A program made the translations under genes and the position numbers. A stretch of 55,601 nucleotides of DNA from a virus. The DNA lies in IMG/VR virus record IMGVR_UViG_3300032291_000616, positions 1-55,601 of that record; one strand, written 5' to 3'. Positions 1 through 55,601 of the stretch are shown piece by piece. A model generated the notes under the pieces. That model had not been told where the DNA came from, made no database searches, and worked only from the letters and a program-made list of their open reading frames with translations. How positions within the stretch are numbered: position 1 is the first letter of the stretch; each line of letters begins with the position of its first letter.

Positions 1-123
1 AACTGCCGTGTTAAAGCCAAATGGACAAGTGCGGGTATGACCCTGAATTTGACCGCGAGAGACCTGCAACTCGAACGGTTCATATGCGCCTTGGCGCGAA
101 ATAGATGAAATTACGGTTGCCAT
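1..123 (-). CDS. Virion protein, N-terminal fragment (cut by window edge)
   Basis: An ATG at 121-123 follows a TTTGGAGAG ribosome site, and 41 codons stay open to base 1. The start reads MATVISSISRQGAYEPFELQ and continues VSRGQIQGHTRT-CPFGFNTAV. From memory this resembles the beginning of a phage structural protein family whose later half has an 'LNGTTAV...FLRVN' segment, and the ORF entering at the right edge (55143-55601) looks like that later half. Base 1 is a codon boundary and the two pieces are in frame if the ends are joined. It follows a terminator at 137-165, so it lies downstream of the Lys/Gly-rich gene in the late leftward operon. The exact virion role is unknown. Confidence 0.65.
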   Translation of the reverse strand, partial: MATVISSISRQGAYEPFELQVSRGQIQGHTRTCPFGFNTAV

Positions 124-136
124 GTGGCTCTCCAAA

Positions 137-165
137 ATAAATTAAAAGCGGGGGCCGAAGCCCCC
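137..165 (-). terminator. Rho-independent terminator of the capsid-side late genes
   Basis: Read leftward, a six-base-pair GGGGGC/GCCCCC stem (150-165) with a TTCG-type loop is followed by the T-rich run GCTTTTAATTTATTTT. It sits just after the stop of the Lys/Gly-rich gene and before the start of the fragment at 1-123. Confidence 0.75.
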
Positions 166-173
166 ACTCGTTT

Positions 174-1328
174 TCAACAACGACCACCGCGCTTTTTCGC
201 TGGTGTGACAGTTACAGACTCTTTGGTCTTGGTCACGCTTTCAGTAGGCTTTGCGGAAGGTGCCTTTGAGCCGAAGAGGTTCTTCACCCCTTCCATGAGA
301 CGCTTGGGCGCACCCAAGATTGACTCACGCATGGCCTCGTTCTCTGCCTTTTCGTTGGCATAGTGACGGTCATACGCGCCCTTGGACATATCCTCAACTT
401 CACCGCCCTTGGCCTTCTTCTGGTACTTGCTGTAGACCTCGTTGGACTGAGCCTTGGCCTGCTTCATCGCAGTGGCATTCTCAGACGCGAAGTTCTTCAT
501 CAAGCGACCTTGAGCAGGAGTCACGCTCCCACCCTTTTTGAAGGTGCCAGACAGTTGGTTGATGCTTACTGGGGTCGATGGCTTTTTACGGCCTTGAGGC
601 ATCGCGACGGGGCGACCTGAGTCAACAGTACCCCCCGCCGCGTAGGCTTTTTTTGGGGCACCGCCTTTTTTGTAGCCACCACCATTGCCGAGGGCCACAC
701 CGCCGGTCTTGTAACCGCCTGCGTTGCCTTCTTTCACGCCACCAGTAGTGCCGGACGTTTTGCCGGTGTACTCAGCGGTGTGCATCTTGGTGTTTTTGTA
801 GCCTTCGCCACCTTTGGCTGAAGCGGACTCAGGAATGATGCCGTTGCCAGTCAGACCGCCTTTGGCGTACTTCTTGACATCGCCACCCTTCTTGTAGCCA
901 CCACCGTTGCCCAACGCTACACCGCCAGTTTTGAGGCCTTTGTGGCCCTTGCTGGCAGGCTTAGATTCGTGAGACTTCAGTTCTTTTTCAAGACCCTTCA
1001 TCTTCGACATCTCTGCCTTGTGTTCTGCTTTGGACTCGCCGCCTTTTTTCATTGCGGGAGCGGCAGGCTTCGCGGCCATCGCCTTGCGACGAGCGGCCAT
1101 TGGAGGCTTGCCGGGTGACTTCACAGGTGCATTGACTGCGGGACGGCCCACCAAAGCGGGAGTGCCCATCAACGCGCCCATGGCGCTACCGCCATCGGCC
1201 ATCTTCTTGTGACCATGCTCGGACGTTTTACCGCCCTTCTTCATGTTCACATGACCGCCTTTTTTGAGTTTCAACTCAACGGTTGGCTCCGTGGTCATCA
1301 TTTTGACCATAGGTTTGAATTGGCCCAT
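174..1328 (-). CDS. Lys/Gly-rich repetitive late protein
   Basis: About 384 aa. The ATG at 1328 is chosen because GAGGAGG lies six bases upstream; a longer frame to 1343 lacks ATG. The protein is strongly basic with many KKGG / KTGG patches. A 16-residue unit TGGVALGNGGGYKKGG occurs twice, and related AGG/KGG patches occur elsewhere. It has no recognised enzyme domain. Similar K-G-G patches end several other virion genes in this window (8222-12214, 33074-34069), so a virion or DNA-associated role is inferred only. It overlaps the end of the upstream gene's stop region closely and ends before a good terminator. Confidence 0.75.
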   Translation of the reverse strand: MGQFKPMVKMMTTEPTVELKLKKGGHVNMKKGGKTSEHGHKKMADGGSAMGALMGTPALVGRPAVNAPVKSPGKPPMAARRKAMAAKPAAPAMKKGGESKAEHKAEMSKMKGLEKELKSHESKPASKGHKGLKTGGVALGNGGGYKKGGDVKKYAKGGLTGNGIIPESASAKGGEGYKNTKMHTAEYTGKTSGTTGGVKEGNAGGYKTGGVALGNGGGYKKGGAPKKAYAAGGTVDSGRPVAMPQGRKKPSTPVSINQLSGTFKKGGSVTPAQGRLMKNFASENATAMKQAKAQSNEVYSKYQKKAKGGEVEDMSKGAYDRHYANEKAENEAMRESILGAPKRLMEGVKNLFGSKAPSAKPTESVTKTKESVTVTPAKKRGGRC

Positions 1329-1339
1329 GACGTGCCTCC

Positions 1340-1789
1340 TCAAACTTTCTGAGCATACACAACGGTCAGGCGGTAGATGCCCTGAGTTGTGCTGATCGTG
1401 CCGTTCGGATCGACAGTGATGACGACAGATTGGTTGGTACCAATGTCATCCATCGCCGCGCATTGAGCGGTGGTGAAAGAAAGTGCGATGCGACCGCCGC
1501 CAATGACGTCAGTGGCCGACAGATACTGAGTACCTGCGGCGGCTGTGCCAATGGTTGCATTGATAGCGGTTGCGGTGCCGCCACCCACTGATTCATCTTG
1601 GATGGTATCGAGGAAAAAGTCGATGATCTGAGAAGAAGCAGGGAGAGTCAGCGTCGCGCTTGTAGCAGTGCCTGCGGACGCAGTGGTGACAGTCGTGGTC
1701 TGGCTCACAACGACGAAACCGCCGTCGACTGAGTCAGTCAGCGTGTCACTACCTGTACGTAGGGTAGAACCGATATAAGTCTGGGACAT
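1340..1789 (-). CDS. Probable virion (decoration-type) protein
   Basis: 149 aa with an ATG at 1789 behind AGGAGATCAAA. It is rich in Thr, Ala, Ser and Gly with alternating hydrophobic beta-strand patterns (SATLTLPASS, GIYRLTVVYAQKV) and no charged helical region, which fits a beta-sandwich capsid-surface or tail protein. Its place directly downstream of the major capsid gene, after a hairpin at 1807-1827, supports a structural role. I do not recognise a named family. Confidence 0.7.
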   Translation of the reverse strand: MSQTYIGSTLRTGSDTLTDSVDGGFVVVSQTTTVTTASAGTATSATLTLPASSQIIDFFLDTIQDESVGGGTATAINATIGTAAAGTQYLSATDVIGGGRIALSFTTAQCAAMDDIGTNQSVVITVDPNGTISTTQGIYRLTVVYAQKV

Positions 1790-1806
1790 TTTGATCTCCT
1801 GTGACG

Positions 1807-1827
1807 AGGGGAGCCGAAGCCCCCCTC
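1807..1827 (-). terminator. GC hairpin after capsid gene (attenuator-like)
   Basis: Leftward RNA would form GAGGGG...CCCCTC with a GCTTCGGC apex, 8 bases after the capsid stop. There is no T-run, so it may be a weak terminator, a transcript-stabilising 3' end, or a spacer limiting expression of the next gene. Confidence 0.4.
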
Positions 1828-1834
1828 TTGTGGT

Positions 1835-2749
1835 TTAGACGCCGGGGGTGCCGTACATTGCACGCCAGTCGGTGAAGCCAACGTCGTAACGCTCTGTCGC
1901 CTTGTAGCGCATAGAGTCAGTTTCGAAGTCGCCTTCCATGGTCTTCTCCAGTTTGCGGCGCATCAGGAGTTTCATGCCTTCAGGAGCGTCGGTCTGAACC
2001 CACCATGCAGTGCTGGAGGTCAAACGAGACAACACAGCGGCACCTTCGTCAAGCAAGCCGATAGACTTGATTGGGTTGATGTCGTTGTTGGCGTTGCCTG
2101 CACGCAGAACGCTCTTCAACAGAACTTCGGCTTGGAAGACGTTGCCGGGAGCAACCACCAATTGGCGGGGCACCAAACGAATCTTCTTGCCGTTGTTGTC
2201 CACAGCCTGACGAATCTGGATCAGCATCTGCTCGAGCGAAGTCTGAGACAGGTTCGCGGCAGTAGCCAACAGGTTCGAAGCAGTACCGTTCACGATGGGG
2301 TGGCTTGCACTGTTCAGTTGCACGCCGTCACCGCCGGGATAGGCGCTGTTAAAGGCACGGTTCAACACGTTTGCAGACAGGGTTTCCTTGGTCTCGATCA
2401 GGGACTGAGCGAGGTGGCGGGCATACACCTGACCGATACGGATGTGGTCGCCGTCTTCCACCAACACTTTGGTCAACGCGAAGGCCAAGCCATACACGTT
2501 GTACACATAGCGCTTGAGGAACAGCACGCCGCCTTGCTGATAGGAAACAGGAGTTCCATCAGGCAATTGAGGAGCGGCACCGAAACCGTACAGAACGGGT
2601 TCTTCGTGGTAGTTACGGGGAATGCCTTCTTGTTCACGGAAAACTCGTGACCATTCGTCGGTACGTTGGTCGTACACGCCGTCAAAGCATTCATTCAGGA
2701 TGGGTTCGACAATCGAGCGAAAGTCGGTACTACGCATTGGAGCGGCCAT
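1835..2749 (-). CDS. Major capsid protein (HK97-fold type)
   Basis: 304 aa. Position after scaffold and head genes, length, and the C-terminal pattern STAWWVQTDAP...MEGDFETDSMRYKATERYDVGFTDWR match what I know of Mu gpT-like / HK97-fold capsid subunits in environmental phages. The N-terminal half carries a YGFGAAPQLPDG loop and an ERH-like long helix region (IGQVYARHLAQSLIETKE). The ATG at 2749 is preceded by GGAGAGTGAATC. It should assemble the icosahedral shell with the scaffold at 3926-4921. Confidence 0.85.
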   Translation of the reverse strand: MAAPMRSTDFRSIVEPILNECFDGVYDQRTDEWSRVFREQEGIPRNYHEEPVLYGFGAAPQLPDGTPVSYQQGGVLFLKRYVYNVYGLAFALTKVLVEDGDHIRIGQVYARHLAQSLIETKETLSANVLNRAFNSAYPGGDGVQLNSASHPIVNGTASNLLATAANLSQTSLEQMLIQIRQAVDNNGKKIRLVPRQLVVAPGNVFQAEVLLKSVLRAGNANNDINPIKSIGLLDEGAAVLSRLTSSTAWWVQTDAPEGMKLLMRRKLEKTMEGDFETDSMRYKATERYDVGFTDWRAMYGTPGV

Positions 2750-2764
2750 GATTCACTCTCCTTT

Positions 2765-3337
2765 TTAGATGGCGTTCACGGACGCTTGGAACTGCGACTC
2801 GTTGATGGTTGCACGCACAATCGTGTACGCATCGCCCCAAGCATTGTCAGGGTACGGAGCAATGTCGACGATTCGCATCTGACCGCTGTTACCAGCGCCG
2901 ACGAGAGTCGAAGACAAAGTGGCTTGAGAAAGACCAGTCACATTCGAACCAGCAGTGGTGTTGCTGAGGTCAGCCTCATCACCGATGGCGGTTTGTGCCA
3001 CAGAGCCGTCAGCCTGAATTTCATACACGATCAAAGGATCGTTGTAGAAGTAGGCAACGCACGAACCAGTCTGGTAAGCCGTAGAGGCAGGCCAGTAATT
3101 CGATACGCGACGACGACCGGTGGTGTCGGTGAACTCAACACCAGCGAAAGCACCAACAAAGGCGTCGCCAGCGGCGGCGGGTTGAATAACGCCACCAGTG
3201 ACGTACTTCACCGGTTGGCCCTTGAGAATATCGGACGAGTAGCCCGAAGCGATACCGCCAGCAAGCGCCTGAGCGCGATCCAGACCCGAAGGGTGGAACG
3301 CAGGACGCATACCGAACGGAGCATTAGTAGAAGACAT
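2765..3337 (-). CDS. Capsid-associated (decoration/stabilising) protein
   Basis: 190 aa with an ATG at 3337 behind AAGGAGTAAGACA. The start SSTNAPFGMRPAFHPSG and the following Gly/Ala/Ser-rich beta pattern are typical of a small conserved protein encoded next to the capsid gene in many podovirus-like phages. The middle has EFTDTTGRRRVSNYWP. It lies 15 bases upstream of the capsid start in the same operon. The role as a head decoration protein is inferred from position and composition. Confidence 0.7.
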   Translation of the reverse strand: MSSTNAPFGMRPAFHPSGLDRAQALAGGIASGYSSDILKGQPVKYVTGGVIQPAAAGDAFVGAFAGVEFTDTTGRRRVSNYWPASTAYQTGSCVAYFYNDPLIVYEIQADGSVAQTAIGDEADLSNTTAGSNVTGLSQATLSSTLVGAGNSGQMRIVDIAPYPDNAWGDAYTIVRATINESQFQASVNAI

Positions 3338-3367
3338 TGTCTTACTCCTTGTTTGGTTAAAAGTGCC

Positions 3368-3907
3368 TTACCCTTGGAATGAGGGCGCGGGCATTGGTTT
3401 GTCCATCAAATCCAGACCGTCACCTTCGACTTCACCCAGTTGGCGTCCCTTGCTATCACGACCGGTCATCCGCTCTGCTTGGACACGAATCTTGTTCGCC
3501 TCCTCAAGCGGTGCCTCATGGTGAAAATGAGCCATCACATCTTGGTACACATCCATAGGGATTTTGTACAGGTGCATCTCATTACACGCAATGAAACCAG
3601 CGTGTTCTCCAGCCTTTATGCGGTTACTTTCGAAGCCGGGAAGTTCATCCGCTTTCACGGGCACATACCCCAGTCGAATCCGCTTGTCAATGCTGTCGTA
3701 ACTGTTGGTTGTCGATAGCCAGCAAACGTGCCAACCCGGAATCTCCGGTACTTCTGGCAATGCTCTTTGCGTCCATTCGTCCTTCCACGCCCTGCGGCGT
3801 TCATCGGCGGACACGAAACTGTCTTCTGGGGCGGCACGCACTCGATCTTCAGAAGCGCGATTTTCCCGGCCACCAGCCGACAAAGATTTTTTCAAACGAG
3901 AATCCAT
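3368..3907 (-). CDS. Conserved head-module protein, unknown function
   Basis: 179 aa. I choose the ATG at 3907 because AAGGAG lies upstream with normal spacing; the frame extends two codons to a TTG at 3913. The N-terminus is basic and disordered (DSRLKKSLSAGGRE). Residues about 55-150 form a compact-looking domain (PGWHVCWLSTTN, YDSIDKRIRLGYVPV, AGFIACNEMHLYKIP), and the C-terminus is Pro-rich. It lies between scaffold and decoration genes. A role in head assembly is likely by context but the biochemical function is not recognised. Confidence 0.7.
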   Translation of the reverse strand: MDSRLKKSLSAGGRENRASEDRVRAAPEDSFVSADERRRAWKDEWTQRALPEVPEIPGWHVCWLSTTNSYDSIDKRIRLGYVPVKADELPGFESNRIKAGEHAGFIACNEMHLYKIPMDVYQDVMAHFHHEAPLEEANKIRVQAERMTGRDSKGRQLGEVEGDGLDLMDKPMPAPSFQG

Positions 3908-3925
3908 TTTCAATACTCCTTATGT

Positions 3926-4921
3926 TTAGCGTTGTGCATTACGTGCTTCGATGGCATAGCGACGAATCATCTTTGCCCTCTTCTCTGCGTCATCCCACAT
4001 TCCTGCATCTTTCATGGCCCTCACCTGTTCGGGTGATAGGGTGAAGGAATTTTTTCCTCCACTACTCGATGCACTTTCGCGGCCTGACCCAGTCACTGCA
4101 CTTCGCGGTCGAGAAGTACGAGTCGGTCTCTCTGTTGCATCTTCAGTATAACGGTGTGGCAAATACTTTTGCAAGCGATTGTCAAGTTCGTCCCAATAAT
4201 CACGAGTGCGGGGGTCATAACCCTCTTCACCCATGGCTTGGTCGATGGCAAGCGCTACCCGCGAGTCTGGGTCTTTGCCCTGCGGGTCATACCATTCGTT
4301 TTTGCCCATCCATTGGTTCGCCAGACGTTGCAATTGCGGGTCTGGTGCTTGGATAGTGCGTTGTTGGGGCTGTTGAGTCGCCTTTTTCTTCAAAGCGTCG
4401 AGTGCTTCGTACTGACGACGCGCCTCAAACCACATTTCTTGCGCTGAAGTGAGCAATTCACCGTTTCCAGACGCTGTTGCCTCTGCAATTTTCTGTTTTG
4501 CAAAGGCAATTCGTGCGCCTTGGTCTTCGATAGCCTTGTTCAGACGCGCAATGTCGCTTCCGTGGGACTTTCGCTCCAAAACAGACAGTCGTTCGAGCAA
4601 TTCTTGGTTCTGACGCTCGAGCAAAGTCAGTTTCACGTCCTTTTCAACGGAGACTTGCTTGTGGTACTCCTTGCGGGCACGGCGTTTTTGACGTTTTTGC
4701 TCCCGAAGACGCTCTGCATCGGGGTCAATCTCGCCACCAACGGCCATTTCACGCTGGCGCTGTGCCTCATCATCCTCATCAGACCCTACTTCATGGTCAT
4801 CATTGGCCCCAGCCTCGGGCGAGGGGATGCTTGCAGGCAATTCAACGACCGCAGACCCGTCTTGGGCCTCTTCGATCGAGATGATTTCCTGCTCTTGATT
4901 GGCTTGTTCTTTTTCGCTCAT
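3926..4921 (-). CDS. Capsid scaffolding protein
   Basis: 331 aa. The first 65 residues are very acidic (SDEDDEAQRQ), residues about 70-190 are charged and heptad-like coiled coil (LTLLERQNQELLERLSVLERK), and the C-terminus is basic with an LSPEQVRAMKDAG helix. This composition and its place between portal-side and capsid genes are those of an internal scaffold that binds capsid subunits and is lost on maturation. The start overlaps the GroES-like gene stop by four bases (ATGA). Confidence 0.75.
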   Translation of the reverse strand: MSEKEQANQEQEIISIEEAQDGSAVVELPASIPSPEAGANDDHEVGSDEDDEAQRQREMAVGGEIDPDAERLREQKRQKRRARKEYHKQVSVEKDVKLTLLERQNQELLERLSVLERKSHGSDIARLNKAIEDQGARIAFAKQKIAEATASGNGELLTSAQEMWFEARRQYEALDALKKKATQQPQQRTIQAPDPQLQRLANQWMGKNEWYDPQGKDPDSRVALAIDQAMGEEGYDPRTRDYWDELDNRLQKYLPHRYTEDATERPTRTSRPRSAVTGSGRESASSSGGKNSFTLSPEQVRAMKDAGMWDDAEKRAKMIRRYAIEARNAQR

Positions 4922-5343
4922 ACGAATGCCTTCATCTCAAGTGGATTTCCAGTGACTTTTGCGATGACTTCGTGGTCGTTGAGGATCATGAAGAGTGCTT
5001 TCTCTTCGTCATCACCGACTTCGACTTCCCAGCGGTCGCCACCCCATTTCGGAACGCGGATGTAATCCCCGATTTCGCACCACGAGCCTTCCGGCCATGG
5101 CTCCATCGTGTCCCGTTTCTTGAATGCGAGAGGGCCAATCTCGATGACTCGCGCCACCATGTTGTTCCACTTCTCGGTTTCTTTGGTCTCTTGTACCAAG
5201 ATGATTCCGGCACCCGTCACAGTTTGTTTTGTGCGGCGCAGTTGCACCAAAATTCGCCCACCAAGGGGCTTGGCACCGGGATCAACGCTCGGAAATGCCC
5301 AAGCAATCTCAGCGGCATTACCCGCTTCCGGTTTTTCACTCAT
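4918..5343 (-). CDS. GroES-like co-chaperonin
   Basis: 141 aa. After about 25 extra residues, PLGGRILVQLRRTKQ, GAGIILVQETKETEKWN, VARVIEIGP, IGDYIRVPKWGG and LFMILNDHEVIAKV align in order with the strands of the 10-kDa chaperonin fold; GAGIIL sits where GroES has its GroEL-binding GGIVL mobile loop. Length exceeds GroES (about 97 aa) because of the N-terminal tail and an insert around residues 74-92. The expected role is capping host GroEL during folding of the capsid protein encoded downstream. It is a diverged member, so the assignment rests on pattern, not on identity. Confidence 0.65.
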   Translation of the reverse strand: MSEKPEAGNAAEIAWAFPSVDPGAKPLGGRILVQLRRTKQTVTGAGIILVQETKETEKWNNMVARVIEIGPLAFKKRDTMEPWPEGSWCEIGDYIRVPKWGGDRWEVEVGDDEEKALFMILNDHEVIAKVTGNPLEMKAFV

Positions 5344-5518
5344 TGTCTTCTTCCTTTAGAAGTTGATTAAGGATGTCAAGGGATTCGTCAAGACCCTGAA
5401 GTTGTCCGACCAGCCTTTGATACGACTCGAAGTTGATGCAGTTGCCTGCGGCCAACGACTCAGCGATCTCGGCTCTACGCGCTTTTACAGCGCCGATGAA
5501 GTCGGAGACGTACCTCAT
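5336..5518 (-). CDS. Small helical head-module protein
   Basis: 60 aa starting MRYVSDFIGAVKARRAE. The ATG at 5518 overlaps the stop of the upstream small gene (ATGA), which makes it a better start than a longer in-frame one at 5626 that would lie inside the neighbour. It is almost all alpha-helical, with NFESYQRLVGQLQGLDESLDILNQLLKE. The 3' end overlaps the GroES-like start. Function unknown; phages often carry such a short helical gene next to the portal. Confidence 0.7.
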   Translation of the reverse strand: MRYVSDFIGAVKARRAEIAESLAAGNCINFESYQRLVGQLQGLDESLDILNQLLKEEDNE

Positions 5519-5694
5519 GCGTTCTTCTTGTCGACGCCCTTGTTCTGGGAGAAATTCCCATGGTCGCTGTTGGCTTTTGGTTGAGTCGCTTTTGATTCCT
5601 CTTTCATTTGTGATCCATTGATCCATGCACCAGTCGCGTTGCGGTGGTGTTGTTTGACTGCTTCAGACTGTTCGTCTTTCAAAGTGATAGCCAT
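5515..5694 (-). CDS. Small hydrophilic protein downstream of portal
   Basis: 59 aa, MAITLKDEQSEAVKQHHRNA to ...NKGVDKKNA. The start lies just past the portal stop behind TTAGGAGCATGAC, and its stop overlaps the next start (ATGA), so it is packed into the operon with coupling on the downstream side. It is rich in Lys, Asn, Gln and Ser with no membrane segment or known motif. The coding call rests on gene packing and a good ribosome site; function unknown. Confidence 0.6.
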   Translation of the reverse strand: MAITLKDEQSEAVKQHHRNATGAWINGSQMKEESKATQPKANSDHGNFSQNKGVDKKNA

Positions 5695-5695
5695 G

Positions 5696-8212
5696 TCATG
5701 CTCCTAAGTTACGTTGGGTTGCTTGGTTGAGTTGAATTGCAGTTTCAGACTGCTCCTTTTGCAATTTCGCTTCATCGACTGTCAGTTCGGCAGTCTTGAT
5801 GCGCTCTTGCGTGAGGTTGTTTTCAGCGTTCATCGCGATCTTGACCTGACGATCCATCTCTTTGTTCTGACCGTCTTGTTGCAGACGTGCAGTGTCGAGT
5901 TGGAGGTCGGCCTGATCCTTGGCGGCGCGACGCTGAGTTTCTGCGAGAGATGCCTGCAACACGGCCTGAGCCTCGCCATCCATAGGCGGTTGCTGTTGCA
6001 TGGACTTCTGCATCTGCATCATCATTTGCTGGAGTTGTTGCAGTGCAGGCACAACACCAGAGAACACCTCTTGCGTGTCCATCTTGACGTGGTCGGATGC
6101 AAGGGCCACGGCCTTGTCGATCTCCTTGACCAGTTTGCTGTCCTCGTACTTCTGGAACTGGATGTTGGTTCCACCTTGAACGTACGCAGACATCTGACTG
6201 GTGTACCAGAGCATCATGTGTTGCTTGATGTGTTCCATCACCTGCGGGATGTACTTCTGAGCCACGAGCGGGTTCGATCCCATCATTGGGTCTAGGGCGA
6301 AGTTCAAATGCGCTTGCAGGTGCGCCAAATGGTCTTGACGAGGGTATGCGAATGCAGGGCGTCCCAGTGCCATGGCGCTGTTCTCGTCTGCCGCATTCAT
6401 CTCGGCAGGCTTCATGGCGTTTGGCATCAGTTCGTTGACGTTGGGCACCTTGAGTTGCTTGAGCATCCGGCTGACAACGGCACGCTGGTCGAAAATCTGC
6501 GGGAACTCCTTGGACATCTGCATCACAGCCTGCATCTGGGCGATGCGCTGGGTCTCGCTGAAGATGTGCGGATCAGACACTGGCACCACGTCGCTGTTGC
6601 GCTTGAAGTCCTCGCGCTTGATCGGCAACTCGGCAACGATGTCACCCTTGCGTTGCTCGTCCAAATACCAGCGGTTGATGCGGGCCAGCACCTTGAGCAT
6701 TCGGCCTTGGCTGTCATGCAGGCGGGCATGGATGCTCGAGAACACTGCGGCACCCTGCTCGATCAGAGCCTGAGTGGTGCCCACAGGCGTGCCAGACTTG
6801 ACGTCAGCGATCTTTTCCTCGGCGGTGGTCACTACCCCCTTGGCGGCGTCCGTGAGCCAGCCCAAGAGGCGGAAAAGCACCTCGCTGGGTGGGTTGAACG
6901 GCATGGGCATCGCAACCTTGCGGATGTCGTCCACACCGGGCGCGGCTTCGACCTCGGTCACCTGAGTCACGTCAATGTTCTGGGACTGACCAGACATCTT
7001 CGCGCCCTTGAGTTTGATCATGGTGGCCGCGTTGTTGATGTGCGCGGTGTCCAGCAGGGCGCGTAAAGAGCCTGTTAGCGCGGCGGCAAGGCCACCGATC
7101 AGGTGAGGCAGGCCGATGGCATAAGCGCCACGCCATGGGATGAACTTGAACTCGATGATCCAGTCCAACTTGGTGAAGGTGTCGTCACCCTCTTCCCAGT
7201 TGCGGTACAAGCCCACGCACTTGTTGTCGAGGGCGTCGATCATCAGGATGTACGGGGCGCTCTCGCCCTTGCTGTGGTTGTCGTCGTCGAGGTTCAAGAA
7301 CGTGCTGACGTGGTACACGCGGCGCAGGCCGTCAGAACCGTCTTGGTACTGGCGACCCTCGATCTTGTCGTTGGCCTTCTCTGCGGCTGTTTGCTCAGGC
7401 TCAGAGGTGGCGCGGATGTAGGACACGTCGCGGTACAGGCCACGCTCGATGCGGTTCTGGAATTCCCAGTCAGTGATGTCTTGCTGTTCGGTCGCACGCT
7501 GTGCGGTGTAAAAGTTGGTCGCGGCGAACGGCAGGATGATGTTGTCGATCGGCACGAACTCAGCGCATGGGCGGCGCTTCTTCTCGTCGTACCAGAGTTT
7601 GAGGAACTGCGATCCACCCATAGGCAACTGCGTGAGCATCTGCTCCATCTCGTCGCGGAACTCCTCGACCTGCTCGGTCAACTGCCAGTTCATGTAGTCG
7701 CGCTTGCGCTCGGCCACCTCGGTCTTCTCGGGTGTGACCTCGCCCAGAATCTTGGTGCGGGTTGGGCCGTCTGGTGGGAACATCTCCTTCATGGCGCGGG
7801 ATGCGAAGTCCACGCACGCCTCAGCCATCACAGGGTGAACCACCTTCGATGCGCCTTGGAACGATGCACCACCGGGCGCGTCATGGCCCAGACCGGTACG
7901 CTTCAAGCCCTCTTCGTACTGCTTGTCGCGCTCCTTGCGGGCCTCCTTGTCCTTGTCGATCAGGTCAAGGTAGCGCAGGGTGATCTTCTCGAGGTCAAAC
8001 AGGTTGACCGTGTCGGCCATGTTGGCGTAGAAGTCCTCGTCCTCCTCGGGGCCGTCAAACTCGTTCATGACCACGCGGGCGGAGCCGTCGGCCAGTTCTT
8101 CGACCTCGGCGTCCTCGTCAGGCAGTTCGACTTCGAGGCCACCGTTGGGCGTCTCTTTCAATCCCTCGATGAAGCGATCGAACTCTGGGTCAATCGGAAA
8201 TTCTGTAGCCAT
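5696..8212 (-). CDS. Portal protein (podovirus-like)
   Basis: 838 aa, acidic N-terminal 80 residues, then a long mixed body and a Gln-rich helical C-terminus (QQLQQMMMQMQKSMQQQPP, QADLQLDTARLQQDG). Segments such as GASKVVHPVMAEACVDFASR, MGGSQFLKLWYDE, FVPIDNIILPF and AIGLPHLIGGLAAALTGSLR are those I associate with large portal proteins of short-tailed phages. Size and position right after the polyvalent protein and terminase agree. It should form the dodecameric vertex ring through which DNA enters and leaves. The Gln-rich tail may be a helical barrel extending into the head. Confidence 0.85.
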   Translation of the reverse strand: MATEFPIDPEFDRFIEGLKETPNGGLEVELPDEDAEVEELADGSARVVMNEFDGPEEDEDFYANMADTVNLFDLEKITLRYLDLIDKDKEARKERDKQYEEGLKRTGLGHDAPGGASFQGASKVVHPVMAEACVDFASRAMKEMFPPDGPTRTKILGEVTPEKTEVAERKRDYMNWQLTEQVEEFRDEMEQMLTQLPMGGSQFLKLWYDEKKRRPCAEFVPIDNIILPFAATNFYTAQRATEQQDITDWEFQNRIERGLYRDVSYIRATSEPEQTAAEKANDKIEGRQYQDGSDGLRRVYHVSTFLNLDDDNHSKGESAPYILMIDALDNKCVGLYRNWEEGDDTFTKLDWIIEFKFIPWRGAYAIGLPHLIGGLAAALTGSLRALLDTAHINNAATMIKLKGAKMSGQSQNIDVTQVTEVEAAPGVDDIRKVAMPMPFNPPSEVLFRLLGWLTDAAKGVVTTAEEKIADVKSGTPVGTTQALIEQGAAVFSSIHARLHDSQGRMLKVLARINRWYLDEQRKGDIVAELPIKREDFKRNSDVVPVSDPHIFSETQRIAQMQAVMQMSKEFPQIFDQRAVVSRMLKQLKVPNVNELMPNAMKPAEMNAADENSAMALGRPAFAYPRQDHLAHLQAHLNFALDPMMGSNPLVAQKYIPQVMEHIKQHMMLWYTSQMSAYVQGGTNIQFQKYEDSKLVKEIDKAVALASDHVKMDTQEVFSGVVPALQQLQQMMMQMQKSMQQQPPMDGEAQAVLQASLAETQRRAAKDQADLQLDTARLQQDGQNKEMDRQVKIAMNAENNLTQERIKTAELTVDEAKLQKEQSETAIQLNQATQRNLGA

Positions 8213-8221
8213 GGTCTGTCC

Positions 8222-11200
8222 TTATTTTTTCATCAGCATCAGGCCACCACGACGGCGGCGTTCAACCTGCTTGGGCGTGTATATCACGGCGGCAGGCTTG
8301 CTGGCTTTCGGGTTGATGTAGCCCTCGTAGCCGTACTCGCGGATCATGCGCTCCATGTCAGTCAATTCCTGATCTGGAGACCTGATGCCAGCGTTGTACT
8401 TGGCGGTGAAGGGTGTGCGGTTCGACTCACGGGCCAGCGGCTTGAAGCGCAGTGGGTCGCTGGAAATATCGTAAAGCGATTCGGATTCGGTTCGGTAGCG
8501 ATTCACACCAAGACCCGGCTCTGGAGCGACTGCACCGGGTTCACCGGCGTAGAAGTAAGTGCGGGGCACGATCGGGTTGTCTGTGCCTTGCAGGCGTGCC
8601 ATCTCAGCGCCCTTGATGCCGGTTCCATACTTGGTCGGGTCGGTCACGCGCAACTCAGGGTTGTGGCTGAAGTGGGTCAAGGCCGACTTGGTGGTCGTGC
8701 CTGCCTGCGGTGTGATCAGCGGCTGGATGTAGTCAGGCATCCCACCACGGTACTTGGGATCGGAGAACTCGGGCGGCAGGAGGATGGCCTTCTGGGGCGC
8801 AAACTGGAAGCCACCAAAGGCGTCGCGGATGGCCTCGGTAGCCACGCGCTCACCCTCTTTGTCACCACGGCGGCGTGCCTCGATCTGCAACTCGCGCAGT
8901 TTGGACACCTCGTCCTTGAGGTTGACGTTGAGCGGGCTGTAGTTGACCAGTGAGTTCTGGCCGCGTGTCTCGGCAGTCATTGCCAGACGGGCCAGCGGGC
9001 TGTACATCTGCTGGTGGATGGCCCATGCCTTCTCTTCACCCAGCGGGCCGAACTCGTTGCCATAGATGGCGTGGCCCATGGCGTCATGCACTGCGCGGAA
9101 CTTCTCGTTCTCGTTCAGGCCAGTGGCATCGTCGACGCGGTTGAGGAAGTCGTGTGGGTCGCCGCCTTGGTAGACGTACATATGCTTGTTGCCGTGGATG
9201 TCCTCGAGCAATTCACGGGTGCCGCTGTAGTTGCCTTCGCCACCACGGTGGTACGACAGGTTGAACGGCAGGGCTTGGAACTGCTGATCGGTCTCAACGG
9301 CGAGTTGGCGGTACGCCTTCTCCATGAGGTCGTCGTAGTTCTTCGCGCCAGACTGCTCCAGCACGTCAGGCATGGTACGGGCGTAGGCGTCAAAGACAGC
9401 GCTCTTGTACTCAGGGCTGTCGGTCAGGGCGAGTTCATGCGTGCGGGCAATCGCGCTTTGTTTGGCGAGACTGCTCGGTGGAATTTCTGGCGCAGTGAAT
9501 TCGGTGCCCAGTTTCTCGCGGGTGTACTGCTGGGCGATGCGAAGCGGCTCGTTGAGGTTCGGGTCAGCGATTATTCGATCCACTTCTTCCGTCGGATAGC
9601 GTTGCGGAAGTCCGCCTCGAACGTCTCCTGATCCTGCTTCGAGAGACCCTTGGGCTGATAGCCCAGTCGCTTCTCGAGTTCCGCTACCCTTTGCCTTGCT
9701 CGGATCAGCGGCGGTTGGCCTGACTCTGAAGAATGGGCCTTCTTGTTTGGTTGCATACTTTGCTCCTTGTGGTGTCCCGGTCGATGCCGTCTTTGCCTCA
9801 GTGAGGGGACTTGACAGTTTACCAGACTTGTTTAAGTTTGTGTTGGCGATCTCGCCCAAGGCACCTAAAGTCTTCTGGCCGACCTGCCCAGTCTTGGCCG
9901 CGCCCTTGACCGCACCGGCAGGAGAGACCAGCGACAGGCCAGTCTCCATCATGGGGCGGTCTTCACCGCTCGTCATGTTGAAGCGATTCATCAGGTCTTT
10001 GATCTGCTCCGATCCACCAACAGGCTTTTCAGAAGCCAATCGGTTTTCGACTCGTTTACCACTCGCTAAGTCACGCACAGCGTCGACGCCCTCCAACCCC
10101 ATGTTGATCAGGTCAACAGGGGCACCGACCAGCGGAGCGATCATGCCCCGGTTGATGAGGTCAGTGAGGGCGCGAGGCTTTTTTAGGGAGCCGATCTCCT
10201 CTTTGCCTTGCTCTTTTGCCATGCGGGCCAGAATCTCGGCCATCAGTTTGGCTTTGGTCAAGCCTTCACCACCAAGTTCACTCTGGTCGACTGCGCCACC
10301 ACCATCGAAGCGGGGCAGATAGTTCATCATGCCGCTGTCGCTTGAGTCGGGCATGGTGTTGTCGATGTTCAGGTTGGGCACTGCGCCGCCTTGGGCCATC
10401 TCCACGTCACCGACGATGGCGGACGCAGGGATGTCGAACTCAGACCACTCGTCGCCCTTCTCGTAGCGGACACGGTAGCCGGGCTCGTAAGGTGTGCGCT
10501 TGGTCTTACCCGTCTCGGGGTCGATGATCTTCTTGCTCATCAAGTCGTTCATGTCCTCGCGCATCGGCTGATTGCCCACGCGGGTACGGTGCAGGATGGT
10601 GTAAGGCGGCTTGTTCTTGGCCGCGCTGTCCTTGGTGAACACGCGCTGGCCCTTGTCGTACTTGTAATCGAAGCCTTCCATTTGCTTCTGCGCCTCCATG
10701 GCACGGGCGCGGACAGAATCGCCCAGCGAGGTGTGGAAGTCTTGCAGTGTGGTCAGGTCTTTCTCGGCGGTCTGAGGCTTTGCCATGCCAGCCTCTTTTG
10801 CGGCCTTCTGGATGGCCTTGCCAGCCTTGGCCCAGCCACCACCTGCGGCCTTCCATGGCATGGGCTTGATGGCCCCGCCTTCGGCCTTCCATTGCAGGGA
10901 CTTGATCACGCCACCGTTGGCCTTGTTGATCTCGGTTGCCATGGCGTCGTGGTACGCGCCTTCGTAATCTTTGTCGCGGCTGGCCGTTACCTTGGTCACA
11001 GCGCCGCCCTTCTTCTTGAGGTACTGCTTGCCACGCAGGACGTCTTCCATCACCTTGCGTGGGTTCTGACCTGTCTGCTCGGCGGTGCGGCGGATCATGC
11101 GCTCGAGGTTCTCGACGTACAGTTCTGGCTTGGTCTTCAGGGCGGTCACATCAGCGGAGCCGTACCAGCCCAGTGCCTGCGCTTCTGCTGGGGCCATGCC

Positions 11201-12214
11201 ATGGCGCTTTGCACCACGTTGCCACAGGTCTTCGAATCCAGCATACTCTGAACCAGAGGGGGCGGCCTCCCAAAAGCCGGGGCGTTCTTTTGCCTGCTTG
11301 AGGCTCAACTTGCCCGACTCGACATCCTTGCGAGGGAAGTGCGTCGCGATGACGTTACCCTCTTCATCCTTCTCTACCAACTTCGATGCCAGCCAGCGCG
11401 GATCACCACGCTCGATGATCGGGCCACGCACAGCGTTGACGTCGACGGTCACGGGCTTGAGGTTGCCTTGGTAGTTGCGGTAGAACGTGCCCAACTTCTT
11501 GTCGGGTGGCAGTGCGCCTTCGATGTCACCGGCGGCGATCTGCTTGCCACGGGAGAAGATGTCACCCTGCGCCAGCGATCCATACCCGGGCGGCAACTCG
11601 ATGGCTGTGCCCTTGGGTGCTTCCTGCTTGCCGCGCTTGATCTTGTTCGTGAGGAGGAATGCGTCGTCCGGCAGTTGGCCTGTCTGGCTGAGGTAGTGCA
11701 GGTAACTGCCCATCTTGTTCTGCTGGTCGACAGGGTTGCGCTGAGACGCTGAGGCCATCTGAGCGAGGAACTGGTCGAACTCCTTCTGGCTCATGCCGAT
11801 GTCCATGGCGACCTGACGGATCGGCTCGGTGCCGTACCACTCCTGCACGTTCAAGTCCTTGCCTTGGTTGATCAGTTTGTCGATCTTCTTGCGTGCGGTG
11901 GGCGAGTCGAGCAGGTCTTGCATCCGCTCGGTGTACTTGGGTTGCTTGCCTGCGGCTCGGGCCTTGTCGACCGTTGGCATACGTGGCAGGTCTTTCTGCT
12001 CGACGCCCGGGGTGTACATACCCTGCGAACGTGGCATCAAGGGCAGGCCAGTGCCCGAGGGCGTCGTCATTGGTGCTTGCTTGGCCTCCAGCACCTTCTC
12101 GAGTTTGCTGGCCTTCTCAGCGGCTTTCTGAGCGGCGAGTGCGGCCTCCGCCTCATCGGATGCTTGTTTCATCACCTTTGCGAATGCCATTCCCGTCTTC
12201 TTCACGTCCGCCAT
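8222..12214 (-). CDS. Giant polyvalent virion protein (1330 aa)
   Basis: 1330 aa, the longest gene here. It has a charged helical N-terminus, and about residues 410-480 there are repeated KKKGGA / WKAEGGA / WKAAGGG patches. Around residues 1010-1130 is a domain with FRAVHDAMGHAIYGNEFGP and MYSPLARLAMTAETRGQNS, a pattern I associate with large polyvalent proteins of phages (possibly DUF7178). The last 150 residues contain GYEGYINPKASKPAAVIYT and end in RRRRGG. Co-injection with DNA is inferred from its size, location between terminase and portal, and mosaic make-up. No catalytic residues can be assigned with confidence. Confidence 0.75.
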   Translation of the reverse strand: MADVKKTGMAFAKVMKQASDEAEAALAAQKAAEKASKLEKVLEAKQAPMTTPSGTGLPLMPRSQGMYTPGVEQKDLPRMPTVDKARAAGKQPKYTERMQDLLDSPTARKKIDKLINQGKDLNVQEWYGTEPIRQVAMDIGMSQKEFDQFLAQMASASQRNPVDQQNKMGSYLHYLSQTGQLPDDAFLLTNKIKRGKQEAPKGTAIELPPGYGSLAQGDIFSRGKQIAAGDIEGALPPDKKLGTFYRNYQGNLKPVTVDVNAVRGPIIERGDPRWLASKLVEKDEEGNVIATHFPRKDVESGKLSLKQAKERPGFWEAAPSGSEYAGFEDLWQRGAKRHGMAPAEAQALGWYGSADVTALKTKPELYVENLERMIRRTAEQTGQNPRKVMEDVLRGKQYLKKKGGAVTKVTASRDKDYEGAYHDAMATEINKANGGVIKSLQWKAEGGAIKPMPWKAAGGGWAKAGKAIQKAAKEAGMAKPQTAEKDLTTLQDFHTSLGDSVRARAMEAQKQMEGFDYKYDKGQRVFTKDSAAKNKPPYTILHRTRVGNQPMREDMNDLMSKKIIDPETGKTKRTPYEPGYRVRYEKGDEWSEFDIPASAIVGDVEMAQGGAVPNLNIDNTMPDSSDSGMMNYLPRFDGGGAVDQSELGGEGLTKAKLMAEILARMAKEQGKEEIGSLKKPRALTDLINRGMIAPLVGAPVDLINMGLEGVDAVRDLASGKRVENRLASEKPVGGSEQIKDLMNRFNMTSGEDRPMMETGLSLVSPAGAVKGAAKTGQVGQKTLGALGEIANTNLNKSGKLSSPLTEAKTASTGTPQGAKYATKQEGPFFRVRPTAADPSKAKGSGTREATGLSAQGSLEAGSGDVRGGLPQRYPTEEVDRIIADPNLNEPLRIAQQYTREKLGTEFTAPEIPPSSLAKQSAIARTHELALTDSPEYKSAVFDAYARTMPDVLEQSGAKNYDDLMEKAYRQLAVETDQQFQALPFNLSYHRGGEGNYSGTRELLEDIHGNKHMYVYQGGDPHDFLNRVDDATGLNENEKFRAVHDAMGHAIYGNEFGPLGEEKAWAIHQQMYSPLARLAMTAETRGQNSLVNYSPLNVNLKDEVSKLRELQIEARRRGDKEGERVATEAIRDAFGGFQFAPQKAILLPPEFSDPKYRGGMPDYIQPLITPQAGTTTKSALTHFSHNPELRVTDPTKYGTGIKGAEMARLQGTDNPIVPRTYFYAGEPGAVAPEPGLGVNRYRTESESLYDISSDPLRFKPLARESNRTPFTAKYNAGIRSPDQELTDMERMIREYGYEGYINPKASKPAAVIYTPKQVERRRRGGLMLMKK

Positions 12215-12224
12215 ATCATCCCTT

Positions 12225-13634
12225 TCACGCCGCGTACGGGTTCACCCGCTTTGGTTGAACCTCAAGATAATCATCATCGTCATCATAACGAGGCTCGGGG
12301 TTTATGTCGAGGAAACCCATGTCCTTTAACAAACGGATCGCTTGCGTCGTGCTGTCCACGTAGTCGTCATGTGCCGAGTCAGGGAACGAGCATATCTGGC
12401 TCAGGAACCCTTCGGCCCAGTCCTTCACATACCCGGAACGCACACTGCTCTCAGGTAGCCACACACGGCCTGTCGTGAAGATGGACGCAGTGATCTGAAG
12501 GCGGGTCATCTTGTCGGCGTTGCCCGGGTTCCATGGCCGCACAGGCAGGTGCATCTGGCGCAACTCCTGCACCAGTGAGATGCCTGCGGCCTTGTCCTCC
12601 ACGAGGATCAGGTCGGGGCGCTTGGCATCCTTGCCTTCACCGTAGGAGACACGCCATTCCTCCAGCACCTTGGGCTTGAGTTGAGGGAAGGTCAGGTGTT
12701 CGGCCCAACAATCGATCAGCAGGACGGAAATTGGGCCATCCATGGGCTTGAACACGCCCCACGTCGTCATGGCCGTCGGGTCGTTGTACTGCTTGTCGGT
12801 GAAGGCGCAGTCGTAAGACTGCACGATGAACTCGAACTTGGGGAACGGCTTGTTGGCAGGCCACAGGCGGAACATATCGCGGGAAACGACCTTGCCATCC
12901 TCGAGGTCGACGATCTCGCCCAGCACCTCCTGCTGGTACAACTTCGATCCCTTGTACTGCTCCAACTGACGCTGGAACGTGGGCGCGAGGTTGTCCTTGT
13001 TGTCGTAGGTCGATGCACGGTCGATGATGACGTCGTCACCCTCACGGCCAATCAACTCGAGGATCAGGTCTTTCGGGCGGGGCGTCGTGGTCACGATCAC
13101 CTTGGGGCTGTCACCCAGACGCAGACCGAACTGCATCATGTCCCACGCCTCTTGGATGTAGTTGAATGCGGCCAACTCGTCAGTCCATGCGAAGTGGAAC
13201 TGCGGGCCGCGCAGACGCTCATAAGCGTCGGCTGAGATACCCCGGATGATCGAGCCGTTGACCAGTTTGATCTGGTGATCCTGCTTGTTGTAGTCAAGGA
13301 TCAACTGCTGGGGTATGCAGGCCAGCAGGCCAGACTGCCCCTCAAAGCAGGTGAACTTCAAGTCGTTGGACGTAGGAGCCAGCACCAGCGCACGGGAGCC
13401 GGGAACTACCCAGCACCACCACCACAGGGCTTCGGCGGCTGAACGGGTCTTACCCGCTCCACGGCCTGCCAGCATCATCCAGACGTGGTAGTCCTGCTCG
13501 AGGGGTGGCGGTATCTGGTAGGCGTGGGCACCGGTCACCCATGCCGTATGAGCCAGCACCGCGATGCGGTTGGCCTCGTCGAGGTTGTCGAACTCCTCGG
13601 CTAGGTCAGCGTCAAGGTGTTCAACCAGTGACAC
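12225..13634 (-). CDS. terL: Terminase large subunit
   Basis: 469 aa. The ATPase has Walker A AGRGAGKT (residues 56-63) and Walker B FHFAWTDE (about 146-153, Glu153 catalytic), followed by the TTTPRP coupling motif. The nuclease domain shows Asp275 (QSYDCAF), Asp347 (ILVEDKAAG) and Asp423/424 (AHDDYVD). These are the complete features of the Terminase_6 packaging motor/nuclease. The start is GTG at 13634, inside the end of the small subunit gene (14-base overlap); no nearby ATG exists. The C-terminal tail is very acidic (YDDDDDYLE). Confidence 0.93.
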   Translation of the reverse strand: MSLVEHLDADLAEEFDNLDEANRIAVLAHTAWVTGAHAYQIPPPLEQDYHVWMMLAGRGAGKTRSAAEALWWWCWVVPGSRALVLAPTSNDLKFTCFEGQSGLLACIPQQLILDYNKQDHQIKLVNGSIIRGISADAYERLRGPQFHFAWTDELAAFNYIQEAWDMMQFGLRLGDSPKVIVTTTPRPKDLILELIGREGDDVIIDRASTYDNKDNLAPTFQRQLEQYKGSKLYQQEVLGEIVDLEDGKVVSRDMFRLWPANKPFPKFEFIVQSYDCAFTDKQYNDPTAMTTWGVFKPMDGPISVLLIDCWAEHLTFPQLKPKVLEEWRVSYGEGKDAKRPDLILVEDKAAGISLVQELRQMHLPVRPWNPGNADKMTRLQITASIFTTGRVWLPESSVRSGYVKDWAEGFLSQICSFPDSAHDDYVDSTTQAIRLLKDMGFLDINPEPRYDDDDDYLEVQPKRVNPYAA

Positions 13635-14241
13635 GCTTGCCCATTTCCATTGCGCGGATCAACTCGAACAGTCGGCCACTGCCGGTCTCCTCGGTCTTGA
13701 TCGGGGCACCGTTGGCGTCCCCGGCGATGATGGTCTTGTCCCCGTACTTCTCGGGCTTCCACTTCGCCAGCAACTTCAGGCGGGTCTCAATGCGGAGTTT
13801 CGAGCGCTGAATGTGTTCGGTGTCCACCACGCGGGTGACTTCGATCTTGCCGTGGGCATTCCTGATCTCCCTGTCCATCCAGTCGTTGGACGAGTTGTCA
13901 GCGATGTCGAGGCATTCCTCGGCGATGTTGTCATATCCCATTTCACGGGCGCGTGCGATGTGTGCAGAAAGGTCTTCATCGCGTGCCATCCAAAAATAGA
14001 TGTTCCTCCACGCTGGCATACCCTCCATACGACATATCTCTCTCAATGGCACTCCCTCACTGAGGAGTTCGCATATCTTCTCTGCTACTACGGGATCGTA
14101 GGACGAGGGTCTACCGATAGCGTGCTTCTTGAGTTGTGTCTGGGCGTCGCCGATGACCTTCTGTACGGCCTGCTTGGCCTTTGCGGTCTCGGTCTTGGTT
14201 GCACGCGGCTTGCGTGGCTTCTTTGGCGTTTCGGGCGTCAT
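13621..14241 (-). CDS. terS: Terminase small subunit
   Basis: 206 aa with an ATG at 14241 behind AGGAGGAATAGGG. A basic N-terminus (KKPRKPRATKTETAKAKQ) precedes an HTH-like segment, YDPVVAEKICELLSEGVPLREICRMEGMP, and a helical core; the C-terminus contains LLAKWKPEKYGDK, a phrase common in small terminases of this type. It is expected to recognise the packaging site and recruit the large subunit encoded immediately downstream. It is the first clear gene of the long late operon. Confidence 0.85.
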   Translation of the reverse strand: MTPETPKKPRKPRATKTETAKAKQAVQKVIGDAQTQLKKHAIGRPSSYDPVVAEKICELLSEGVPLREICRMEGMPAWRNIYFWMARDEDLSAHIARAREMGYDNIAEECLDIADNSSNDWMDREIRNAHGKIEVTRVVDTEHIQRSKLRIETRLKLLAKWKPEKYGDKTIIAGDANGAPIKTEETGSGRLFELIRAMEMGKRVTG

Positions 14242-14428
14242 CCCTATTCCTCCTGCGAATGGTTGAAGTTGTGGTTCAGTTTATCCGATTCGCTTTCGTG
14301 ACGCTAGTGTGCCAACATGGCTGGAGCCTGCCCGGAATGTTTGCGAGACACCCGGTTGGGTTGCACCCACAGACGCCAGTCATCTTGGCCCCCGTTTTAT
14401 TTGATCGGGCGGGGAAACCGATTCGCTA

Positions 14429-14662
14429 TCAGTTCGCTGGGGACTCGCTAGTCTCGATCAGTTCTTGCTGGTCGGGGTTGCTGTACTGCTCCACTGCGGT
14501 GCCCTTGCTCAACTCATTGACGAGGTCATCTTGCGATGCCACGCGAACGGTCAGCATGGTGTTTGCCACATGGCTCAGTGCCTGCTGGCGCAGGCTTGCC
14601 TTGATCAGGCGGGTCTTGCCGTCGGGCGTGCCGACGAGGTAAATGCGCTGTGCTGTTGCCAT
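14429..14662 (-). CDS. Small conserved phage protein, unknown
   Basis: 77 aa, MATAQRIYLVGTPDGKTRLI..., behind CTGGAGAGTGAG. It has a beta-rich N-terminal half (VGTPDGKTRLIKASLRQQALSHV) and an acidic tail. It is the first gene after the promoter at about 14.7 kb and precedes the terminase genes by 187 bases. The pattern resembles small phage proteins that act on other proteins, but no family is recognised. Confidence 0.7.
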   Translation of the reverse strand: MATAQRIYLVGTPDGKTRLIKASLRQQALSHVANTMLTVRVASQDDLVNELSKGTAVEQYSNPDQQELIETSESPAN

Positions 14663-14690
14663 CTCACTCTCCAGTGTTGTTATGCCTTGA

Positions 14691-14706
14691 ATTTTAACAT
14701 GAAATT
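14691..14706 (-). promoter_or_regulatory. Extended -10 promoter, likely late-operon start
   Basis: Leftward, AATTTCATGTTAAAAT contains TGTTAAAAT, an extended -10, with no good -35. The 14-mer AATTTCATGTTAAA is identical to one in the promoter at 17209-17236. It lies between a terminator (14711-14737) and the first gene of the terminase block, so it is the best candidate for starting the long leftward late transcript. Confidence 0.5.
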
Positions 14707-14710
14707 GACC

Positions 14711-14737
14711 AAAAGAAAACCCGCTCGTGGCGGGTTT
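14711..14737 (-). terminator. Rho-independent terminator of the leftward early operon
   Basis: Leftward RNA: perfect eight-base-pair AAACCCGC/GCGGGTTT stem (14717-14737) with a five-base loop, followed by TTCTTTT. It lies after the last membrane microprotein gene at 14816. Confidence 0.75.
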
Positions 14738-14815
14738 CCGGTGTTGGTAGAGGGCACCACCCCTTGTTTACCGATTCGGTTTGCTTTCGCTGTAGGATCG
14801 CTACGCATTCGCTTT

Positions 14816-14962
14816 TTACATGAATACGAGTATACCCACACACAGGACAAATGCAACCCCTGCCAGTGCCTCGTTGATGATGTACCGGCGGCTCCGTTCG
14901 TAGTACCACTGCCGCTGGCTGGGCAGGTCTCGCATCATGTTGTCGATCTCATGCTTGGTCAT
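14816..14962 (-). CDS. Membrane microprotein (48 aa)
   Basis: 48 aa beginning MTKHEIDNMMRDLPSQRQWY. A charged N-terminal half with YYERSRRYIIN is followed by one hydrophobic segment (ALAGVAFVLCVGILVFM) at the very C-terminus, so it is a probable tail-anchored inner-membrane protein. ATG at 14962 overlaps the preceding stop by four bases. It is the last gene of this operon before the terminator. Function unknown. Confidence 0.65.
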   Translation of the reverse strand: MTKHEIDNMMRDLPSQRQWYYERSRRYIINEALAGVAFVLCVGILVFM

Positions 14963-15216
14963 TTGTTCATCTCCTCGATCAATGCCGCACACAATGCGCG
15001 TGCGCCTTCGTTGCCACCCTTGGCCGAGATGACCACGGTCTCACCCTCTACACGCACGCCACGCATCAGCGCCTGCCACGGTTTTGGCTTGAGACCCTCA
15101 TACCGACGGGACTCTTTAGGGGCGGTCAACAAACGCGCCCGCTCCGCCTGCCTCTGCTCGTCGCGCTGTCGCTGGAGCAATGCGTCTCCGCCAAACTCTC
15201 CTTCCCAGTCAGTCAT
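14959..15216 (-). CDS. Small hypothetical protein
   Basis: 85 aa. The N-terminal 45 residues are charged (LLQRQRDEQRQAERARLL). The C-terminal half (VRVEGETVVISAKGGNEGARALCAALIEEMNK) looks like a small alpha/beta unit. It overlaps both neighbours (upstream by eight bases, downstream by four), typical of this densely coupled operon. Family not recognised. Confidence 0.65.
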   Translation of the reverse strand: MTDWEGEFGGDALLQRQRDEQRQAERARLLTAPKESRRYEGLKPKPWQALMRGVRVEGETVVISAKGGNEGARALCAALIEEMNK

Positions 15217-15385
15217 GCTTCACCTCCTGCGCCTCAATTGGCTCGATGTACCGGTAATCCCGTGGATCAACCACAGAGACCTCCAAACTACCGTTGACCA
15301 GTGCAACCTTCACGAACCCTGCGCCGTACACGAGGGCGTTGTGGGTGGCCTGCTCATAGGTCTTTGCCAAGTCGTCTTCGGTCAT
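15209..15385 (-). CDS. Small hypothetical protein (58 aa)
   Basis: 58 aa starting MTEDDLAKTYEQATHNALVY. The ATG at 15385 is preferred over one two codons upstream because AGAGGG is seven bases away and because it overlaps the previous stop (ATGA). The sequence GAGFVKVALVNGSLEVSVVD suggests a small beta unit. Function unknown. Confidence 0.6.
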   Translation of the reverse strand: MTEDDLAKTYEQATHNALVYGAGFVKVALVNGSLEVSVVDPRDYRYIEPIEAQEVKHD

Positions 15386-15525
15386 GTCCATACCCTCTTG
15401 GTTTCGGGCGCAGGAGGCGCTTTCTCGGTTGGTTGAGGGGTAGACATAGCCACCCCGTAAAAAATCGCGCTGAGGGCGCAAAACAGGGCCAGCGTGATGG
15501 CCGTGAGCAGGATGGCTTGTCTCAT
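15382..15525 (-). CDS. Membrane microprotein (47 aa)
   Basis: 47 aa with one N-terminal hydrophobic segment (AILLTAITLALFCALSAIFYG) and a Pro-rich hydrophilic tail (STPQPTEKAPPAPETK). It may be a signal-anchor or a small secreted-type protein. It overlaps both neighbours by four bases. No clear lipobox is present (Cys16 is inside the hydrophobic run). Confidence 0.6.
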   Translation of the reverse strand: MRQAILLTAITLALFCALSAIFYGVAMSTPQPTEKAPPAPETKRVWT

Positions 15526-15740
15526 GCCGCATCCCCGTCGTCATCATCGTCGGGGTATTCATCCTTGTTGGCGCGGTCTTCGTCAGTTTCGATGGGCGTA
15601 TGCAACGCCTCGTATTCGCGCTTGACTTGACGGCGGCGCTCCTCCTCCGCCAGTTGCTCCGGGGTGATGGCCCGGAACTGGCGCATCAATTCGGACTCGA
15701 CTTCGTCGAACAGGTTGCTCATGTTGTTCATGTTGCTCAT
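15522..15740 (-). CDS. Small acidic-tailed protein
   Basis: 72 aa. ATG at 15740 is chosen because GGAGG lies four bases upstream and the ATG overlaps the upstream stop. A helical charged body (FDEVESELMRQFRAITPEQLAEEERRRQVK) is followed by an Asp-rich tail (EYPDDDDDGDAA). DNA mimicry or a protein contact is possible but speculative. Function unknown. Confidence 0.65.
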   Translation of the reverse strand: MSNMNNMSNLFDEVESELMRQFRAITPEQLAEEERRRQVKREYEALHTPIETDEDRANKDEYPDDDDDGDAA

Positions 15741-15931
15741 GATGCCTCCACCACGCGGGTCAGGGCGGCGATCATCTCGCGGGCCTCCTCGTGACTCAGC
15801 ACGCAGTTGGCACCGCCACCGTGCAGTTGAATGGACAGCCACACCTCGCCGTCGTCGTAGTAGTCGACGAACACTGTGCGGTTGTCGTCACGAGTGGTGA
15901 TACGGGTTTGCAGGTCTTCGGTTGTTGCCAT
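15737..15931 (-). CDS. Small hypothetical protein (64 aa)
   Basis: 64 aa, MATTEDLQTRITTRDDNRTV..., with a beta-hairpin-like stretch (TVFVDYYDDGEVWLSIQLHGG) and a C-terminal helix (SHEEAREMIAALTRVVEA). ATG at 15931 follows TGAGGAGAACACC. Function not recognised. Confidence 0.7.
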   Translation of the reverse strand: MATTEDLQTRITTRDDNRTVFVDYYDDGEVWLSIQLHGGGANCVLSHEEAREMIAALTRVVEAS

Positions 15932-15941
15932 GGTGTTCTCC

Positions 15942-16190
15942 TCAGTTGAAGTATTGATCGATCTCAGCGTTGATGCGGTCGTGGTCGCGGGCAGTGAGTT
16001 TTCTCTCGAGCCACGCGGCCTTGTAGCCCTTGCGATCCAGCACCTCCCACTCGGCCTCGCTGTAGCCGTAGTAGTCCATGTCGCTGTCGGCGTGGTAGTT
16101 GTACGAGCCTTGCACGCACTCGTAGTGGGTGACGCCGATCAAGCAGGGGATGCCTGCGATGGTGGTCTCGATCTCTGCTTCGTATGTCAT
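15942..16190 (-). CDS. Small phage protein (82 aa)
   Basis: 82 aa. The start MTYEAEIETTIAGIPCLIGV and the aromatic/acidic core (YNYHADSDMDYYGYSEAEWEVLDRKG) resemble short phage or plasmid proteins of unknown function. It is the first gene after the promoter at 16231-16260 and has an AGGAGAAGCG ribosome site. Confidence 0.7.
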   Translation of the reverse strand: MTYEAEIETTIAGIPCLIGVTHYECVQGSYNYHADSDMDYYGYSEAEWEVLDRKGYKAAWLERKLTARDHDRINAEIDQYFN

Positions 16191-16230
16191 TTCGCTTCTC
16201 CTTCGCTGTCCTGCTTATTGCAGTGATGCC

Positions 16231-16260
16231 AGTATAACACCAACTTAAACGTCAACGCAA
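16231..16260 (-). promoter_or_regulatory. Sigma70-like promoter with CTTAAAC box
   Basis: Leftward, -10 TATACT (16231-16236) is perfect. A TTGACG (16250-16255) is only 13 bases away, so TTGCGT (16255-16260, spacing 18) may serve as -35. A CTTAAAC box lies at 16244-16250. Compared with the promoter at 18542-18569 it looks like the same element lacking three spacer bases. Confidence 0.6.
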
Positions 16261-16271
16261 TACCCCGCAAT

Positions 16272-16292
16272 GAAAAAGGGGCTTTCGCCCCT
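16272..16292 (-). terminator. Rho-independent terminator after DUF932-type gene
   Basis: Leftward RNA forms AGGGGC-GAAA-GCCCCT with a GNRA loop followed by TTTTTCA. It lies 9 bases after the stop of the DUF932-type gene and before the next promoter. Confidence 0.8.
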
Positions 16293-16300
16293 CCTTCACC

Positions 16301-17155
16301 TTAAACTGCCAGCGCCTCCTCAATGCTGACCTGATTGGTCTTGAGTTGAGCCAAGCCATCGGCCAGAGACCAGAGGGCACGGTTCAACTTGACGTTCTCG
16401 TTGACACCACCCACAGCACGGGTGCTGGTGCGGCGACCGGTGGTGGAGCGGCCAGACAAGCCACCCTTGAGCAGGTTCTCTTGCACGCGGTTGAAGGTCG
16501 TCCACAGGTCGGCCTTGTTGTCGGCCCAGCGACGGGTGCGGAGAACTTGATCGGCCTGCACGGGAGCCTTGTCCTCGTCCCAGCGCAGGGACAGGGCGGC
16601 GTTGGCGAACACGGTGGCCTCCTCGGGTGCCAGTGTGATCGACTTGTAGGTGTCGATGCGGCCAGCGATCTCCTCGACGTTATCCAGCACGCGCACAGCG
16701 CCCTCGATCACGTCATCCACCACGTTGCCAGAGTGGCGCACGCGGATGTCGTTGCAGACGTCACCGGCGATCAAACCGTTGGAGCAAACGAAACGGAAGA
16801 AGCCGGAAAGCAACTGGTACGAGGACGAACCGTCGTGGCTGTTGAGCAGGATGATCTCGGGCACTTCCTCGAGGCTGGTGATGCTGGACTCGTGGCGCAG
16901 GCGCACGAGGTGCTTGGTGTGTTCGCGCTTGGACTGATCGCGGACGCGGGTCTGGCGAACCTCGAAGGGCTGGAAGCCCTCACGGCGCAGGCCATCCAGC
17001 ACATCGATGGTGGGGATGAAGGTGTAACGCTCACCACGGGACTCGTGGGCTTCCTGCGCCAGCACGCTGGGGGCGTAACGGGCGATCTGCTCGTTGCTCA
17101 GAGGGGTGGTGGAACGGAATGCAGACTGGTTGCTGGAACGTGCGTACTGGTACAT
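16301..17155 (-). CDS. DUF932/DUF945-type phage-plasmid protein
   Basis: 284 aa. The N-terminal SAFRSTTPLSNEQIARYAPS, the core YTFIPTIDVLDGLRREGFQPFEVRQTRVRD and the SSYQLLSGFFRFVCSNGLI segment match the DUF932 (DUF945) family found on plasmids and phages; the Ser/Gly-rich GRSTTGRRTSTR stretch near residue 240 is also typical. The family is of unknown biochemical role and is often expressed early. It is a single-gene unit between the 17.2-kb promoter and its own terminator. The leader GAAAGCGAGTTAATC ATG is shared with three other genes. Confidence 0.85.
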   Translation of the reverse strand: MYQYARSSNQSAFRSTTPLSNEQIARYAPSVLAQEAHESRGERYTFIPTIDVLDGLRREGFQPFEVRQTRVRDQSKREHTKHLVRLRHESSITSLEEVPEIILLNSHDGSSSYQLLSGFFRFVCSNGLIAGDVCNDIRVRHSGNVVDDVIEGAVRVLDNVEEIAGRIDTYKSITLAPEEATVFANAALSLRWDEDKAPVQADQVLRTRRWADNKADLWTTFNRVQENLLKGGLSGRSTTGRRTSTRAVGGVNENVKLNRALWSLADGLAQLKTNQVSIEEALAV

Positions 17156-17208
17156 GATTAACTCGCTTTCTGTTGGTTACCCGACAACACCTTGTTGTCA
17201 GTGCTTGC

Positions 17209-17236
17209 AGTTTAACATGAAATTAAACGTCGTCAA
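17209..17236 (-). promoter_or_regulatory. Sigma70-like promoter with GTTTAA inverted repeat
   Basis: TTGACG (17231-17236), 16-base spacer, TAAACT (17209-17214) on the minus strand. Between them, TTAAAC (17223-17228) and GTTTAAC (17210-17216) form an inverted pair overlapping spacer and -10, the expected layout of a repressor site. It drives the DUF932-type gene. Confidence 0.7.
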
Positions 17237-17239
17237 CAT

Positions 17240-17428
17240 TTATTTTGACTTTGTTGTAGGTACTTTCCCTAATCCCTCACCTTTGAGGTGGCGCAAGAGA
17301 GGAGCCAGCACCTGCTCGGTGTTAGGCACCTCCTTCATGTGCCGCTCGATCTCGGCCACGATGTAGTCGCACCCGTGGTCAAAGCCCTTGATGTAGTTGA
17401 TGTCGGCGGCGGATTTTGGATCGAACAT
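17240..17428 (-). CDS. Small hypothetical protein (62 aa)
   Basis: 62 aa, MFDPKSAADINYIKGFDHGC..., helical and charged, ending KVPTTKSK. Its 3' end reaches the -35 of the promoter at 17209-17236. The ribosome site is GAGGAGATCACC. No family recognised. Confidence 0.65.
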   Translation of the reverse strand: MFDPKSAADINYIKGFDHGCDYIVAEIERHMKEVPNTEQVLAPLLRHLKGEGLGKVPTTKSK

Positions 17429-17438
17429 GGTGATCTCC

Positions 17439-17591
17439 TCAGAAGGGTGCGTCAGGAACTTGGGTCAGGTCAAAGCGCGGCTTGCGCGTGCGCTTGATCT
17501 TCACCGTGATGAACTTGTAGTGGTCGGCGGGCTTCTCCCACACCCAGCGGGTGACCTTGCCCATGTAGTCGAGGATGCCGTACTTAATCAT
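17439..17591 (-). CDS. Small basic protein (50 aa)
   Basis: 50 aa starting MIKYGILDYMGKVTRWVWEK. The ATG at 17591 follows GAGGAGAAGACC. It is basic (VKIKRTRKPRF) and beta-rich. A longer reading frame upstream lacks a ribosome site and would overlap the neighbour. Function unknown. Confidence 0.65.
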   Translation of the reverse strand: MIKYGILDYMGKVTRWVWEKPADHYKFITVKIKRTRKPRFDLTQVPDAPF

Positions 17592-17601
17592 GGTCTTCTC
17601 C

Positions 17602-17937
17602 TCAGTAGTTCTTCTCGATGACGGCCAGCATCTCAGCGACGCCAGCAGAGATGTCGGTGTATGCCTCGAGTTCATTGGGGTTCTGCGCGGCCTGATCTGT
17701 CTTCTCGGCGTAGTCGCCTTGGATCAAGATGCGATCACCGGCCCAGCGACCGATCATCGAATGCTCGGGGAAGTCGCCGCCCCCACGCCCGTTGCTGTTT
17801 GCCAGCAAAGCAAAGAGTGCGGTGCTGGTGCTTGCGATGTGACCGACCTGCTCGTACAACTTGAGACCGTTGTCGATGGCGTGCGGGTTGATGCGTTCTT
17901 TTTTGTCTAGGTTGTAGACCTCGTGATACTGTCCCAT
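17602..17937 (-). CDS. Hypothetical protein with GRWAGDRILIQGDYAE motif
   Basis: 111 aa beginning MGQYHEVYNLDKKERINPHA. The order MGQYY.., NGLKLYEQ.. and W(A)GDRILIQGDYAE recalls small proteins of actinobacterial plasmids and phages with no known function. Leader GAAAGCGAATC ATG matches the shared early leader. It lies in the block started by the 18.55-kb promoter. Confidence 0.7.
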   Translation of the reverse strand: MGQYHEVYNLDKKERINPHAIDNGLKLYEQVGHIASTSTALFALLANSNGRGGGDFPEHSMIGRWAGDRILIQGDYAEKTDQAAQNPNELEAYTDISAGVAEMLAVIEKNY

Positions 17938-17982
17938 GATTCGCTTTCCTTTCGCTTTGAGATGGGGCCGAAGCCCCGGGGT

Positions 17983-18186
17983 TTACTTGTGGATGATGTT
18001 GGCGAAGCGGGTGTCCACCTCGGCCTCTTTGACGGTGTCGTAGCCACGCACACCGCAGGTCTTGTCGTCCATGAAGACGTAGTCGTTGTCGAGGGTCACG
18101 ATGATGCTGTTGCCAAGGTGGCGCTCGTCATCGATGTGAGCGATCCAGCCACGTTGGGCCAGCATCTTGTCGAGTGTCTTGCTCAT
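17983..18186 (-). CDS. Small hypothetical protein (67 aa)
   Basis: 67 aa, MSKTLDKMLAQRGWIAHIDD..., with a short beta-rich core (SIIVTLDNDYVFMDDKTCGV). A GC hairpin (GGGGC-TTCGG-type, 17963-17976) follows its stop but has no T-run. Function not recognised. Confidence 0.65.
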   Translation of the reverse strand: MSKTLDKMLAQRGWIAHIDDERHLGNSIIVTLDNDYVFMDDKTCGVRGYDTVKEAEVDTRFANIIHK

Positions 18187-18198
18187 GCTGGCCTCCGA

Positions 18199-18486
18199 TT
18201 ACTTGCTGGTGACCTTGACCGAGAACACGGCGCTGGTCTTGCTGTACTTGGCGATCTGGTCGGCGGTGATGCCGAGGTCAGCGCACAGGGTCTTGTAGTC
18301 GACTGTCGAGCGGTTGGTCTCGATGTAGGTGGCCTTGAACAGGTCGCCTTCGACAACCTTGGCACCGCCTGCGCTGGCGGCGTCCTTGATGCCGTCCTTG
18401 ATGGCGTCGGCTTGCTTGGTGAGTTCGGCAATCTGGGCCAACAGTTGACCGAGGGTGTCGACTTGGGTGGTAGTGATTGTGTTCAT
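18199..18486 (-). CDS. Conserved phage protein (95 aa), coiled-coil start
   Basis: 95 aa. LGQLLAQIAELTKQADAIKD forms a heptad-like helix, followed by a compact part (GDLFKATYIETNRSTVDYKTL...SAVFSVKVTSK). I have the impression of related phage proteins of unknown function. The first gene behind the strong promoter at 18542-18569, with leader GAAAGCGAGTTAAACC ATG in which a GTTTAAC box sits right against the start codon, so translation and regulation may be linked. Confidence 0.75.
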   Translation of the reverse strand: MNTITTTQVDTLGQLLAQIAELTKQADAIKDGIKDAASAGGAKVVEGDLFKATYIETNRSTVDYKTLCADLGITADQIAKYSKTSAVFSVKVTSK

Positions 18487-18541
18487 GGTTTAACTCGCTT
18501 TCGTTGTTACCTGACGGCTTGATTGCTTGGTCAGTGGTGTT

Positions 18542-18569
18542 AGTATAACCCAGAGTTAAACCATGTCAA
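18542..18569 (-). promoter_or_regulatory. Near-consensus sigma70 promoter with GTTTAAC box
   Basis: TTGACA (18564-18569), 16-base spacer, TATACT (18542-18547) on the minus strand. The spacer holds GTTTAAC (18555-18561), matching boxes at the divergent switch near 24.6 kb. A second GTTTAAC lies in the leader at 18487-18494. Confidence 0.8.
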
Positions 18570-18590
18570 CACCTTTTTGCAAATTATTTT

Positions 18591-18881
18591 CTAGGTAGTT
18601 TCCCCTAGTTGTTGGCGGACGTCGGCCAGCAGGTCAGCCTCGTCGAACCCCCAGTGCTTAGGGAACCCCTTCGTCCCGAGGCCATGGAGGCCCGTACGGC
18701 CCCTGTGATGCTCTGGGCATAGTGGGATGACGTCCATGTGGCTTGCGCGTCTTCCAGCCCCTGTTCCGGCCCTTGGATGATGGAGTTCCGCCGGGGTGCC
18801 CGGGTAACCCATGCGGCGGCAGACCGCACAGCCCAGTTCGGCCACCCGGCTCATGTGCTTTTTCTCAGCCAGTGTGGTCAT
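18591..18881 (-). CDS. HNH-type nuclease, Ref-like
   Basis: 96 aa. CAVCRRMG (residues 18-25), AELHHPRAG (31-39) and DVIPLCPEHHRG (50-61) form a Zn-binding HNH-like arrangement similar to the C-terminal half of P1 Ref, a RecA-dependent nuclease; the phrase LHGLGTKGFPKHWGF is typical of that family. ATG at 18881 is chosen over upstream frames that overlap the neighbour. It would act on DNA in recombination or host degradation. It ends just before the promoter at 18542-18569. Confidence 0.7.
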   Translation of the reverse strand: MTTLAEKKHMSRVAELGCAVCRRMGYPGTPAELHHPRAGTGAGRRASHMDVIPLCPEHHRGRTGLHGLGTKGFPKHWGFDEADLLADVRQQLGETT

Positions 18882-18883
18882 GG

Positions 18884-19225
18884 TCAGCCCACCATCAGTT
18901 TCGGTGGCCGTGGCATCTCGACGTCCATCGGACGCCAGAGGTGCAGGCAGTTCTTGTGGATGTTGACGTAGTCCGACTTCGGCGGGTGGTACTGCACCAC
19001 GCAGTCGTCCTCGTCCCAGAAAAGGTCTTTGACTTGGCACATCTCTTCCCACGTTGGGCATCGGTCGTCACGCGAGACGCTGACGTGTTCCCAGCCCATG
19101 CCATTGCTGGCGATGACGCGCACGCGCTGGCTGTGCTTGAGCGTGATCTCGAACAGCCCATTGGTCTCGTCACCCGGCCCATAGGCCGGATGTGTGACTC
19201 TGAATTTATCGGGGCAGTGGAACAT
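18884..19225 (-). CDS. DUF7694-like phage protein
   Basis: 113 aa. GWEHVSVS, RCPTWEEMCQVKDLFWDEDD, CVVQYHPPKSDYVNIH and CLHLWRP are the strings I associate with a phage family of unknown function (I believe DUF7694). His and Cys residues in the C-terminal half could bind a metal, but this is not shown. ATG at 19225 abuts the upstream gene's stop. Confidence 0.75.
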   Translation of the reverse strand: MFHCPDKFRVTHPAYGPGDETNGLFEITLKHSQRVRVIASNGMGWEHVSVSRDDRCPTWEEMCQVKDLFWDEDDCVVQYHPPKSDYVNIHKNCLHLWRPMDVEMPRPPKLMVG

Positions 19226-19458
19226 CAGTCATTCCTCTCTTTCGCCCATTCGTTGCGGATGCCCGCCACCCAGCCAGCGTTGAAGTGACGACGCACCTCA
19301 TCGTTGCTGGCTGTGCGTGGCGCACCCGGGTTATCGAGGTAGTCGTTGAATGCATCCTCAAAACTCTTCACTCGCAAGACCTGACGCTTGCGCCAGCCCT
19401 CGGCCTCTTGTCGGCGCTCCAACTCCATCCATGCCTCCTCTTCTGGGTCTTCAATCAC
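19225..19458 (-). CDS. Small charged protein, GTG start
   Basis: 77 aa starting (V)IEDPEEEAWMELERRQEAEG. The GTG at 19458 is supported by GGAGG five bases upstream and by overlap with the preceding gene's stop; a longer frame would run deep into that gene. It is helical and acidic then basic (HFNAGWVAGIRNEWAKERN). Function unknown. Confidence 0.6.
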   Translation of the reverse strand: MIEDPEEEAWMELERRQEAEGWRKRQVLRVKSFEDAFNDYLDNPGAPRTASNDEVRRHFNAGWVAGIRNEWAKERND

Positions 19459-19666
19459 GGACGCCTCCTTCGCGATTGATCTTGAAAAAATAGTCGTCGC
19501 GATACTCTGTGGGCGGCACGAAGCCATGGCGCTTCCATGTGCCCATCACATCAGCGCCGCGAGTCCACACCTTGCCCCATGGGGTGGCGTGGGTCTCTTC
19601 TTCTTTTTGCACCGGCACCATGTCGGCAACCAGCATCAATTTTTTCTTTCCAAGTTTTGCAACCAT
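19451..19666 (-). CDS. Small basic hypothetical protein (71 aa)
   Basis: 71 aa, MVAKLGKKKLMLVADMVPVQ..., basic N-terminus then PWGKVWTRGADVMGTWKRHGFVPP. The ATG at 19666 follows AAGGAGAACTGAA. Its 3' end overlaps the GTG of the next gene. Function unknown. Confidence 0.65.
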   Translation of the reverse strand: MVAKLGKKKLMLVADMVPVQKEEETHATPWGKVWTRGADVMGTWKRHGFVPPTEYRDDYFFKINREGGVRD

Positions 19667-19667
19667 T

Positions 19668-19811
19668 TCAGTTCTCCTTACCAGTGATCCCGAGATACAT
19701 CGAATAAACCATCAGCGCCGCCCCTGCAAGACCCAGCCACATGGTTTGGAAAATCCATGTGTCCAGTTGCAACAGAAAGGCACCGCCAACCATGCAAAGC
19801 CCGTACCTCAT
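19668..19811 (-). CDS. Membrane microprotein (47 aa)
   Basis: 47 aa with two hydrophobic segments (YGLCMVGGAFLLQL and MWLGLAGAALMVYSMYLGI) joined by DTWIFQT, so a probable two-span hairpin in the inner membrane. ATG at 19811 overlaps the upstream stop by four bases. Function unknown; one of several such genes in this operon. Confidence 0.65.
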   Translation of the reverse strand: MRYGLCMVGGAFLLQLDTWIFQTMWLGLAGAALMVYSMYLGITGKEN

Positions 19812-20143
19812 ATCGTTGCTTTGCCTTCGGCGCGATTGTTGGCCTGCTCGGTGCGCCAAATCTCAACACGGGCCTGTGCGCCGATCAAGTCCCAGCGCAA
19901 CTTCTCTTCGATCTCGACAGCCTCCTTGAGACCGATTAGCAATGCGACGTAGTCGTCGTGACTGTATGCCTCGCGCTCCTGTGCATTGACAGCAGTCTCC
20001 ATCGAACGCTTCATCAGAATGGCCTTGAGAGACTTGCGGTACTCCTCGAGGTACACGCGCTCCGCTTTGGCTTTCGCAAACTTCTTTGCGTTGGCGATGA
20101 TGTAGTCGACCGCCTTGTGTGGGTCGCGATGGTCAGTAGACAT
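19808..20143 (-). CDS. Helical phage protein (111 aa)
   Basis: 111 aa, fully helical and charged, MSTDHRDPHKAVDYIIANAK..., with KSLKAILMKRSMETAVNAQEREAY and a Glu/Arg-rich second half. It looks like a conserved early phage protein of unknown function. It overlaps neighbours on both sides. Confidence 0.7.
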   Translation of the reverse strand: MSTDHRDPHKAVDYIIANAKKFAKAKAERVYLEEYRKSLKAILMKRSMETAVNAQEREAYSHDDYVALLIGLKEAVEIEEKLRWDLIGAQARVEIWRTEQANNRAEGKATI

Positions 20144-20270
20144 TGCGGCCTCCGAACTTGCGACGGTTGCGACGGATCACCATGATGATGAAGACCACCA
20201 CGCAGAACCAAAACATGAGTCCAGACATCGCCATGAACGTCCAGAAAAAATTACCGAATGAATCAAACAT
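20133..20270 (-). CDS. Membrane microprotein (45 aa)
   Basis: 45 aa, MFDSFGNFFWTFMAMSGLMF..., a very hydrophobic, Phe/Met-rich N-terminal 32 residues followed by a basic tail (RRNRRKFGG): a single-span, positive-inside membrane protein. Its leader AAAAAGGAGAGCGGCAATG is identical over 19 bases to that of the Gp49 gene at 26686 on the other strand. Confidence 0.65.
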   Translation of the reverse strand: MFDSFGNFFWTFMAMSGLMFWFCVVVFIIMVIRRNRRKFGGRNVY

Positions 20271-20775
20271 TGCCGCTCTCCTTTTTGATATTTGCCCAGT
20301 TGAATTGCTCCGACATCATCTCGTCGAAGTCGAAGTGCTTGCCGAAGCAACCACGGAATGTGACCTCTTCATCCTCGAAGCCCCAGACCTTGTTGTCGTA
20401 GATGTGAACAGCGGATGGCACGGCCACCAGCCCGTTGATAAAGTCCCAGCCGCGTAGCGTTGCACGCCAAATTCCAGACCGCTGAGACTTGGATTCGATC
20501 AGACCCCAATGCTCGAGCAGGGAGTACGTTTTGCTCTTGAGCATCCAGCGCGGGCCTTTAGCCTGCACGTCGACCCAGCCATCGTCATCGCCGTTGATTG
20601 CGATCCAACGCAGGCACAGCGCAAGGTGCTGGCTGAGTTTGGTCTTATAGACCTTACCCCACTTGCCACAGCAAGGGCAGTACGCACCGTCGCTCTCGAT
20701 GCTCTTGTTCCAGTTGTTCCGCATCTTTGCAAGGAAGAGTCCCTCGCCTTCAAACATATCAAATTGCTCTGTCAT
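20263..20775 (-). CDS. Zinc-ribbon phage protein (170 aa)
   Basis: 170 aa. Residues 33-54 hold CPCCGKWGKVYKTKL and a downstream Cys, which looks like a zinc finger. The next part (SKTYSLLEHWGLIESKSQ) resembles a winged-helix segment, and the C-terminus is acidic-aromatic. A DNA-binding role is inferred from this pairing of zinc finger and HTH-like helix. ATG at 20775. No family name can be given. Confidence 0.65.
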   Translation of the reverse strand: MTEQFDMFEGEGLFLAKMRNNWNKSIESDGAYCPCCGKWGKVYKTKLSQHLALCLRWIAINGDDDGWVDVQAKGPRWMLKSKTYSLLEHWGLIESKSQRSGIWRATLRGWDFINGLVAVPSAVHIYDNKVWGFEDEEVTFRGCFGKHFDFDEMMSEQFNWANIKKESGNV

Positions 20776-20977
20776 TTTTAATCCTTCGCTTTATGGTTTC
20801 AATAAATTTTTCCGCCGCCATTCGCTTCATACCGTTGTCGCACCGCTCCCTGTACCGCTTCGTTTTGTCGATCAATTCGTTGCGCTCCCATTGAATGGCC
20901 GCTTCCCAAATCCTGATCCCCGCATCGTTGATGCCGTACTGACCGAACAGGTGTTCAAACGCCTCTTTGCTCGTCAC
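20759..20977 (-). CDS. Small helical protein, GTG start
   Basis: 72 aa from GTG at 20977 (behind GAGGAAGA), (V)TSKEAFEHLFGQYGINDAGI..., then basic helices (AAIQWERNELIDKTKRYRERC, FIETIKRRIKND). The start lies in the 3' end of the preceding gene. It may bind nucleic acid, but no motif proves it. Confidence 0.6.
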   Translation of the reverse strand: MTSKEAFEHLFGQYGINDAGIRIWEAAIQWERNELIDKTKRYRERCDNGMKRMAAEKFIETIKRRIKNDRAI

Positions 20978-21122
20978 GCTCTTCCTCCTCTCTTTCCATC
21001 CGATCTGCCATGCTCCACGCATCGGTAGCGATGTCGTCGATGTCGCCGTCGTAATACTTGTCCATGATTAGCGCCATCATTGCCATGCCAGCCCAAATCT
21101 GTTTCATGCTTGGCTCACGCAT
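20955..21122 (-). CDS. Small acidic protein (55 aa)
   Basis: 55 aa starting MREPSMKQIWAGMAMMALIM. The ATG at 21122 overlaps the upstream stop region (GATGCGTGAG). It is Met/Asp-rich with a Glu/Arg tail (MEREEEERDEQRGV). Function unknown. Confidence 0.55.
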   Translation of the reverse strand: MREPSMKQIWAGMAMMALIMDKYYDGDIDDIATDAWSMADRMEREEEERDEQRGV

Positions 21123-21330
21123 CTTTCTTCTCCTCTGGAAAGAGTGCATCGCCTGCGGCGTTTGGGAACTTCGCGCCCCACGCCACCAACTGCAACACGT
21201 CCATCTTTTCCATGAACCCGTCGACAGCACTGATGCGATACACAACCTGACCGAACTCATCCTTCATCTTCACGATGCCGACGGTTCCCTTGCTTGACGT
21301 GAACCACGTCCAATCCATCACCTCGTTCAT
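21115..21330 (-). CDS. Small hypothetical protein (71 aa)
   Basis: 71 aa starting MNEVMDWTWFTSSKGTVGIV. The ATG at 21330 overlaps the RusA stop by four bases. Mixed beta/helix (KMKDEFGQVVYRISAVDGFME). No family recognised. Confidence 0.6.
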   Translation of the reverse strand: MNEVMDWTWFTSSKGTVGIVKMKDEFGQVVYRISAVDGFMEKMDVLQLVAWGAKFPNAAGDALFPEEKKDA

Positions 21331-21728
21331 ACTTCGCTCACTTTCACTTTCAACATTCCGCCGATTGGCTCGGCCCAATAAATTCGCAGGTCAACGATGT
21401 TGGAGTCGTCTTCCCACACGCCCGCATGAGTGCAGGCATCCAGCACCGCCTTGAGCAGGTTGTCCAAATCGCGGCGGCGGTTATCTGGCCGGTACGCCTC
21501 GATCTCGACCCGCATCTTCCCCGCGTAGTGCTTTGCGCCACGCTGAATAAGCACCTGATCGGCCACCGACTTGCGGTACTCGCGCCCCTTGGCCGAAATG
21601 ATCATTCGACCTTGGAAGGTGCGCCAGTAGGTGTTGACCGATGGAGGCCAAGGCAATGTGAACTTGATACTGTTTTCGTTCTTACGAACTACTTCGCTCA
21701 GTTCATGCGTGAGTTCTTCAAGTGTCAT
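21327..21728 (-). CDS. rusA: RusA-family Holliday junction resolvase
   Basis: 133 aa. LPWPPSVNTYWR (residues 25-36) opens the RusA fold, and the catalytic acidic set is visible as RRRDLDNLLKAVLD (Asp87, Asp89) and GVWEDDSNIVDL (Asp108). These correspond to the three conserved Asp of RusA, which cuts Holliday and branched DNA structures. It is expected to resolve replication or recombination intermediates before packaging, next to the helicase genes. Overlaps neighbours at both ends. Confidence 0.88.
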   Translation of the reverse strand: MTLEELTHELSEVVRKNENSIKFTLPWPPSVNTYWRTFQGRMIISAKGREYRKSVADQVLIQRGAKHYAGKMRVEIEAYRPDNRRRDLDNLLKAVLDACTHAGVWEDDSNIVDLRIYWAEPIGGMLKVKVSEV

Positions 21729-22012
21729 TGGCGTTGGCTCGGAATGCGATTGAGGATGTCGTTGGCAAGAGGCGAGTTGAAGTTCTCGTCGTCTTCTTTA
21801 CCAGCCAGTTTGGCCTCGTATGCATAGGCCATCTCTGCACACGCTTGGCGCTCGATAAAAATGGCCTGCTTGGTGGTTTGTATTGCCACCGCCATGATCT
21901 CTGCCTTGGCTTGTGCCATAGCGTCCTCAAACTCTTTTGCGGTGAACAACTGTTGACCAGTGCCCTGCGCGAAAAATCGTTTTTGAAAATCCGTCAATTC
22001 AACTTTGCTCAT
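21725..22012 (-). CDS. Hypothetical helical protein (95 aa)
   Basis: 95 aa, MSKVELTDFQKRFFAQGTGQ.... The ATG at 22012 is chosen over one two codons upstream because it overlaps the preceding stop (ATGA) and is seven bases from AAGGAG. Long helices (FEDAMAQAKAEIMAVAIQTT, ACAEMAYAYEAKL). Function unknown. Confidence 0.65.
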   Translation of the reverse strand: MSKVELTDFQKRFFAQGTGQQLFTAKEFEDAMAQAKAEIMAVAIQTTKQAIFIERQACAEMAYAYEAKLAGKEDDENFNSPLANDILNRIPSQRQ

Positions 22013-22260
22013 TTCCATTCTCCTTCGTTACCTCGGTTACCTTTGATCCATTGATCTCTAACATCTTTTTCAAGATTCGATTCGGGGTGAAGTTCGTTCC
22101 ACCCTTTCTTCCAGCGCCCAGTGTGGTCACTGTAGCCACGGAGCCAACGGTATGCACCATCACGATCTTTAATCCGCATCTTGATGACCTCCCGAACGAG
22201 ACAGCGGTACATATGCTCACGGTCTCTGGCTCTTGCAATTTCTTTTTCCTCGGCATTCAA
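22009..22260 (-). CDS. Small basic protein, probable TTG start
   Basis: 83 aa. The frame opens with TTG at 22260, overlapping the helicase stop, six bases after GGAGG; an internal Met exists at residue 17. The sequence YRWLRGYSDHTGRWKKGWNE looks like a folded Trp-rich domain. A competing ATG frame at 22256 gives an unnatural Ser/Val-rich product. Function unknown. Confidence 0.55.
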   Translation of the reverse strand: MNAEEKEIARARDREHMYRCLVREVIKMRIKDRDGAYRWLRGYSDHTGRWKKGWNELHPESNLEKDVRDQWIKGNRGNEGEWK

Positions 22261-23261
22261 AATGATCCTCCACCGTCAAATGACATCGCCACCGCGCCAG
22301 CCATCTCTGTGAACTGCTGACTGTCTTTGTCGTACCACAGCGAGAACCAATCCTCTGCCTCACCGTTACGTTGCTTCTCACACATCAGCATGGCGTCAGG
22401 CAACTTGTCGTCGACCGTGCCCTTCTTTTGCTTGTCGTGTTCTTTCTTTTTGTTGCGCCACATTAGCAAGACGTTGTCCACCTGATCAGCAATCGCGCCG
22501 GTGCCCTTGATGTCGTTCTTGTTTGGTTGCAACTCTTCGTTCTGCAACTTGCGGATGTGGTGAATCAGGTGAATGTGGATGTTGTGATCACGGGCCACAG
22601 CGGTGATCTCGTCGACAAACATCTTCTGTGCGTTGTAGTCATCCTCACCGGGCACGCACTTCATCAATGAGTCGATGAAGACGTGACTGACGCCCAACTC
22701 CATCGCGCAATACCGTGTCACCGCAATCACTTGTTGCGTGGTCACCGTACCCTGCTGGTCGTATAGCCACAGGCGGTCACCGGCAAACTGGTGAAAGCGA
22801 TCGAGCAACCTGCCCATGTACTTTTCTTTGGACATGAACTTAGGGAACTCGATGTTCTCGCCAGCGAACTGTCGGAGCATCCGGTACAGCGTGCGCTTAG
22901 GCTTCATCTCAAAAGACTGAATGCAGATTTTCTGGTTCTGCTTGATCAGGCTCAATGCAATCTGACCCGTGATCAGTGACTTGCCGCCACCGTTTGAACC
23001 AGCGTACAAAGTCACCTCACCGGGCCGAAAGCGGAAACTGTGTTCGGTCTTAGGCCACGGCATGGTTTGCGTGACTTCTTTGACCGGGTTCGCAATCTCA
23101 TCGCGCAACTCATCCAACAAGAGACCGACCTCACGTACCTTGTTGGTCAGGTCATGGGCTTTCAGATATTTTTCAACGTCCACATCTTCCGGCTTGAGCA
23201 GTCGGACTTTGCGGGCCTCGTCGAGCGCCTTCGCACGCTCTTGGACATTAGACATTTGCAT
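22257..23261 (-). CDS. DnaB-like replicative helicase/ATPase
   Basis: 334 aa. Walker A AGSNGGGKS (residues 87-95), Walker B HVFIDS (193-198), the HLIHHIRK segment (231-238), KGTGAIADQVDNVL (252-265) and the EKQRNGEAEDW arginine-finger region (295-305) follow the RecA-like order of DnaB/Twinkle/T7 gp4-type helicases. Only about 65 residues precede the motor domain, so the DnaB N-terminal collar and a primase domain are missing. It probably unwinds phage DNA with a host or separate primase. Confidence 0.85.
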   Translation of the reverse strand: MQMSNVQERAKALDEARKVRLLKPEDVDVEKYLKAHDLTNKVREVGLLLDELRDEIANPVKEVTQTMPWPKTEHSFRFRPGEVTLYAGSNGGGKSLITGQIALSLIKQNQKICIQSFEMKPKRTLYRMLRQFAGENIEFPKFMSKEKYMGRLLDRFHQFAGDRLWLYDQQGTVTTQQVIAVTRYCAMELGVSHVFIDSLMKCVPGEDDYNAQKMFVDEITAVARDHNIHIHLIHHIRKLQNEELQPNKNDIKGTGAIADQVDNVLLMWRNKKKEHDKQKKGTVDDKLPDAMLMCEKQRNGEAEDWFSLWYDKDSQQFTEMAGAVAMSFDGGGSF

Positions 23262-23682
23262 AGTGCATTACCTCTTCAATTCGCTGTTGTGCCACTTTCA
23301 AGCGCTCGTTGTCCTCATCGGTCAACTTCCTGCCTTTACGCAGGTCGCTGGCGCAGATGCTGACCACCAGTGCCTCGAACGCAAGGATGCGGATGAGGTC
23401 GCTGGCGTAGAACGCGGGTTTGAGTTTTGGTTTGCCCTCGATGGGGTAATCGCGGCGTTTGTTGTCTGGCGGGAACAGGTCGGTCATGTCCATGCCCAAT
23501 GCCTGCACCACGCTCAAGGTCTCACATCCTGCAAAGCAGTGCAAGAGAACCCGGCCATCGTCTGCCTCGCGGATCGCAAGGGACGGGCCTTTGTCGTTGT
23601 GTGCAGGACAGCAGGCAGTCCATGAGCCGTTGCGGCCCTTGACTTTTTGAAGTCGCGACAACATGACCTCGACAGGGGTCAT
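23248..23682 (-). CDS. Primase zinc-finger protein without TOPRIM domain
   Basis: 144 aa. The segment CCPAHNDKGPSL (residues 24-35) and LHCFAGC (47-53) form the CHC2-type zinc site of DnaG-like primases. Nothing resembling a TOPRIM/RNA-polymerase core follows; instead a short helical tail ends the protein. It may be a reduced primase half that recognises template and helps the neighbouring helicase or the host DnaG. It overlaps the helicase start by 14 bases and the DUF1376 gene by four. Confidence 0.8.
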   Translation of the reverse strand: MTPVEVMLSRLQKVKGRNGSWTACCPAHNDKGPSLAIREADDGRVLLHCFAGCETLSVVQALGMDMTDLFPPDNKRRDYPIEGKPKLKPAFYASDLIRILAFEALVVSICASDLRKGRKLTDEDNERLKVAQQRIEEVMHYANV

Positions 23683-24326
23683 ATCACTCTCCGGCCCTGA
23701 GCCACAGCCTGCTCGGGGAAGTAGTCGTCCTCCCAGCGGCGCTGGTTGATGTACGTCATCGGGGCAGGCTCAAAACCACCAAGCCACTGCTCTGAGGTCT
23801 TCAGGTCGTTGACGTTGTTGATGATGACTTCGGCCACCTGATCGAGGTTGTGCTTTTCCCACTTCGCCAACACAGCGGCCTTGCCGACCTTGCGTTTTGA
23901 CGCAGGCCATGCGGCCCAAAATTCTTCAAAGCGTGCCGCCGACAATGTATTTATATTCTTATTCTTATTCTTCTTAGGGTTCGTGTTCGGTTTCGGTTCG
24001 GTTACCGATTCGGTTTTCTTCGGCCTGCCGCCTCGCTTCCCGAGGGATCGGTTTGTCTCGACTTGATGCTGATATTTCGCTATTTCAGCATCACAACGTG
24101 CGTTTCGATACCCCTCTTCGGTACGTTCGAAAAATTCCCCCAAAACCGATTCGGTAATGTCCAAATCGAGGCGGATTTTGCGGGCCACCATCGTGGCATC
24201 GAGCGGGATCGGAGCCTCACTCATGTAGTACAAGTCGAGCAGGCGACGGTACGCGAGGTCTTCGGCGTCTGACAGGTGCGTTGTGTGGGTGATGTAGTCC
24301 CCGAGATGGAATTTGTACCAAATCAC
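23679..24326 (-). CDS. DUF1376 (YdaU-like) replication protein
   Basis: 215 aa. MIWYKFHLGDYITHTTHLSD, AEDLAYRRLLDLYYMSEAPIP and DLDITESVLGEFFERTEEGY define the DUF1376 domain, which looks like a winged helix and is common at the start of phage replication blocks. A basic Asn/Lys-rich linker (NTNPKKNKNKN, about residues 115-128) separates it from a C-terminal helical part with FWAAWPASKRKVGK. GTG start at 24326 overlaps the regulator stop (GTGA). A role in origin recognition or helicase loading is inferred. Confidence 0.82.
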   Translation of the reverse strand: MIWYKFHLGDYITHTTHLSDAEDLAYRRLLDLYYMSEAPIPLDATMVARKIRLDLDITESVLGEFFERTEEGYRNARCDAEIAKYQHQVETNRSLGKRGGRPKKTESVTEPKPNTNPKKNKNKNINTLSAARFEEFWAAWPASKRKVGKAAVLAKWEKHNLDQVAEVIINNVNDLKTSEQWLGGFEPAPMTYINQRRWEDDYFPEQAVAQGRRVI

Positions 24327-24532
24327 TTGATCTCTCCAAAAAGGTCTGGCCGAAGCGTCTTGCGCTTAACCTTTCCGTTGGTAAATTTCTCGATCATCAG
24401 AGCGAGACCGGCACTGGGAACCTCACGGCCCGAGACGATGAGAGACATCCACGTCTTGCTCACCCCCAGTTTGTTCGCGAGTTCGATCTTCGAACCGCGT
24501 GGTTTATCTCGGAAATACTCTTCAAGTGTCAT
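24323..24532 (-). CDS. Cro/YdaS-like HTH regulator
   Basis: 69 aa. PRGSKIELANKLGVSKTWMS (residues 11-30) is a classic helix-turn-helix, and VPSAGLALMIEKFTNGKV continues as in YdaS/Cro-type proteins. It is the first gene of the leftward operon, behind AGGAGG, and faces the rightward operon across a divergent promoter region carrying GTTTAA boxes. It is the best candidate to bind those boxes. No integrase is present, so it probably times expression and does not maintain lysogeny. Confidence 0.82.
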   Translation of the reverse strand: MTLEEYFRDKPRGSKIELANKLGVSKTWMSLIVSGREVPSAGLALMIEKFTNGKVKRKTLRPDLFGEIK

Positions 24533-24558
24533 CTGACCTCCTGTGTTGGTTTAAGTGG

Positions 24559-24586
24559 ATCATACACCAAGCAAAAATAAATGCAA
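24559..24586 (-). promoter_or_regulatory. Leftward early promoter
   Basis: TTGCAT (24581-24586), 16-base spacer, TATGAT (24559-24564) on the minus strand, followed by CTTAAACC (24548-24555) in the early transcribed leader and AGGAGG before the HTH gene. Confidence 0.7.
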
Positions 24587-24591
24587 GGGGG

Positions 24592-24620
24592 TTGTATGTC
24601 AGGGTTAAACGTGCTACAGT
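24592..24620 (+). promoter_or_regulatory. Rightward early promoter
   Basis: TTGTAT (24592-24597), 17-base spacer, TACAGT (24615-24620). The spacer contains GGTTAAAC, one arm of the operator at 24603-24636, so a bound regulator would block polymerase. Confidence 0.7.
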
Positions 24621-24636
24621 TGAGCCTTGTTTAACC
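24603..24636. promoter_or_regulatory. Inverted-repeat operator of the divergent switch
   Basis: GGTTAAAC (24603-24610) and GTTTAACC (24629-24636) are exact reverse complements 18 bases apart, spanning the rightward -10 and transcription start. Half-sites of the same type recur at 14.7, 16.2, 17.2 and 18.5 kb. Confidence 0.6.
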
Positions 24637-24648
24637 TGAAAGCGAATT

Positions 24649-24825
24649 ATGCACGACGAAGGTGAAGCACATCAAGCGATGCTTGAACGAATGCAAATGC
24701 TCGAGGAAGCCCTTCACCGGGCCGAGACGGGCGTTGCTACCGAAGACGACTGGAGCGTCATCCGCTTTGAGTGCGGTGCGCCCAGAAGTCAAACTTTGAA
24801 ACCTGAAATTGAATGGAGTGAATGA
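24649..24825 (+). CDS. Small early protein (58 aa)
   Basis: 58 aa, MHDEGEAHQAMLERMQMLEE..., an acidic amphipathic helix followed by ATEDDWSVIRFECG. First gene of the rightward operon, with leader GAAAGCGAATT ATG and no AGGAGG. Its TGA overlaps the next ATG. The coding call rests on this overlap and on the shared leader. Function unknown. Confidence 0.6.
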   Translation: MHDEGEAHQAMLERMQMLEEALHRAETGVATEDDWSVIRFECGAPRSQTLKPEIEWSE

Positions 24826-25487
24826 TGGCTTTGATAGCGAAAGAAAGCGGCGGTGGAAGTTTTACCCCTGTGCCGCAGGGTATGCACCTCGCACGGTGCT
24901 ACAGGGTGGTTGATCTGGGCACCCAGAAGTCCGAGTACCTTGGAACCGTGAAGCACCTGCCAAAGGTGATGTTGCAGTTTGAAGTTCATGGCGAGGATGA
25001 GAACGGCAAAAAAATCGAAACGGCCAAAGGTGAGCCAATGTCGATCAGCAAGAACTTCACGCTGTCGTTGGCTGAGAAAGCCACCCTCCGCAAAGACTTG
25101 CAGACATGGCGTGGTCGTGAGTTCACCGCAGAAGAACTGCGCGGGTTCGAACTCAAAAACGTGTTGGGTGCATGGGCAATGATCTCCGTGATCAAAGCCG
25201 CCGGTACCAACGGCAAGGAGTACACCAACATTGCGGCAATCATGGCCGTGCCACCAGCCATCAAGAAGGCGGGTCTGCCAGAGGGCTTCAACGCTCTTGG
25301 CATCTTCTCGATTGATGAGCCTGACATGACCATGTTCGACACCTTCAGCGATGGCCTGAAGCAAAAAATTCAGGGTTCGCCTGAATGGCAAAACCGCTCT
25401 GGCGGTGATGCACAACGCCAGACTGGCGGTCAATCGAACGGAGGCGGCTCCGGCTTTGACGACATGGATGACGACATTCCTTTTTAA
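24822..25487 (+). CDS. Single-stranded DNA-binding-like protein
   Basis: 221 aa. The first 160 residues are a mostly beta body with KVMLQFEVHGEDENGKKIE and FTLSLAEKATLRKDLQTWRG, a form I associate with phage SSB-like replication proteins. The C-terminus is a Gly/Gln/Ser linker followed by the acidic tip DDMDDDIPF, which strongly recalls the bacterial SSB tip (DDDIPF) that recruits repair and replication proteins. It should protect ssDNA and link the nuclease at 27954 to host factors. Confidence 0.72.
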   Translation: MMALIAKESGGGSFTPVPQGMHLARCYRVVDLGTQKSEYLGTVKHLPKVMLQFEVHGEDENGKKIETAKGEPMSISKNFTLSLAEKATLRKDLQTWRGREFTAEELRGFELKNVLGAWAMISVIKAAGTNGKEYTNIAAIMAVPPAIKKAGLPEGFNALGIFSIDEPDMTMFDTFSDGLKQKIQGSPEWQNRSGGDAQRQTGGQSNGGGSGFDDMDDDIPF

Positions 25488-25500
25488 TCTGGAGCAATAA

Positions 25501-25836
25501 ATGACTGCACGTTCTTTCAATGACACCATTGTGGCCCTGCGCTACGGCACCCTGCACGACGATCTGTCGACCGAGTTGAACAATCTTGTCGCCAAGGTTG
25601 CCAACACCATGAAGGGCGGCGAACTCGTTCTCAAACTCAAACTGAAGCCCGGTAAAGGCGGTCAGATTGAGATTGTTGACGACATCGTTGTCAAGGCACC
25701 CAAAGAAGAGAAGGGCACCTCGATCATGTTCGCAACACCTGAAGGCAACCTCACTCGCGAAGACCCCCGCCAAATGCAGATTGAAGGTCTGCGCTCGGTG
25801 GACATGGAAACTGGTGAACTCAAGAAGGTGGGCTGA
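25501..25836 (+). CDS. Conserved early protein (111 aa)
   Basis: 111 aa, MTARSFNDTIVALRYGTLHD.... The pattern LSTELNNLVAKVANTMKGGELVLKLKLKPGKGGQ suggests a helix followed by a basic beta hairpin. It lies between the SSB-like gene and DUF2303 with short gaps, an arrangement seen in phage recombination/replication blocks. Function unknown. GGAGCAATAA precedes the ATG. Confidence 0.7.
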   Translation: MTARSFNDTIVALRYGTLHDDLSTELNNLVAKVANTMKGGELVLKLKLKPGKGGQIEIVDDIVVKAPKEEKGTSIMFATPEGNLTREDPRQMQIEGLRSVDMETGELKKVG

Positions 25837-25838
25837 TC

Positions 25839-26669
25839 ATGGCGTACGACGACGACACCCCCATCCACGACACTGAAGCGGCGCTGATCGCTGGTCAAAA
25901 CCTTGGTGATGCAAAGATCATCAACGGCCACCCTTATGCCATCGTGCCCGAAGGTTCAGCCTTCCGTGACCTCGAGGAACTGCTGACTGCGCCTCTGCGC
26001 CGCAAGGGGAATACCTCCCTGCGCGATGCTGAGTCGTTCTGCCGGTTTGTCTCCCAAGAGACCACCTCCAGCACTCGCATCTACGGCAACATCAAAGAAG
26101 GGCGCTTCCGTGCGGTCTTCAATGACAACCGTGGCGGCGAAGAAGAGGGTCTGCCTATCGCTGGCTGGCGCGACTACACCGCGACCTACACCTGCCCCCA
26201 ATCTGTTGAGTGGGCAACGTGGAAGGCCAAGAGCGGTCACCAAATGAATCAGGTGGCATTTGCCCAGTTCATCGAAGACAACTTGCCGGACATCGCCCAG
26301 CCGCCTGCGGCTGAGATGCTGGAGGTGTCGCGCACTCTCGAGGCGAAAAAGAAAGTCAACTTCGCGCAGGGCATTCGCTTGTCGAACGGCCAAAACGAAC
26401 TGACCTACGAAGAGCAGGTTGAGGGCACCGCAGGCAAAGGGAAGTTCAAGATTCCCGAAGAGTTCACCATCGGCATCCCGGTGCTAGAAGGTGGCCTGCG
26501 TTACGCGGTGCAGTGTCGTCTGCGCTATCGCATCGCTGATGGCGGTCAACTGACCATGTGGTACGAGATCATTCGTGCCCACAAGATCATGGAAGACGCC
26601 ATCAATGCGGTGTGGAAAGACATCGAAGAGAACACCGGCAAGAAAATTTTCAACGGCGACCCCGCCTAA
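25839..26669 (+). CDS. DUF2303 (YfdQ-like) protein
   Basis: 276 aa. YAIVPEGSAFRDLEELL, FCRFVSQETTSSTRIYGN, AVFNDNRGGEEEGLPIAGWRDY, QVAFAQFIEDNLPDIAQP and the closing RYRIADGGQLTMWYEIIRAH follow the DUF2303 family (E. coli prophage YfdQ). Family function is unknown, though it travels with phage recombination genes. The start is two bases after the preceding stop. Confidence 0.85.
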   Translation: MAYDDDTPIHDTEAALIAGQNLGDAKIINGHPYAIVPEGSAFRDLEELLTAPLRRKGNTSLRDAESFCRFVSQETTSSTRIYGNIKEGRFRAVFNDNRGGEEEGLPIAGWRDYTATYTCPQSVEWATWKAKSGHQMNQVAFAQFIEDNLPDIAQPPAAEMLEVSRTLEAKKKVNFAQGIRLSNGQNELTYEEQVEGTAGKGKFKIPEEFTIGIPVLEGGLRYAVQCRLRYRIADGGQLTMWYEIIRAHKIMEDAINAVWKDIEENTGKKIFNGDPA

Positions 26670-26685
26670 AAAAAGGAGAGCGGCA

Positions 26686-27054
26686 ATGGAAAACAAAGTG
26701 ACCCTCGAGTCCATCGTGCAAAAGATCGTCGGCGAGATGTACATCGTCCTGCCAGACGGTCGCACCACAGTTTGTATGCTGACCATGAAGAACGGCTACA
26801 CCATCAAAGGTCTGTCGGCCTGCGTGGATGCATCGAACTTCGACATGAACATCGGTCGCAAGATCGCGTTCGAAGACGCCATCCGGCAAATCTGGCCCCT
26901 TGAAGGCTACCTGCTGGCCGAGCGCCTCTTCTGGGAGCGTGCAGTGCCCGTGGCCTCAAACCCGCCTGAAGCACCTAAAAAAGTCCACTGGACTCAGACC
27001 CCTGAAGGCAAGAAAAAAATGGCCGCACGCAAGCGCAAAGGGGCAGGCAAATGA
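26686..27054 (+). CDS. Phage Gp49-family protein
   Basis: 122 aa. The segment NGYTIKGLSACVDASNFDMN followed by IGRKIAFEDAIRQIWPLEGYLL is the signature of the phage Gp49-like family (PF13876), of unknown function and common in early regions. The tail is basic (KKKMAARKRKGAGK), compatible with nucleic-acid binding. ATG at 26686 follows AAAAAGGAGAGCGGCA, a leader identical to that of the 20270 microprotein. Confidence 0.85.
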   Translation: MENKVTLESIVQKIVGEMYIVLPDGRTTVCMLTMKNGYTIKGLSACVDASNFDMNIGRKIAFEDAIRQIWPLEGYLLAERLFWERAVPVASNPPEAPKKVHWTQTPEGKKKMAARKRKGAGK

Positions 27055-27578
27055 AACGCTACCTCGGAACCAAGGAAATCAATGCCCGCCCCATGAGCCG
27101 TCAGGAATACAACGTCCTGCGCGGCTGGGAACTGCCATCGAATGAGAATGGCGCTGACCCCGGCTACCTCGTCGAATATCTCGACGGCGGATCACCAAAC
27201 CATCCTGACTTTCAGGGCTACATCTCGTGGTCGCCCGTTGGGGTGTTTGAGCGGGCCTACAAGCCTACCGACGGCATGACCTTCGGTTTGGCCCTCGAGT
27301 GCCTCAAACGTGGCCTCAAAGTGGCGCGGAAGGGCTGGAATGGCAAGGGGATGTGGCTATCCCTTTCTGGCGATGGATTCGCTGGCGAGACGCCACTGGT
27401 GCGCTACGTCGACCACGACAAGTTCTGGTCGAAGAACAACAGCGACTTCGCTGTCGAACAGGGTGGCTGTGCCAAAGTGTTGCCATGCATCACCATGAAA
27501 ACCGCAGACGACTGCATCCTCATGGGTTGGCTTGCATCTCAGTCCGATATGTTGGCTGAAGATTGGGTGGTGGTGTGA
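27051..27578 (+). CDS. Tad2-type (DUF2829) anti-Thoeris protein with N-terminal domain
   Basis: 175 aa in two parts. Residues 1-71 (KRYLGTKEINARPMSRQEYN...GYISWSPVGVFERAY) form a widespread phage domain of unknown role. Residues 76-175 match DUF2829: MTFGLALECLKRGLKVARKG, WNGKGMWL, LPCITMKTADD and MGWLASQSDMLAEDW. Thoeris anti-defence 2 (Tad2) proteins, which sequester the gcADPR signal made by Thoeris, belong to DUF2829. The signature residues are intact. Early expression in this operon fits a counter-defence role. Activity of this homologue is an inference. Confidence 0.85.
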   Translation: MKRYLGTKEINARPMSRQEYNVLRGWELPSNENGADPGYLVEYLDGGSPNHPDFQGYISWSPVGVFERAYKPTDGMTFGLALECLKRGLKVARKGWNGKGMWLSLSGDGFAGETPLVRYVDHDKFWSKNNSDFAVEQGGCAKVLPCITMKTADDCILMGWLASQSDMLAEDWVVV

Positions 27579-27745
27579 TGGACAGCATCGGCGGACTTCT
27601 GTTTGTCGCGTGGATCGGCCTTGCATGGCTGACCCATGTGATCACCTGCATCAGTGCTGGCAAGTGGCTCTTTCTGCTTGCTGGTGCCATCTTCTTCCCC
27701 ATCGGTTGCGTGCATGGCACCGGTGTTTGGTTTGGGATGTTCTGA
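27578..27745 (+). CDS. Two-span membrane microprotein (55 aa)
   Basis: 55 aa, MDSIGGLLFVAWIGLAWLTH..., with two hydrophobic helices separated by CISAGKW and ending HGTGVWFGMF. ATG overlaps the Tad2-fusion stop by one base and its own stop overlaps the next ATG. It is an early membrane protein; holin function is unlikely because the lysis genes sit at 44.6-46.2 kb. Confidence 0.65.
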   Translation: MDSIGGLLFVAWIGLAWLTHVITCISAGKWLFLLAGAIFFPIGCVHGTGVWFGMF

Positions 27746-27957
27746 TGAAACCAACACCAAAACTGCGCTTTGTGCGCCGCGCTGTGCCAGACAAGACCTT
27801 TGGCGAAAACATCTCTGTCTACAAGCACATCCTCCAGCAATGGTGGGAAGACCCTAGTGTTGTACTGGCCGTGGTTCGGATCGGGCCAAACGGAATACCA
27901 ATCAACGAACACCCCGGTGAATGGCGCGACATACCAATTGAAGAGGAGAACACATGA
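27745..27957 (+). CDS. Small hypothetical protein (70 aa)
   Basis: 70 aa starting MKPTPKLRFVRRAVPDKTFG; ATG at 27745 overlaps the membrane protein stop by one base. Pattern VLAVVRIGPNGIPINEHPGEWRDIP suggests a compact beta unit. Function unknown. Confidence 0.65.
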   Translation: MKPTPKLRFVRRAVPDKTFGENISVYKHILQQWWEDPSVVLAVVRIGPNGIPINEHPGEWRDIPIEEENT

Positions 27958-28715
27958 GCATCACAGCAAAAGAGCCTCGCGCAAGCGAGAGCAACCACTG
28001 GTACACCCGCGACGGCGTGCCACGCTACACCGTGATCGGTGCGAACGGCAAGGAGCGCAACACCACCCTGCGTGACGCCCGCAAAGAGAGTCTGGTGCCC
28101 TCGGTCACCACGGTTCTCAACGTGGCCGCAAAGCCTGCTTTGAACCAGTGGCTACAGCGTCAGGTGCTGTTGGCCGCACTCACCCTGCCACGTCGCACCG
28201 ATGAGCCGGAGGATGATTGGATAGCCCGCATCATGGACGACTCGAAAGAGCAAGGACGCGCCGCCGCCGACCTCGGTACGGACATCCACGCTTCGATCCA
28301 GTCGTTCTATGAAGGCGTGCAGGCCGAGCGCCATCAGGAACACGTCCAAGGTTGCGTGGCCGCGTTGCAGACCCACTTTGGTCATCAAGGCTGGATCGCC
28401 GAGCGTGCATTCGCTCACGAGATTGGCTTCGGTGGCAAGGTTGACTTGCACGCACAAAACATCGTGGCCGACGTCAAGACCAAGGACTTCACCGACCCCG
28501 ACAAGATCGATGCGTACGACGACCACCTCATGCAGTTGTCGGCCTACCGCGTTGGTCTGGGGATGCCCACAGCACGTTGCGCGAACGTCTTCGTCTCACG
28601 CAGTGTGCCCGGTCTGGTAAAAATCATCGAGTGGGATCAAGAAGACCTCGAGCGCGGGTGGCAGATGTTTCATGCACTGCTCACCTTTTGGCAAACAAAA
28701 AACAAGCACAAGTGA
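27954..28715 (+). CDS. RecB-family (PD-(D/E)XK) exonuclease
   Basis: 253 aa. The motif set of RecB/Cas4-like nucleases is visible: LGTDIHASIQ (His112), Glu150 in WIAERAF, GGKVDLHA (Asp164), VADVKTKDF (Asp173, Lys175) and HLMQLSAY (Gln194, Tyr198). It should digest or resect DNA, probably supplying 3' ends for annealing with the SSB-like protein at 24822. There is no Red-beta or RecT gene visible, so the partner could be a host protein or an unrecognised early gene. Confidence 0.82.
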   Translation: MSITAKEPRASESNHWYTRDGVPRYTVIGANGKERNTTLRDARKESLVPSVTTVLNVAAKPALNQWLQRQVLLAALTLPRRTDEPEDDWIARIMDDSKEQGRAAADLGTDIHASIQSFYEGVQAERHQEHVQGCVAALQTHFGHQGWIAERAFAHEIGFGGKVDLHAQNIVADVKTKDFTDPDKIDAYDDHLMQLSAYRVGLGMPTARCANVFVSRSVPGLVKIIEWDQEDLERGWQMFHALLTFWQTKNKHK

Positions 28716-28717
28716 TC

Positions 28718-28930
28718 ATGGAACAAGTCAAGGCATTCAAAACCAGTGACGGCACATTGTTTGACACCGCTGAACAGGCTGAAAAACACGAGATGTTTCT
28801 CAAGCACTCGAACGTGGTCGAGGAATTCCTTGACAGCGAACTCAGCCCTTACAGCGGGCCACAACGTGTGATCGCACGCAACTCAATCATCAACTGGGAA
28901 CTCTGGAAGACAAAAAATGGAAATCAGTGA
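28718..28930 (+). CDS. Small hypothetical protein (70 aa)
   Basis: 70 aa starting MEQVKAFKTSDGTLFDTAEQ; ATG at 28718, two bases after the nuclease stop. KTSDGTLFDTAEQAEKHEMFL is a short segment often seen in phage proteins of this size. Function unknown. Confidence 0.7.
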   Translation: MEQVKAFKTSDGTLFDTAEQAEKHEMFLKHSNVVEEFLDSELSPYSGPQRVIARNSIINWELWKTKNGNQ

Positions 28931-29141
28931 AGAACTCGTCAAGCAAATCTTCTTTCAAAGCGACCGTCCCCGCAAGGATGCGGTGCTGGCCGATGAAGTC
29001 GACATCGTGCAGTTCGCCAATAATGTGATCGCGGTCACCCGCTCCGAGATCGCAAAGGCCGAACACCAGCGGTGCGTGAAGATCGTCAATGACATGAACC
29101 CCGAGGTCGCCCGCGCCCTCAACAATCAGAGACCAAAATGA
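28917..29141 (+). CDS. Small helical protein (74 aa)
   Basis: 74 aa, MEISEELVKQIFFQSDRPRK..., helical with VDIVQFANNVIAVTRSEIAKAEHQ. It overlaps the previous gene by 14 bases and the next by four. Function unknown. Confidence 0.65.
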   Translation: MEISEELVKQIFFQSDRPRKDAVLADEVDIVQFANNVIAVTRSEIAKAEHQRCVKIVNDMNPEVARALNNQRPK

Positions 29142-29371
29142 TCCTGTATCAAGCCCTCTCGAAAGACGCTGACGGCAACCTTGAGATCGATATGAAGGTG
29201 CTACACCAGATGGCACACGCATACGACGAGGGAGCCAAGAGCGATGAATGCCTGCTGGCAAAGTTCATCGTCTCAGCGTTCCAGTGTGGGTTTGATGCTG
29301 GCGTTGCGGAGGCCGAAGAGAATCATCGCAGGACGGCTGTCTTGATGATGTGTACCGGAGGCACCGCATAA
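29138..29371 (+). CDS. Last gene of rightward operon (77 aa)
   Basis: 77 aa, MILYQALSKDADGNLEIDMK..., with helices (LHQMAHAYDEGAKSDE, FQCGFDAGVAEAEENHRR). Its TAA forms part of the A-tract that, read leftward, is the U-tract of the late-operon terminator. Function unknown. Confidence 0.65.
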   Translation: MILYQALSKDADGNLEIDMKVLHQMAHAYDEGAKSDECLLAKFIVSAFQCGFDAGVAEAEENHRRTAVLMMCTGGTA

Positions 29372-29394
29372 AAAAAGACCCCGCCGAAGCGGGG
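29370..29394 (-). terminator. Terminator closing the late operon
   Basis: Leftward RNA: six-base-pair CCCCGC/GCGGGG stem (29379-29394) with a TTCG loop, then GTC and seven Us. It lies 31 bases past the last late gene and at the convergence with the rightward operon. On the plus strand there is no T-run, so it works mainly for the late transcript. Confidence 0.85.
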
Positions 29395-29425
29395 CCAAGA
29401 GGAGAGCGGCAACTGCTCCTAAACT

Positions 29426-31120
29426 TCATTCTTCCGGTTGGGGTTCCCCTTTGAGGGCACGATACCCTTCGTAGGCCGCAAGGCCAGCCCCACCGACTGT
29501 TCCCAGCCCGCGCAGGGCCAGCAAAATCGGATGGGCAGGGGGTAGCATAGACATCACCCCGAAAGTCGCCTCCAGCGTGGACAGAACCGCCCCGCTGATG
29601 TCGCCCTTCTTGTATCGATCAATCGCCTCAGCGGCAGACATACCGGTCGCGGCACCGGAAATCACACCCAGAGCCTTCGGCGCGACCTTTGCGGTTGCGG
29701 CACCGACCTTTGCCAGTCCACCCGGCTGGGCATCCTTGGCACGCTGTGCGGCTTCTGCGGCGACGTTGGCGGCAGATTGGGCGCGATCCACAGCCCCTTG
29801 CTGGGTACGGGCGGCACGAGCGGCTTGATCAGCCTGCTGGCGGGCTTCTCCGGCCTGCTGGCGGGCACGACGGGCCGCTTCCACACGTTGCTGGGCGGCG
29901 ATGCGACGAGCCTCTTCTTGCTGGGCCAGTCTGGTTCGCTCGGCGGCTTCACGGGCCTGACGCTCGGCCAGTTCCCGCTCCATGGTCACAGAACGCTCAC
30001 CAGCCAGTTCTGGCGGGAGCATCAGTTGGCCTTTGCCTTGCCCGCTCAACTTGTAGTCACCGGCACCGAGTTGCTGGATTTTCTGCTTCGCGGCCACATC
30101 CCGGTCGATGATGGCTTGACCACCTCGGGGGTTATCCTTCCTCATGTTCTCGGCAGTCTCAGCGATGACGTCAGGCACATCCTGACCCATGGCCCTGACC
30201 CAGTTGGCCGCGCCAGACGATCCGGGAACCTTACGGCTTGCGCCAGCAACGTCCTCAACCACCTCAGTGGCGGCTGTTGCGGCAGAAGGCGCTGGCGTGG
30301 CCCGGGTGGTTGCACGCAGTTCTTCTTGAGCAAAGCGCAACTCTTCGGCGGCTTGATTGGCGGCGGTTTGACGCATCCGCAGTTCATTCTCGAGGTCACC
30401 AACAGACACGCCGGGGCCGCGAGACTGAACCTCACGCAGGCGGTCTTGAGCAACACGCAGGCGCTCTTGAGCGGCCTCAAGTTTTGGGGTTGTAGGTAGC
30501 GTGGTGTGCTGTGCAATCTTGCCCGCAACCAGACCAGCGCCAGCGCCAGCAAGCGCGGCGTCTTCCTTGTTGACGATGGCGGCTTGCTCAACAGGAGCAG
30601 GTGCAGGTTCGCTTGCAATCCGCTCACCCTCAGTCGGGCCGGTGCCGAACGGATTGTCTTCGGGCTTCATCGACTCAAGTCGAGCGTTGACCAAAGAGTA
30701 AGCGTTGCGAACTGCTGGGCCGTAGTCTTCTGCGCTGGCGTAGGAGCCGCGTACGCCTTGGCTCAAGCCGGTGGTGAATGCGTCAACATCAGAGCCGGTA
30801 CCAATCGCCTTGGGGTACAAACGCTTCATGAAGTCCACGTAGTACGCGGCAAAGGTTTCAGGGTCTTCAAACTTGATGTAGGCGTCGTTCGACTTTTCTT
30901 TTTTGTCGTACGCTTTCACGCCTGCGCCACTGAAGTCCTTGATGTTGCCGAGGTTGTAGGTGCCCGGGATCACACTCTTTCCCCAGCCGGTTTCAAGGCC
31001 AAACTTGGCAAGAATGATCTTTGGGTCGACGCCCAGTTCCTCACCGATTTTTTGTGAGATTGGGCCGTACTCTTGAATGAATGCTGTGGCGTCTCCGCCC
31101 TTTTTGTTCTCGGCCATCAC
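29426..31120 (-). CDS. Internal virion protein with GH73-type muramidase domain
   Basis: 564 aa. Residues 10-150 resemble a FlgJ/GH73 N-acetylglucosaminidase: the catalytic-region KFGLETGWGKSVIPGTYNLG, the following NIKDFSGAG and the YYVDFMKRLYP segment. The rest is Ala/Arg/Gln coiled coil (ARRARQQAGEARQQADQAAR) and a Gly/Ala-rich hydrophobic C-terminus (LGVISGAATGMSAAEAIDRY). This combination suggests a virion-associated enzyme that opens the cell wall for DNA entry. It overlaps the upstream gene by four bases. Confidence 0.75.
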   Translation of the reverse strand: MMAENKKGGDATAFIQEYGPISQKIGEELGVDPKIILAKFGLETGWGKSVIPGTYNLGNIKDFSGAGVKAYDKKEKSNDAYIKFEDPETFAAYYVDFMKRLYPKAIGTGSDVDAFTTGLSQGVRGSYASAEDYGPAVRNAYSLVNARLESMKPEDNPFGTGPTEGERIASEPAPAPVEQAAIVNKEDAALAGAGAGLVAGKIAQHTTLPTTPKLEAAQERLRVAQDRLREVQSRGPGVSVGDLENELRMRQTAANQAAEELRFAQEELRATTRATPAPSAATAATEVVEDVAGASRKVPGSSGAANWVRAMGQDVPDVIAETAENMRKDNPRGGQAIIDRDVAAKQKIQQLGAGDYKLSGQGKGQLMLPPELAGERSVTMERELAERQAREAAERTRLAQQEEARRIAAQQRVEAARRARQQAGEARQQADQAARAARTQQGAVDRAQSAANVAAEAAQRAKDAQPGGLAKVGAATAKVAPKALGVISGAATGMSAAEAIDRYKKGDISGAVLSTLEATFGVMSMLPPAHPILLALRGLGTVGGAGLAAYEGYRALKGEPQPEE

Positions 31121-33060
31121 TCACCTGCTTTCTTTGTGCGAACGGTGCCATCGACATCGACGTACAAGCCGCCCACCGGCACATTCTTGAACGCCGCATC
31201 TTCCCTGCTCTTTATGCGAGGAGGGCCAGCGGATGGCGTGGCCGCAGGAGCGGATGACTTGGCTGGTGCCGCAGGAGCCGCAGGTGCTGTCGGCTTCTTC
31301 TCTTCCTTGCCTTTTGGTGAGGTGCGGAACAACTCAGCGTTGGACTTCTGCATTTGACCCAGACGTGCGTCGTAGGCATTGTTGATGCGATCAAGTTCAT
31401 CAGACGCCAAGAAGTCTCGGTACGAGTTCTCGGGGTTCTTGCTGAAGCGGTTCCATGCCTTGAACACCTCTTGGTCGTACTTACCCTTCATCTCGATGAA
31501 CTCAGACTTCAGGCGGATCACACGAGCAGTGTCGGTTGGCATCGCGCCCAATGCGGCATACAGGTCGCCTTCGCGCTCGGTCGTTGCGCCTTCACCCGGC
31601 ACACGAGCGGCCTTGCGGAACTGCACGGTGAGGTTCGCATACTCACGAGCAAACATTTGAAGAGCCTCGCGGTCTTCTTTAGACAACTTGTACGAAGCCA
31701 ACTCGCTTGATGGAATCGAGATCGATCCAAAGTTGCCAGCCTGAATGCCCTTCTGTGCAGAACGCATCACAGCGGCGGCAATACCGTCGTCGTTCATCAG
31801 GTCGAACGCACGCTTGTTGCTTGTGGCAAGTTCACGCATACCGCGTGCGGTGTTGACCAACTCACGCGACGCAGTGAAGTTCGTGTCCAGACGACCGATC
31901 TGCTCTTTCTCTTGTTGCACCTGCGCCTTGCCGCGCTCGGTAGTGATGTCCTGTCTCTGCTTGCGCTCCTCGACAGTGAGAGGCCTATCGCCACCGGTGG
32001 TGGGCTTCTCGCCGGGTTTGCCTTCTGTGGGTGCCTCGCCGGGTCTACCTTCAGCAGGAGTAGATGGCTTGCCCTCGAGCCAGCCGCGACGCTTGAACCA
32101 ATCAATTTCAAGGTTCGGGTTCTGTTCGGCAACAGCACGCTCGTGGGTCTTCTTCCACTCTTCGTAAATCGAGTACGGCACCTTCTTCGTGCCAATGTAA
32201 CGACCAAAGTCAACCTCGACGATCTTGTCGCCGGACTGTGGCAGGAATTGCTGACGACTGCGAGAGTACGGGCCTTCCGGTGTGGAGATGATGTCCTCGC
32301 GTTGCATCTTGGCAATCTCGGCCAACTCTTTGCCGTACTTGCCTGACGGATCGAGCAGGTACGCCTCCTCGATGTCCTTGTCGGTGATGAGCGCCTGCTG
32401 ACGGGGTGCGCCAGTCGACATGACTGGAGATGTGGGGGCGGCACCAGCAGGGCCAGCGACAGGGCCACGAGCAGGAGCGCCGCCAGCGGGAGCGCCTCCG
32501 GCAGGGGCACCACCAGCCGCAGGGCCACCCACAGGCCCGCCTACGGGGCCACCAGCGGGGCCAGAAGGCATACCGGGCATACCAGCACCCAGACGGGTTG
32601 CTCGGTGGCCCAAAATCGCGCCTTGCTGGGATAGGTCATACATCTTCTGCTGGAGTTCCATCTCCATCTTGTTTGCGGCTTGCTTACGCGCAAACTGCTT
32701 CTCCGCCTCGCTCGACATACCCTCAGCGGCATACCCAAGCGATTCGCCAAACGAGCCGGTTTTGGTTGGCTTTAGGAAGCCAGCCGCCGCCGCCATCATG
32801 GTTGGATCAAACGGCAAACCCATGCGGGTGTCGAGGCTCGACTTCAGACGCTGGGCGGTCGCATTGAGCGCCTCACGTTGTGCCTGCAACTCACGCAGTG
32901 ACTTTGACAAATAATCTTCTGGCGCAGGCGCTTGCTCCTGCTCCATGCCGGAGGCGCGTGCCGCCAGATTCTCTTGCTTGGGAGGCTGTGCCGGTGCGGC
33001 AGGTGCGGCAGGCCGAGCCTGATTGAGTCCGCCGACGGGTGCCTGTTGTGGTTGTGCCAT
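31117..33060 (-). CDS. Internal virion / ejection protein
   Basis: 647 aa. The N-terminus is Pro/Ala/Gln-rich with a helical stretch (LRELQAQREALNATAQRLKS). Residues about 160-210 are a Gly-Pro-Ala run of GGAPAG and GGPVG units. The C-terminal 250 residues are helical with YAALGAMPTDTARVIRLKSE and AWNRFSKNPENSYRDFLAS, reminiscent of ejection proteins in other short-tailed phages. Gene order with the muramidase and other large proteins supports this. No enzyme motif. Confidence 0.65.
   Translation of the reverse strand: MAQPQQAPVGGLNQARPAAPAAPAQPPKQENLAARASGMEQEQAPAPEDYLSKSLRELQAQREALNATAQRLKSSLDTRMGLPFDPTMMAAAAGFLKPTKTGSFGESLGYAAEGMSSEAEKQFARKQAANKMEMELQQKMYDLSQQGAILGHRATRLGAGMPGMPSGPAGGPVGGPVGGPAAGGAPAGGAPAGGAPARGPVAGPAGAAPTSPVMSTGAPRQQALITDKDIEEAYLLDPSGKYGKELAEIAKMQREDIISTPEGPYSRSRQQFLPQSGDKIVEVDFGRYIGTKKVPYSIYEEWKKTHERAVAEQNPNLEIDWFKRRGWLEGKPSTPAEGRPGEAPTEGKPGEKPTTGGDRPLTVEERKQRQDITTERGKAQVQQEKEQIGRLDTNFTASRELVNTARGMRELATSNKRAFDLMNDDGIAAAVMRSAQKGIQAGNFGSISIPSSELASYKLSKEDREALQMFAREYANLTVQFRKAARVPGEGATTEREGDLYAALGAMPTDTARVIRLKSEFIEMKGKYDQEVFKAWNRFSKNPENSYRDFLASDELDRINNAYDARLGQMQKSNAELFRTSPKGKEEKKPTAPAAPAAPAKSSAPAATPSAGPPRIKSREDAAFKNVPVGGLYVDVDGTVRTKKAGE
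32440..32580 (-). repeat. Gly-Pro-Ala coding repeats in ejection protein
   Basis: Short in-frame units coding GGPVG, GGAPAG and GPAG are repeated in tandem. A flexible linker or collagen-like segment is implied; the units are 12-15 bases and imperfect. Confidence 0.6.
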
Positions 33061-33073
33061 CTTTTACTCCGCC

Positions 33074-34069
33074 TTATCGGACACGGCCACCAACACGGTA
33101 GCCTTGTCCTTTGTGTGTGACTGACATCGGTGTGCGACGAATGACACCGCCTTTGGCTTTGCCACGGGTTGCCGCCTCCGCTTGTGCGTTTTTGAGTGCG
33201 ATGTCCGCATTCAATTGATCGATCTGAGCCGCAGTCAATGCAGACTTGTCGTTGGTGTTCGCGGAGAACGAGCCAATAGCCGTGAGCAGGCCAGCAATCT
33301 GTGACAGCGGGCTGTTTGAGAACGCGCCCGGTGCCACTGTCTGCTTGACGTCGCCCGTTGGAATTTGGTAACCCTGCATGAGTTTGGAGAAGGCCTGCGC
33401 CTGCGCCATGGGGTAATCCAAAACCTTCTGACCCAAAGCCTGCTCTTGTGAGCCATAGTCGTACATCGACTTCAAGCCGCCAAGACCAAGTTGCTGTTGC
33501 TCTTGACCCAGCGTGGTGAACGAGCGGCCAGCCTCAAGAGCGCGTTGCAAATCGGTTTGCGCGGCTTTGGTGGCAGTGTCGTAGCCAGACTGAAGGAACT
33601 GGCCTTGTTTGCCCAGCAAATCAGCCTGCAAGTCACGCATCACGTTACCGGTGATCTGCTGTTGACGGCGTGAGCCAAACTGGCCCGTTCCAATCGCCGC
33701 GCCACCGAGGTTCGGAAGGACGTTCTCGCGAATGTTGCGCTGTTGCAGACGACCCATCTCATCCACCACAGAGCGGGTGTACGGGTTCATGTAGTCAGCA
33801 ACCACATCAGGCGCAGTTGTCGCACCAGCCTCGCCCATCAATTGCGATGCGGCACCCAAAGAGCCTGCGCCAGAGAAGGCCACGTCGGGAACCATCTGGA
33901 GGGCTTGTTGTTGCAACGGCGAAAAGCCAGCGATGCCACCTTGGGTGACAGCACTCTGGCCGAGGTTCGCAATGTCCTGAAGATAGTTGGTGTAAAACTC
34001 TGGCGCAACTTGTTGCGACTCAGTTGTTGTGGTTCCGTAAATCGGATCGCCTTGAAATAGTCCAGCCAT
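33074..34069 (-). CDS. Virion protein (331 aa)
   Basis: 331 aa. The pattern FYTNYLQDIANLGQSAV...PYTRSVVDEMGRLQQRNIRE...FGSRRQQQITGNVMRD is one I associate with a conserved internal/structural protein of podovirus-like environmental phages. It is helical, Gln-rich, and ends in a Lys/Arg/Gly tail (AKGGVIRRTPMS, YRVGGRVR). ATG at 34069 follows GGAAAGTGAA. A tail-core or ejection role is inferred. Confidence 0.7.
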   Translation of the reverse strand: MAGLFQGDPIYGTTTTESQQVAPEFYTNYLQDIANLGQSAVTQGGIAGFSPLQQQALQMVPDVAFSGAGSLGAASQLMGEAGATTAPDVVADYMNPYTRSVVDEMGRLQQRNIRENVLPNLGGAAIGTGQFGSRRQQQITGNVMRDLQADLLGKQGQFLQSGYDTATKAAQTDLQRALEAGRSFTTLGQEQQQLGLGGLKSMYDYGSQEQALGQKVLDYPMAQAQAFSKLMQGYQIPTGDVKQTVAPGAFSNSPLSQIAGLLTAIGSFSANTNDKSALTAAQIDQLNADIALKNAQAEAATRGKAKGGVIRRTPMSVTHKGQGYRVGGRVR

Positions 34070-34070
34070 T

Positions 34071-36902
34071 TCACTTTCCTTTCTTCAGGTATGAGGTCAA
34101 CGCCTTGGTCTTGGGCGGAATCTTATTCACGGGAGCCGAACGCTTGTGTGCGCGGATGTTTTCGCGGAACTTGTCAAGAGCCTGCGCTCCTGCTTTCGTT
34201 GACCCGTTGCCAATCTGTGCCACGGTTTCAGCATCGATGACGTACTCGCCATCGGCCAGCATCGCAGGGATGTCGTCGGACTGACCATCGCCGGGGCCAT
34301 GCACTGCGGAGCCTTTGCGGAAGTCCAAGCGACCTTCAGCCAGAGGCACATCAGAGATCGCTGGCAAGCCGCCGCGCTTCATTTGCTGGGGCATTTGCTG
34401 ACCAGCCTGCACGGGCATTTGAGGCTTAGGCATCTGGGGCATCATGCCACCAAGACCACCGGCCTGCTGGCCTTGCTGGGTAGGTTGTGGGTTCTTCAAG
34501 TTTTGCAGGGGATCAATCGGCTTGCCGAATGTGAAGTAGGTATCCACCGAGCCGCCGTCAGCCATTTGAGGCTGGGCCGCTTCAGCAGGAGCCTGCTCTT
34601 CTTCGTAGCCATAGTCACCCTCGCGCACTGGGTTGAAGCCCGGTGCATTCAAGTTGCGATACAACTCATCGCCATACAGTTCAGGCATTTGATCGCGTGC
34701 GCTGTACTCGTTGTAAGTTACGAAGCGAGGAGCGCCAATGCCGAAGTCGGTGGTGCGTGGGTTGATTACGCCAGCCTTGCTCATGTCAATCGATGGCGCA
34801 GGTTCATTGCTACCACCAAACAAGTTCTGATCACTCAAGAGTGTGCCCACCAAAGCGCCAGCGGCACCAGCACCAAGCGTTGGGTTCTCTTTGAACCAGT
34901 TTGCAAGACCAGACAAGGCACCTTGTTCTTTTTGCTGTTGGAGGCGCTGTTGCGCGGTCTGCGCTGGGGTGGTAGGTTTGCGGTATGTAGAGCCGCCACC
35001 ACCACCAGCGCCGGTAATCGAGGTGTCAGTTGCTTCGGTCGAACTGATCACATTGCCTTCAGAGTCAAAAGTGATTGTTGAACCGTCATCGTAGGTGTAA
35101 GTCTGACGACCAGACTCATCCGGGGCGTTGGTGTAACTCACCACGTCACCGTTTGCGTTGTAGGTCAGTGTTGAACCGTCGTCATAGGTGACCGTCTGAT
35201 TGCCACCTTCTTCGGACTGCCCAGTTTGGTACAGGTTGCCGTCGGAGTCGTAGGTCACATACGAGCCATCACTCATGTACTCGATGTACGAGCCATCGTC
35301 GAAGATTTCGGTGTCGACAATATCAGAGCCACCCTGATAAGAATTACCCAACAGGCTTGTGTCTGGTGCGCCGTAGCCGAAAGGACGAACACCAGACAAA
35401 TCGTTGTAGGTGTTGCCGACTGGGTTGCGATTGCCGGTCAGCGTGTAGCCAGTCATGGTTGGTTCGTCAAACTCACCGAAGTTGTAGTCGACGTTCTGCC
35501 AGTCTTGGACTTCTTCGCCGGTGTCGGAGTACCCGCCATCCACAAAGCGGCGAACACCGCCACCATTTGCCATCAGTGTCACAAGACCTCCCTTTTTCTC
35601 CTCGGGGTATTCCCAGTCATCGTAGACAGGCTCATCCTCGTAGGTGTATTCATCTTCGGCGTACCAGTCATCAGGAAGCGTGGTCTCACTGTCATCGTAC
35701 GCATAGTCGCCCTCAGCGTACGGGTCATAGACCACATTGCCATCCCAGTCGTACTGGTAGCCATATTCATCGGTGTAGACATAGTCGGAATGGTCTTCCT
35801 CGTCCACATATTCATCAGTGTAATCGCCGCCAGCAGAATAAACTAGATCGCCATTCGAGTCGTAGATGTTGCCATCCTCGTCTTCGTAATAACCAAGTTC
35901 AGTTTCGCCGGAATCTTCGTACCCTGTATCTGCCGCATCTGACGAAGAAAGGATGTTGCCATCCGAATCCAGCGTGATGGTGGAGCCGTCATCGTAGGTG
36001 TAGGTTACAGAGCCGTCATCATTGATCAGGCCACCAAAATCGTCGTAATCGGAGCCTTCTGTATTGCCCTCATCTACGACGCTCTCGTCAACCGCATCTG
36101 TTGAAGAGATGACATTTCCATCAGCATCCATGGTGACAGTTGACCCATCATCGTAGGTATAGGTCACAGAGCCGTCTTCATTGACCTTACCGCCAAATGC
36201 GTCGGTTCCTGTGTCGCTGTCTGAGCCTGTTGTTGATCCACCGGTACCGCCTGTACCACCAGTGCCACCAGTGCCACCAGTAGGAGTTTTAGGCGTCACA
36301 GGGGGCTTAGGCGTCACCGGAGGCTTTGGTGTTACGGGCGGCTTAGGCGCTACAGGAGGCTTGGGTGTGACTGGAGGTTTTGGCGTCACTGGAGCCTTGG
36401 GTTTGATTGCCCCGGTCACAGCATTGACGGCTTTATCCACCAGCGGATCAACCACCTTACCTTTGACTGCATTGATCGCTTTATCCACGGCGGCGGAGCC
36501 GGTGGTGCCCTTGCCGCCAGTTGCGGTATTTGCACCAAACAACTTGTCGTAAGCCATCTTGCCTGCCATGCCAACACCTGCGCCCAAGGCGGCGTTTTTG
36601 AGGGTGTTACCTAGACCAGACGTCGAAGCCGCGCTTGCGGTGCGCGTAATCGATGGACGAGTGGTTCCAGAGACCTTTGTGGTCAACGAGTTGGGTGTGC
36701 CAGCATTGATACCCGGCGTGGCCGTAGAAGAGCCTGTCGTGGTGGCCGTGGAGTTTGGCTTGAGAGCGCTCGTCAAAACGGCAGAAGGCCGGGATGCGGT
36801 CTTCTGCACAGCCTTCATCTTGTCACTTGGACGGCCTGCCGTCTGCTGGGGCGTTGCCCCGGGCAAGGTTGCAGATGAACTTCTCTTGTTCAGAATTGCC
36901 AT
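34071..36902 (-). CDS. Large virion protein with DxDGN and PPVTPK repeats
   Basis: 943 aa mosaic. Residues about 1-130 are Ser/Thr-rich and basic; about 160-230 is a proline segment of PPVTPK units and TGG repeats; about 240-640 carries many YTYDDGST / DxDGN units (DADGNVIS, DSDGNILS, DEDGNIYD, DWDGNVVY, DSDGNLYQ). After a hydrophobic Gly-rich region (LGAGAAGALVGTLL) the last 120 residues contain the conserved GPGDGQSDDIPAMLADGEYV and end in LTSYLKKGK. The Asp repeats could bind Ca2+. A tail or ejection role is inferred from context. Confidence 0.7.
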   Translation of the reverse strand: MAILNKRSSSATLPGATPQQTAGRPSDKMKAVQKTASRPSAVLTSALKPNSTATTTGSSTATPGINAGTPNSLTTKVSGTTRPSITRTASAASTSGLGNTLKNAALGAGVGMAGKMAYDKLFGANTATGGKGTTGSAAVDKAINAVKGKVVDPLVDKAVNAVTGAIKPKAPVTPKPPVTPKPPVAPKPPVTPKPPVTPKPPVTPKTPTGGTGGTGGTGGTGGSTTGSDSDTGTDAFGGKVNEDGSVTYTYDDGSTVTMDADGNVISSTDAVDESVVDEGNTEGSDYDDFGGLINDDGSVTYTYDDGSTITLDSDGNILSSSDAADTGYEDSGETELGYYEDEDGNIYDSNGDLVYSAGGDYTDEYVDEEDHSDYVYTDEYGYQYDWDGNVVYDPYAEGDYAYDDSETTLPDDWYAEDEYTYEDEPVYDDWEYPEEKKGGLVTLMANGGGVRRFVDGGYSDTGEEVQDWQNVDYNFGEFDEPTMTGYTLTGNRNPVGNTYNDLSGVRPFGYGAPDTSLLGNSYQGGSDIVDTEIFDDGSYIEYMSDGSYVTYDSDGNLYQTGQSEEGGNQTVTYDDGSTLTYNANGDVVSYTNAPDESGRQTYTYDDGSTITFDSEGNVISSTEATDTSITGAGGGGGSTYRKPTTPAQTAQQRLQQQKEQGALSGLANWFKENPTLGAGAAGALVGTLLSDQNLFGGSNEPAPSIDMSKAGVINPRTTDFGIGAPRFVTYNEYSARDQMPELYGDELYRNLNAPGFNPVREGDYGYEEEQAPAEAAQPQMADGGSVDTYFTFGKPIDPLQNLKNPQPTQQGQQAGGLGGMMPQMPKPQMPVQAGQQMPQQMKRGGLPAISDVPLAEGRLDFRKGSAVHGPGDGQSDDIPAMLADGEYVIDAETVAQIGNGSTKAGAQALDKFRENIRAHKRSAPVNKIPPKTKALTSYLKKGK
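35040..36180 (-). repeat. YDDGST/DxDGN coding repeats
   Basis: At least seven degenerate copies of a unit of roughly 25-35 codons, each with YDDGS(T/Y) and an Asp-x-Asp-Gly-Asn-type turn, spread over the middle of the 943-aa gene. Outer copies (near 35060 and 36110) are most alike. Confidence 0.65.
36285..36415 (-). repeat. PPVTPK coding repeats
   Basis: Seven tandem 18-base units coding (K)PPVTP-type hexapeptides, some with Ala replacing Thr, form a proline-rich rod between the N-terminal part and the Asp-rich repeats of the 943-aa protein. Confidence 0.7.
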
Positions 36903-36906
36903 GGTC

Positions 36907-38607
36907 TTATCCTTTGCTCTTCAACAGCGATGTCAGACCGGCGATATTTGTCACTGGGGTCAAAGTTGCGACATCTTTTTTCTTCGGAGGCATTGGTTTG
37001 CCTTGTTGCGCTGGGCGCGGTGTTGCAGACTGCGTTGGCCGTGCCGCCGCCAATTGAGTGGGCGACATACGAGCCGGTGGCTTTGTGGCAACGCGGGTCT
37101 GCGCTGGCCTCTTGGCAACCTGACGTGTCGGCGTGCCGCGCAGTGTTTTGGTGATACCTTGACGAATTGCAGGCTTGAGAATCTGGTTCAATGCACCAGA
37201 GATCACGGACTGACCACCGCCTGTTGGCATGAAGCCAGCGGCCAAGCCACCAAGGGTTGGAGCCTTCATGCCGATACCGGGCTTCTCGCCAGCAACGTCA
37301 ACCACAGTATCTTCAGTTTGAGGCTTGAGCATAGACTCGCTGGCCTGCTCAAGCACATCAGGCTCAACAGGTGCAGTCATGGCAGTCAAGCCGCCTCTTG
37401 GCTGAATCTGCTCTTGCACTGTGGGCGTCTCTTGGTATGTCTGCATCTCTTCAAGAGCAGGCACTTTTGCGCCAAGTTCTGCGGCGTAATCTTCCTCTTT
37501 GGGAGACGAAATTTCTTGCGCGTAGACAGGTTCAGCCGAGTCTTGATCGGCGGTAATTGGAGTTGGCAACTCCTCGCCGTATTCAGTTGCAATATCAGAG
37601 ACGTCCTCTGAAGGCGCAATCATTTCTGCTTCGGTCTCAAGGTACTCAGTTGGCGACTCATAGCCAGCCATTTGAGTATCGAGAGAATCAGCAGACATCG
37701 CCTCTTCAATCATCGGGTCTTCATTGACGTTTGGCGACTCGTAGCCAAGGTCAGAGACCTCAACCATGTCGACGATCTCATCGGGAATACCTGCGCCGGT
37801 GCCCCTTACGCCAGAAGTCTCAGCCCAAGAGTCATCGAGTTCTGTCAAGAGGGTTGCACGAGCCTCCTCGTTGCCTTCCTCAGATTGAACGATCTCAAAT
37901 TCAGTTGTTGCGGTTGCATTGAATTGTTCGCTGATCGAACTGACGGCGTAGTTTGCGCCAAGGTTCGCAGTACCGTTGATCATGCTGTTGGTGAACGCAG
38001 TGTCAAAGTCACCGCGACCGGTCAACTCAGCGGTGACACCAGAGGTCAAAGCCTTCTCAGCAATGGTGCCGAACTGACCCATGTCAGGCAGGTCGGTCAA
38101 AACTTCTTCGCTGACAAAATCGCTGATCTCGCCAACGCCAGCACCAACCACGGTGCCCGTGAAGCCACCAGCAAAGCCATCCTCAAAGTCGCCGCCCCGA
38201 ACCTCAGAGACGACGCCGTTGACGAGACCCTTGCTGATGCCGTCAACCACCACGTTGGACACAGCCTCGTTGATGATTGCGTCACCAATCGATGCGGACA
38301 GGGTTGAACTGATTGCGTTGGTGGCCGCAGGCGCAAAGTACGCAGTGCCAGCGGACAGCACGATGTCTTCAAGATCACCACCACGAGCGGCAGTGATGGC
38401 GGCGTTGGTCACCATGGGTGGGATACCCACAAACGAACCAGCGACAGAAAGCAAAACAGGAAGCGGATCGTCGATCACCGCCTGCACTACATCGCCAACA
38501 AATTCGACAGCCTCGCCGACAAAATCACCAACGGCTTCTACAACATCACCGACGGCGTCAACAACGCTCTCGACCGCGTCGACAACAAATTCAACAACTG
38601 CACTCAT
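36907..38607 (-). CDS. Large virion protein, possible membrane-active ejection protein
   Basis: 566 aa. Residues 1-45 repeat VVDAV/VVEAVGDFV heptads, an amphipathic helix; residues 45-170 are Gly/Ala/Val-rich and could insert in membranes (PVLLSVAGSFVGIPPMV). The middle is acidic (ESPNVNEDPMIEEAMSADS) and the C-terminus is Pro/Thr/Arg-rich, ending LTSLLKSKG, like the LTSYLKKGK end of the next gene. It starts in a four-base overlap with the GNAT-like gene. No enzymatic motif; a possible target or neighbour of the acyl cassette. Confidence 0.65.
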   Translation of the reverse strand: MSAVVEFVVDAVESVVDAVGDVVEAVGDFVGEAVEFVGDVVQAVIDDPLPVLLSVAGSFVGIPPMVTNAAITAARGGDLEDIVLSAGTAYFAPAATNAISSTLSASIGDAIINEAVSNVVVDGISKGLVNGVVSEVRGGDFEDGFAGGFTGTVVGAGVGEISDFVSEEVLTDLPDMGQFGTIAEKALTSGVTAELTGRGDFDTAFTNSMINGTANLGANYAVSSISEQFNATATTEFEIVQSEEGNEEARATLLTELDDSWAETSGVRGTGAGIPDEIVDMVEVSDLGYESPNVNEDPMIEEAMSADSLDTQMAGYESPTEYLETEAEMIAPSEDVSDIATEYGEELPTPITADQDSAEPVYAQEISSPKEEDYAAELGAKVPALEEMQTYQETPTVQEQIQPRGGLTAMTAPVEPDVLEQASESMLKPQTEDTVVDVAGEKPGIGMKAPTLGGLAAGFMPTGGGQSVISGALNQILKPAIRQGITKTLRGTPTRQVAKRPAQTRVATKPPARMSPTQLAAARPTQSATPRPAQQGKPMPPKKKDVATLTPVTNIAGLTSLLKSKG

Positions 38608-39047
38608 TTTTTGGCCTCACGTTTTGGGCCGAGTTTCAAGGTGACACGGTAGCCATCCTTGAGTTTCTCAGCCTTGTATCCCATGCCCTCTTGCGGCGGG
38701 TTGCGCGAGATGGCCTTGAAGATGTTGATGATGGTCGGGTCTTGGAACGTCGTCACCATGGTGTCGAAGCCCATCTTGTATGCGGCTTGCACCCACTCGT
38801 ACGAGTTCTCGAGGTAGTTCCTCGCGGTGTCCGCATTCAGCGCCCGAAAGAATCCGATGCGCTCACGAACGTGGTGCATCACGAAAATGGTATTTCCGGC
38901 GCGGTAGGTACTCGTGCCGGGTTGGTTCATCTCTTCGACAAGAGCGGCAAAAATACTGGCCGCAGGATGAGGAGACTTGGTCTCCTGTGCCGCGATCATC
39001 AAGACCGCCTCATCTTTCAGTTCTTTTTTCTTGCTATCGACCAGCAT
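38604..39047 (-). CDS. GNAT-like acyltransferase of the ACP-KAS cassette
   Basis: 147 aa. The ATG at 39047 sits five bases after GAGGGG and overlaps the synthase stop (TGATG); a GTG one codon upstream is possible. The order is a helical N-terminus (PHPAASIFAALVEEMNQ), a strand TIFVMHHV, a long helix (LENSYEWVQAAYKMGFDTMV), and a last part FQDPTIINIFKAI...YRVTLKLGP. This is compatible with the GNAT fold seen in N-acyltransferases and in T7 gp13-like virion proteins. No acetyl-CoA motif is clear. Linked to ACP and KAS, it could use acyl-ACP as donor; this is inference. Confidence 0.55.
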   Translation of the reverse strand: MLVDSKKKELKDEAVLMIAAQETKSPHPAASIFAALVEEMNQPGTSTYRAGNTIFVMHHVRERIGFFRALNADTARNYLENSYEWVQAAYKMGFDTMVTTFQDPTIINIFKAISRNPPQEGMGYKAEKLKDGYRVTLKLGPKREAKK

Positions 39048-40162
39048 CACAGCCCCTCAAAAATTGCGGCGGAGTAAATGTTTCCCATCCCTGCCGCCAG
39101 ACTCAGGATGTGGCCCTTGGGGGGCGTGACAGATTCCGAAAGGAATACCGAATCGGATTCAGTTCGGTTCTCGATTCCCGGGACGAATCCCTTCTTGATG
39201 TCGTCCAGCAATAGTAGCGTCTCGAGGAGGCCGCTGGAACCCATTGTGTGGCCGATTTTCTGCTTGTAGGAGGTCACGACGACGTCTTTCAAGCCAGACC
39301 CAAGGATGGCGGCTTTCTCCGCCTTGTTGTTCGATACTGTGCCCGTGCCGTGGGCCTTGACGATGCCGATGTCGTGGCGCAAGGTCTTGCTGTGGAAGCA
39401 GGCACCGCCGATAGCCCGGGAAAAGCCCTCGCCGTCCTCGCACTGGCCGATGGCGTTGGTGCTGTTCTCGGAGGCGTTGTAGGCACCCACCAAGCGGGCG
39501 TGTGGGGTGCGCTGAAAGCGCTTGACCAGTCGCTCGTTCTCAAAGACCGCCAGCGCGGCCCCCTGACCCACGTAGAAGCCGCGATTCTTGCTGTCGAAGG
39601 CCGAAGGCTTGACACCGTTCTCGGCTTCGTCCTTGGCCGTCAAAACGGCTTGCGACTCGCCAAAGAACTCCAGCACGGCGTTGGACACACCGTCTTCGAC
39701 CGTCAGGACGATCACGCGGTCAAAGTCGTAGTGCTTCATCAGCACCTCGACATCCATCATCACCTTCAGACTGCTGGCGCAGGCAGAGGCGTCGGTGGTG
39801 ACCATGCCCATCTCGCCGAAGGACTGAGCCGTGCGACCGGCGTAAACCTGTGTCAGCGTGAACGGCAGGAACTTGTAGGTGTACGACAGGCGCGAGTTGT
39901 AGGAGCGTTGTCCGATGCCTGCAAAGTGGGCGTTGCCACCCGCAAGGATGAAGGCAGTCTTGCCGCAGGACTCTTCGCGAAGTTGCTTTGCCAACTCAGG
40001 GTCAAGAACCTTCTCGGCCAACTTGTGAGGGACGTAAAACATCCCGGTCTGGGTGCGCTTGTAGGTCTCAGGGAACCAGTGAACACGCTGTGGGAAAACG
40101 ATGTCGTCGAACAATTCAACATGATTGGTCGAGGCTGTGCGGTAGTGCGTCAGGTAGATCAT
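39047..40162 (-). CDS. Beta-ketoacyl-ACP synthase (KAS, FabF-like)
   Basis: 371 aa. The thiolase-fold triad is complete: Cys128 in TDASACASS, His271 in KAHGTGT and His305 in KIGHTMGSSG, with Lys300 five residues before His305 as in FabF. RGFYVGQGAALAVFE and the C-terminal SLAAGMGNIYSAAIF match the gating and GFGGxNA strands. It is shorter than FabF (about 410) and lacks the usual first Gly-rich strand. It would condense an acyl chain with malonyl units on ACP. It overlaps ACP and GNAT genes by 3-4 bases, so they are translated together. Confidence 0.88.
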   Translation of the reverse strand: MIYLTHYRTASTNHVELFDDIVFPQRVHWFPETYKRTQTGMFYVPHKLAEKVLDPELAKQLREESCGKTAFILAGGNAHFAGIGQRSYNSRLSYTYKFLPFTLTQVYAGRTAQSFGEMGMVTTDASACASSLKVMMDVEVLMKHYDFDRVIVLTVEDGVSNAVLEFFGESQAVLTAKDEAENGVKPSAFDSKNRGFYVGQGAALAVFENERLVKRFQRTPHARLVGAYNASENSTNAIGQCEDGEGFSRAIGGACFHSKTLRHDIGIVKAHGTGTVSNNKAEKAAILGSGLKDVVVTSYKQKIGHTMGSSGLLETLLLLDDIKKGFVPGIENRTESDSVFLSESVTPPKGHILSLAAGMGNIYSAAIFEGL

Positions 40163-40443
40163 GCGATCTCCTTTTGTGCCTCTTCGACCGATGCAGGCTC
40201 CTTGGTTTTGCGCCGCATCAAAAAGTCGTAGACCTCCTGAACGGAGGTCGGGTGGAAATCCTTGGTCTCATCGTCGTCAGGTATGCCGTACAACTCTGTG
40301 AGGTACATGAGCATGATGAGTCCATCAAGACTATCGATGCCGATGTCTTGCAAGGTGTCTTCCATTGAAGTTGCCGCTATCTCGTTTGCGTGGGCTGGTC
40401 GCGCCACTTTCGAGACCATGTTGAATAGTTCTATGAAGTCCAT
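40159..40443 (-). CDS. acpP: Acyl carrier protein
   Basis: 94 aa. GIDSLDGLIMLMYLTELYGI carries the DSL phosphopantetheine site (Ser38) in the right place between helices I and II; the third helix follows TSVQEVYDFLMRR. Length, acidity of the core and helix pattern fit an ACP; the last 15 residues are an extra charged tail. It starts two bases after the stop of the 82-aa gene without a clear AGGAGG, suggesting coupled translation. It needs a phosphopantetheinyl transferase from the host because none is seen here. Confidence 0.87.
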   Translation of the reverse strand: MDFIELFNMVSKVARPAHANEIAATSMEDTLQDIGIDSLDGLIMLMYLTELYGIPDDDETKDFHPTSVQEVYDFLMRRKTKEPASVEEAQKEIA

Positions 40444-40445
40444 TT

Positions 40446-40694
40446 TTATTCTGATGGGTTATTGACAGCGTTGACCAATGCCACGGCCCACTCCTGCCAG
40501 TTTGTAAATGGATCAGGCCCGGGGACTCCGTCGCGATCAAACGACGAGATGCCTTTCAGTCCACGCGCCCACGCTTTCCAGTCTTGTTCACCTCCCGGTA
40601 TTGAAAGTTGTTGCGCCGCATATGCCTCGCACATAAGACACGCCCACGAGTCCCATGTGTGATAACGAGGGTCATATACGACAGGAATCGTCAT
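40446..40694 (-). CDS. Small tail-module protein (82 aa)
   Basis: 82 aa, MTIPVVYDPRYHTWDSWACL..., Trp-rich and compact (WKAWARGLKGISSFDRDGVP, PFTNWQEWAVALV). A similar short gene follows the tail nozzle gene in related phages as far as I recall. ATG overlaps the upstream stop. It is the first partner in the coupled chain leading to ACP. Function unknown. Confidence 0.7.
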   Translation of the reverse strand: MTIPVVYDPRYHTWDSWACLMCEAYAAQQLSIPGGEQDWKAWARGLKGISSFDRDGVPGPDPFTNWQEWAVALVNAVNNPSE

Positions 40695-42763
40695 GACGAA
40701 TAACCTCTGACGTCGCCCGCATCTGCATTGACCAGCACGCGACCCATTTCGTAGTTGCCACCAGAGACGTTGCTGGTGAATCTCAAACGAAGTTCTCGGC
40801 GCTGTTCACGCATATCAATTTTGCCTGTTCCCGGCTCAAAATAGTAGGGGTCAGAAATCTTGTCCTGCTCCTGAGCGTATGGGCGTCCAATAATCTGCAT
40901 TGACATTGTCCCGGACTGAACGAAGTCAGGTTCAATGCGCTCGATGTGGAGCCAGAAATTCTCGCCCACAGGCGCAGTCTGAGATGGGCCACCACCGACC
41001 CAGCCAAGGTCAGACGTCTCGAACATCGATTCGATGGCGTTCGACAACTCATAGATGACGGCGTCGGTGCCCACCTCGTGTTGCCAAATCACGATCTTTC
41101 CGGGCACGGTGTAGAAGGTGGCAGTCACTGTGGCGCTGGCCGTGGCCGCATTCGACAGGGTCACTGTGAAATAGTTGGGCGTCGCGCTGGGCACAATATC
41201 CGTCACCAAAGTGTCTGTCGGGATGCCAGCCGCAACCACCAGTTGGCCGTTCTGGATCAAGTTCGTCAGTGGAACCTCGATGTCGAAACTGCCATTGGTT
41301 GTCGTGATCGACGAAGAGAAGATGGTCTCTTGCGTGCTGAGTTCAGAACCAGCATTGATCGGGAAGCGGAACACCTGCGAGAAATACCCGGCAGTGCGGT
41401 TGCATCCATCAGCAAAACCGCCGTCGTACCAGCAGTTCTCGCGCACGTTGTAGATGATGCAGTTGTTGCACTCTTCCGAATCACCCTCGGGGTAGAACCA
41501 CCAAATCTCGCCGAATCGAGGAACCTTGGTTGCCCAGACCTTCTGACGCTGAACGTAGTTCAGGTTGTCAAAGAAGTAGTTCTGGTTGAAGGCGTTTGGA
41601 ATCTCTTTGACCACACCGTTGTAGAGCAGGAAGCGATCCACGCCGATCCAGTAGTAGATGCCGTCGTACTCGATCACAGACTGGCTCGACAAGATCGAGG
41701 ACTGGCTCGAGATGATGTCGTAGCGCCAGTAGAAGGTCTGGGGCGTGCCGCCCACCGTGATGGTGGTTGGGGCATAGGAGACTCGGATCAGCGAGTCCAA
41801 AGCCCAGAACAGGCCGGAAGGAGAGTTCGTGCCACCACGAACTGGAAGCCCCTTGACGATCTTGGTGGACGACACGTTGGTTTCGTTGGCGTCAGCGCCG
41901 TTCCAATCGAACGGATCGCCAGCCACGTTGTTCTTGATCAGCCCGTTGTCACCGTACACGAAGATGTATGGGTGAAGCACCACCACGCCGCCAGACACCT
42001 CAATGGTGTCGCCGGTAGGGGTTGAGCCGCCTGTGTCCTTCAAAGGTGCCAGCACGAGGCCGTTAAGCGGCCCGCCAAGCACAGCGGTGTTTACAGTGCT
42101 GTCGATCTGGGAAAGGTTGTGACCGGGGTGGGCCACAAGGAAGTTTGCGCCAGCGCCTTGCGAATCGAAAAGCGAATCGAATTGCCAGAGGTGGTCGGTG
42201 CTTGGTGTGAACAAGTCATCCGACGTTGCCACCGGCACAGACCAGCCAGAGCCAGTTCCGCCGATCGATGTATTGGCGCAGGTAAGCGAATCACCGGGCA
42301 CATAGTAGTTGCCAGCGTCCGTGATGGTCACGGTGGACACTACCCCGCCAGAAACGACGATGGTGGCCTTTGCGCCTGCGCCGTAGCCTCCAGTGAGGGC
42401 CACGTTGGTGTAGGTGCCGTTGGTGTAGCCAGTACCCGGCACGATGGTGCCCAAGGTCAGGATTTCACCACCAAACACCATTTCGTTGGTGCCTGAGCCG
42501 ATGCCGTTGTTGTCGATGTCGATGACCTCAATTCCGTCATCGTAGCCGTTGAAAATCTTGTTGATGCCGTCTTCTGAGTTGACGTAGATGCCACGAGACA
42601 GGCCATCAGCATTCGTGACGATGGCGCGGTATCCGCCGATCTTGCGGGGGCGTCCGCGCTGGAACCGCACCCACTTGCCGTCGGTGTAGAAGTTCTTGTC
42701 GAAGTACGTCCCGTCCCGTTGAATGCCGGGTTGGGTGTCAATCGAAAAAACCTTCTGCGTCAT
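40691..42763 (-). CDS. Tail nozzle/hub-like protein (690 aa)
   Basis: 690 aa, beta-rich. The start DTQPGIQRDGTYFDKNFYTD, GKWVRFQRGRPRKIGGY, then SVIEYDGIYYWIGVDRFLLY, NGVVKEIPNAFN and FGEIWWFYPEGDSEECNNCI are typical of large beta-propeller-like tail proteins of short-tailed phages (T7 gp12 or P22 gp10 role). It should form the tail tip conduit below the connector. ATG overlaps the fibre-like gene by one base. Confidence 0.75.
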   Translation of the reverse strand: MTQKVFSIDTQPGIQRDGTYFDKNFYTDGKWVRFQRGRPRKIGGYRAIVTNADGLSRGIYVNSEDGINKIFNGYDDGIEVIDIDNNGIGSGTNEMVFGGEILTLGTIVPGTGYTNGTYTNVALTGGYGAGAKATIVVSGGVVSTVTITDAGNYYVPGDSLTCANTSIGGTGSGWSVPVATSDDLFTPSTDHLWQFDSLFDSQGAGANFLVAHPGHNLSQIDSTVNTAVLGGPLNGLVLAPLKDTGGSTPTGDTIEVSGGVVVLHPYIFVYGDNGLIKNNVAGDPFDWNGADANETNVSSTKIVKGLPVRGGTNSPSGLFWALDSLIRVSYAPTTITVGGTPQTFYWRYDIISSQSSILSSQSVIEYDGIYYWIGVDRFLLYNGVVKEIPNAFNQNYFFDNLNYVQRQKVWATKVPRFGEIWWFYPEGDSEECNNCIIYNVRENCWYDGGFADGCNRTAGYFSQVFRFPINAGSELSTQETIFSSSITTTNGSFDIEVPLTNLIQNGQLVVAAGIPTDTLVTDIVPSATPNYFTVTLSNAATASATVTATFYTVPGKIVIWQHEVGTDAVIYELSNAIESMFETSDLGWVGGGPSQTAPVGENFWLHIERIEPDFVQSGTMSMQIIGRPYAQEQDKISDPYYFEPGTGKIDMREQRRELRLRFTSNVSGGNYEMGRVLVNADAGDVRGYSS

Positions 42764-44004
42764 CAGAATGCACCCCCAGCAACGCCACCTGTGAAGGTGC
42801 CGGTGCCACTGATCGTCAAGCCGGTGGCCGACAACGTGAAGAGGTTGGTACCCAAGATGCCGATGTTGAATTGGCCCGAGGCGGCGCGGTACACACCGGT
42901 GGTCGGCTCAGAACCAAAGTACAAGGCAGGGCTGGATACGGTGCCGTCAATCAAACCAAGGGCAGACGCACCAGCCAGCACGGTGTTGGCGTTCACAAGG
43001 TTGACCGAGTCGCAAATCAGTGTGGCCTGCTGGTTCGAGGCAATCGTCGCCTCGGAGCCGCCGGTGTTGGTTGTGAGTTTGATCGTGTAGTTCGACACAC
43101 CGCCGACGGTGGCGTTCTGGACGTAGTACACCTGCACCGTCTGCGGGACGATGATCGTGGCGTTGCTCGAGAGCGTGCCGGTGAACTTCAGGATCACGTT
43201 CGACGCCTCGGCGGCTGTCAGGGTGATGGTTCCGCCGGTGACGGCTTTTGTCAGTTGCGTGAAAGCGAACTGGGTCGACTTGCCCAAGCCCACGGTATAG
43301 AAGGCCGCGCCAGAGCAGACGATGATGCAGGAGTCGCTTGGCTGAAGAATCAGCGATGCGGAGCCGTTGATCACGTCACCGCCAGAGCAGGCCACGGTCA
43401 ATGCGCCGGTACCGCTGTTGCGGAGGAACATGAACCAGTTATTGCCCAGCGTGGTCACGCCAGACAGGGTCAGCGTGCCAGCGCCGCCAGTCCACACATA
43501 GGTGTTCGAGCGGTCAGTTGTCAGCGCGGTGTAATTTGACGAGAAGGTGGTGACCGGCTGGGACTGGTTCAGCGTCTGGCCGATCGCCAGCAAGCCATAG
43601 CCCGCCAGAGTGGCCGCATCGGCCCCAGAAGAGCCGATCCCGAAGGCGATGATGCCCCATGTGCCAGTGACGGTCGGATTGGCCGTGATGTAGATGTAGC
43701 GGGCCTCGCCAGCGGGGATCGAGATGATCGTGTTCGCGCCGCCAAAATCCTTGACCGTGAAGGTCGTAGCGCCCACGTTGCGGATCATTGCATCCTGACC
43801 GACCGATGCTTGGTTGGCAGGAGGCATATAAAGCGAAAGGCCCGCAGAGGAGGCTGTGACCTCCATGATGCGGGCGGCGTAGTCGTCGGTGGCGTTTCCG
43901 TTGATCGGCCACTCCAACTGCGTGTTCGCTGATAGGGTGATGGCTCGGTAGGAAACGTCGGTTGGTTGGATGACGTTGCCGGTGAAGGGGCTGTTGTAAC
44001 TCAT
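42763..44004 (-). CDS. Tail fibre-like protein (413 aa)
   Basis: 413 aa of Thr/Ser/Gly/Asn-rich beta strands with no charged helices, e.g. IPAGEARYIYITANPTVTGT and TNTYVWTGGAGTLTLSG-type strings. The end GTGTFTGGVAGGAF resembles the end of the 898-aa fibre (GTITNGIAGGTF). It is a probable appendage or base-plate protein, placed between the connector and the nozzle genes. ATG at 44004. Confidence 0.7.
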   Translation of the reverse strand: MSYNSPFTGNVIQPTDVSYRAITLSANTQLEWPINGNATDDYAARIMEVTASSAGLSLYMPPANQASVGQDAMIRNVGATTFTVKDFGGANTIISIPAGEARYIYITANPTVTGTWGIIAFGIGSSGADAATLAGYGLLAIGQTLNQSQPVTTFSSNYTALTTDRSNTYVWTGGAGTLTLSGVTTLGNNWFMFLRNSGTGALTVACSGGDVINGSASLILQPSDSCIIVCSGAAFYTVGLGKSTQFAFTQLTKAVTGGTITLTAAEASNVILKFTGTLSSNATIIVPQTVQVYYVQNATVGGVSNYTIKLTTNTGGSEATIASNQQATLICDSVNLVNANTVLAGASALGLIDGTVSSPALYFGSEPTTGVYRAASGQFNIGILGTNLFTLSATGLTISGTGTFTGGVAGGAF

Positions 44005-44006
44005 GG

Positions 44007-44642
44007 TCAGGTATCCAATACTGCGGCTTGACGGTCACCAATGCGCTGAACATCTTCTTGCTTCAGCGTCTGCATGATTGCGTCGTAGTTGGCTTGCCAC
44101 ATCTGCATTCTGCTGTCGTTCTTCAGGAACGGCATGGCCTGCAAGAGAGAGCCATACAGCATTGCTTGTGGTGCGTAAGTGGTGAACCAGTTGGTCTGGT
44201 TGGAAGAATCAAGCGGCTGGACTCGCTCGTAGTACAGCACCTCGAAGACGTAGTCGTCATCAGGGGTGGGGGCCACGAGCCAGTGGGTGTAATCGTAGTC
44301 TGCGTAGTAGGCCGGAACATCAGTCTCGGTTGGGTTCGGCCAATACTCGCGCAGGTACTCGTACTTGCGGAGCAGAACGGGCTGTTTGACGCCACCCACA
44401 GTGACGTTCATGGAGACAGTCTTGTGCCAGCGTGCTGGCTTGTCGATGATCGGCTGGTTGGACGTCATCGTGGACGTCATGGGCGTCAGGTTGCCAAGGA
44501 ACTTGATCTGGCTGGCGATGATCTGCTCGGCCAGCATGATGAAGGTCGGGATTTTCTCGAGCGTCGCGGTGTCGGTGCGCTCAAGGTACGAAGAGACGTC
44601 TGCAACCAGAGAGTCATACGTCATTACTGCGGCAGTTGTCAC
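44007..44642 (-). CDS. Head-tail adaptor/connector protein
   Basis: 211 aa. MTYDSLVADVSSYLERTDTA, IPTFIMLAEQIIASQIKFLG, LRKYEYLREYWPNP and QAMLYGSLLQAMPFLKND follow a connector family (SU10-adaptor-like, from memory) of short-tailed phages. It should dock under the portal. The C-terminus overlaps into the fibre gene by three bases. No enzyme motif. Confidence 0.75.
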   Translation of the reverse strand: MTTAAVMTYDSLVADVSSYLERTDTATLEKIPTFIMLAEQIIASQIKFLGNLTPMTSTMTSNQPIIDKPARWHKTVSMNVTVGGVKQPVLLRKYEYLREYWPNPTETDVPAYYADYDYTHWLVAPTPDDDYVFEVLYYERVQPLDSSNQTNWFTTYAPQAMLYGSLLQAMPFLKNDSRMQMWQANYDAIMQTLKQEDVQRIGDRQAAVLDT

Positions 44643-44657
44643 TTTGCGGCTCCTCCA

Positions 44658-44996
44658 TCACACGTTGCGTTCAAAATGCGGGCAGTCCACGAGCGACTTG
44701 AAATTCCCACCCCAGCGGTTTTTGGGGTGCAAAGACTCCCAAAATGCACCTATTGGTGCCAGCGTTGTTTTATCCCAAATTATCTTACCGTCCTTGAAGA
44801 AATTCAAGTCGATGGCGCATCTCTTCAGGTGAATCGAATTCATGGTCTTGGAGCGGCCTGCTTTGACGTGGAGCGCCTGTTGTTCAGGTGTCCGGGCCAA
44901 TTCCCCGCCAGTAACCATAAAACCCTGCTGGGTGGCGTACTGGATCAACTTGCAGGCATCGAGCAAAAATGCGGCTTGTTCTTGTGACAGGCTCAT
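44658..44996 (-). CDS. M15-type endolysin (peptidase)
   Basis: 112 aa. The Zn-site of M15 D,L-/L,D-peptidases is visible: SIHLKRCAIDLNFF (His56, Asp63) and CPHFE (His107), with FWESLHPKNRWGGNF (Glu87) between, as in VanY/CwlK-like endolysins. No cell-wall-binding domain; the length is complete for this family. It should cut peptide cross-links of peptidoglycan at lysis and sits directly after the holin-like gene, overlapping by four bases. Confidence 0.88.
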   Translation of the reverse strand: MSLSQEQAAFLLDACKLIQYATQQGFMVTGGELARTPEQQALHVKAGRSKTMNSIHLKRCAIDLNFFKDGKIIWDKTTLAPIGAFWESLHPKNRWGGNFKSLVDCPHFERNV

Positions 44997-45526
44997 TGTT
45001 TGCCCTCCGTGAGTTGCTTGATGGTCTCATCCTTGTCTTTCGACCCACGGGTTGTACCGAACTCGAAAGAGTAGATGTTATCGAGGTAGCCGAGGAAGCG
45101 GCCCAAAACGAGCGTAAAGATGCCCTTAACGTACTCATTGATGCTCTGGTCTTTCCAGACAATCCAGACCATGGAGCCGACCATTACAACGGCCAAGAAG
45201 AACATCAAATTGGCCCGGTTGTTGGTCATGCCTCGCTTGATGAATTCAGCGTCTCTGGTGCGGGCTGAATCGCGGTCAGCGACTTCAATCTTGAACCCCT
45301 CCAACTCTTGCTTGGCCTTCTCAATGCCGAGTTCCAGCAGGCGCTCTTCATGATCAAACTGCAACTGGCGCAGTTTCTCAACGGTCGCAGGAGATGGATC
45401 GTCAGGAATCTTGAAGCCAATCGCGTTTTCGACGACCTCTTTACCCTTTGCTTGGATCGCAGATGACAAAAGGCCCAGACCATTCTGGGCCAATGTGCCT
45501 AGCAAGGATGCAACGATTGGAACCAT
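44993..45526 (-). CDS. Holin-like membrane protein (3TM type)
   Basis: 177 aa. Hydrophobic segments (PIVASLLGTLAQNGLGLLSS, LMFFLAVVMVGSMVWIV, GIFTLVLGRFLGYLDNIYSF) around a charged middle, followed by FEFGTTRGSKDKDETIKQL, a tail typical of phage GTA/3TM holins. It should form the lysis pore and lies directly upstream of the endolysin gene. ATG overlaps the previous stop. Confidence 0.75.
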   Translation of the reverse strand: MVPIVASLLGTLAQNGLGLLSSAIQAKGKEVVENAIGFKIPDDPSPATVEKLRQLQFDHEERLLELGIEKAKQELEGFKIEVADRDSARTRDAEFIKRGMTNNRANLMFFLAVVMVGSMVWIVWKDQSINEYVKGIFTLVLGRFLGYLDNIYSFEFGTTRGSKDKDETIKQLTEGKQ

Positions 45527-45795
45527 TATTTTTTCCCCATTTTTTCGCGCTCCTCGAGCAATCTGACTTTGACTTGCAACTCGTTAATGTGTTGCATCAA
45601 CTGCTCTTTTTGCATGGCTCGGCGCTCGGCAGAGATGGGGCTGTCCGTTGGGACGCCCTCTTTGGTGATCAAGGCAGGCATTGCGCCCTCAATCTTGGTG
45701 AGGCGATTGGAAAAGTCAGCGACTTGACCAAGTAGCCACGCAAGCGCGGCGACCACGATTGGAATTACTGCCTTGAGTACGTCTGACCATGCCAT
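45526..45795 (-). CDS. Membrane-anchored coiled-coil lysis-cluster protein
   Basis: 89 aa. One N-terminal membrane segment (AVIPIVVAALAWLLGQVA) and a C-terminal coiled coil (KEQLMQHINELQVKVRLLEE), the architecture of inner-membrane spanins or XhlA-like proteins. The overlap with the holin gene supports a lysis role. A partner outer-membrane spanin is not identified. Confidence 0.6.
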   Translation of the reverse strand: MAWSDVLKAVIPIVVAALAWLLGQVADFSNRLTKIEGAMPALITKEGVPTDSPISAERRAMQKEQLMQHINELQVKVRLLEEREKMGKK

Positions 45796-46016
45796 TACTT
45801 GTCCGCCTTGTTGTCGAGTTTTGCAAAAATCTGCTTGCAGATGTCCTTGATCTCGTCGATGTCTCGGTGGTAGTCTTCCTTGGAGACATAGGTCTTGGGC
45901 ATCTCTCGGACATCGGCGTCAAGACGCTCGATGGCCTTCGTGATGTTGTTCAAGACCCAGCCCCCAAAGAAGGCGGCGATCCCTACGACGATGTTGAAGA
46001 TCGCCTGTGATTCCAT
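45795..46016 (-). CDS. Small membrane-helix protein of lysis cluster
   Basis: 73 aa. An N-terminal hydrophobic segment (AIFNIVVGIAAFFGGWVLN) and a charged helical tail (SKEDYHRDIDEIKDICKQI). Similar to DUF2730/XhlA-like phage proteins. It overlaps both neighbours by one base. Function as lysis accessory is inferred. Confidence 0.6.
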   Translation of the reverse strand: MESQAIFNIVVGIAAFFGGWVLNNITKAIERLDADVREMPKTYVSKEDYHRDIDEIKDICKQIFAKLDNKADK

Positions 46017-46162
46017 TACTCAGCCTTTGTTTCTTCTTTCGGTTGATTCTTCGCTTCAGCCTGCATAGCCTCGACGAGTTGGAACACCTCTTGGTAGGGA
46101 CGAGACCCAAGGTATCCGATGATTGCGTTGAGCAGTTGCTCAGAGATCAGGAGTTGTTTCAT
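46016..46162 (-). CDS. Small hypothetical protein (48 aa)
   Basis: 48 aa, MKQLLISEQLLNAIIGYLGS..., a helical protein with a charged Lys/Glu tail (NQPKEETKAE). First gene after the terminator at 46175-46202. The stop overlaps the next ATG by one base (TAATG). Function unknown. Confidence 0.55.
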   Translation of the reverse strand: MKQLLISEQLLNAIIGYLGSRPYQEVFQLVEAMQAEAKNQPKEETKAE

Positions 46163-46174
46163 TGCCGTTTCCTT

Positions 46175-46202
46175 AAAAAATTCCGCTGTTGTGGGTCAGC
46201 GG
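46175..46202 (-). terminator. Terminator between fibre block and lysis block
   Basis: Leftward RNA: CCGCTG-ACCCACAA-CAGCGG stem-loop followed by AATTTTTTAAGG. A six-pair stem and six Us make a moderate terminator, so the lysis genes may have reduced or separate expression. Confidence 0.65.
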
Positions 46203-46213
46203 TTCACCCTTTT

Positions 46214-46372
46214 TTATTCGTCAGCAGGCAGGGGCGTATTTCCTTCGGCAAGCCACTTTAGGTAGGCTTGGTAGTCCGCGTTTCCTTCAGCAAAAGGAAT
46301 GCAAGCGTTGTCGGATGTTCTCACGACCACATTTGCGATGTGGCCCTGTATGTCTTTAAGTAGTTTGTACAT
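46214..46372 (-). CDS. Tail fibre assembly-like small protein (52 aa)
   Basis: 52 aa ending IPFAEGNADYQAYLKWLAEG NTPLPADE-type sequence, a phrase common in short fibre-assembly (chaperone) proteins of phages. It starts directly at the end of the 370-aa fibre (TAA then ATG) and is a paralogue of 48254-48430. A role in folding its fibre is inferred from pairing. Confidence 0.7.
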   Translation of the reverse strand: MYKLLKDIQGHIANVVVRTSDNACIPFAEGNADYQAYLKWLAEGNTPLPADE

Positions 46373-47485
46373 TTATAACTCCGCAGAAAATGCGATTGCA
46401 AATGCCGTGCCTTGGTCTTTTGCCAAGAAAACAGAAGCACCAGAAGAGAACACAGCGGCAGAAGTAAAGTCAATTCGACAGCCATTGGCGGTCAAGTATG
46501 GGGTAGTCAATGTGAGGGCCACAGTAAACGCCGCGCCATCTATATACCCGCTCCCCGTGTATGAAAATGTAGGAGGAACCCGCATTGGTATTGGGTATTG
46601 TTTGTAGAAACGACCCGAACTTGAGTTTGGGCAACCGCCCGGCGCAAAATAGTCATACTGACCATTTAGGCCCACATTGTTGAAGAAATACCTCTGGCAC
46701 AAAGACAACTCCGTCCCATACGAACGGAAGTCGAACGATGTGGCTACAGTGCCTACTTCAATCTGGGCCGCAGTGATTCGGAATGTCGCACCAGTGGTCT
46801 CAGACAAGGCGACGGTTCCTTGCACACCACGAGAGCCACCAGAAGATGCCCACACATTCGCTGTCGGTTGCAACGAACTGCTACCGCTTCCCAAGTTCAA
46901 CTGAAGGCGCATCGAGGCAACATTGGTTGTGGGCCAAGTACCAGTGGTGCTACCGGGAATGGAAACGGCTACAGGAGTCCAAGTATTTGCCGAAGAAATC
47001 GTGAAGGTGAAACCATAAACTTGATCTCCAGCATTGCTTAGAATGCATCCACTGAATGTTCCGGTGAGACTGGACTTGACCTGAAACGAAACAACAATAC
47101 CTTTGGCGCTTGCAGTACCAAAAGCAAGGTCAATGATGTTCAGCCCCTCGATGTATTGGGCAAGCAAACGACTGTCACTTGATGTGGTTGCAACGCCAGT
47201 GCCGTTGGTAACTAACAAGGAATACTGATACCCAGCAGGAGCATCAGTTGACTGCTGGCAAGTCATTGTGGTGCTGTTGGTGCCAAGGTTCTGCACAAAC
47301 CAGCGGTCAGTGATAAACGCTTGAGATGTTGCGGTTGGGACAGAAACAGACGCGCCCGCGTTCCTCTGATCGACCCGCATATCGCCGTTGATCAATTTAT
47401 TTTTGAAGGACGTCGCATCACCAGCGCCCAGCGAGTAGCCAGACTCTGTGGTCATCTTTTCTGCTTGTACTGTTCCGTAACTCAT
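46373..47485 (-). CDS. Tail fibre / receptor-binding protein A
   Basis: 370 aa. FKNKLINGDMRVDQRNAGAS, ITDRWFVQN and the later RSYGTELSLCQRYFF are typical of a phage fibre family with a carbohydrate-binding-like beta sandwich. It is Thr/Ser/Gly-rich throughout. It shares this architecture with 48432-49508. The C-terminus (AFAIAFSAEL) is likely the receptor-facing tip. Confidence 0.8.
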   Translation of the reverse strand: MSYGTVQAEKMTTESGYSLGAGDATSFKNKLINGDMRVDQRNAGASVSVPTATSQAFITDRWFVQNLGTNSTTMTCQQSTDAPAGYQYSLLVTNGTGVATTSSDSRLLAQYIEGLNIIDLAFGTASAKGIVVSFQVKSSLTGTFSGCILSNAGDQVYGFTFTISSANTWTPVAVSIPGSTTGTWPTTNVASMRLQLNLGSGSSSLQPTANVWASSGGSRGVQGTVALSETTGATFRITAAQIEVGTVATSFDFRSYGTELSLCQRYFFNNVGLNGQYDYFAPGGCPNSSSGRFYKQYPIPMRVPPTFSYTGSGYIDGAAFTVALTLTTPYLTANGCRIDFTSAAVFSSGASVFLAKDQGTAFAIAFSAEL

Positions 47486-47658
47486 GCTGTTACTCCTGCA
47501 AGTTGCTCGTCAGTTGGACGAGGCAGTGTTGGGTGGTTCCATTCCTTGAGGTAGTCACCGCGACCATCACTGTCGTTTTGCAAGACGATTGTTCTTACGA
47601 AATCGCGGTCGGCAACTTCAGGGTAGATTGCTTTAATTTTTTCGTAGAGTGTCATCAT
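47482..47658 (-). CDS. XkdW-like small tail protein (58 aa)
   Basis: 58 aa starting MMTLYEKIKAIYPEVADRDF and containing EWNHPTLPRPTDEQLAG; the LPRPTDEQL phrase recalls XkdW-type tail proteins. The ATG at 47658 overlaps the upstream stop; its own stop overlaps fibre A's ATG. Role in fibre attachment or assembly is inferred. Confidence 0.65.
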   Translation of the reverse strand: MMTLYEKIKAIYPEVADRDFVRTIVLQNDSDGRGDYLKEWNHPTLPRPTDEQLAGVTA

Positions 47659-48257
47659 GCAGTCCTTGCCAAATAGCCAGAAAAATATGTGTAGTTGGAA
47701 TAGCCTGCAAACTCGGGGCTTGCTCCAAGGCTAAATCCATAACCCTCTAAATAATCTGTTGAACCGTTCAAATAGATTAAAGATGAAGCGCTTGCCGTCC
47801 AATCATCTAAAGTTCCAGAGGCTGAAGCGTAGTTTGAACAGTTTTTCCAATTACTACCGTTTTTGTAAATAGACACCAAGCAAGCCTGAAATGTGTTTGA
47901 TAAACACGACATTGTCAATTGCACAAAATAATACCCAGCAACTGTTGGCTGGAAGCGATAGTTTGTTGTGCTGTCAAAAGCGTTTGCAGTATCAAACTCT
48001 TCGGCATTAAATTGAATTTTTGTCCAAACCCCACTTGATACCGTTTGATTGCCAGTCCTATTGACACTAAACGCAGGGCCGTTGCCAGCCACATTAGAGG
48101 CCAGCATAGCCTGCGTAACAGAGCCAGTCGAGGCGGTGGTGACCAGCGTGCCAGTGTTGTCTGGCAGTGTCAGCGTGCGGTCGGTATTGCTGTTTGGGCT
48201 GGCAATCGTGAAGATGCCTGTGCCGCTGGCGTTACCAGCGAGTTGTACCTTGCTCAT
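47655..48257 (-). CDS. Tail fibre with C1q-like jelly-roll domain
   Basis: 200 aa. A fibre-type N-terminus (TLPDNTGTLVTTASTGSVTQ) leads to residues 70-200, where VNRTGNQTVSSGVWTKIQFN, EEFDTANAFDSTTNYRFQP and the end YSNYTYFSGYLARTA form a C1q/TNF-like beta jelly roll known in phage and bacterial fibre tips. Likely trimeric receptor-binding tip. Confidence 0.8.
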   Translation of the reverse strand: MSKVQLAGNASGTGIFTIASPNSNTDRTLTLPDNTGTLVTTASTGSVTQAMLASNVAGNGPAFSVNRTGNQTVSSGVWTKIQFNAEEFDTANAFDSTTNYRFQPTVAGYYFVQLTMSCLSNTFQACLVSIYKNGSNWKNCSNYASASGTLDDWTASASSLIYLNGSTDYLEGYGFSLGASPEFAGYSNYTYFSGYLARTA

Positions 48258-48430
48258 GCTTGCGCTCCTTGTTCGTCAGCGGGTAGGGGTGTATTGCCCT
48301 CGGCAAGCCACGCTAGGTAGGCTCGGTAGTCTGTGTTGCCTTCGGCGAAGGGGATGCTGATGTTTTGACCAATGATGGTCACAGCGCAATCTTCACCATA
48401 TTGGTTTTTTTGAAGTTTGTATTGAATCAT
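48254..48430 (-). CDS. Tail fibre assembly-like small protein (58 aa)
   Basis: 58 aa, starting MIQYKLQKNQYGEDCAVTII; ATG at 48430 lies one base after the fibre B stop. It shares ISIPFAEGNTDYRAYLAWLA and NTPLPADE with the 52-aa gene at 46214, so the two are paralogues. Role in folding fibre B is inferred. Confidence 0.7.
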   Translation of the reverse strand: MIQYKLQKNQYGEDCAVTIIGQNISIPFAEGNTDYRAYLAWLAEGNTPLPADEQGAQA

Positions 48431-48431
48431 T

Positions 48432-49508
48432 TTAAAACTCCGCTGAATAGCCGATAACGGCGCTTGAGTTGTTGCCCAAAAGATTGCATCCTGCACCTCC
48501 GCTTCCTGCACTGGTCACGTTCAGAGTTGCACTATCTGTCTCTCCCGCATTCCAAGAAATTGAAGTAGTTACAACTGAACCAGCGCCGTTAAGGGCTTCT
48601 ACGTTAAAGTGGCTTACAGAAGAAACTGAAACGCTCGGAGTTGTTCTCATGGTGACTTTAAAAAACACCGTTGGGAATGATTGGCCAAGTGAGCCGTTGC
48701 CACTTATGGCGTGACGCGTATTACCACCCCCAGTAGTTTTGTAGAAGTACCGCTGGCACAAAGCCAACTCAGTGCCAATGCTGAGGACATCAAAAGAAGA
48801 CGCAACACTTCCAAATTCCATCTGGACTTGCGACAACATAATTCCATCACCGCTGACGTTTGCGCCAAGAACAAACTCAAGCGAAAGAGAGCCAAAAGTA
48901 GTTGGCAGTGTTTTGGTCACGGTGTAACGTGTCCAAGTAGTTGTCAGCGTCACAGAGGTATCGCTGTTAGTCCCTGCAAAAAGACAAGTTCCATCAATAC
49001 CAGCAATCGTTCTGGTGCGAACAGTCAGCGCAGTTGAGCCAGCGTTTGAATTTACTGAGCGCGCCATAAATGAAATGGTTACAGTTGTGTTCTGCAAGTC
49101 CAAGCAATTCATGTACTCAATCTGCTGACCCATTTGCATAAACGCATTGGATGCACTTGCAACAAACTTCCACGCATAACGGCTACCCGTCGGGAGGCTG
49201 GATGTCTCTTGGCTAACAGTCCCGCCAGTAGGAAACGCAGACGCCCATCGGTCTGCTAGGTAGGTATTTCCGGTTGCAGTTGTGCTTGTTCCGCGTTGCC
49301 AGATGTCCATGCTTCCGTTGATGATTCGGTTTTTGAAGCCAAAGGTGCTTGAGGCATTCCAAACGGTTGTGCCACCTGCGGCGGCGGCAACTTCGTTCGC
49401 GCTTGGGTAAAAAATACCAGTGTCGGTATCGTTGCCCTTGAACGCAGGCGTGGAGGCGGAACCATCCACCCCCGCAATGCCAGTCGTTCCGTTGATTGTG
49501 ATGGACAT
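48432..49508 (-). CDS. Tail fibre / receptor-binding protein B
   Basis: 358 aa. FKNRIINGSMDIWQRGTSTT, YLADRWASAFP and LSIGTELALCQRYFYKTTGG parallel fibre A, but the distal sequence differs. N-terminus GTTGIAGVDGSASTPAFKGN is a phage fibre head. Divergent paralogue, suggesting alternative receptors. ATG at 49508 follows AAGGAGAAAAGA. Confidence 0.8.
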   Translation of the reverse strand: MSITINGTTGIAGVDGSASTPAFKGNDTDTGIFYPSANEVAAAAGGTTVWNASSTFGFKNRIINGSMDIWQRGTSTTATGNTYLADRWASAFPTGGTVSQETSSLPTGSRYAWKFVASASNAFMQMGQQIEYMNCLDLQNTTVTISFMARSVNSNAGSTALTVRTRTIAGIDGTCLFAGTNSDTSVTLTTTWTRYTVTKTLPTTFGSLSLEFVLGANVSGDGIMLSQVQMEFGSVASSFDVLSIGTELALCQRYFYKTTGGGNTRHAISGNGSLGQSFPTVFFKVTMRTTPSVSVSSVSHFNVEALNGAGSVVTTSISWNAGETDSATLNVTSAGSGGAGCNLLGNNSSAVIGYSAEF

Positions 49509-49518
49509 TCTTTTCTCC

Positions 49519-50493
49519 TTAAATCACTGTCCAGACAGAACCGCTCGATACCGTCACGGTGATGCCTGAATCTACTGTTACTGGGCCAGCCGACATTGCG
49601 TTGGAACCTGATGGGATTGTGTAGTCAGCCGACACGGTCTGGCTGTTCACAAAGATGCCGTTGCCTGCCACCAACTCGCTTGACTGGAATTCACCAGTGC
49701 TGGGCTTGTATAAGAGTTTCGCATTGCTCGTGTAAATTGTCGAGGCAGTGCCACTTGTTGCGGCGGCGAAAAGCGGATAGACGTTGCTCGAGGTCGAGGT
49801 GTCGTTGCTCAGTGCCGCACCGCCCACAGAAGCCCAAGTCGTGCCGTTGTAGCCCTCAAACTCGGTCGTAGTAGTGTTGAAGCGCAACATACCCGAAGCA
49901 GGGCTTCCGGGGCGCTGTGCAGTCGTACCCTTGCTGATCGTCAGAGAACCGGTCGACGAGAAGGCCGAGTCAGCGGTCGCAGTCAGTGCGCCGGTGATCG
50001 CCAGAGTCGTGCCGTTCCATGTCAGGTTGGACGAGTCGGACAGCAAGCCAGAAGCGCCAGCAAAGGTCACGCGACCCGATGTCAAGCCACTGCTACGAAC
50101 CTGCGTGGCGGTAAAGTTTGTGCCGTCCCAAGTCAGGCCAGAGGCGTCAGTCAAGAGGCCGGACGCACCTGCAAAGGTCACGCGGCCAGAAGTCAGCGCG
50201 GAGTCCTTGATGCTGGTAACCGTGAGGAACGAGCCATCCCATGTCAGACCAGCCGCACCAGCGACCGTGCCAGACGAGTTGAACAGCACCTGAGTGTTCG
50301 TGGAGGTGCCCACACCACCCTTGGTGCCGATGACCTGCACGACGCCTGCGCTGTCCTTGTAGAACAGTTTGCCGTCAGCGATGTTGATCGCCAGTTCAGC
50401 GCCGTTGACGTTGCTCAGGTTCGCGGCCAGCGGGACAGCCGAAGCCGTCGAACTGGCGTAGATTTTGATCGGGGTGTAGCCTGTTTGAGCCAT
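49519..50493 (-). CDS. Tail fibre-type repeat protein (324 aa)
   Basis: 324 aa of beta repeats: SGRVTFAGASGLL(T/S)D(A/S)SGLTWDGT occurs three times between residues 90 and 165. The end TIPSGSNAMSAGPVTVDSGI is a common fibre C-terminus. It follows the long fibre with TAATG overlap. A shaft or short fibre is likely. Confidence 0.75.
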   Translation of the reverse strand: MAQTGYTPIKIYASSTASAVPLAANLSNVNGAELAINIADGKLFYKDSAGVVQVIGTKGGVGTSTNTQVLFNSSGTVAGAAGLTWDGSFLTVTSIKDSALTSGRVTFAGASGLLTDASGLTWDGTNFTATQVRSSGLTSGRVTFAGASGLLSDSSNLTWNGTTLAITGALTATADSAFSSTGSLTISKGTTAQRPGSPASGMLRFNTTTTEFEGYNGTTWASVGGAALSNDTSTSSNVYPLFAAATSGTASTIYTSNAKLLYKPSTGEFQSSELVAGNGIFVNSQTVSADYTIPSGSNAMSAGPVTVDSGITVTVSSGSVWTVI

Positions 50494-53189
50494 TAGAAAG
50501 TTCCTCCAGCGATGCCGTTTGTGATTGTGCCAGTTGACGGGTTGACGGTCGGGCCATTACTCACGAGCAATCCGTAAGTGCCCGTCGACGAGCCAGTCGC
50601 AAGCGGTAGGTAATAGTCAGCGTTTGCGCTGGTGCCAGTCAAAGTCACGTTGGCCGCATTGGTGGCGTTCGTGGCGTTGGTTGCGCTACCCACTGACAGG
50701 GTTGATTGAGCGACGTACTCGGGAGCCGAAGCACCAGCAGTCAGCACATAAGTGCTTGTCCCAAGGGACAGGAATGTCGTTGCACCAGAGCCAGACTGGT
50801 AAGCAATTGCACCAGCCGAGCCACCCGCCAAGTTGGTGGCTGTGCCCACAGTGATGCCCGAGGGAGCCGACCATTGAGGCGCAGAGCCGCTCGAAGTCAA
50901 AATCTGGGTGCTGGTGCCAATACCCAGCGCGGAGAGCGTTGTGGCCCCGCTGGCGTACAGCAGGTCACCGATGGTGTACGAGCCGATGTTAGTGCCGCCA
51001 CGGGCCACTGCAAGCGTTCCAGCAGTCACCTGCGATGCGTTGATCGAGATCGATGTGTCGGTGACGCTGGTGATCTGGCCTTGCGCGTTGACGGCGAACA
51101 CAGGCACAGCCGAAGCCGCGCCGTAGGTGTTGGCAGTCACACCAGTGTTCGTGATGCTGAATTGCGTGCCGGAGAGGGTCAGGCCAGTGCCTGCGGAGTA
51201 CACCTGCGAGGCAGAGACCTGAGCGAACGTGATTGCAGTCGTGCCAAAGGTGATGACGCCTTGCGTGTTGCAGACGTAGGTCTCACCAGCGCCGGTATTG
51301 CCGCTCTGAATGAAGAATGCATCACCCTCGCCGAGGCTGTTCGGACTCTTGAGAGCGTAGGTGTCTGCGTCGCTGGCGCGGGTCAACACCCATGCAGTCG
51401 AGCCGTTACCGACCGTGGTCACAACATAGACGCCGTTCTCAAACTGGTTGGTCTGGTTGTAGATCAGAATGCGGTCGTTGACAGAGGCCACCACGCCGTC
51501 GGGCGTGAAGGCTCCCAGCGTGCCTGCATTGGTCAGGGTTGCGCCCACACCGGCTGTGCCGTTGTTGTAGGTCGCGTTTAGGTTGCCGGTGCTGTTGGGC
51601 ACCTCGTACTTGACCGGCGCGTGGTAGGTGATGCCAGAAGACACCAGCGTGTCCACATACTGCTTGGTTGCCAGTTGCAAGGCGCTCACAGGGTCTTGCG
51701 TGACCGCAATAGAGGTCAGGCCACCCAAGGTAAGCGAAGTGCCACCCAGCGCGATGTTGGTCGTGCCAATGGTCACCGACGAGTTGGTCAGCGCACTGTT
51801 GGGGATGTTCGTGAACGTGTTGGCAGAGCCGGACATCGACTTGTTGGTCAATGTGTCGGTCGTGGCGCGGCCTACCAGTGTGTCGGTGCTGGTTGGCAGA
51901 GTCAGGGTGCCGGTGTTGACGATCTGCGCGATGACAGGGGTCGTCAGCGTCTTGTTGGTCAGCGTCTGCGTGCCGTTGAGCGTGACAACGCTCGAGTCGA
52001 TGCTGATCGTCCGTGCAACAGAACCATTGAAGGTTGTGCCGGAATCGAGTTGCAGGCCAGTGCTGACAGTCAGCGCGGCGGTGGTCGTGGCTGTGATCGT
52101 GCCGGACGCACCCAATGCCACAGTGACGCCGTTGTAGGTCACAGACGAATTCACCAGCGACGAATTGCCGATGTTTGTCAGCGTGTTGTCAGGGCCGTTG
52201 ATCGTCTTGTTGGTCAGGGTCTCGGTGCCCGCCAAAGTCGCCAAAGTGCCCGTGGTGGGCAGGGTGACGTTGGTGATGCCGGTCTGGGTCAGCGTGAGGT
52301 TGAATGCACCAGACAGCACGAGGCTTCCGCCAAGCGTGATGGTCTTGCCGGTGTTGTCGACGCCTGTACCGCCGCTGGCACCGTTCAAGATGCCACCGAG
52401 GGTCACCGCGCCGGTCGTTGATGTGGCCGGTGTCAGTCCGGTTGCGCCCGCACTGAAAGATGTAACGCCACCGGTGAGCGAAAACTGCCTCCAAGAACCC
52501 GAGGCGTAGCCGTCAAAGGTCTGGGTGGTATTGTTGTAGCGAATCTGACCATCAGAACCGACCGGTTGCTGGGCCGAAGAGCCAATCGGCACCGTCATGG
52601 CCGCAGTTCCGGGCAGGATCACGTTGTCGACGATGGAGATGGTCGGGTTTCCGCCTTGTCCGTTGCCGTTTGCGACCGAAATCTGGTTTGCGGTGCCCGC
52701 GATCAGCACGCCACCGGCGGTTGTGCCGTTTTGGAAGGCCAAAAGGCCGGTTCCGCCGACTTGCGCGATGGCCGCGATCAACCCATCAAGGGCCAAAGTG
52801 GGGTTGCCGGACACACCGCTGGCGTTCGTGACGGCCAAACCGGTGCCAGAAACAGCGATCTGGCGGGGCGTAACGGCGTTTCCAGCCGTTTTTACGATGA
52901 TGCCGGTACCAGAGGACTCCAAAGAGCCAGAAGTGGCGTTTAGCGTGATCTGGAGGGTGCTTTGAGCGCCTCCGTCAACCAGACCAATGCCCGTGCCACC
53001 GGAAAGGCGGCGCGAGTTGGTCAGCGTCGGCTCTTGGTTGAGCGTCAAAAAGGTCTGTGTCTGGGTCGGCGAGGCCGCAAGAGCCTGCGCGGTGGTCTGA
53101 ACCGTGACCCCGTTTTGGACGACAGGAACGAGTTCAGACCCGGTGATCGGGCCTGCTTGAGGTAGTTGGGATATGGTTACGTTTGCCAT
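50493..53189 (-). CDS. Long tail fibre (898 aa)
   Basis: 898 aa, low in charge, rich in Thr/Gly/Ser/Asn. Units such as TLTNKTI/TLTNKSM and NSSLVNSSVTYNGVTVALG and IGTTNIALGG repeat through residues 330-520, a beta-helical shaft pattern of many environmental phages. N-terminus MANVTISQLPQAGPITGSEL is the usual attachment start. C-terminus ends GTITNGIAGGTF. Likely the main adsorption fibre. Confidence 0.8.
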   Translation of the reverse strand: MANVTISQLPQAGPITGSELVPVVQNGVTVQTTAQALAASPTQTQTFLTLNQEPTLTNSRRLSGGTGIGLVDGGAQSTLQITLNATSGSLESSGTGIIVKTAGNAVTPRQIAVSGTGLAVTNASGVSGNPTLALDGLIAAIAQVGGTGLLAFQNGTTAGGVLIAGTANQISVANGNGQGGNPTISIVDNVILPGTAAMTVPIGSSAQQPVGSDGQIRYNNTTQTFDGYASGSWRQFSLTGGVTSFSAGATGLTPATSTTGAVTLGGILNGASGGTGVDNTGKTITLGGSLVLSGAFNLTLTQTGITNVTLPTTGTLATLAGTETLTNKTINGPDNTLTNIGNSSLVNSSVTYNGVTVALGASGTITATTTAALTVSTGLQLDSGTTFNGSVARTISIDSSVVTLNGTQTLTNKTLTTPVIAQIVNTGTLTLPTSTDTLVGRATTDTLTNKSMSGSANTFTNIPNSALTNSSVTIGTTNIALGGTSLTLGGLTSIAVTQDPVSALQLATKQYVDTLVSSGITYHAPVKYEVPNSTGNLNATYNNGTAGVGATLTNAGTLGAFTPDGVVASVNDRILIYNQTNQFENGVYVVTTVGNGSTAWVLTRASDADTYALKSPNSLGEGDAFFIQSGNTGAGETYVCNTQGVITFGTTAITFAQVSASQVYSAGTGLTLSGTQFSITNTGVTANTYGAASAVPVFAVNAQGQITSVTDTSISINASQVTAGTLAVARGGTNIGSYTIGDLLYASGATTLSALGIGTSTQILTSSGSAPQWSAPSGITVGTATNLAGGSAGAIAYQSGSGATTFLSLGTSTYVLTAGASAPEYVAQSTLSVGSATNATNATNAANVTLTGTSANADYYLPLATGSSTGTYGLLVSNGPTVNPSTGTITNGIAGGTF

Positions 53190-53533
53190 TAGGGACTCGG
53201 ACTCAGGTTATCCAGATTGCCGTTGTTCTCCGGCGTCTGGGTGTTTTGTTCAGGTGACAGCGTCCAGTCCTGATCGGGCGACGTGACAATCCCATCCGGG
53301 TCGACCGCAACGCTGACGTCGGGGCGTGGAAACCGAAGGTTAATCCTTTCGGTTTGTCGCGCAGGCAGGCGATAGGGGTCAAGTTGATCCTTGCACCCAC
53401 GATCCTCACACACGCGCAGACCCGGAAAGTTCGAGTCGGCCACGAGAGTGACGAACGGAACCTTCATCTTGCAACGATCGCATACCGCGATGGCTACAGA
53501 GGCAAGGCCGCGAGTGTCGAGGAAGGTTGGCAT
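53189..53533 (-). CDS. Zinc-ribbon-like tail-module protein (114 aa)
   Basis: 114 aa. CDRCKMKVPF (residues 18-27) and CEDRGCKDQLDPY (42-54) form a C-x2-C...C-x4-C arrangement, compatible with a zinc ribbon; the C-terminal part is Asp/Pro-rich. It lies between adaptor and fibre genes, overlapping the fibre start by one base. Function unknown; it may stabilise the adaptor or fibre junction. Confidence 0.7.
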   Translation of the reverse strand: MPTFLDTRGLASVAIAVCDRCKMKVPFVTLVADSNFPGLRVCEDRGCKDQLDPYRLPARQTERINLRFPRPDVSVAVDPDGIVTSPDQDWTLSPEQNTQTPENNGNLDNLSPSP

Positions 53534-53536
53534 CGC

Positions 53537-54610
53537 TTACCTCGTGTACACGCTGATGTTGGGAGCGAGGTAGATCGGCGACTTGTCGCGCTCTTCCTGC
53601 TCGGCTTCGAAAAGATATTTGTCAGCCATCTTCTCGAGGTAGGTGATGCGGTCTGCGGCGACCTGCGGCAACTCCATCGCCATGCGGTGAGACAGCATCA
53701 TCAAGACTGCCTCGTACCAGCGCTGTGGGATTTCCAACTCGCCAGAAAGCGCACCCACGTCCATGATCTGGCGTGAGTACCACACGGTCATTTGAATGAA
53801 CGGGTCACTGGGCGTAGGCCACAAGTACATCGTCGGCTGAGGGATGGTGCGATCAAACCAGAACTGGAACGGCTGGTTGGCTGTGAAGTTCTTGTTGGGC
53901 AGGTTGGTGTAGTCGTCGCGGTTGAGGCGAGACATCTGGATTTCGCGGCTGTTGTTGCCGACGTAAAACTCGCGCAGGCCCAACGTGGTGTTGTTGTAGG
54001 CGCGGATGCGGTAATACTGCACAGACTGACCCGGATCGATGTCAGTCCACACCCACTGGTTGTCGGTGACGATGATCTCGCCAAGGTTGTCCAGCGTCTG
54101 CCATGTGATGTTGTCCACGCTGTACTCGAGCGTGATCGACCATGTGGCCGAGCCGCCGCCAGAGATGTATGGCAAGAAACCAATCGAGCCAGCGTAGATT
54201 GGGTTACCAGTGCCGTAGTCGACCGAGATATTCCCGTTCGCGCTGGTCTGCTGGCACCATGTGTCAACATCGTTGTCGTAGGCCAAAGCGACAGTGCCAC
54301 CTGCGGAGGTGGCGTACTGGCCGGTTGGTCGGTTCATCGTGCGGTACAGCACGTTGAGAACGTCGATGGTGCCAAGTGGCATCGAGTAGATGTACTGGTC
54401 AGCCTTCAGGCCAAACACCTTCTTGTTGATGCACCAGTAATTGATGCCCTTGTTGCCAAGGTGCGAGAGCAGGAAAAACAACGACTGCTTTGCTGAAAGC
54501 AGTTGCTCCGAAGTCAACTCCTCGGCCAGTTTTCCGCAACGACGTGCGCCATGATCAATCAGTGTTTGCACACTGGTGACTGTCGCTCCAACGGTTCCCG
54601 AGTAAGCCAT
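53537..54610 (-). CDS. Head-tail adaptor-like protein with inserted beta domain
   Basis: 357 aa. N-terminal 80 and C-terminal 90 residues are helical/mixed and resemble adaptor-type proteins (SAKQSLFFLLSHLGNKGINY; IPQRWYEAVLMMLSHRMAME). Between them, about residues 95-220, is an F5/8-type-C-like beta sandwich (LEYSVDNITWQTLDNLGEII, QYYRIRAYNNTTLGLREFYV). This split layout suggests a connector with a surface-exposed carbohydrate-binding-like insert. Structural role is inferred. Confidence 0.65.
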   Translation of the reverse strand: MAYSGTVGATVTSVQTLIDHGARRCGKLAEELTSEQLLSAKQSLFFLLSHLGNKGINYWCINKKVFGLKADQYIYSMPLGTIDVLNVLYRTMNRPTGQYATSAGGTVALAYDNDVDTWCQQTSANGNISVDYGTGNPIYAGSIGFLPYISGGGSATWSITLEYSVDNITWQTLDNLGEIIVTDNQWVWTDIDPGQSVQYYRIRAYNNTTLGLREFYVGNNSREIQMSRLNRDDYTNLPNKNFTANQPFQFWFDRTIPQPTMYLWPTPSDPFIQMTVWYSRQIMDVGALSGELEIPQRWYEAVLMMLSHRMAMELPQVAADRITYLEKMADKYLFEAEQEERDKSPIYLAPNISVYTR

Positions 54611-54619
54611 TCCTGTCCC

Positions 54620-55141
54620 TTACCATCCGGGGCACTTCCAGCGCTTCAGCGATGCTTTGGCGCGTTCGGCGTCCCCTTTTGAGTTCTCAACAACCCCCGA
54701 CATCCGCGCACAGAAGGAGTCCTTGCGGGCACCACCTTGCGGTTGCGGGGCTTTCAAATTACTGCCTGTTTCACGGTTGTATTTTGCCCGACCCTTCTCG
54801 GTAAGGCCAGCACCTTGAGACACAGGCAACTTCTCCTTGCGGCCAACTGACAGCGACACGCCGCCCTTGGCCTTGGCCGTCTTGGCCGAATCCTTGAACG
54901 CTTGCGCGGTCGGAGCGCCCGGGGCACCGGGCTTTCGCATCTTCTCACCAGAGCCTTCAGCGATGCGCTCACGTTTGGCGTTGATGTTGGCATAGAGACC
55001 GCCACCAGCAAACTTCTTGCCCTCGTCGGCCTTGGCGAATTCCTTACCAACAGACTGAGGCACGCCCACCTTCTTTGCGAACTTAGGGTTGTGCGCGACA
55101 GCCTGCATGAGGCGATGTTGGGAGAGCGACTTGCTTGGCAT
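54620..55141 (-). CDS. Two-part basic protein with DUF6321-like tail
   Basis: 173 aa. N-terminal KSLSQHRLMQAVAHNPKFAK is an arm common in small virion-associated phage proteins. C-terminal LTEKGRAKYNRETGSNLKAP and SFCARMSGVVENSKGD...RWKCPGW match a short conserved domain I know as DUF6321. Rich in Lys and Gly, so DNA binding is likely. Gene neighbours suggest virion packaging. Confidence 0.72.
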   Translation of the reverse strand: MPSKSLSQHRLMQAVAHNPKFAKKVGVPQSVGKEFAKADEGKKFAGGGLYANINAKRERIAEGSGEKMRKPGAPGAPTAQAFKDSAKTAKAKGGVSLSVGRKEKLPVSQGAGLTEKGRAKYNRETGSNLKAPQPQGGARKDSFCARMSGVVENSKGDAERAKASLKRWKCPGW

Positions 55142-55142
55142 A

Positions 55143-55601
55143 TCAAGGGCCTTCTTTGATGACGACCATTTGCAATTGGGCGCTCATGTTAGAAGAACCA
55201 AGAAAAGCAATGCCACGGAAATCAATGTCAGACTTTTCAGTGACTGGGAATGGGTAATCAGCCTCACAAGTAAAAGCGCCAATTGCTTGGATGCGAGTCA
55301 CTGTAGCCAACAAGAAAGCGCCGCCAAAAGGACGAACATAAATTTTTCCAGTGCTACCTGCATTGGCAGTGGCGTTATAGGACGACACCATGTAGCGTGT
55401 GATGTACGCTGTGTAACCAGCAGGCACTGTGTAGACGCACTGCTCTGCAACACCAGCAGTTGCGGCAATTGCGGCAAGAGTCGTTGGTGTGCTGTTTGCA
55501 ATTGTGATGGTTCCCTCATTGGCATTCGAGGAACCTGCTGTTGCAACATATGCTGTGTTCACGCGCAAGAATGACTGTGTAGTCGTCACTGCTGTAGTGC
55601 C
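55143..55601 (-). CDS. Virion protein, C-terminal fragment (cut by window edge)
   Basis: 153 codons open to the right edge, reading GTTAVTTTQSFLRVNTAYV... The body is beta-rich (VYTVPAGYTAYITRYMVSS, GKIYVRPFGGAFLLATVTRI, PVTEKSDIDFRGIAF) and matches from memory the second half of a phage structural family whose N-terminus resembles the fragment at 1-123. A GTG at 55589 has no good ribosome site. The edges are in frame with each other; a joined product would be 193 aa. Confidence 0.65.
   Translation of the reverse strand, partial: GTTAVTTTQSFLRVNTAYVATAGSSNANEGTITIANSTPTTLAAIAATAGVAEQCVYTVPAGYTAYITRYMVSSYNATANAGSTGKIYVRPFGGAFLLATVTRIQAIGAFTCEADYPFPVTEKSDIDFRGIAFLGSSNMSAQLQMVVIKEGP

Follow-up and report, generated by a model that had tools for sequence, protein, structure and literature searches.

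Tad2 is a homotetramer with its pockets between protomers, and to our knowledge the Tad2 sponges that have been characterised are single small domains. Their ligands vary: according to the titles of the PDB structures, HgmTad2 was solved with 1',2'-cADPR and cGG, SptTad2 with cGG, SPO1 Tad2 with gcADPR, and ModTad2 with His-ADPR (among the complexes, 8kbk holds cADPR+cGG, 8wjd holds cGG, and 9eib holds hisADPR). The gcADPR pocket is made by the beta1-beta2, beta3-beta4, and beta4-alpha3 loops together with helix alpha3, and a separate dinucleotide site sits in the beta2-beta5 insertion (PMC12043709). 3'3'-cGAMP is not a ligand of SPO1 Tad2 (PMC11722364), and Tad2 proteins with a long insertion do bind dinucleotides (PMC12043709). 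One Tad2 family has been deposited both as HgmTad2 and as the anti-CRISPR protein AcrIIA7 (PDB 9kzr / 8kbi), and the anti-CRISPR name has spread into phage annotations.

The window, which is the whole stretch of DNA that we analysed, is a virus contig of 55.6 kb (55,601 nucleotides) from a metavirome in IMG/VR. Its nearest annotated relative by synteny is MW202545. The gene that we studied belongs to an operon on the plus strand whose first gene encodes a replication initiation protein of the NGO0469 family. The features that we discuss are as follows.

24822..25487, plus strand: phage replication initiation protein, NGO0469 family, same operon (NCBIfam NF046043, 202.5 bits against a cut-off of 75)
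25839..26669, plus strand: DUF2303 protein (PF10065), same operon (E 7e-64)
26686..27054, plus strand: Phage_gp49_66 protein (PF13876; E 8.9e-25)
27051..27578, plus strand: coding sequence for N-domain plus Tad2-like domain (PHROG_872 architecture); open frame with ATG start, 175 aa
27051..27269, plus strand: N-terminal domain, residues 1-73, predicted beta-alpha-beta-beta-alpha with SWSPxxVFxxAY motif (AlphaFold2 alone)
27276..27575, plus strand: Tad2-like domain, residues 76-175 (PF11195, VIA Z to solved Tad2 chains)
27333..27353, plus strand: GWNGKGM beta1-beta2 loop, residues 95-101, 5' border of the exchangeable insert (invariant in 59 homologues)
27354..27527, plus strand: beta2-beta5 insertion and KTADD strand, residues 102-159, class C1 cassette (varies between homologues)
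27528..27566, plus strand: WLASQSDMLAEDW, residues 160-172, beta4-alpha3/alpha3 pocket segment, 3' border of the insert (invariant residues)
27578..27745, plus strand: small ORF of 55 aa (phrog_7319); its start overlaps the stop of the N-domain-Tad2 gene (TGATG)
27954..28715, plus strand: PD-(D/E)XK exonuclease-like protein, same operon (phrog_298, E 7.1e-11)

The four same-strand neighbours (the DUF2303 and gp49_66 genes upstream, the 55-aa ORF and the exonuclease-like gene downstream) overlap or almost touch, and the TGA of the gp49_66 gene shares 4 nt (ATGA) with the ATG of the N-domain-Tad2 gene. The latter would be expressed early, from a replication/recombination operon, and would be translationally coupled to the gp49_66 protein. 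The same gene pair is found in phage N4 (gp48/gp49) and in MW202545. Among the 94 N-Tad2 ORFs that had enough flanking sequence (duplicate loci were kept in this count), 36 are accompanied on the same strand by a gp49_66 gene no more than 1.8 kb away, and it is immediately upstream in 14. We therefore reject a strict partnership: the association is recurrent, not obligatory. A gp49_66-family protein of phage Huey (CDS66; L165 4736-5116) is annotated as "anti-CRISPR protein" and is one residue away from a Gp49 family protein of E. coli 55989 (L240 1905-2285) that is encoded beside an N-domain-Tad2 gene; the label was probably transferred from its neighbour.

The opposite strand of the record carries an Sf6-type terminase small subunit, a portal protein, and tail genes. 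This structural-gene region also encodes a beta-ketoacyl synthase-like protein (39047-40162, minus strand; PF02801, E 9.4e-13). It scores 107.6 bits against TIGR03150 fabF, which is under that model's cut-off, and retains the Cys/His/Lys/His motifs (DASACASS, KAHGTGT, YKQKIGHT). Its gene overlaps by 4 nt the gene for a 94-aa acyl-carrier-like protein (40159-40443, minus strand) with a GIDSLDGL motif and a weak match to PF00550 (E 0.057). In MW202545, the corresponding place is occupied by a synthase gene next to a small gene of similar size. It is surprising to find such a pair within a phage tail module.

The N-domain-Tad2 gene itself belongs to a known family. The whole ORF (27051-27578) matches phrog_872 over residues 1-175 (E 2.5e-59), which is a full-length match to both domains, and chance cannot account for the family match: tblastn matches the protein to 336 phage records, with at least 80% of its length covered in 88 of these, and at least 595 candidate stretches in IMG/VR encode relatives. 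A prior reading of this DNA from its sequence alone (hereafter the sequence-only reading) had described a Tad2-type domain fused to a common phage domain. Both parts are there, but the fusion is not exceptional, as it is the standard architecture of PHROG_872 (for example, N4 gp49). Given PHROG_872, N4, MW202545, and hundreds of relatives, we regard the fusion as an established but uncharacterised architecture.

The assignment of residues 76-175 to DUF2829 was correct. PF11195 (Tad2-like, formerly DUF2829) matches these residues with an E value of 4.8e-23 and 81.9 bits, as compared with a gathering score of 25, and the match spans the entire profile (1-73/73). The motifs on which the assignment had been based (VARKGWNGKG, KTADD, and GWLASQSDMLAEDW) are all found in the ORF, and the GWNGKGM loop sequence occurs just once in the record. 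An AlphaFold2 model of the full-length protein, built with 59 homologues, has a mean pLDDT of 90 and a pTM of 0.66, which implies that each domain is modelled confidently while their relative placement is not. The sequence-only reading had suggested comparing a structure model with Tad2, and the model of the C-terminal domain does superpose on the solved Tad2 chains, with VIA Z of 10.6-12.2 and rmsd of 1.6-3.8 A across 72-95 residues (Z was 12.2 for SptTad2, 11.9 for HgmTad2/AcrIIA7, 11.6 for SPO1 Tad2, and 11.0 for ModTad2). Foldseek matches it to HgmTad2 as well (E 8e-9). PADLOC gave no match for the N-domain-Tad2 protein or its relatives.

Two segments of the predicted pocket are highly conserved. 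R93 and G95-W96-N97-G98-K99-G100-M101 in the beta1-beta2 loop are invariant in 59/59 homologues, as are W160, A162, Q164, D166, L168, D171, and W172 in the beta4-alpha3/alpha3 segment. Both pocket-forming segments are largely common to HgmTad2, SPO1 Tad2, and ModTad2, and the GWNGKGM loop region belongs to the nucleotide pocket of Tad2 (PMC12043709). Loss of the ligand-pocket residues, which the sequence-only reading had named as the observation that would count against it, is not what we see at the level of sequence, because the published pocket segments are retained.

So it is likely that the N-domain-Tad2 protein sequesters some immune nucleotide. The earlier statement that it sequesters gcADPR and so blocks Thoeris was too specific: because the solved Tad2 proteins differ in their ligands and this protein has a long insertion, gcADPR in particular cannot be assumed. 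There are 58 residues between GWNGKGM and WLASQ, and the PF11195 stretch takes up 100 residues for 73 profile columns. The Tad2 domain aligns along 95 of the 101 residues of SptTad2. Within the insertion, the alignment to HgmTad2 and SptTad2 is weak, so the choice of ligand cannot be carried over from these proteins either.

The insertion acts like a cassette that can be exchanged. Among 116 distinct homologues, we could sort the segment between GWNGKGM and WLASQ into 27 clusters. These classes were defined by single linkage at an arbitrarily chosen threshold, and proteins of the window's own class (C1) were retrieved preferentially, so the class counts should not be read as frequencies. The segment is 21 to 61 residues long in the homologues with strict anchors. 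Across the 116 homologues, members of one class share an identity of 0.665 in the part upstream of the insert and members of different classes 0.662, and a tree of the part before the insert requires 36 changes of class, as compared with 50.6 (44-54) if the labels are shuffled. In other words, there is some inheritance of the insert classes and much switching.

The exchange can be seen directly in DNA. For example, two E. coli prophages (L237 and L242) share 96% identity upstream of the gene, 100% in the N-domain, 94% in the C-terminus, and 96% downstream, while their inserts are only 54% identical (shuffled sequences gave a mean of 48% and a maximum of 53%). Two further inserts follow nearly the same N-domain in L240/L241 and in phage Huey (L165). 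Similarly, the IMG/VR stretches L057 and L111 are 96% identical in the N-domain and 98% identical over 1.2 kb downstream, with unrelated inserts between. Megablast gave matches in 43 E. coli genomes, and most of them stopped at or near the insert. From how a review describes a few of the solved proteins, we infer that the insert may govern the choice of ligand in the N-domain-Tad2 proteins. As a side observation, the copy in E. coli strain no107 (L239 1201-1679) is annotated as two overlapping ORFs. It is apparently frameshifted at the border of the insert: the N-domain is intact and the Tad2 part is in another frame.

The N-terminal part was also correctly recognised as a separate phage domain. 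The isolated N-domain is predicted by AlphaFold2 to be compact (pLDDT 90.8), and other phage proteins contain it without Tad2; phrog_9467, phrog_32732, and phrog_18865 have it with other C-terminal partners. Among PDB chains, we found no relative of the N-domain by sequence and none that was significant by fold. Chromodomains reached a VIA Z of only 2.1-2.9, and Foldseek gave no match below E 2.9. We also considered the N-terminal extension of the 158-aa AcrIIA7 chain 9kzr, and the N-domain profile has no match there. Some N-domain proteins are annotated as, or are similar to, decoration proteins (L230 1507-2289 from Pseudomonas phage pPa_SNUABM_DT01 and L232 1498-1707 from Aeromonas phage JELG-KS1), and in CSP3 (L233) an N-domain-crAss001_48 gene lies between the portal and major capsid genes. 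Some N-domain proteins may be associated with the virion.

A search of GTDB genomes with the N-domain alone, and hence without bias from the C-terminus, yielded 55 architectures: about 37 with Tad2, 13 with crAss001_48 (PF21825), 2 with gp49_66 only, and 3 with neither. Phage records add fusions of the N-domain to RyR, a family with reported cADPR sponges and glycosidases (in Pectobacterium phages and Yersinia phage TG1), and to gp49_66 (in crAss-like phages), as well as N-domains of about 70 aa that stand alone. There is even a triple fusion of N-domain, Tad2, and crAss001_48 in one 297-aa ORF (L102 1498-2388). The Tad2 part of this protein has a degraded GWNGANQ loop and an APSQSD helix. The order can vary too, as gp49_66 also precedes the N-domain (L170, L229), and the partners are joined to each other without the N-domain: gp49_66-RyR in phrog_4435 and gp49_66-crAss001_48 in phrog_3934 (the make-up of these two families was inferred from the parts of their profiles that relatives match). 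A tree of the N-domain requires 15 changes between the Tad2 and crAss001_48 labels, as compared with 16.0 (12-17) for shuffled labels, so the choice of partner is close to random relative to the ancestry of the N-domain.

According to a preprint of May 2026 (PMC13232231), 2'/3'cADPR is degraded or sequestered by RyR-domain proteins of phages, and one of these, homologue 7 of a Pectobacterium phage, acts as a sponge in the nanomolar range and protects phage against Thoeris. The assays in that study used isolated R12-like domains, so the N-domain lay outside them. An N-domain-RyR protein occurs in Pectobacterium phages, and it may or may not be homologue 7. Given these results, two recurrent payloads of the N-domain (Tad2 and RyR) act on the same class of signal. 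We also considered whether crAss001_48 might be an Acb2, on account of its helical pattern and its PxHxxR start. The sequence does not support this (hhalign probability 0.2): T4 Vs.4, which is an Acb2, is in PF24729, and the crAss001_48 profile matches no Acb2 chain.

Taken as a whole, we think that this is a modular phage counter-defence protein, one allele of a modular family directed against immune signals, and we give this explanation a probability of roughly 0.7. The C-terminal Tad2 domain would most likely bind and sequester a nucleotide alarm signal and so prevent the activation of an effector; this might be a signal of the cyclic ADP-ribose type that a TIR enzyme produces, or else a cyclic dinucleotide. 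The constant frame (the GWNGKGM loop and the WLASQ-helix) would supply the conserved pocket, and the beta2-beta5 insert, as a recombinationally exchanged cassette, would set which signal is caught. The N-domain would be a general carrier or adaptor, acting through oligomerisation or through binding of a common partner, that is reused on Tad2, RyR, crAss001_48, and gp49_66. The sequence-only reading had proposed that the fusion could target or tune the sponge, which is a guess; reuse of the N-domain on other payloads is easier to reconcile with a carrier or adaptor than with a role that is specific to Tad2. A carrier with exchangeable signal-binding payloads is the simplest reading.

A rival explanation is that the protein is a plain gcADPR sponge, directed against Thoeris, with the N-domain as an incidental appendage that stabilises or oligomerises it. 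The fold and the conserved pocket segments are indeed those of SPO1 Tad2, and the N-domain is constant and compact. Yet the closest solved chains, HgmTad2 and SptTad2, were crystallised with cADPR and/or cGG, another Tad2 binds His-ADPR (9eib), the insert is longer than that of SPO1 Tad2, and the N-domain is also found on payloads other than Tad2, so we consider this quite unlikely. It seems very improbable that the Tad2 domain has drifted, so that it binds a host or phage protein or inhibits Cas9 and no longer sequesters a signal. The closest solved homologue was deposited as AcrIIA7 or "Inhibitor of Type II CRISPR-Cas system," and relatives carry the annotation "anti-CRISPR protein," but the same AcrIIA7 chain was crystallised with 1',2'-cADPR and cGG (8kbj, 8kbk), and across 59 homologues the insert varies but the nucleotide-pocket segments do not.

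A serious rival, though on the whole we doubt it, is that there is modularity without a common function: a generic N-domain was fused to its partners by chance, and only the Tad2 part matters. Regions of small phage genes recombine heavily, the choice of partner is near random on the N-domain tree, and neither crAss001_48 nor gp49_66 has a known function. On the other hand, of the four partner families that recur, Tad2 and RyR are both reported to act against the same class of ADP-ribose immune signals (PMC13232231, PMC12043709), and the partners are also fused to each other in the absence of the N-domain (phrog_4435, phrog_3934). We return to the modular counter-defence protein, which can be extended: the N-domain might mark a whole class of phage anti-signal proteins, with swapped payloads and, at a second level, a Tad2 insert cassette that is exchanged at two conserved motifs. 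In that case, crAss001_48 and gp49_66 would bind or degrade immune nucleotides, an activity that would so far have gone unrecognised. Small phage domains often fuse promiscuously without sharing a pathway, and we hold this extension tentatively, at somewhat short of even odds.

The Tad2 domain here sits in a protein that is modular at two levels. We did not find a description of this two-level modularity in the literature that we searched; the papers on sponge diversity and the primary Tad2 papers were outside our coverage, so an earlier report of insert swapping is possible. Because inserts are interchangeable at one prophage locus, how sponges gain new ligand specificities becomes directly testable, with natural pairs of alleles that differ in the insert and in little else. 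The common N-domain could also serve as a sequence tag for finding further families of signal sponges, and it points to crAss001_48 (PF21825) and gp49_66 (PF13876) as candidates.

How does this protein compare with known systems? The PHROG_872 proteins (Escherichia phage N4 gp49, MW202545) have the same two domains over their full length; the ORF differs from them in sequence, with 79% identity or less to any aligned homologue, and the PHROG has no assigned function. The closest solved chains are HgmTad2/AcrIIA7 (PDB 8kbi-8kbm) and SptTad2 (8wjd), with E values of about 1e-19 and 1e-14 and VIA Z of 11.2-12.2. They share the long beta2-beta5 insertion and the GWLASQ motif with its extra G but are single-domain proteins of about 101-104 aa. 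For AcrIIA7, a Cas9 inhibitor by name, the likeness to the ORF is one of sequence relatedness only. SPO1 Tad2 (8sme/8smf/8smg/8wje) and ModTad2 (9eib) agree with the ORF in fold and in their pocket segments (VIA Z 10.6-11.6), but they have a shorter insertion and lack the N-domain; their ligands are gcADPR and His-ADPR, respectively, as given in the structure titles. Finally, the phage RyR-domain proteins (RyDEP; phrog_18865, Pectobacterium phages) differ from the Tad2 fusion in having an unrelated payload fold, and they carry the same N-domain on a family that degrades or sequesters cADPR signals.

Follow-up and report, generated by a model that had tools for sequence, protein, structure and literature searches.

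The rhizobial NodF–NodE–NodA system comprises a dedicated acyl carrier protein (ACP), a ketosynthase and an acyltransferase, and the chain that NodA transfers is supplied by an acyl carrier protein (PMC5080398). Enzymes of the LuxI family have a GNAT fold and use acyl-ACP as donor (PMC4234381). ACP or FabF genes are also known in phages and prophages, where they have been read as metabolic; in the sections of these reports drawn on here, they occur in the host-like order fabG-acpP-fabF or as an ACP alone, and no GNAT partner is reported for them (PMC8224337, PMC11705849). In cobaviruses, a GNAT gene adjoins those for internal virion proteins, and its product has been likened to the T7 morphogenesis protein gp13 (PMC6775973). 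In SIO1 this GNAT is gp26.2 (Pfam, E 4e-6), and homologues of SIO1 gp26.1 are annotated as internal virion protein B.

Here we describe a phage gene trio that, like NodF–NodE–NodA, encodes an ACP, a β-ketoacyl-ACP synthase (KAS) and an acyltransferase-fold protein, but lies in a virion operon. Our search covered the open-access literature, with subscription papers outside it, and returned no description of this trio, nor of the attachment of acyl chains by phages. The initial annotation of the locus had named HlyC-type toxin activation among the GNAT-fold precedents. NodF–NodE–NodA is the closer analogue because it also has a dedicated ACP and ketosynthase.

Three overlapping genes in a virion operon

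The trio occupies the minus strand of an IMG/VR virus record, from 40443 down to 38604 of the window (the whole stretch analysed, 55,601 bases), with a P22-gp10-like gene on one side and ejection-type genes on the other. The ACP gene (94 aa, 40159..40443) overlaps the KAS gene (371 aa, 39047..40162) by four bases (ATGA), and KAS overlaps the third gene, which we call G147 (147 aa, 38604..39047), by a single base (TGATG). G147 in turn shares four bases with a 566-aa gene downstream, at 38607. These 1–4-base overlaps, like the coordinates and residue numbers given for all three proteins in the initial annotation, proved correct on recheck.

Profile comparison identifies the 94-aa protein as an ACP, with a predicted phosphopantetheine site at Ser38 within a DSLD motif. 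The lone sequence matches PF00550 below threshold (E 0.057), while the family profile matches solved ACPs (best E 3e-4) and aligns to Escherichia coli AcpP with hhalign (79%, E 1.5e-5). The serine of the DS motif, noted earlier as part of an intact DSL site, is kept throughout the relatives, a few of which carry DSMD in place of DSLD. As was also noted, no phosphopantetheinyl transferase, ketoreductase or dehydratase is found among the ~40 window ORFs scanned, so a host enzyme would be needed to phosphopantetheinylate this ACP.

The KAS gene encodes a 371-aa ketosynthase of the FabF type, which is predicted to condense with malonyl-ACP. Pfam matches cover Ketoacyl-synt_C (E 9e-13) and ketoacyl-synt (E 8e-10), PHROG 35856 is matched at E 1.5e-37, and the matches of a PDB profile search are ketosynthases (best E 5e-25). 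An AlphaFold2 (AF2) model (pLDDT 89.4) retrieves FabF, KasA and type II polyketide synthase (PKS) ketosynthases with Foldseek (E ~1e-21, TM ~0.8), and the alignment to FabF agrees with this thiolase-type fold. E. coli FabF residues Cys163, His303, Lys335 and His340 align with Cys128, His271, Lys300 and His305, the residues singled out by the initial annotation, all of which are invariant in 20 diverse relatives. The phage enzyme thus shares with FabF (KAS II) and type II PKS ketosynthases the fold, the Cys-His-His triad and the equivalent of Lys335, but it is only ~23% identical to FabF, lacks ~35 N-terminal residues and has Met359 in place of the gate residue Phe400. Weak KAS matches in Listeria, Enterococcus and Staphylococcus phage records (~24–29%) may be host sequence and were left unused.

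G147 has a GNAT fold, as judged from a confident AF2 model (pLDDT 91.8). All top 50 PDB structures retrieved with Foldseek are GNAT-type acyltransferases (best E 2e-4, TM ~0.4–0.6), and the model also resembles other phage GNAT-like proteins. The earlier description of a GNAT-like protein is therefore upheld by topology and structural match, while searches of Pfam, PHROGs and PDB sequences returned neither a convincing sequence family nor a sequence relative of known activity. A match to an ISL3 transposase (E 0.016) was taken as chance. Alignment of the family reveals two conserved motifs, GNT.F and ALNAD. In GNATs, the end of β4 and the start of α3 form the place where the phosphopantetheine arm binds. 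The alignment and the AF2 model put ALNAD at this turn, where G147 has ALNADTA and lacks the canonical Q/RxxGxG/A acyl-CoA loop.

The P22-gp10-like virion structural protein that marks the virion operon (690 aa, 40691..42763, minus strand; PHROG 3287, E 9e-24) has a homologue in MW202545 that carries the annotation phage stabilization protein. Also upstream of the trio is a gene for a virion structural protein of 211 aa (PHROG 2941). Between the gp10-like gene and ACP, directly upstream of the latter, lies an 82-aa gene (40446..40694, minus strand) that is conserved in the main lineage and to which Pfam and PHROG searches assign no function. Downstream of G147 follow genes for proteins of 566, 943, 331, 647 and 564 aa, arranged much as ejection genes are. 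The first of these, a late 566-aa protein (36907..38607, minus strand), has no Pfam or PHROG family match; from its position, synteny and composition, we infer that it is an ejection protein. The Asp-rich 943-aa late protein (34071..36902, minus strand) has C-terminal PHROG matches that are weakly tape-measure-like. The block closes with a 564-aa late protein bearing a glucosaminidase/SLT-like domain (29426..31120, minus strand; Pfam E 2e-11, PHROG endolysin E 3e-13).

This gene order fits a position before ejection genes, to the extent that the proposed role of the 566-aa protein is correct. T7 gp13, P22 gp14 and the cobavirus GNAT are, like G147, proteins of ~140–150 aa; they are encoded directly before or among ejection genes, as G147 would be, with T7 gene 13 and P22 gene 14 directly preceding them. 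However, hhalign gives a probability below 1% for G147 against either gp13 or gp14, in comparisons with single sequences on one side, so the likeness is positional only. Nor do the T7 and P22 genes have an ACP or KAS alongside in the regions shown.

The same setting bears on whether G147 might, in the manner of FeeM or LuxI, depend on acyl-ACP to make a small molecule, an N-acyl amino acid or similar, that would serve as a signal, surfactant or lysis aid. The GNAT fold, the use of acyl-ACP by some GNAT-fold enzymes such as the LuxI family (PMC4234381) and the prospect that the trio could suffice both to make a donor and to transfer it are all compatible with such a role. G147, however, has no sequence match to FeeM, LuxI or NodA (Pfam, in particular, yields no NodA family match), the scanned window ORFs include no small-molecule pathway gene, and the trio belongs to a late virion operon in which ejection-type genes come next. 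We consider a small-molecule product improbable.

Linkage and selection among relatives

Searches with KAS and G147 collected relatives with 155 distinct KAS genes; the linkage counts below rest on fetching best matches and are not a census. ACP adjoins KAS in 146 of the 149 KAS genes with enough upstream sequence. The other three are two truncated KAS genes, with ACP present, and one KAS relic, so that among testable intact KAS genes ACP is adjacent in every case (148/148). G147 directly follows KAS in 142/143, and, where the sequence upstream of G147 was long enough to tell, 115 of 117 distinct G147 genes have both ACP and KAS. The genes overlap or abut in the relatives, and the linkage persists in lineages whose upstream genes differ. 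The coupling noted in the initial annotation is shared by nearly all the relatives collected and is broken in three instances that are described below.

Purifying selection acts on each of the three genes: in close pairs, nine at most, ω is 0.02–0.10 for KAS, 0.06–0.12 for G147 and 0.04–0.14 for ACP, with one ACP pair at zero. KAS is also better conserved than a virion neighbour: in two contigs (L077 and L078) KAS is 65–67% identical, while the 690-aa neighbour is 27–29% identical.

Phage contigs from aquatic sources carry the trio widely, and the group to which they belong is large and so far uncultured. A complete circular genome, Caudoviricetes sp. ctpbd312 (MW202545), has the same trio in the same place and gene order; there, KAS is the sole member annotated as an enzyme, and ACP and G147 are called hypothetical. 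One trio-bearing contig (L245) was binned with Balneolaceae and may be a prophage or a mis-binned phage; we claim no host from it.

Phages generally keep the gene order of their late operons, and adjacency by itself is thus no proof of joint function. Three contigs break the linkage. The first (L207) is colinear with another (L184), with 86% identity in the upstream DNA, and an in-place deletion of ~1.2 kb has removed ACP and most of KAS. A 98-base KAS relic remains ahead of an intact G147; it is 80.6% identical, and its frame is broken. L207 falls within a set of KAS-bearing relatives on the G147 tree, which makes loss the simpler reading. In the second (L231), whose place on the tree is poorly supported, the 82-aa gene runs straight into G147; ACP and KAS are cleanly absent, and the whole 36.8-kb contig has no KAS. 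Both contigs keep all 25 near-invariant G147 positions, and ω of the L207 G147 against relatives is 0.08–0.12, a value that mixes the time before and after the loss. The third (L277:1993-7107) has the ACP–KAS pair in a non-structural region, the sole such case seen; G147 was not found within this 13.9-kb contig and may lie elsewhere in the genome. By eye, the pair there comes after genes resembling a DNA methyltransferase and a PD-(D/E)XK-type nuclease.

These breaks suggest a role for G147 that does not depend on the phage ACP and KAS, either with a host acyl-ACP or acyl-CoA as donor or in assembly. The latter would fit two separate functions in one operon, in which a metabolic ACP–KAS pair, acting late in infection, diverts acyl chains of the host or lengthens them for lipid supply or membrane change, and G147 is an assembly factor of the T7 gp13/P22 gp14 kind that is independent of the pair. 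G147 kept and constrained without ACP–KAS, the pair away from G147 in L277 and the inseparability of ACP and KAS from each other are all as such a division would predict. So are the place of G147 directly before ejection-type genes, as for gp13 and gp14, the comparison of the cobavirus GNAT near internal virion proteins with gp13 (PMC6775973) and, in the sections of those reports drawn on here, the metabolic interpretation of ACP and fabF genes in other phages (PMC8224337, PMC11705849). Yet G147 follows KAS almost invariably, even where upstream neighbours differ; the pair lies in the late virion operon rather than among early or metabolic genes, except in L277; and G147 has no sequence similarity to gp13 or gp14. 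Because the breaks point to a use of G147 without the pair, we give this explanation, the strongest alternative to the reading that we favour below, a substantial minority weight, while doubting it. A purely metabolic ACP–KAS pair would amount to a fatty-acid module that is controlled with the late virion genes.

Survival of G147 without ACP–KAS, together with the missing GNAT CoA-loop consensus, might also mean that G147, ACP or both are purely structural or scaffold components, the GNAT fold being non-catalytic and the ACP a docking protein. ACPs do serve as docking proteins in some non-biosynthetic complexes. That the KAS catalytic residues and the ACP serine are fully kept across 155 genes, however, argues for chemistry and leaves a scaffold role very improbable.

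A candidate acylation cassette

The reading that we tentatively favour, by analogy and with slightly less than an even chance, is that the trio forms an acylation cassette like NodF–NodE–NodA, with G147 as the transferase and the adjacent 566-aa ejection-type protein as the likeliest acceptor. A host phosphopantetheinyl transferase would prime the phage ACP, onto which the phage KAS would load an acyl chain and then extend it; the reductase and dehydratase of the host would complete each cycle or leave it incomplete. G147 would then move the acyl group onto an amine, most likely of a late virion protein of the same operon and first of all the 566-aa ejection-type protein.

Several observations speak for such a cassette: the full KAS catalytic set on a FabF fold, the ACP serine and profile match, the confident GNAT fold of G147 with ALNAD at the presumptive phosphopantetheine-arm site, and the gene overlaps, near-constant adjacency and low ω, together with the conservation of KAS beyond that of the 690-aa neighbour and the precedent of the NodA donor. 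Against it count the conservation of G147 without ACP–KAS in L207 and L231, the pair without an adjacent G147 in L277, the want of a CoA-loop consensus or a sequence relative of known activity for G147, and the cobavirus GNAT in a similar position that was compared with T7 gp13 (PMC6775973). The idea of the initial annotation that the phage makes or diverts an acyl chain and transfers it is still the best account of the locus, although a strict three-part machine is weakened by the three breaks. It largely withstood the checks that could have refuted it, for a KAS that does not align to a thiolase fold, a GNAT-like protein that matches only a structural virion fold, and genes that are unlinked in close relatives. 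The data establish the gene identities, folds, conserved catalytic residues, coupling in the operon, selection and linkage; from these we infer that G147 is catalytic, that it accepts phage acyl-ACP, and which protein is the acceptor.

Position in the operon suggests that the target is a late virion protein. The 566-aa protein is the nearest, and we propose it as the first candidate acceptor and the 943-aa protein as the second. The 566-aa protein has no Cys and no Lys before residue 126, which counts against it as acceptor and would leave only the N-terminus or later lysines modifiable. Position 2 of this family is Ser, Gly, Ala or Thr in 112/116; we rejected this as an N-terminal acylation signal, since neighbouring virion proteins also have a small residue 2.

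A more specific version, in which ACP and KAS make a special acyl chain that G147 attaches to the ejection protein, so that the ejected conduit is lipid-anchored in the host envelope, seems to us rather unlikely. Should virion proteins prove to be acylated by the cassette, this would be the first case, in the literature searched, of a phage encoding the acylation of its own particle. It may then also explain the GNAT-fold proteins beside ejection genes in other phages, since G147 comes with its probable acyl donor attached.

Other genes of the window include a Tad2-like domain protein (Thoeris anti-defence 2; 27051-27578, plus strand; Pfam E 5e-23) and, amid tail-fibre genes, a C1q-domain protein (47655-48257, minus strand; Pfam E 5e-6). 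A GroES-like chaperonin 10 is encoded at 4918-5343 (minus strand; Pfam E 5e-7), and another is annotated in MW202545.
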